Positions 1-6,487 of a stretch of 6,487 nt of DNA are shown piece by piece. A program made the translations under genes and the position numbers. Source of the DNA: Herminiimonas sp. (GTDB lineage: Bacteria; Pseudomonadota; Gammaproteobacteria; Burkholderiales; Burkholderiaceae); the NCBI GenBank assembly GCA_014377155.1, contig JACMQD010000233.1:1-6487 (forward strand). Reading direction: 5' to 3'. The notes beneath the pieces were generated by a model. The model saw only the letters and a program-made list of their open reading frames with translations. It made no database searches and was not told where the DNA came from. The first letter of the stretch is position 1. Every line of letters starts with the position of its first letter.

Positions 1-183
1 GACGCGATCGATGATTTTCAGGACCAACTACGTGCCCCGTGTATTTACACCGTCGAAGCTAACGTAGGTCACATCTGCGACGGCCGGATAGTGCGCGGCC
101 TCAATGGTTACACCGAACCGGCAATTGCTGACGATCTGAACGCTCTAGAGTATTCACGTTTCGCGAGAATATGCTGTTGTTAG
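1..183 (+). CDS. Possible C-terminal fragment of a truncated gene (left-edge partial)
   Basis: The +1 frame is open from the left edge to a TAG at 181-183, giving 60 residues with no visible start. The stretch around residues 18-40 (TVEANVGHICDGRIVRGLNG) loosely resembles the closing beta strands of SnoaL/NTF2-like proteins, where a 'DGKIVR' turn is common. That likeness is a recollection of the family pattern, not a search result. The frame ends in an odd CCC run just before the stop. It could be the real end of a gene, a decayed remnant or chance. Nothing downstream is linked to it. Confidence 0.3.
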   Translation, partial: DAIDDFQDQLRAPCIYTVEANVGHICDGRIVRGLNGYTEPAIADDLNALEYSRFARICCC

Positions 184-1145
184 TAAGTGGCGATGTAATG
201 GGAACTAAACCGCATCGCGACCATGTACACAGCCTTAGGCGCGGAAAACGATGCAAATTGGACAGTAACCGGCGCAGTGCTCTCATACATGCCATCCTGC
301 GCCGTGCAACACTCTTTCATTTGATCTCATAGCGTACTATTTCGTTACGCATGCGCCCGAGATACAGGATGCCGGAATCGAGCAGGGCATCGTTACAAAA
401 ATGTCCGATCTGCGCAATTAACCACAAATTTTTCCGACTTCCGCCTTCTAGCGCCCCGTGTCATAAAAACCCCGGATCAGTGACCGTCAGCGTTCCGTCC
501 CAGGCGTATTTAGACTACACCGCAATGCCGTCCGCAAGGGTGCGTTGAACTGTCTTTTCTGAAAGGTGCGGGATGAGTTTCTGCGCCGACGGCGTCACGA
601 ACGCTAGAGGAAATTGGGAGTTATGTGCCGTCATAGAAACAGCTATCAATGAATTCGTCACAATACCGAATTGTAGAATTTTAATGCGGTGTCCCGGAAA
701 TGCGGTGGAATTCAACCTTCGATGACAAAATCAAATTCCGCTTGAGCCGGTTATAAATTTTCCGTGGAGATTTGTCCATCACGCTCTAAAAGTACAAGGC
801 TGTTTCAAGGGTTTGAAAACGACAGTACATTGCATTAGCGACAGGATGACGACGCAGAGCATATCCCCAACGAATATCAATCAGGTTCGAGAGGCTCGTT
901 ATTTTGTCGCCGGTCAATTGAACATGCCTCTGAAGTCCTAGGAATGCAAAACAACGTCGCTTTTCAAGGTGGAGGTTCAACTCGGAAAGAAAGTGGCGCC
1001 TAATGCTGGCATTGCCGGGCCATATTGTTGCATATTTTATATTAAAATCTCACGTCTGCTTACAATTGAAACACCTAGCCGGTTGTCGTGGTGCAGCTTA
1101 ACGGGTTAAGGTTGAATCTCGATACAGAACAGCCGGGAGAACCTC
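184..1145. other. Gene-poor intergenic region, about 960 bases
   Basis: The region is clearly AT-richer than the operon and contains only short frames of about 65 codons or fewer on both strands. None has a recognisable motif, domain or ribosome-binding site. A 7-base inverted repeat (GGCGCAG at 271-277, CTGCGCC at 297-303) encloses a 19-base loop without a T-run. A 9-base direct repeat AATGCGGTG occurs at 683-691 and 699-707. The last 130 bases before the next gene are AT-rich and probably hold its promoter. I see no tRNA, rRNA, CRISPR array or IS end. Confidence 0.5.
1025..1066 (+). promoter_or_regulatory. AT-rich likely promoter region of the Gly-zipper gene
   Basis: A run of A and T 80-120 bases ahead of the gene contains -10-like hexamers TAAAAT (1043-1048) and TACAAT (1061-1066). 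TTG-type hexamers lie near 1025-1033, but no -35/-10 pair has good spacing. The placement is therefore approximate. Confidence 0.3.
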
Positions 1146-1826
1146 ATGGAATATCAGACAAACAATGCCGCAAGCCGTATTCATCCTCTGGCGGCAGGTG
1201 CCGCAATTTCAGTCATGCTAGTGAGCTTGGTCGGTGTCGCAGCCATAACAGGTTTAATTCCGTCGACGCACGGTACGGTTTCCCCTACGGTCACCACCAC
1301 CCCCGAGATTTCCACAGTGCCGGTAGTGAATACCGCTAAAGTTGCCTCGCTGGCGCCGATTGCGTCACCGACGCCACTGACAGCTACACGATACATGAGC
1401 GCGGATGGTCAGGTGTTTGACGCAGTGCCGAATACGAACCAGCTTACGCCAGTCAACCCGGCGCAGGCACCGACTGTAACAAAAACTCGCACGCCAAGCC
1501 CATCCGCGCATCATCACACAGTCCGTCATGTCGCCAGAAATACTTATACCCAACCCGTGCATAGCAGCCATGCACAAAATTATTATAACCAGCCGGTCCG
1601 TACGGCCGAACGACCATATTACCCACCCCAACAACAACATCCGATCCAGAACTACGTGAGCGACATGCACCCGGTCGGTACAGGCGTCGGTGCAGTAGTG
1701 GGTGGTTTGCTTGGCAATCAGGTAGGTGGCGGAAACGGCAAGAAACTGGCCACGGTCGCCGGTGCTCTTCTCGGCGGCTACACAGGCAATGAAGTTTCAC
1801 ACAATCGCAACCCGCTTGTCCCTTGA
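1146..1826 (+). CDS. Glycine-zipper 2TM domain membrane protein
   Basis: A complete 226-residue protein of unknown exact role. Residues 1-13 are polar. Residues 14-39 form one strongly hydrophobic helix (PLAAGAAISVMLVSLVG onward), read as an uncleaved membrane anchor. No lipobox cysteine is present, so it is not a SlyB-type lipoprotein. Residues 43-175 are a low-complexity linker rich in Pro, Thr, Ser, His, Gln and Tyr, with a His cluster at 122-128 and an aromatic and Gln-rich stretch at 145-170. Residues 177-216 are a glycine-zipper pair (GTGVGAVVGGLLGNQVGGG, then AGALLGGYTGNE), the family hallmark, which probably inserts into or packs on a membrane. The start is supported by GGGAGA at 1135-1140, five bases before ATG. 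The gene stands alone, more than 700 bases from the phytochrome operon. Proteins of this type are often linked with envelope integrity, but nothing here shows the function. Confidence 0.85.
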   Translation: MEYQTNNAASRIHPLAAGAAISVMLVSLVGVAAITGLIPSTHGTVSPTVTTTPEISTVPVVNTAKVASLAPIASPTPLTATRYMSADGQVFDAVPNTNQLTPVNPAQAPTVTKTRTPSPSAHHHTVRHVARNTYTQPVHSSHAQNYYNQPVRTAERPYYPPQQQHPIQNYVSDMHPVGTGVGAVVGGLLGNQVGGGNGKKLATVAGALLGGYTGNEVSHNRNPLVP

Positions 1827-2303
1827 TCCGCGAAGGGCACGAGCACGACTCTTGAGCTATGAATGTCATTCCGCGTGCCGTGGATCAGACTGCGGCTGCT
1901 TTTTGGTTTCTTCACTAGCCAGAAAGTGGTCACAGACCTAGCACCGAGCCTGAAAAATTGAATGTATAACGAAAGCGGGACAATGGTGTCCAACGGTTCC
2001 GTATCCAAAAACGGCGTTTGGAGAATCAGAACAGTGGTTCGAAGAGCGACGAAAACTCTTCCGCAATATTTCAATAGCGTCTTAGAATTTCTTGAATCGA
2101 AGTAATCGCGACAGGTGCTGCGCTCGCCGCCTGTACTCAAAAACCCCTCCTACGACGCACATCTGCTTATTCCTGCGCACGCTGCCCTGCTTGACAGTGC
2201 CTCAAATACGACGAGCATCTATACTTGATGATTCTTCAGGATTATCATGTGCGACTCTCTCAGCACGTTAACCGGACATTTCCCTTCCTTTCTGATGAGC
2301 GGG
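1827..2303. other. Intergenic region between the Gly-zipper gene and the phytochrome operon
   Basis: No gene is supported here. A minus-strand frame of 120 codons covers 1778-2140 but runs into the 3' end of the Gly-zipper gene and shows no domain. A perfect TTGACA occurs at 2191-2196, but the nearest good -10-like hexamer, TATACT at 2220-2225, is 23 bases away, too far for a normal sigma-70 promoter. The stretch at 1900-1930 (poly-T, GGTTTCTT, then AGAAAGTGG) has the look of a worn intergenic repeat. Confidence 0.5.
1877..1904 (+). terminator. Weak rho-independent terminator candidate after the Gly-zipper gene
   Basis: GCCG (1877-1880) can pair with CGGC (1893-1896), plus one G-U pair, around a loop of about 10 bases. 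Three bases later comes TTTTT (1900-1904). The location, about 50 bases after the stop, is right, but the stem is too short to be convincing. Confidence 0.2.
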
Positions 2304-2332
2304 TTGTTTGAGAATAATTAATACTTAATAAT
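2304..2332 (+). promoter_or_regulatory. Candidate sigma-70-like promoter of the bphO-bphP operon
   Basis: TTGTTT (2304-2309) is followed after 17 bases by AATAAT (2327-2332), which matches TATAAT at five of six positions. The spacer and the following bases are very AT-rich compared with the surroundings. It would give a leader of about 210 bases before the heme oxygenase ATG. No other promoter-like pair of this quality lies between the Gly-zipper gene and bphO. Confidence 0.4.
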
Positions 2333-2426
2333 ATCCAACATCCAAACACCTCTGAGCAAACCCTGTTAAAGTCCAGCTTGCCTAACCGGCGCTCGCATCA
2401 TCTTTCCTCGCACAGGGCTGTTCATC

Positions 2427-2552
2427 ATGGCGTTTCTCCTGCCCGGCTTCATAGCGTTTCTTTCGAAACGTGCGCATCTACATGAAAACGCCTCCAAGCT
2501 TAGCGGTTGCCTTCAACACAGTCGAATAGTCACTATCGCAGGTAACAACTGA
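2427..2552 (+). CDS. Possible 41-residue leader peptide overlapping the bphO start
   Basis: An ATG at 2427 opens a 41-codon frame whose TGA (2550-2552) shares its A with the ATG of the heme oxygenase (TGATG). This arrangement is typical of translational coupling. AGGG at 2414-2417 lies nine bases before the ATG and could serve as a ribosome-binding site. The product would begin MAFLLPGFIAFLSKR, a short hydrophobic stretch followed by basic residues, and has no family I recognise. The overlap with bphO is the main argument for it. A frame this short with this stop could also arise by chance in an untranslated leader. Confidence 0.3.
   Translation: MAFLLPGFIAFLSKRAHLHENASKLSGCLQHSRIVTIAGNN
2430..2470 (+). 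repeat. Direct repeat GCGTTTCT with adjoining small hairpin
   Basis: GCGTTTCT occurs at 2430-2437 and again at 2454-2461, with starts 24 bases apart. The second copy is part of a perfect inverted repeat, CGTTTC (2455-2460) and GAAACG (2465-2470), with a TTTC loop. It lies in the operon leader about 80-120 bases before bphO. It could be a regulator site or an RNA hairpin, or have no role. Confidence 0.3.
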
Positions 2553-3154
2553 TGACAGCACCGGTCACAACAGCGAGTGGCATTCTCGACAGGCTCCGGA
2601 TCGAAACAAGGTCTGACCACGATGCCATTGAACGAGTGCTCGACATCATGAAGCCCGATCTGAGCATCGCTACTTATCGTAAACAGCTCGCATTGTTCTA
2701 TGGTTTCTATCAACCGCTGGAGTCGTCGCTTGCATCGCTCGCCGACTGGTCAGAGTTCGGGCTGGACTTCGATGTGCGGTGCAAATCCGTCCTGCTTGCA
2801 GACGATCTGGACTATGTCGGGTTTGACTCACCCTGTCCGGTCCCCACCTGTACGATCCTTCCGCCATTGAATAGCATCGCTGCGGGCTTCGGTTGCCTTT
2901 ATGTACTGGAAGGTGCGACCCTCGGCGGCCAGCTGATCAGCCGACATCTCGCGGAAACGCTGGGCCTCGATGGGCTTCGAGGAGCGCGTTTCTTTAATTG
3001 CTACGGTGATCGTACCGGCATGATGTGGAAGTCGTTCCGCTGCGCGCTGGCGGAATTCGCAACGACCCCGGAAGTTAGGAACGAGGTCGTTGCGTCCGCT
3101 GCGGCGACTTTCCGCACGCTACGCTGCTGGTGCCTGACAGGAAGGAACAAATGA
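2552..3154 (+). CDS. bphO: Biliverdin-producing heme oxygenase (bacteriophytochrome-associated)
   Basis: This cytoplasmic enzyme opens heme at a meso carbon to give biliverdin, CO and iron, and so supplies the chromophore for the phytochrome encoded next. The 200-residue product has the full length normal for bacterial BphO/HemO proteins. Residues 12-27 (LDRLRIETRSDHDAIE) carry the expected proximal heme ligand, His23. The glycine-rich distal helix is YVLEGATLGGQLISRHL at 117-133, with the Gly-Gly pair at 125-126. FFNCYGDRTGMMWKSF at 147-162 is the conserved C-terminal signature. A stop lies in frame just upstream (TAA at 2543), so ATG 2552 is the first usable start. AGGT at 2540-2543 is a modest ribosome-binding site, and translation may depend partly on the small frame that ends on this ATG. 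The stop TGA overlaps the bphP ATG as ATGA, so the two genes are translationally coupled. Its three extra cysteines near the middle (77, 95, 100) have no known role. Confidence 0.95.
   Translation: MTAPVTTASGILDRLRIETRSDHDAIERVLDIMKPDLSIATYRKQLALFYGFYQPLESSLASLADWSEFGLDFDVRCKSVLLADDLDYVGFDSPCPVPTCTILPPLNSIAAGFGCLYVLEGATLGGQLISRHLAETLGLDGLRGARFFNCYGDRTGMMWKSFRCALAEFATTPEVRNEVVASAAATFRTLRCWCLTGRNK
3139..3145 (+). promoter_or_regulatory. Strong ribosome-binding site that fixes the bphP start
   Basis: AGGAAGG sits five bases before ATG 3151, inside the last codons of bphO. The longer frame would start at GTG 3130, which has no Shine-Dalgarno sequence ahead of it. ATG 3151 is therefore the better start and creates the ATGA overlap with bphO. 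Confidence 0.8.
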
Positions 3155-5499
3155 GTACCATAGAACCCGCAACGCCTGCGCTGCCGTGGGAAGGACAGTC
3201 TTACAGTGTCAAGCGTTTCGGCATTTCGATCACCAACTGCGATACTGAACCGGTACAGACGCCCGGTTGCGTCCAAGGCCACGGGGTTCTGCTTGCACTG
3301 AGACCGGGCGACCTGACCATTCTTCAGGCCAGCGAAAATACTGCTGAACTGCTCGGCCATACGCCGGCCGATTTGCTTGACCAACCCGTGCGCCAGGTAC
3401 TTGGCACGAAGAACGCCGATTTGCTTGCGGCGTTCCTAAAGCGCGAGTCAGTCGAATGTAATCCACTGTATGTGCTGACCCATCCCGGCAACGGCGACGC
3501 CGCGCCGCTCGACGTTGCGGTTCATACGCTCGACGGCGTAGTACTGCTTGAATTCGAAGCCACTGCGCGCGATCATCCGCAGGACCCGGATTATTATGGA
3601 TTCATCAAGCACAGCGTCGCGCGCCTGCAGGGTACGCTGACACTACAGGAGTTAGGCGACGCAGCAACCGACGAGTTGCGTATGCTAACTGGACTCGATC
3701 GCGTGATGATCCACAAATTTCATGACGACGGCCATGGCGAAATCGTGGCCGAAAGTCGTCGCGCCGACCTTCCCACGTGGGTTGGCCAGCACTATCCGGC
3801 GCAGGACATACCCGAGCCCGCACGCGAAGTTTTCCGGCAGATATGGATCAGGCCGTTGCGGGAGGTCGGTGCGCCTCTGGCAGAGATGGTACCTTTGGCG
3901 CATCCCGAAACTGGCCGCCCGCTATCGATGACGTACTGCGTATTGCGCGGCCCATCGGTGATGTACAGCGAATACTTGCAGAACATGGGTGTCACGGCGT
4001 GCCTGACGCTGGCGATCCGGCGTGGCGACAAGCTGTGGGGATTAATCACATGCCATCACTACGCCGGTCCGGTGAACCTGCATTATGGGGTACGCGCCAC
4101 CTGCGAACTGCTTGCCCAGATCGTTTCGCTCCAACATGAATCGGCAGAGCAGCGGGAGCATCTTGCCTATCAACTGCATCTGGAAAATGTGCATCGCCAA
4201 CTCGTGACCGAGGCGTCCAGGGAAAGTGGCCTACTGGCCTTGGTCGAGGCAACGCCGAGCCTGCTTGACGGTATGGATGCAAGCGGCGCGGCGCTGTTCC
4301 ATAATGAGTGCTGGCGATGCGTTGGATTGACACCTTCGGAGACTGCGCTCGATGCGCTGGGTGCATGGCTGAAGGCACACCCGGATTTTAAATCGCCGAC
4401 CCATCCGATCGTGGCAACCGACTCGCTGATGCGTGACTATCCTGGGGGTGCGGCGCTAGCGGAGGTTGCCAGCGGCCTCCTCGCCTTTGCCTTGACGCGT
4501 GACTGCCGCAGCATGGTGCTGTGGTTCCGGCCAGAGGTCATCCGCTCCATCGAGTGGCGCGGTGACCCGCACTACGAGGTAAAGGTGTTGGGCATACATG
4601 GCCAACGCCTGACACCACGCCGCAGCTTCGATCTCTTCACCGAGTCGGTGCGCGGATGTTCGGCACCATGGAAATCGGTCGAGATCGATGCAGCACTGCG
4701 CTTCCGTATGGTGGTCATGGAGCTGATCGTCAGCCGGGCCGAGCAACTCGCCGAGCTCAATGCCGATCTCGCCCGCAGCAACGAAGAGCTGGATGCCTTT
4801 GCCTACGTCGCCAGCCATGATTTGAAGGAGCCCCTGCGCGGCATCTACAAATATGCCCATCAGCTGGCCGAGGATGCAGCAATGATCGCACCCGAGAATC
4901 GACACCGCCTCGATGGATTGATGCGGTTGACATCGCGCATGGACAGCCTGCTCGACTCGCTGTTGCATTTTTCGAGGGTGGGTCGCATTGCGTTGCAGCC
5001 TGAAGAAATCGATCTCAACGAGGTCCTGGCCGAGGCGCTTGAAATGGTCGACGCGCGCCGCCGCGAAAAGATCGTGGAAATCACTATTCCGCGCAAGCTG
5101 CCGATGGCGCACTGCGATCGTGTCCGCATGCGGGAAGTTTTCGTGAACTTATTGTCGAACGCTTTCAAATATAACGATCGGCCATTGACAGTTGTCGAGA
5201 TCGGGTTCGTCGCACCCGTCGACCTTGGCGATCGCGAGGGGTGGCCAGCCACCTCATCCGATCAGGTCATCTACTACGTGAAAGATAATGGCATCGGCAT
5301 CCACGCGCGCCACATGGATCAGGTGTTCAAGATGTTCAAGCGGCTGCACGGCCGGGATGAATTTGGTGGCGGTACGGGTGCGGGGTTGACGATCGTAAAG
5401 CGGTTGGTCGAGCGGCAGGGCGGCATCGTGTGGATCTCCTCTCGACCTGGTCTTGGCAGTACGTTTTATTTCTCATTACCGTCATCCGTGGGATATTGA
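3151..5499 (+). CDS. bphP: Bacteriophytochrome sensor histidine kinase (PAS-GAF-PHY-HisKA-HATPase)
   Basis: A soluble red/far-red photoreceptor kinase of 782 residues, counted from ATG 3151. Order: PAS about 22-130, with the biliverdin-binding Cys30 in ITNCDTEP; GAF about 150-320; PHY about 335-515, with tongue motifs WRGDP (470-474) and PRRSF (489-493); a coiled linker about 520-550; HisKA with phospho-acceptor His556 in ASHDLKEPLR; HATPase with N-box Asn670, DNGIGI from 712 and GGTGAGL at 740-746. All kinase motifs are intact. The GAF domain keeps Asp219 (Asp207 of Cph1 and DrBphP) in PAQDIP, and His302 (His290). It has three pocket changes: His188 for Tyr176, Gln218 for Ser206 and Tyr272 for His260. 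The region aligns without gaps, so these assignments are firm. The coupled heme oxygenase and Cys30 point to biliverdin binding, but the photocycle may be unusual. Its likely partners are the receivers encoded directly downstream. Confidence 0.96.
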   Translation: MSTIEPATPALPWEGQSYSVKRFGISITNCDTEPVQTPGCVQGHGVLLALRPGDLTILQASENTAELLGHTPADLLDQPVRQVLGTKNADLLAAFLKRESVECNPLYVLTHPGNGDAAPLDVAVHTLDGVVLLEFEATARDHPQDPDYYGFIKHSVARLQGTLTLQELGDAATDELRMLTGLDRVMIHKFHDDGHGEIVAESRRADLPTWVGQHYPAQDIPEPAREVFRQIWIRPLREVGAPLAEMVPLAHPETGRPLSMTYCVLRGPSVMYSEYLQNMGVTACLTLAIRRGDKLWGLITCHHYAGPVNLHYGVRATCELLAQIVSLQHESAEQREHLAYQLHLENVHRQLVTEASRESGLLALVEATPSLLDGMDASGAALFHNECWRCVGLTPSETALDALGAWLKAHPDFKSPTHPIVATDSLMRDYPGGAALAEVASGLLAFALTRDCRSMVLWFRPEVIRSIEWRGDPHYEVKVLGIHGQRLTPRRSFDLFTESVRGCSAPWKSVEIDAALRFRMVVMELIVSRAEQLAELNADLARSNEELDAFAYVASHDLKEPLRGIYKYAHQLAEDAAMIAPENRHRLDGLMRLTSRMDSLLDSLLHFSRVGRIALQPEEIDLNEVLAEALEMVDARRREKIVEITIPRKLPMAHCDRVRMREVFVNLLSNAFKYNDRPLTVVEIGFVAPVDLGDREGWPATSSDQVIYYVKDNGIGIHARHMDQVFKMFKRLHGRDEFGGGTGAGLTIVKRLVERQGGIVWISSRPGLGSTFYFSLPSSVGY

Positions 5500-5500
5500 G

Positions 5501-5944
5501 ATGCTTCCTCTGGCCGGTATCCCGATGTGCCTTCTGGTCGAGGATTCCAACGAAGATGCCGACACTTTCGACGAAGCCTTGCGTCAGTCCGGCATAAGTA
5601 CCGAGCTGCATCGCGTTTGCTCCGGTGATGCATGCATGGCGTTACTGTGCCAGCCCGGAGCGCGCCGTCCCGCGTTGATCGTGATGGATCTTAATACGCA
5701 AGGGCTGGATGGACGCGAGGCGTTGCGCATGATTAAAAGCGACGCTACGCTGATGTCCATCCCGGTCGTCATCCTCAGCACATCCGCCAATCCGCGGGAT
5801 GTGGATTTTTGTTATACCTCCGGCGCCAATGCTTACCATGTCAAGCCGATGCGCTATCCCGATCATGTGCGTGCCATGATCGATCTGCTCGATTACTGGC
5901 TTACGCGGGTTTCACTGCCAGGCAACGACAGACAAAAGCCATGA
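5501..5944 (+). CDS. Single-domain response regulator, Rcp1-like (phytochrome partner)
   Basis: A 147-residue stand-alone receiver with no DNA-binding or enzymatic output. Acidic pocket residues are Glu14 and Asp15 (LLVEDSNED), the phospho-acceptor is Asp63 (VMDLNTQGLDGRE), the switch Thr is Thr94 (ILSTSAN) and the conserved Lys is Lys115 (VKPM). The DLN-x-x-x-x-DGRE motif and the C-terminal LLDYWL helix match the Rcp1 family, whose founder is phosphorylated by the phytochrome Cph1. ATG 5501 is one base after the bphP stop, with GGGA at 5490-5493 ahead of it. Two alternatives are less likely: an upstream in-frame ATG at 5453 lies inside bphP, and ATG 5525 has no good ribosome-binding site. 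The stop overlaps the next gene as ATGA. By inference it receives phosphate from BphP His556 and works through protein contacts or as a phosphate shuttle. Confidence 0.92.
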   Translation: MLPLAGIPMCLLVEDSNEDADTFDEALRQSGISTELHRVCSGDACMALLCQPGARRPALIVMDLNTQGLDGREALRMIKSDATLMSIPVVILSTSANPRDVDFCYTSGANAYHVKPMRYPDHVRAMIDLLDYWLTRVSLPGNDRQKP

Positions 5945-6487
5945 ACCACAAATCCAAGCACATATTGATCGTCGACGATAACCCGGACGACCTGGCTGAC
6001 ATGCGGCGCATGCTGCTGCTCGGGTCCGAGGTTCAGTTCCGTTTCACGCAAGCCGGGCTTGGCATGACGCTTATCGACATGCTAGGGAATGGCGCGCACG
6101 CGATGCCTGACTGCTTGCTGCTCGATTATTATTTGCCGGACATGGACGCGCCAGAGGCGATCGCCGCATTGCAGGGTACGGACGGGATGAGCGTTTGCCC
6201 GATCGTGGTCCTGACCGGCGCGGAAGGTGCCCACTTGGGCAAGCTGGTACTACGTGCCGGCGCGCAGGATTTCATCGGCAAGGAATCGCTTACTCCGATC
6301 GGACTGGTACGAGCCGTCGAGAACGCCATCGAGCGCTGGACTATGGTTCGTGAACTCATGCAGCGCGAACGGATGTTGACCGCACGCGAACGGGAACTGG
6401 CTTCGCTGGCCGATAACACGCCAGATATCCTGAGCAGGTTCGATCACGAGTTTCGTCACGTCTTCGTCAACAAGGCCGTGCAAAGCA
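5941..6487 (+). CDS. Receiver-PAS signalling protein, 3' end beyond the window
   Basis: The frame is open from ATG 5941 to the right edge, giving 182 codons without a stop. Residues 6-122 form a receiver domain: Asp12 and Asp13 (ILIVDDNPDD), phospho-acceptor Asp62 (LLLDYYLPDMD), Thr92 (VVLTGAEG) and Lys114 (FIGKES). Residues about 123-157 form a charged, probably coiled-coil helix (RAVENAIERW to RERELASLA). From about 158 a PAS domain begins (DNTPDILSRFDHEFRHVFVN). REC-PAS openings like this usually continue into a histidine kinase or a GGDEF/EAL output; which one applies cannot be seen. There is no clear Shine-Dalgarno sequence, so translation probably depends on the ATGA overlap with the preceding gene. 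Its place as fourth gene suggests that it is a second target of BphP, or a relay that adds another signal through PAS. Confidence 0.85.
   Translation, partial: MNHKSKHILIVDDNPDDLADMRRMLLLGSEVQFRFTQAGLGMTLIDMLGNGAHAMPDCLLLDYYLPDMDAPEAIAALQGTDGMSVCPIVVLTGAEGAHLGKLVLRAGAQDFIGKESLTPIGLVRAVENAIERWTMVRELMQRERMLTARERELASLADNTPDILSRFDHEFRHVFVNKAVQS

What the first reader, a model, noticed from the sequence alone, without database searches (positions are those of the whole stretch)
3712..3714. Natural Tyr-to-His at the phytochrome Tyr176 position
Codon CAC gives His188 where Cph1 and DrBphP have Tyr176 (motif DRVM-I-H-KF against DRVM-L-Y-RF). The distance to the invariant Asp of PxxDIP is 31 residues in both, so the alignment has no gap. 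In Cph1, Tyr176His gives a strongly red-fluorescent, poorly photoconverting protein, and the same change in plant phyB gives light-independent signalling. A native protein with this residue could be constitutively signalling, fluorescent, or tuned to another cue.
Basis: partly seen in the sequence, partly recalled or inferred. Interest (0 to 1): 0.72.

Follow-up and report, generated by a model that had tools for sequence, protein, structure and literature searches.

The report
Natural phytochrome with paired gain-of-function residues
This bacterial red-light sensor naturally carries histidine at a site where laboratory tyrosine-to-histidine mutants are stuck in a light-like state, and relatives that gained the same histidine on separate occasions nearly always carry an arginine at a second site where a plant mutant is hypersensitive to light, so the change looks like an evolved, coupled re-tuning and not an accident.

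Summary
In detail: codon CAC at 3712-3714 gives His188 of an intact 782-aa bacteriophytochrome kinase, exactly at DrBphP/Cph1 Tyr176. It is rare: of 66 phytochromes sampled from genomes, 65 have Tyr, 1 Phe, 0 His; 38 of 210 collected relatives, found partly by searching for this segment, have His. In 35 of the 37 His188 proteins readable there, the first Gly of the tongue WGG motif is Arg (window Arg470); only 2 of 171 readable Tyr188 relatives have it. A single origin of His188 is rejected, and in five hand-chosen His-versus-Tyr sister contrasts Arg470 is the only other column to change in all five. These two sites equal plant phyB Tyr276 and Gly564, where Y276H (YHB) is constitutively active and G564E (phyB-401) is hypersensitive and slow to reset. 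The protein also has Tyr at the usually conserved His260, a subfamily trait. Most likely this is an evolved variant with a Pfr-biased tongue partly uncoupled from the chromophore; a compensated, still photochromic receptor is nearly as likely. Strong fluorescence is less likely, since published statements deny it for biliverdin phytochromes. AlphaFold could not discriminate. Function is untested.

The parts
3151..5499 (+). Bacteriophytochrome histidine kinase, 782 aa (PAS_2 30-137, GAF 165-325, PHY 346-529, HisKA 548-610, HATPase 656-778)
   Evidence: Pfam; translation; PDB relatives
3712..3714 (+). His188, at Cph1/DrBphP Tyr176 = Arabidopsis phyB Tyr276
   Evidence: 38 of 210 proteins have His; phyB equivalence as stated in PMC11924222
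4558..4560 (+). Arg470, first Gly position of the tongue WGG motif (W469-R470-G471) = phyB Gly564, the phyB-401 site
   Evidence: phyB numbering from full-length chain 7rzw_A; PMC3207837
3964..3966 (+). Tyr272 at the conserved His260 position (of 210 proteins: 187 Tyr, 15 His, 8 Cys)
3793..3795 (+). Tyr215, at Tyr203 (other half of the tyrosine dyad); Tyr in this protein, Phe in 27 of 38 His188 proteins
3238..3240 (+). Cys30, canonical biliverdin-attachment cysteine position (DrBphP Cys24)
   Evidence: Cys in 207 of 207 proteins with a letter there (3 gaps)
3268..3270 (+). Cys40, second N-terminal cysteine characteristic of the subfamily
   Evidence: 206 of 210 (3 gaps, 1 Ala); 1 of 62 general phytochromes
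3805..3807 (+). Asp219 of the DIP motif (DrBphP Asp207)
4615..4629 (+). Tongue PRRSF motif (PRxSF), residues 489-493
4816..4818 (+). His556, predicted phospho-acceptor histidine of HisKA
   Evidence: inside the HisKA match; invariant in the 82-row alignment
2552..3154 (+). Heme oxygenase gene (biliverdin supply); its stop codon overlaps the phytochrome start ATG
   Evidence: PF01126; ORF; ATGA at 3151
5501..5944 (+). Single-domain response regulator, likely partner (partnership inferred from position)
   Evidence: PF00072; start ATG seen
5941..6486 (+). Second receiver-domain protein, cut by the window end
   Evidence: PF00072, (scanned from 5938); start ATG

Best explanation
An intact, operon-encoded bacteriophytochrome of a rare subfamily (Tyr at the His260 position, extra Cys40) that has evolved a coupled pair of substitutions, His188 in the chromophore pocket and Arg470 in the tongue WGG motif. 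Shown: both residues, their rarity, their association, and more than one gain of His188. Inferred: the pair shifts the tongue toward its Pfr-like helical form and loosens the link between bilin isomerisation and the kinase, so output is largely constitutive or very slow to reset, as in plant YHB (constitutive) and phyB-401 (slow to reset). The coupling itself I hold at about 0.9; the number below is for the mechanism.
For: Association: Arg470 in 35 of 37 readable His188 proteins and 2 of 171 readable Tyr188 proteins; both Arg-with-Tyr cases (P0134, P0197) group with the His protein P0122. No Arg at 470 among 65 readable genome-sampled phytochromes. Separate gains: residue 188 changes at least 6-7 times; one clade for all 36 tested His rows is rejected, p-AU 9.6e-52. 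Specificity: of 782 columns, only 470R, besides 188 itself, differs in 5 of 5 His-versus-sister contrasts (contrasts hand-chosen after the trees). Mechanism by analogy: Cph1 Y176H and phyB Y276H have a helical Pfr-like tongue with a Pr chromophore (PMC11924222); phyB-401, G to E at 564 in WGG, is thought to keep a Pfr-like Pr form (PMC3207837); Gly564 is the first Gly. In the window protein the Cys, Asp, Arg, PRxSF and kinase motif residues are intact and a heme oxygenase gene precedes.
Against: No functional data. Arg is not Glu, and G564E was studied in a plant protein; phyB-401 seedlings look normal in darkness, so that allele is not constitutive (PMC3207837). Reports on Y176H in bacteriophytochromes conflict. 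AlphaFold gives a helical tongue for the window protein but also for the Tyr188/Gly470 control P0005, so it says nothing about these residues. The independent-pairs sign test does not reach 0.05: 5 supported pairs, on average 4.1-4.2 the same way, 0 opposite. Two His188 proteins have Gly470 (P0203, P0206), and L002 (Solirubrobacterales) has His188 with His260 and WGG. Other co-changes exist: residue 198 Val to Ile in 4 of 5 contrasts. His188 proteins as a set also vary at sites fixed or nearly fixed in the others: the DIP Asp is Glu in 3 of 38 (0 of 172) and the His290 site is Gln in 6 of 38 (1 of 172).
Confidence: 0.42

Rival explanations
1. Compensated photoreceptor: Tyr272, Arg470 and neighbouring changes restore normal or shifted photochromism around His188, so the protein is an ordinary light-regulated kinase with altered kinetics, pKa or colour.
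For: Among the 210 proteins His188 is seen only with Tyr272 (37) or Cys272 (1), never with His272 (0 of the 15 His272 proteins). In the P0122 group two relatives have Arg470 with Tyr188, as a permissive first step would leave. The window protein keeps the other pocket and kinase motif residues tested. PMC8980088 states that the Tyr-to-His change in biliverdin phytochromes does not block Pfr formation.
Against: Tyr272 is already the usual state of the subfamily (150 of 172 Tyr188 proteins), so it cannot be specific to His188. No contact between Arg470 and His188 was shown here. PMC11035067 states that DrBphP Y176H is not photochromic.
Confidence: 0.36
2. Photochemically inert, strongly red-fluorescent phytochrome, as for Cph1 Y176H.
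For: Cph1 Y176H: fluorescence yield 0.144 against 0.024 in wild type (PMC8980088).
Against: Two papers state the gain does not occur in bacteriophytochromes; the upstream heme oxygenase points to biliverdin as the bilin.
Confidence: 0.07
3. Relaxed constraint or decay of a dispensable photoreceptor.
For: L001 (Pararhodospirillum oryzae), one of the two His176 proteins found in species genomes, lacks the DIP Asp, the His260 and the PRxSF Arg. His188 proteins vary more at the DIP Asp and His290 sites than Tyr188 proteins (3 of 38 and 6 of 38 against 0 and 1 of 172).
Against: The window protein keeps an open frame, the motif residues tested, a heme oxygenase and a regulator gene; the same pair of changes recurs in separate lineages.
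Confidence: 0.06
4. The shared pair reflects gene conversion or domain transfer of one ancestral photosensory module, not repeated substitution.
For: Related proteins may occur as paralogs on one contig (inferred from equal contig lengths), which would allow conversion.
Against: The tree and AU tests used the photosensory region itself, minus the three columns, and still reject one His clade; short conversion tracts were not tested.
Confidence: 0.09

Closest known systems
Cph1 Y176H (PDB 8RVX; PMC11924222) and Arabidopsis phyB Y276H (YHB)
   Same: Histidine at the identical GAF position; tongue coupling is the function affected in the mutants
   Different: Laboratory mutants in phytobilin-binding phytochromes that otherwise keep His260 and WGG; here the His is native, with Tyr272 and Arg470, and biliverdin is the likely bilin
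Arabidopsis phyB-401 (G to E at 564; PMC3207837)
   Same: Charged, bulky residue at the first Gly of WGG (Gly564 = window residue 470)
   Different: Glu, not Arg; single mutation; normal spectra and a normal phenotype in darkness
IsPadC G449E, with DrBphP G453E and XccBphP G454E as cited there (PMC11035067)
   Same: Tongue WGG substitutions in bacteriophytochromes that greatly stabilise Pfr; IsPadC G449E also has raised dark activity
   Different: IsPadC Gly449 is the second Gly (W-A448-G449 by the paper's text; for the other two recalled numbering), a site that is Gly in all 82 aligned relatives
Canonical bacteriophytochrome kinases such as DrBphP and 8UPH
   Same: PAS-GAF-PHY-kinase layout, DIP Asp, PRxSF
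   Different: Tyr at 260, His at 176, Arg in WGG, extra Cys40

Membership tests
Bacteriophytochrome histidine kinase | PAS-GAF-PHY photosensory module plus HisKA/HATPase | tested here: met
   Pfam; structural matches spanning 13-530
Bacteriophytochrome histidine kinase | Biliverdin-attachment Cys N-terminal to PAS | tested here: met
   Cys30; 207 of 207 proteins with a letter, (attachment itself untested)
Bacteriophytochrome histidine kinase | DIP Asp and tongue PRxSF | tested here: met
   Asp219, PRRSF 489-493
Bacteriophytochrome histidine kinase | Linked heme oxygenase as biliverdin source | tested here: met
   PF01126 gene at 2552-3154
Bacteriophytochrome histidine kinase | Red/far-red photoconversion and light-regulated kinase | not testable with these tools
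   needs purified protein
Canonical (prototypical) pocket | Tyr176, His260, WGG or WAG tongue motif | tested here: not met
   His188, Tyr272, W-R470-G
YHB-like constitutive phytochrome | His at the Tyr176/Tyr276 site | tested here: met
YHB-like constitutive phytochrome | Light-independent output with a helical tongue | not testable with these tools
   AlphaFold gave a helical tongue for both the window protein and the Tyr188 control, so it is no test

The most novel reading that the evidence does not exclude
Bacteria have repeatedly evolved the two plant gain-of-function sites together (YHB site plus phyB-401 site), making native phytochromes whose output is held in the lit form regardless of light. 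In some relatives such a protein appears to lie on the same contig as a Tyr-type paralog, and could act as its light-blind partner or reference subunit.
Probability: 0.2. Interest if true: 0.85.

Novelty: new variant of a known kind. Interest (0 to 1): 0.62.

Why it matters
How the bilin pocket drives refolding of the tongue is an open question that the papers seen here study with engineered mutants. Nature seems to offer replicated experiments: separate lineages in which the Tyr176 site and the tongue WGG site change together, with close Tyr/Gly relatives and Arg-only relatives as ready controls. It makes the coupling between these two sites directly testable, and would show whether light-independent phytochromes are used in nature.

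Tried and rejected
AlphaFold as evidence for a Pfr-like tongue: rejected. The window model has a tongue helix at 490-500 and fits Pfr structures with lower rmsd than Pr (4o01 2.9 A over 479 residues, 4o0p 5.3 A over 470), but the Tyr188/Gly470 control P0005 has the same helix at 492-502 and the same preference (4o01 3.8 A over 483, 4o0p 6.3 A over 474). By Z the Pr and Pfr entries are tied or mixed, and tongue confidence is low in both models.

A simple Tyr/His swap (176 and 260 exchanged): rejected as the full account, because Tyr272 is the usual state of the subfamily with Tyr188 too (150 of 172) and L002 has His at both sites.

The 'tyrosine dyad' as co-changing: Phe at 215 is in 27 of 38 His188 proteins and 1 of 172 Tyr188 proteins, but the window protein keeps Tyr215 and Phe is common in genome-sampled phytochromes (44 of 66), so I do not build on it.

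Dead ends: whole genome of the window not held; a scan of viral contigs with P0131 gave no relative; on plasmids P0001 found 70 records, all under 60% identity; the AU test for the largest His group alone did not finish. In one search loci L010 and L018 were evidently read from a wrong frame; redid all 71 loci with a profile.

Limits of the counts: the five contrasts were picked by hand after seeing the trees, with thresholds of at least 70% in the His group and at most 15% in the sister group; the sister of the P0199-P0207 group is unsure; for the P0122 contrast the Arg/Tyr relatives P0134 and P0197 were left out; for the largest group the nested Tyr188/Cys272 proteins were not used. Trees are quick ones (FastTree; IQ-TREE LG+G4 short search). 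The pairwise AU tests (A+B, A+D, C+D) name groups seen on the first tree; the all-His test does not. Four fragments were left out (P0125, P0183, P0200, P0202); 102 of 210 proteins were used. One search listed 120 of 1353 hits. In one search five hit rows without a letter at 188, and loci L001-L004, were dropped; the 67 other loci are the best ones returned per call, and searches drew on the orders of L002 and L001.

Print search (open-access library only): asked for natural variants at Tyr176, for H260Y, for Y276H with G564E; some searches were on neighbouring terms. No natural His at this site was seen. I saw listings, and passages only of PMC11924222, PMC3207837, PMC5928327, PMC8980088, PMC12420706 and PMC11035067; no paper was read whole.

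Full report
What is there. The window encodes, on the + strand, a heme oxygenase (2552-3154), a bacteriophytochrome kinase (3151-5499, 782 aa), a single-domain response regulator (5501-5944) and the start of a second receiver-domain protein (from 5941). The heme oxygenase stop overlaps the phytochrome start. The phytochrome has PAS_2, GAF, PHY, HisKA and HATPase domains, the N-terminal Cys30, the DIP Asp219, the tongue PRRSF motif and the kinase His556. Its best-scoring solved relatives are bacteriophytochromes.

The observation. Codon CAC at 3712-3714 is His188. Aligned with DrBphP chains it falls on residue 176, and Tyr272 falls on residue 260 (the chain offset of 14 rests on the recalled number Cys24). 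So the protein departs from the canonical pocket at two sites, not one. Tyr272 is a subfamily trait: of 210 proteins 187 have Tyr there, 15 His and 8 Cys, whereas 62 of 66 phytochromes sampled from genomes have His and the other 4 are close relatives of this protein (50-55% identity).

How common is His188? In the 120 best whole-protein relatives, 3. Two more searches aimed at the segment around it raised the set to 210 proteins with 38 His; those searches favour His, so this is no frequency. The less biased figure is 0 His, 65 Tyr and 1 Phe among 66 phytochromes found by whole protein or PHY domain, although each call returned only its best loci. A scan of the genome collection for the encoded motif found two places: L001, Pararhodospirillum oryzae, degenerate at several pocket sites, and L002, a Solirubrobacterales MAG that keeps His260 and WGG. 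The scan is incomplete: the motif fits 27 of the 38 His proteins and 13 of 62 general phytochromes. None of the 38 His188 proteins carries an organism name.

The second site. Comparing His188 with Tyr188 proteins column by column in 148 proteins, one other column stands out: residue 470, the first Gly of the tongue WGG motif. In all 210, His188 proteins have Arg470 in 35 of 37 readable cases (Gly in P0203 and P0206), Tyr188 proteins in 2 of 171 readable cases (P0134 and P0197, both grouping with the His protein P0122). No Arg at 470 occurs among the genome-sampled phytochromes (Ala 34, Gly 24, Ser 5, Leu 2, one gap). Residue 470 lies outside the segments used, so the association is not made by those searches.

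Separate origins. On trees built without columns 188, 272 and 470, residue 188 changes at least 7 times (206 rows, FastTree) or 6 times (102 rows, photosensory region, IQ-TREE quick). Holding all 36 tested His rows in one clade is rejected (p-AU 9.6e-52). In five contrasts of a His group with its Tyr sisters, 470R is gained in all five; of 782 columns none other than 188 itself does this, the next being 198 Ile in four (contrasts chosen by hand after the trees). The formal sign test on independent pairs is not significant: five pairs on supported branches, on average 4.1-4.2 the same way, none opposite. In the P0122 group relatives with Arg470 and Tyr188 exist, which suggests that Arg can come first, though a reversal to Tyr is not excluded.

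Why the two sites matter. Passages of PMC11924222 report that Cph1 Y176H and phyB Y276H combine a Pr chromophore with a Pfr-like helical tongue, that the Trp of WGG takes part in the tryptophan swap, and that Tyr176 couples isomerisation to tongue refolding. Passages of PMC3207837 report that phyB-401, G to E at 564 in WGG, is hypersensitive, reverts slowly in darkness and probably keeps a Pfr-like form after far-red light; its seedlings look normal in darkness, so it is not constitutive. In the full-length phyB chain 7rzw the motif is W563-G564-G565, so Gly564 is exactly the position of Arg470. PMC11035067 (passages) describes WGG substitutions that stabilise Pfr in bacteriophytochromes, in IsPadC at the second Gly. 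The window protein thus natively changes both sites at which single mutations make plant phyB constitutively active or hypersensitive.

Mechanism. Shown: the two residues, their joint and repeated occurrence, and intact surroundings in the window protein. Inferred: a charged His188 and a bulky Arg470 both disfavour the Pr sheet form of the tongue, so the kinase is held near its Pfr-like state with weak control by the bilin. The main rival is that the pair, in a Tyr272 background, compensates and leaves a working, re-tuned photoreceptor. Statements on the single change in bacteriophytochromes conflict: not blocking Pfr and not fluorescent (PMC8980088) against not photochromic (PMC11035067). Strong fluorescence is therefore a weak expectation. 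Against a tightly kept mechanism, His188 proteins as a set also vary at the DIP Asp (Glu in 3 of 38, 0 of 172 others) and the His290 site (Gln in 6 of 38, 1 of 172 others).

Structure prediction did not help. AlphaFold built a helical tongue for the window protein and for a Tyr188/Gly470 relative; both fit Pfr structures with lower rmsd than Pr.

Possible paralog pairs. Reading the tables by eye, five pairs have identical longest-contig lengths and a shared source: P0151 (His188/Arg470) with P0184 (Tyr188/Gly470), 7,997 bases; P0143 (His188/Arg470) with P0188 (Tyr188/His272/Gly470), 5,790; and, with Tyr188 in both, P0154 with P0175 (Cys272), 26,860; P0156 with P0165 (Cys272), 21,498; P0162 with P0183 (Cys272, partial), 4,064 (residues). 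The window shows no second phytochrome.

Verdict. I class it as a new variant of a known kind.

Noticed in passing
window 3268-3270: A second N-terminal cysteine, Cys40, ten residues after the bilin-attachment Cys30, in 206 of 210 proteins but 1 of 62 general phytochromes; role unknown.
   Followed up: partly
P0165, P0170, P0175, P0183, P0187, P0193, P0195, P0200: Cys at the His260 position in 8 of 210 proteins, some placed among His188 groups in the trees; seven of the eight have Tyr188.
   Followed up: partly
L001 2632-2664 and its reading frame: Pararhodospirillum oryzae phytochrome with His176 that lacks the DIP Asp, the His260 and the PRxSF Arg: probably no longer a photoswitch.
   Followed up: no
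L002 4518-4550 and its reading frame: Solirubrobacterales MAG phytochrome, apparently with GGDEF/EAL output (named by eye), carrying His176 together with His260 and WGG: a natural single-site YHB equivalent.
   Followed up: no
P0151/P0184, P0143/P0188, P0154/P0175, P0156/P0165, P0162/P0183: Equal contig lengths and shared sources suggest paralogous phytochromes on one contig, a divergent one beside a Tyr-type one.
   Followed up: no
His188 proteins at window residues 219 and 303: The DIP Asp is Glu in 3 of 38 and the His290 site is Gln in 6 of 38 His188 proteins, against 0 and 1 of 172 Tyr188 proteins.
   Followed up: no
window 1-1087: Stretch without an ORF of 80 aa or more and of lower G+C (49% over 1-1100 against 59% in the phytochrome gene), upstream of a glycine-zipper protein gene (1146-1826).
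   Followed up: no
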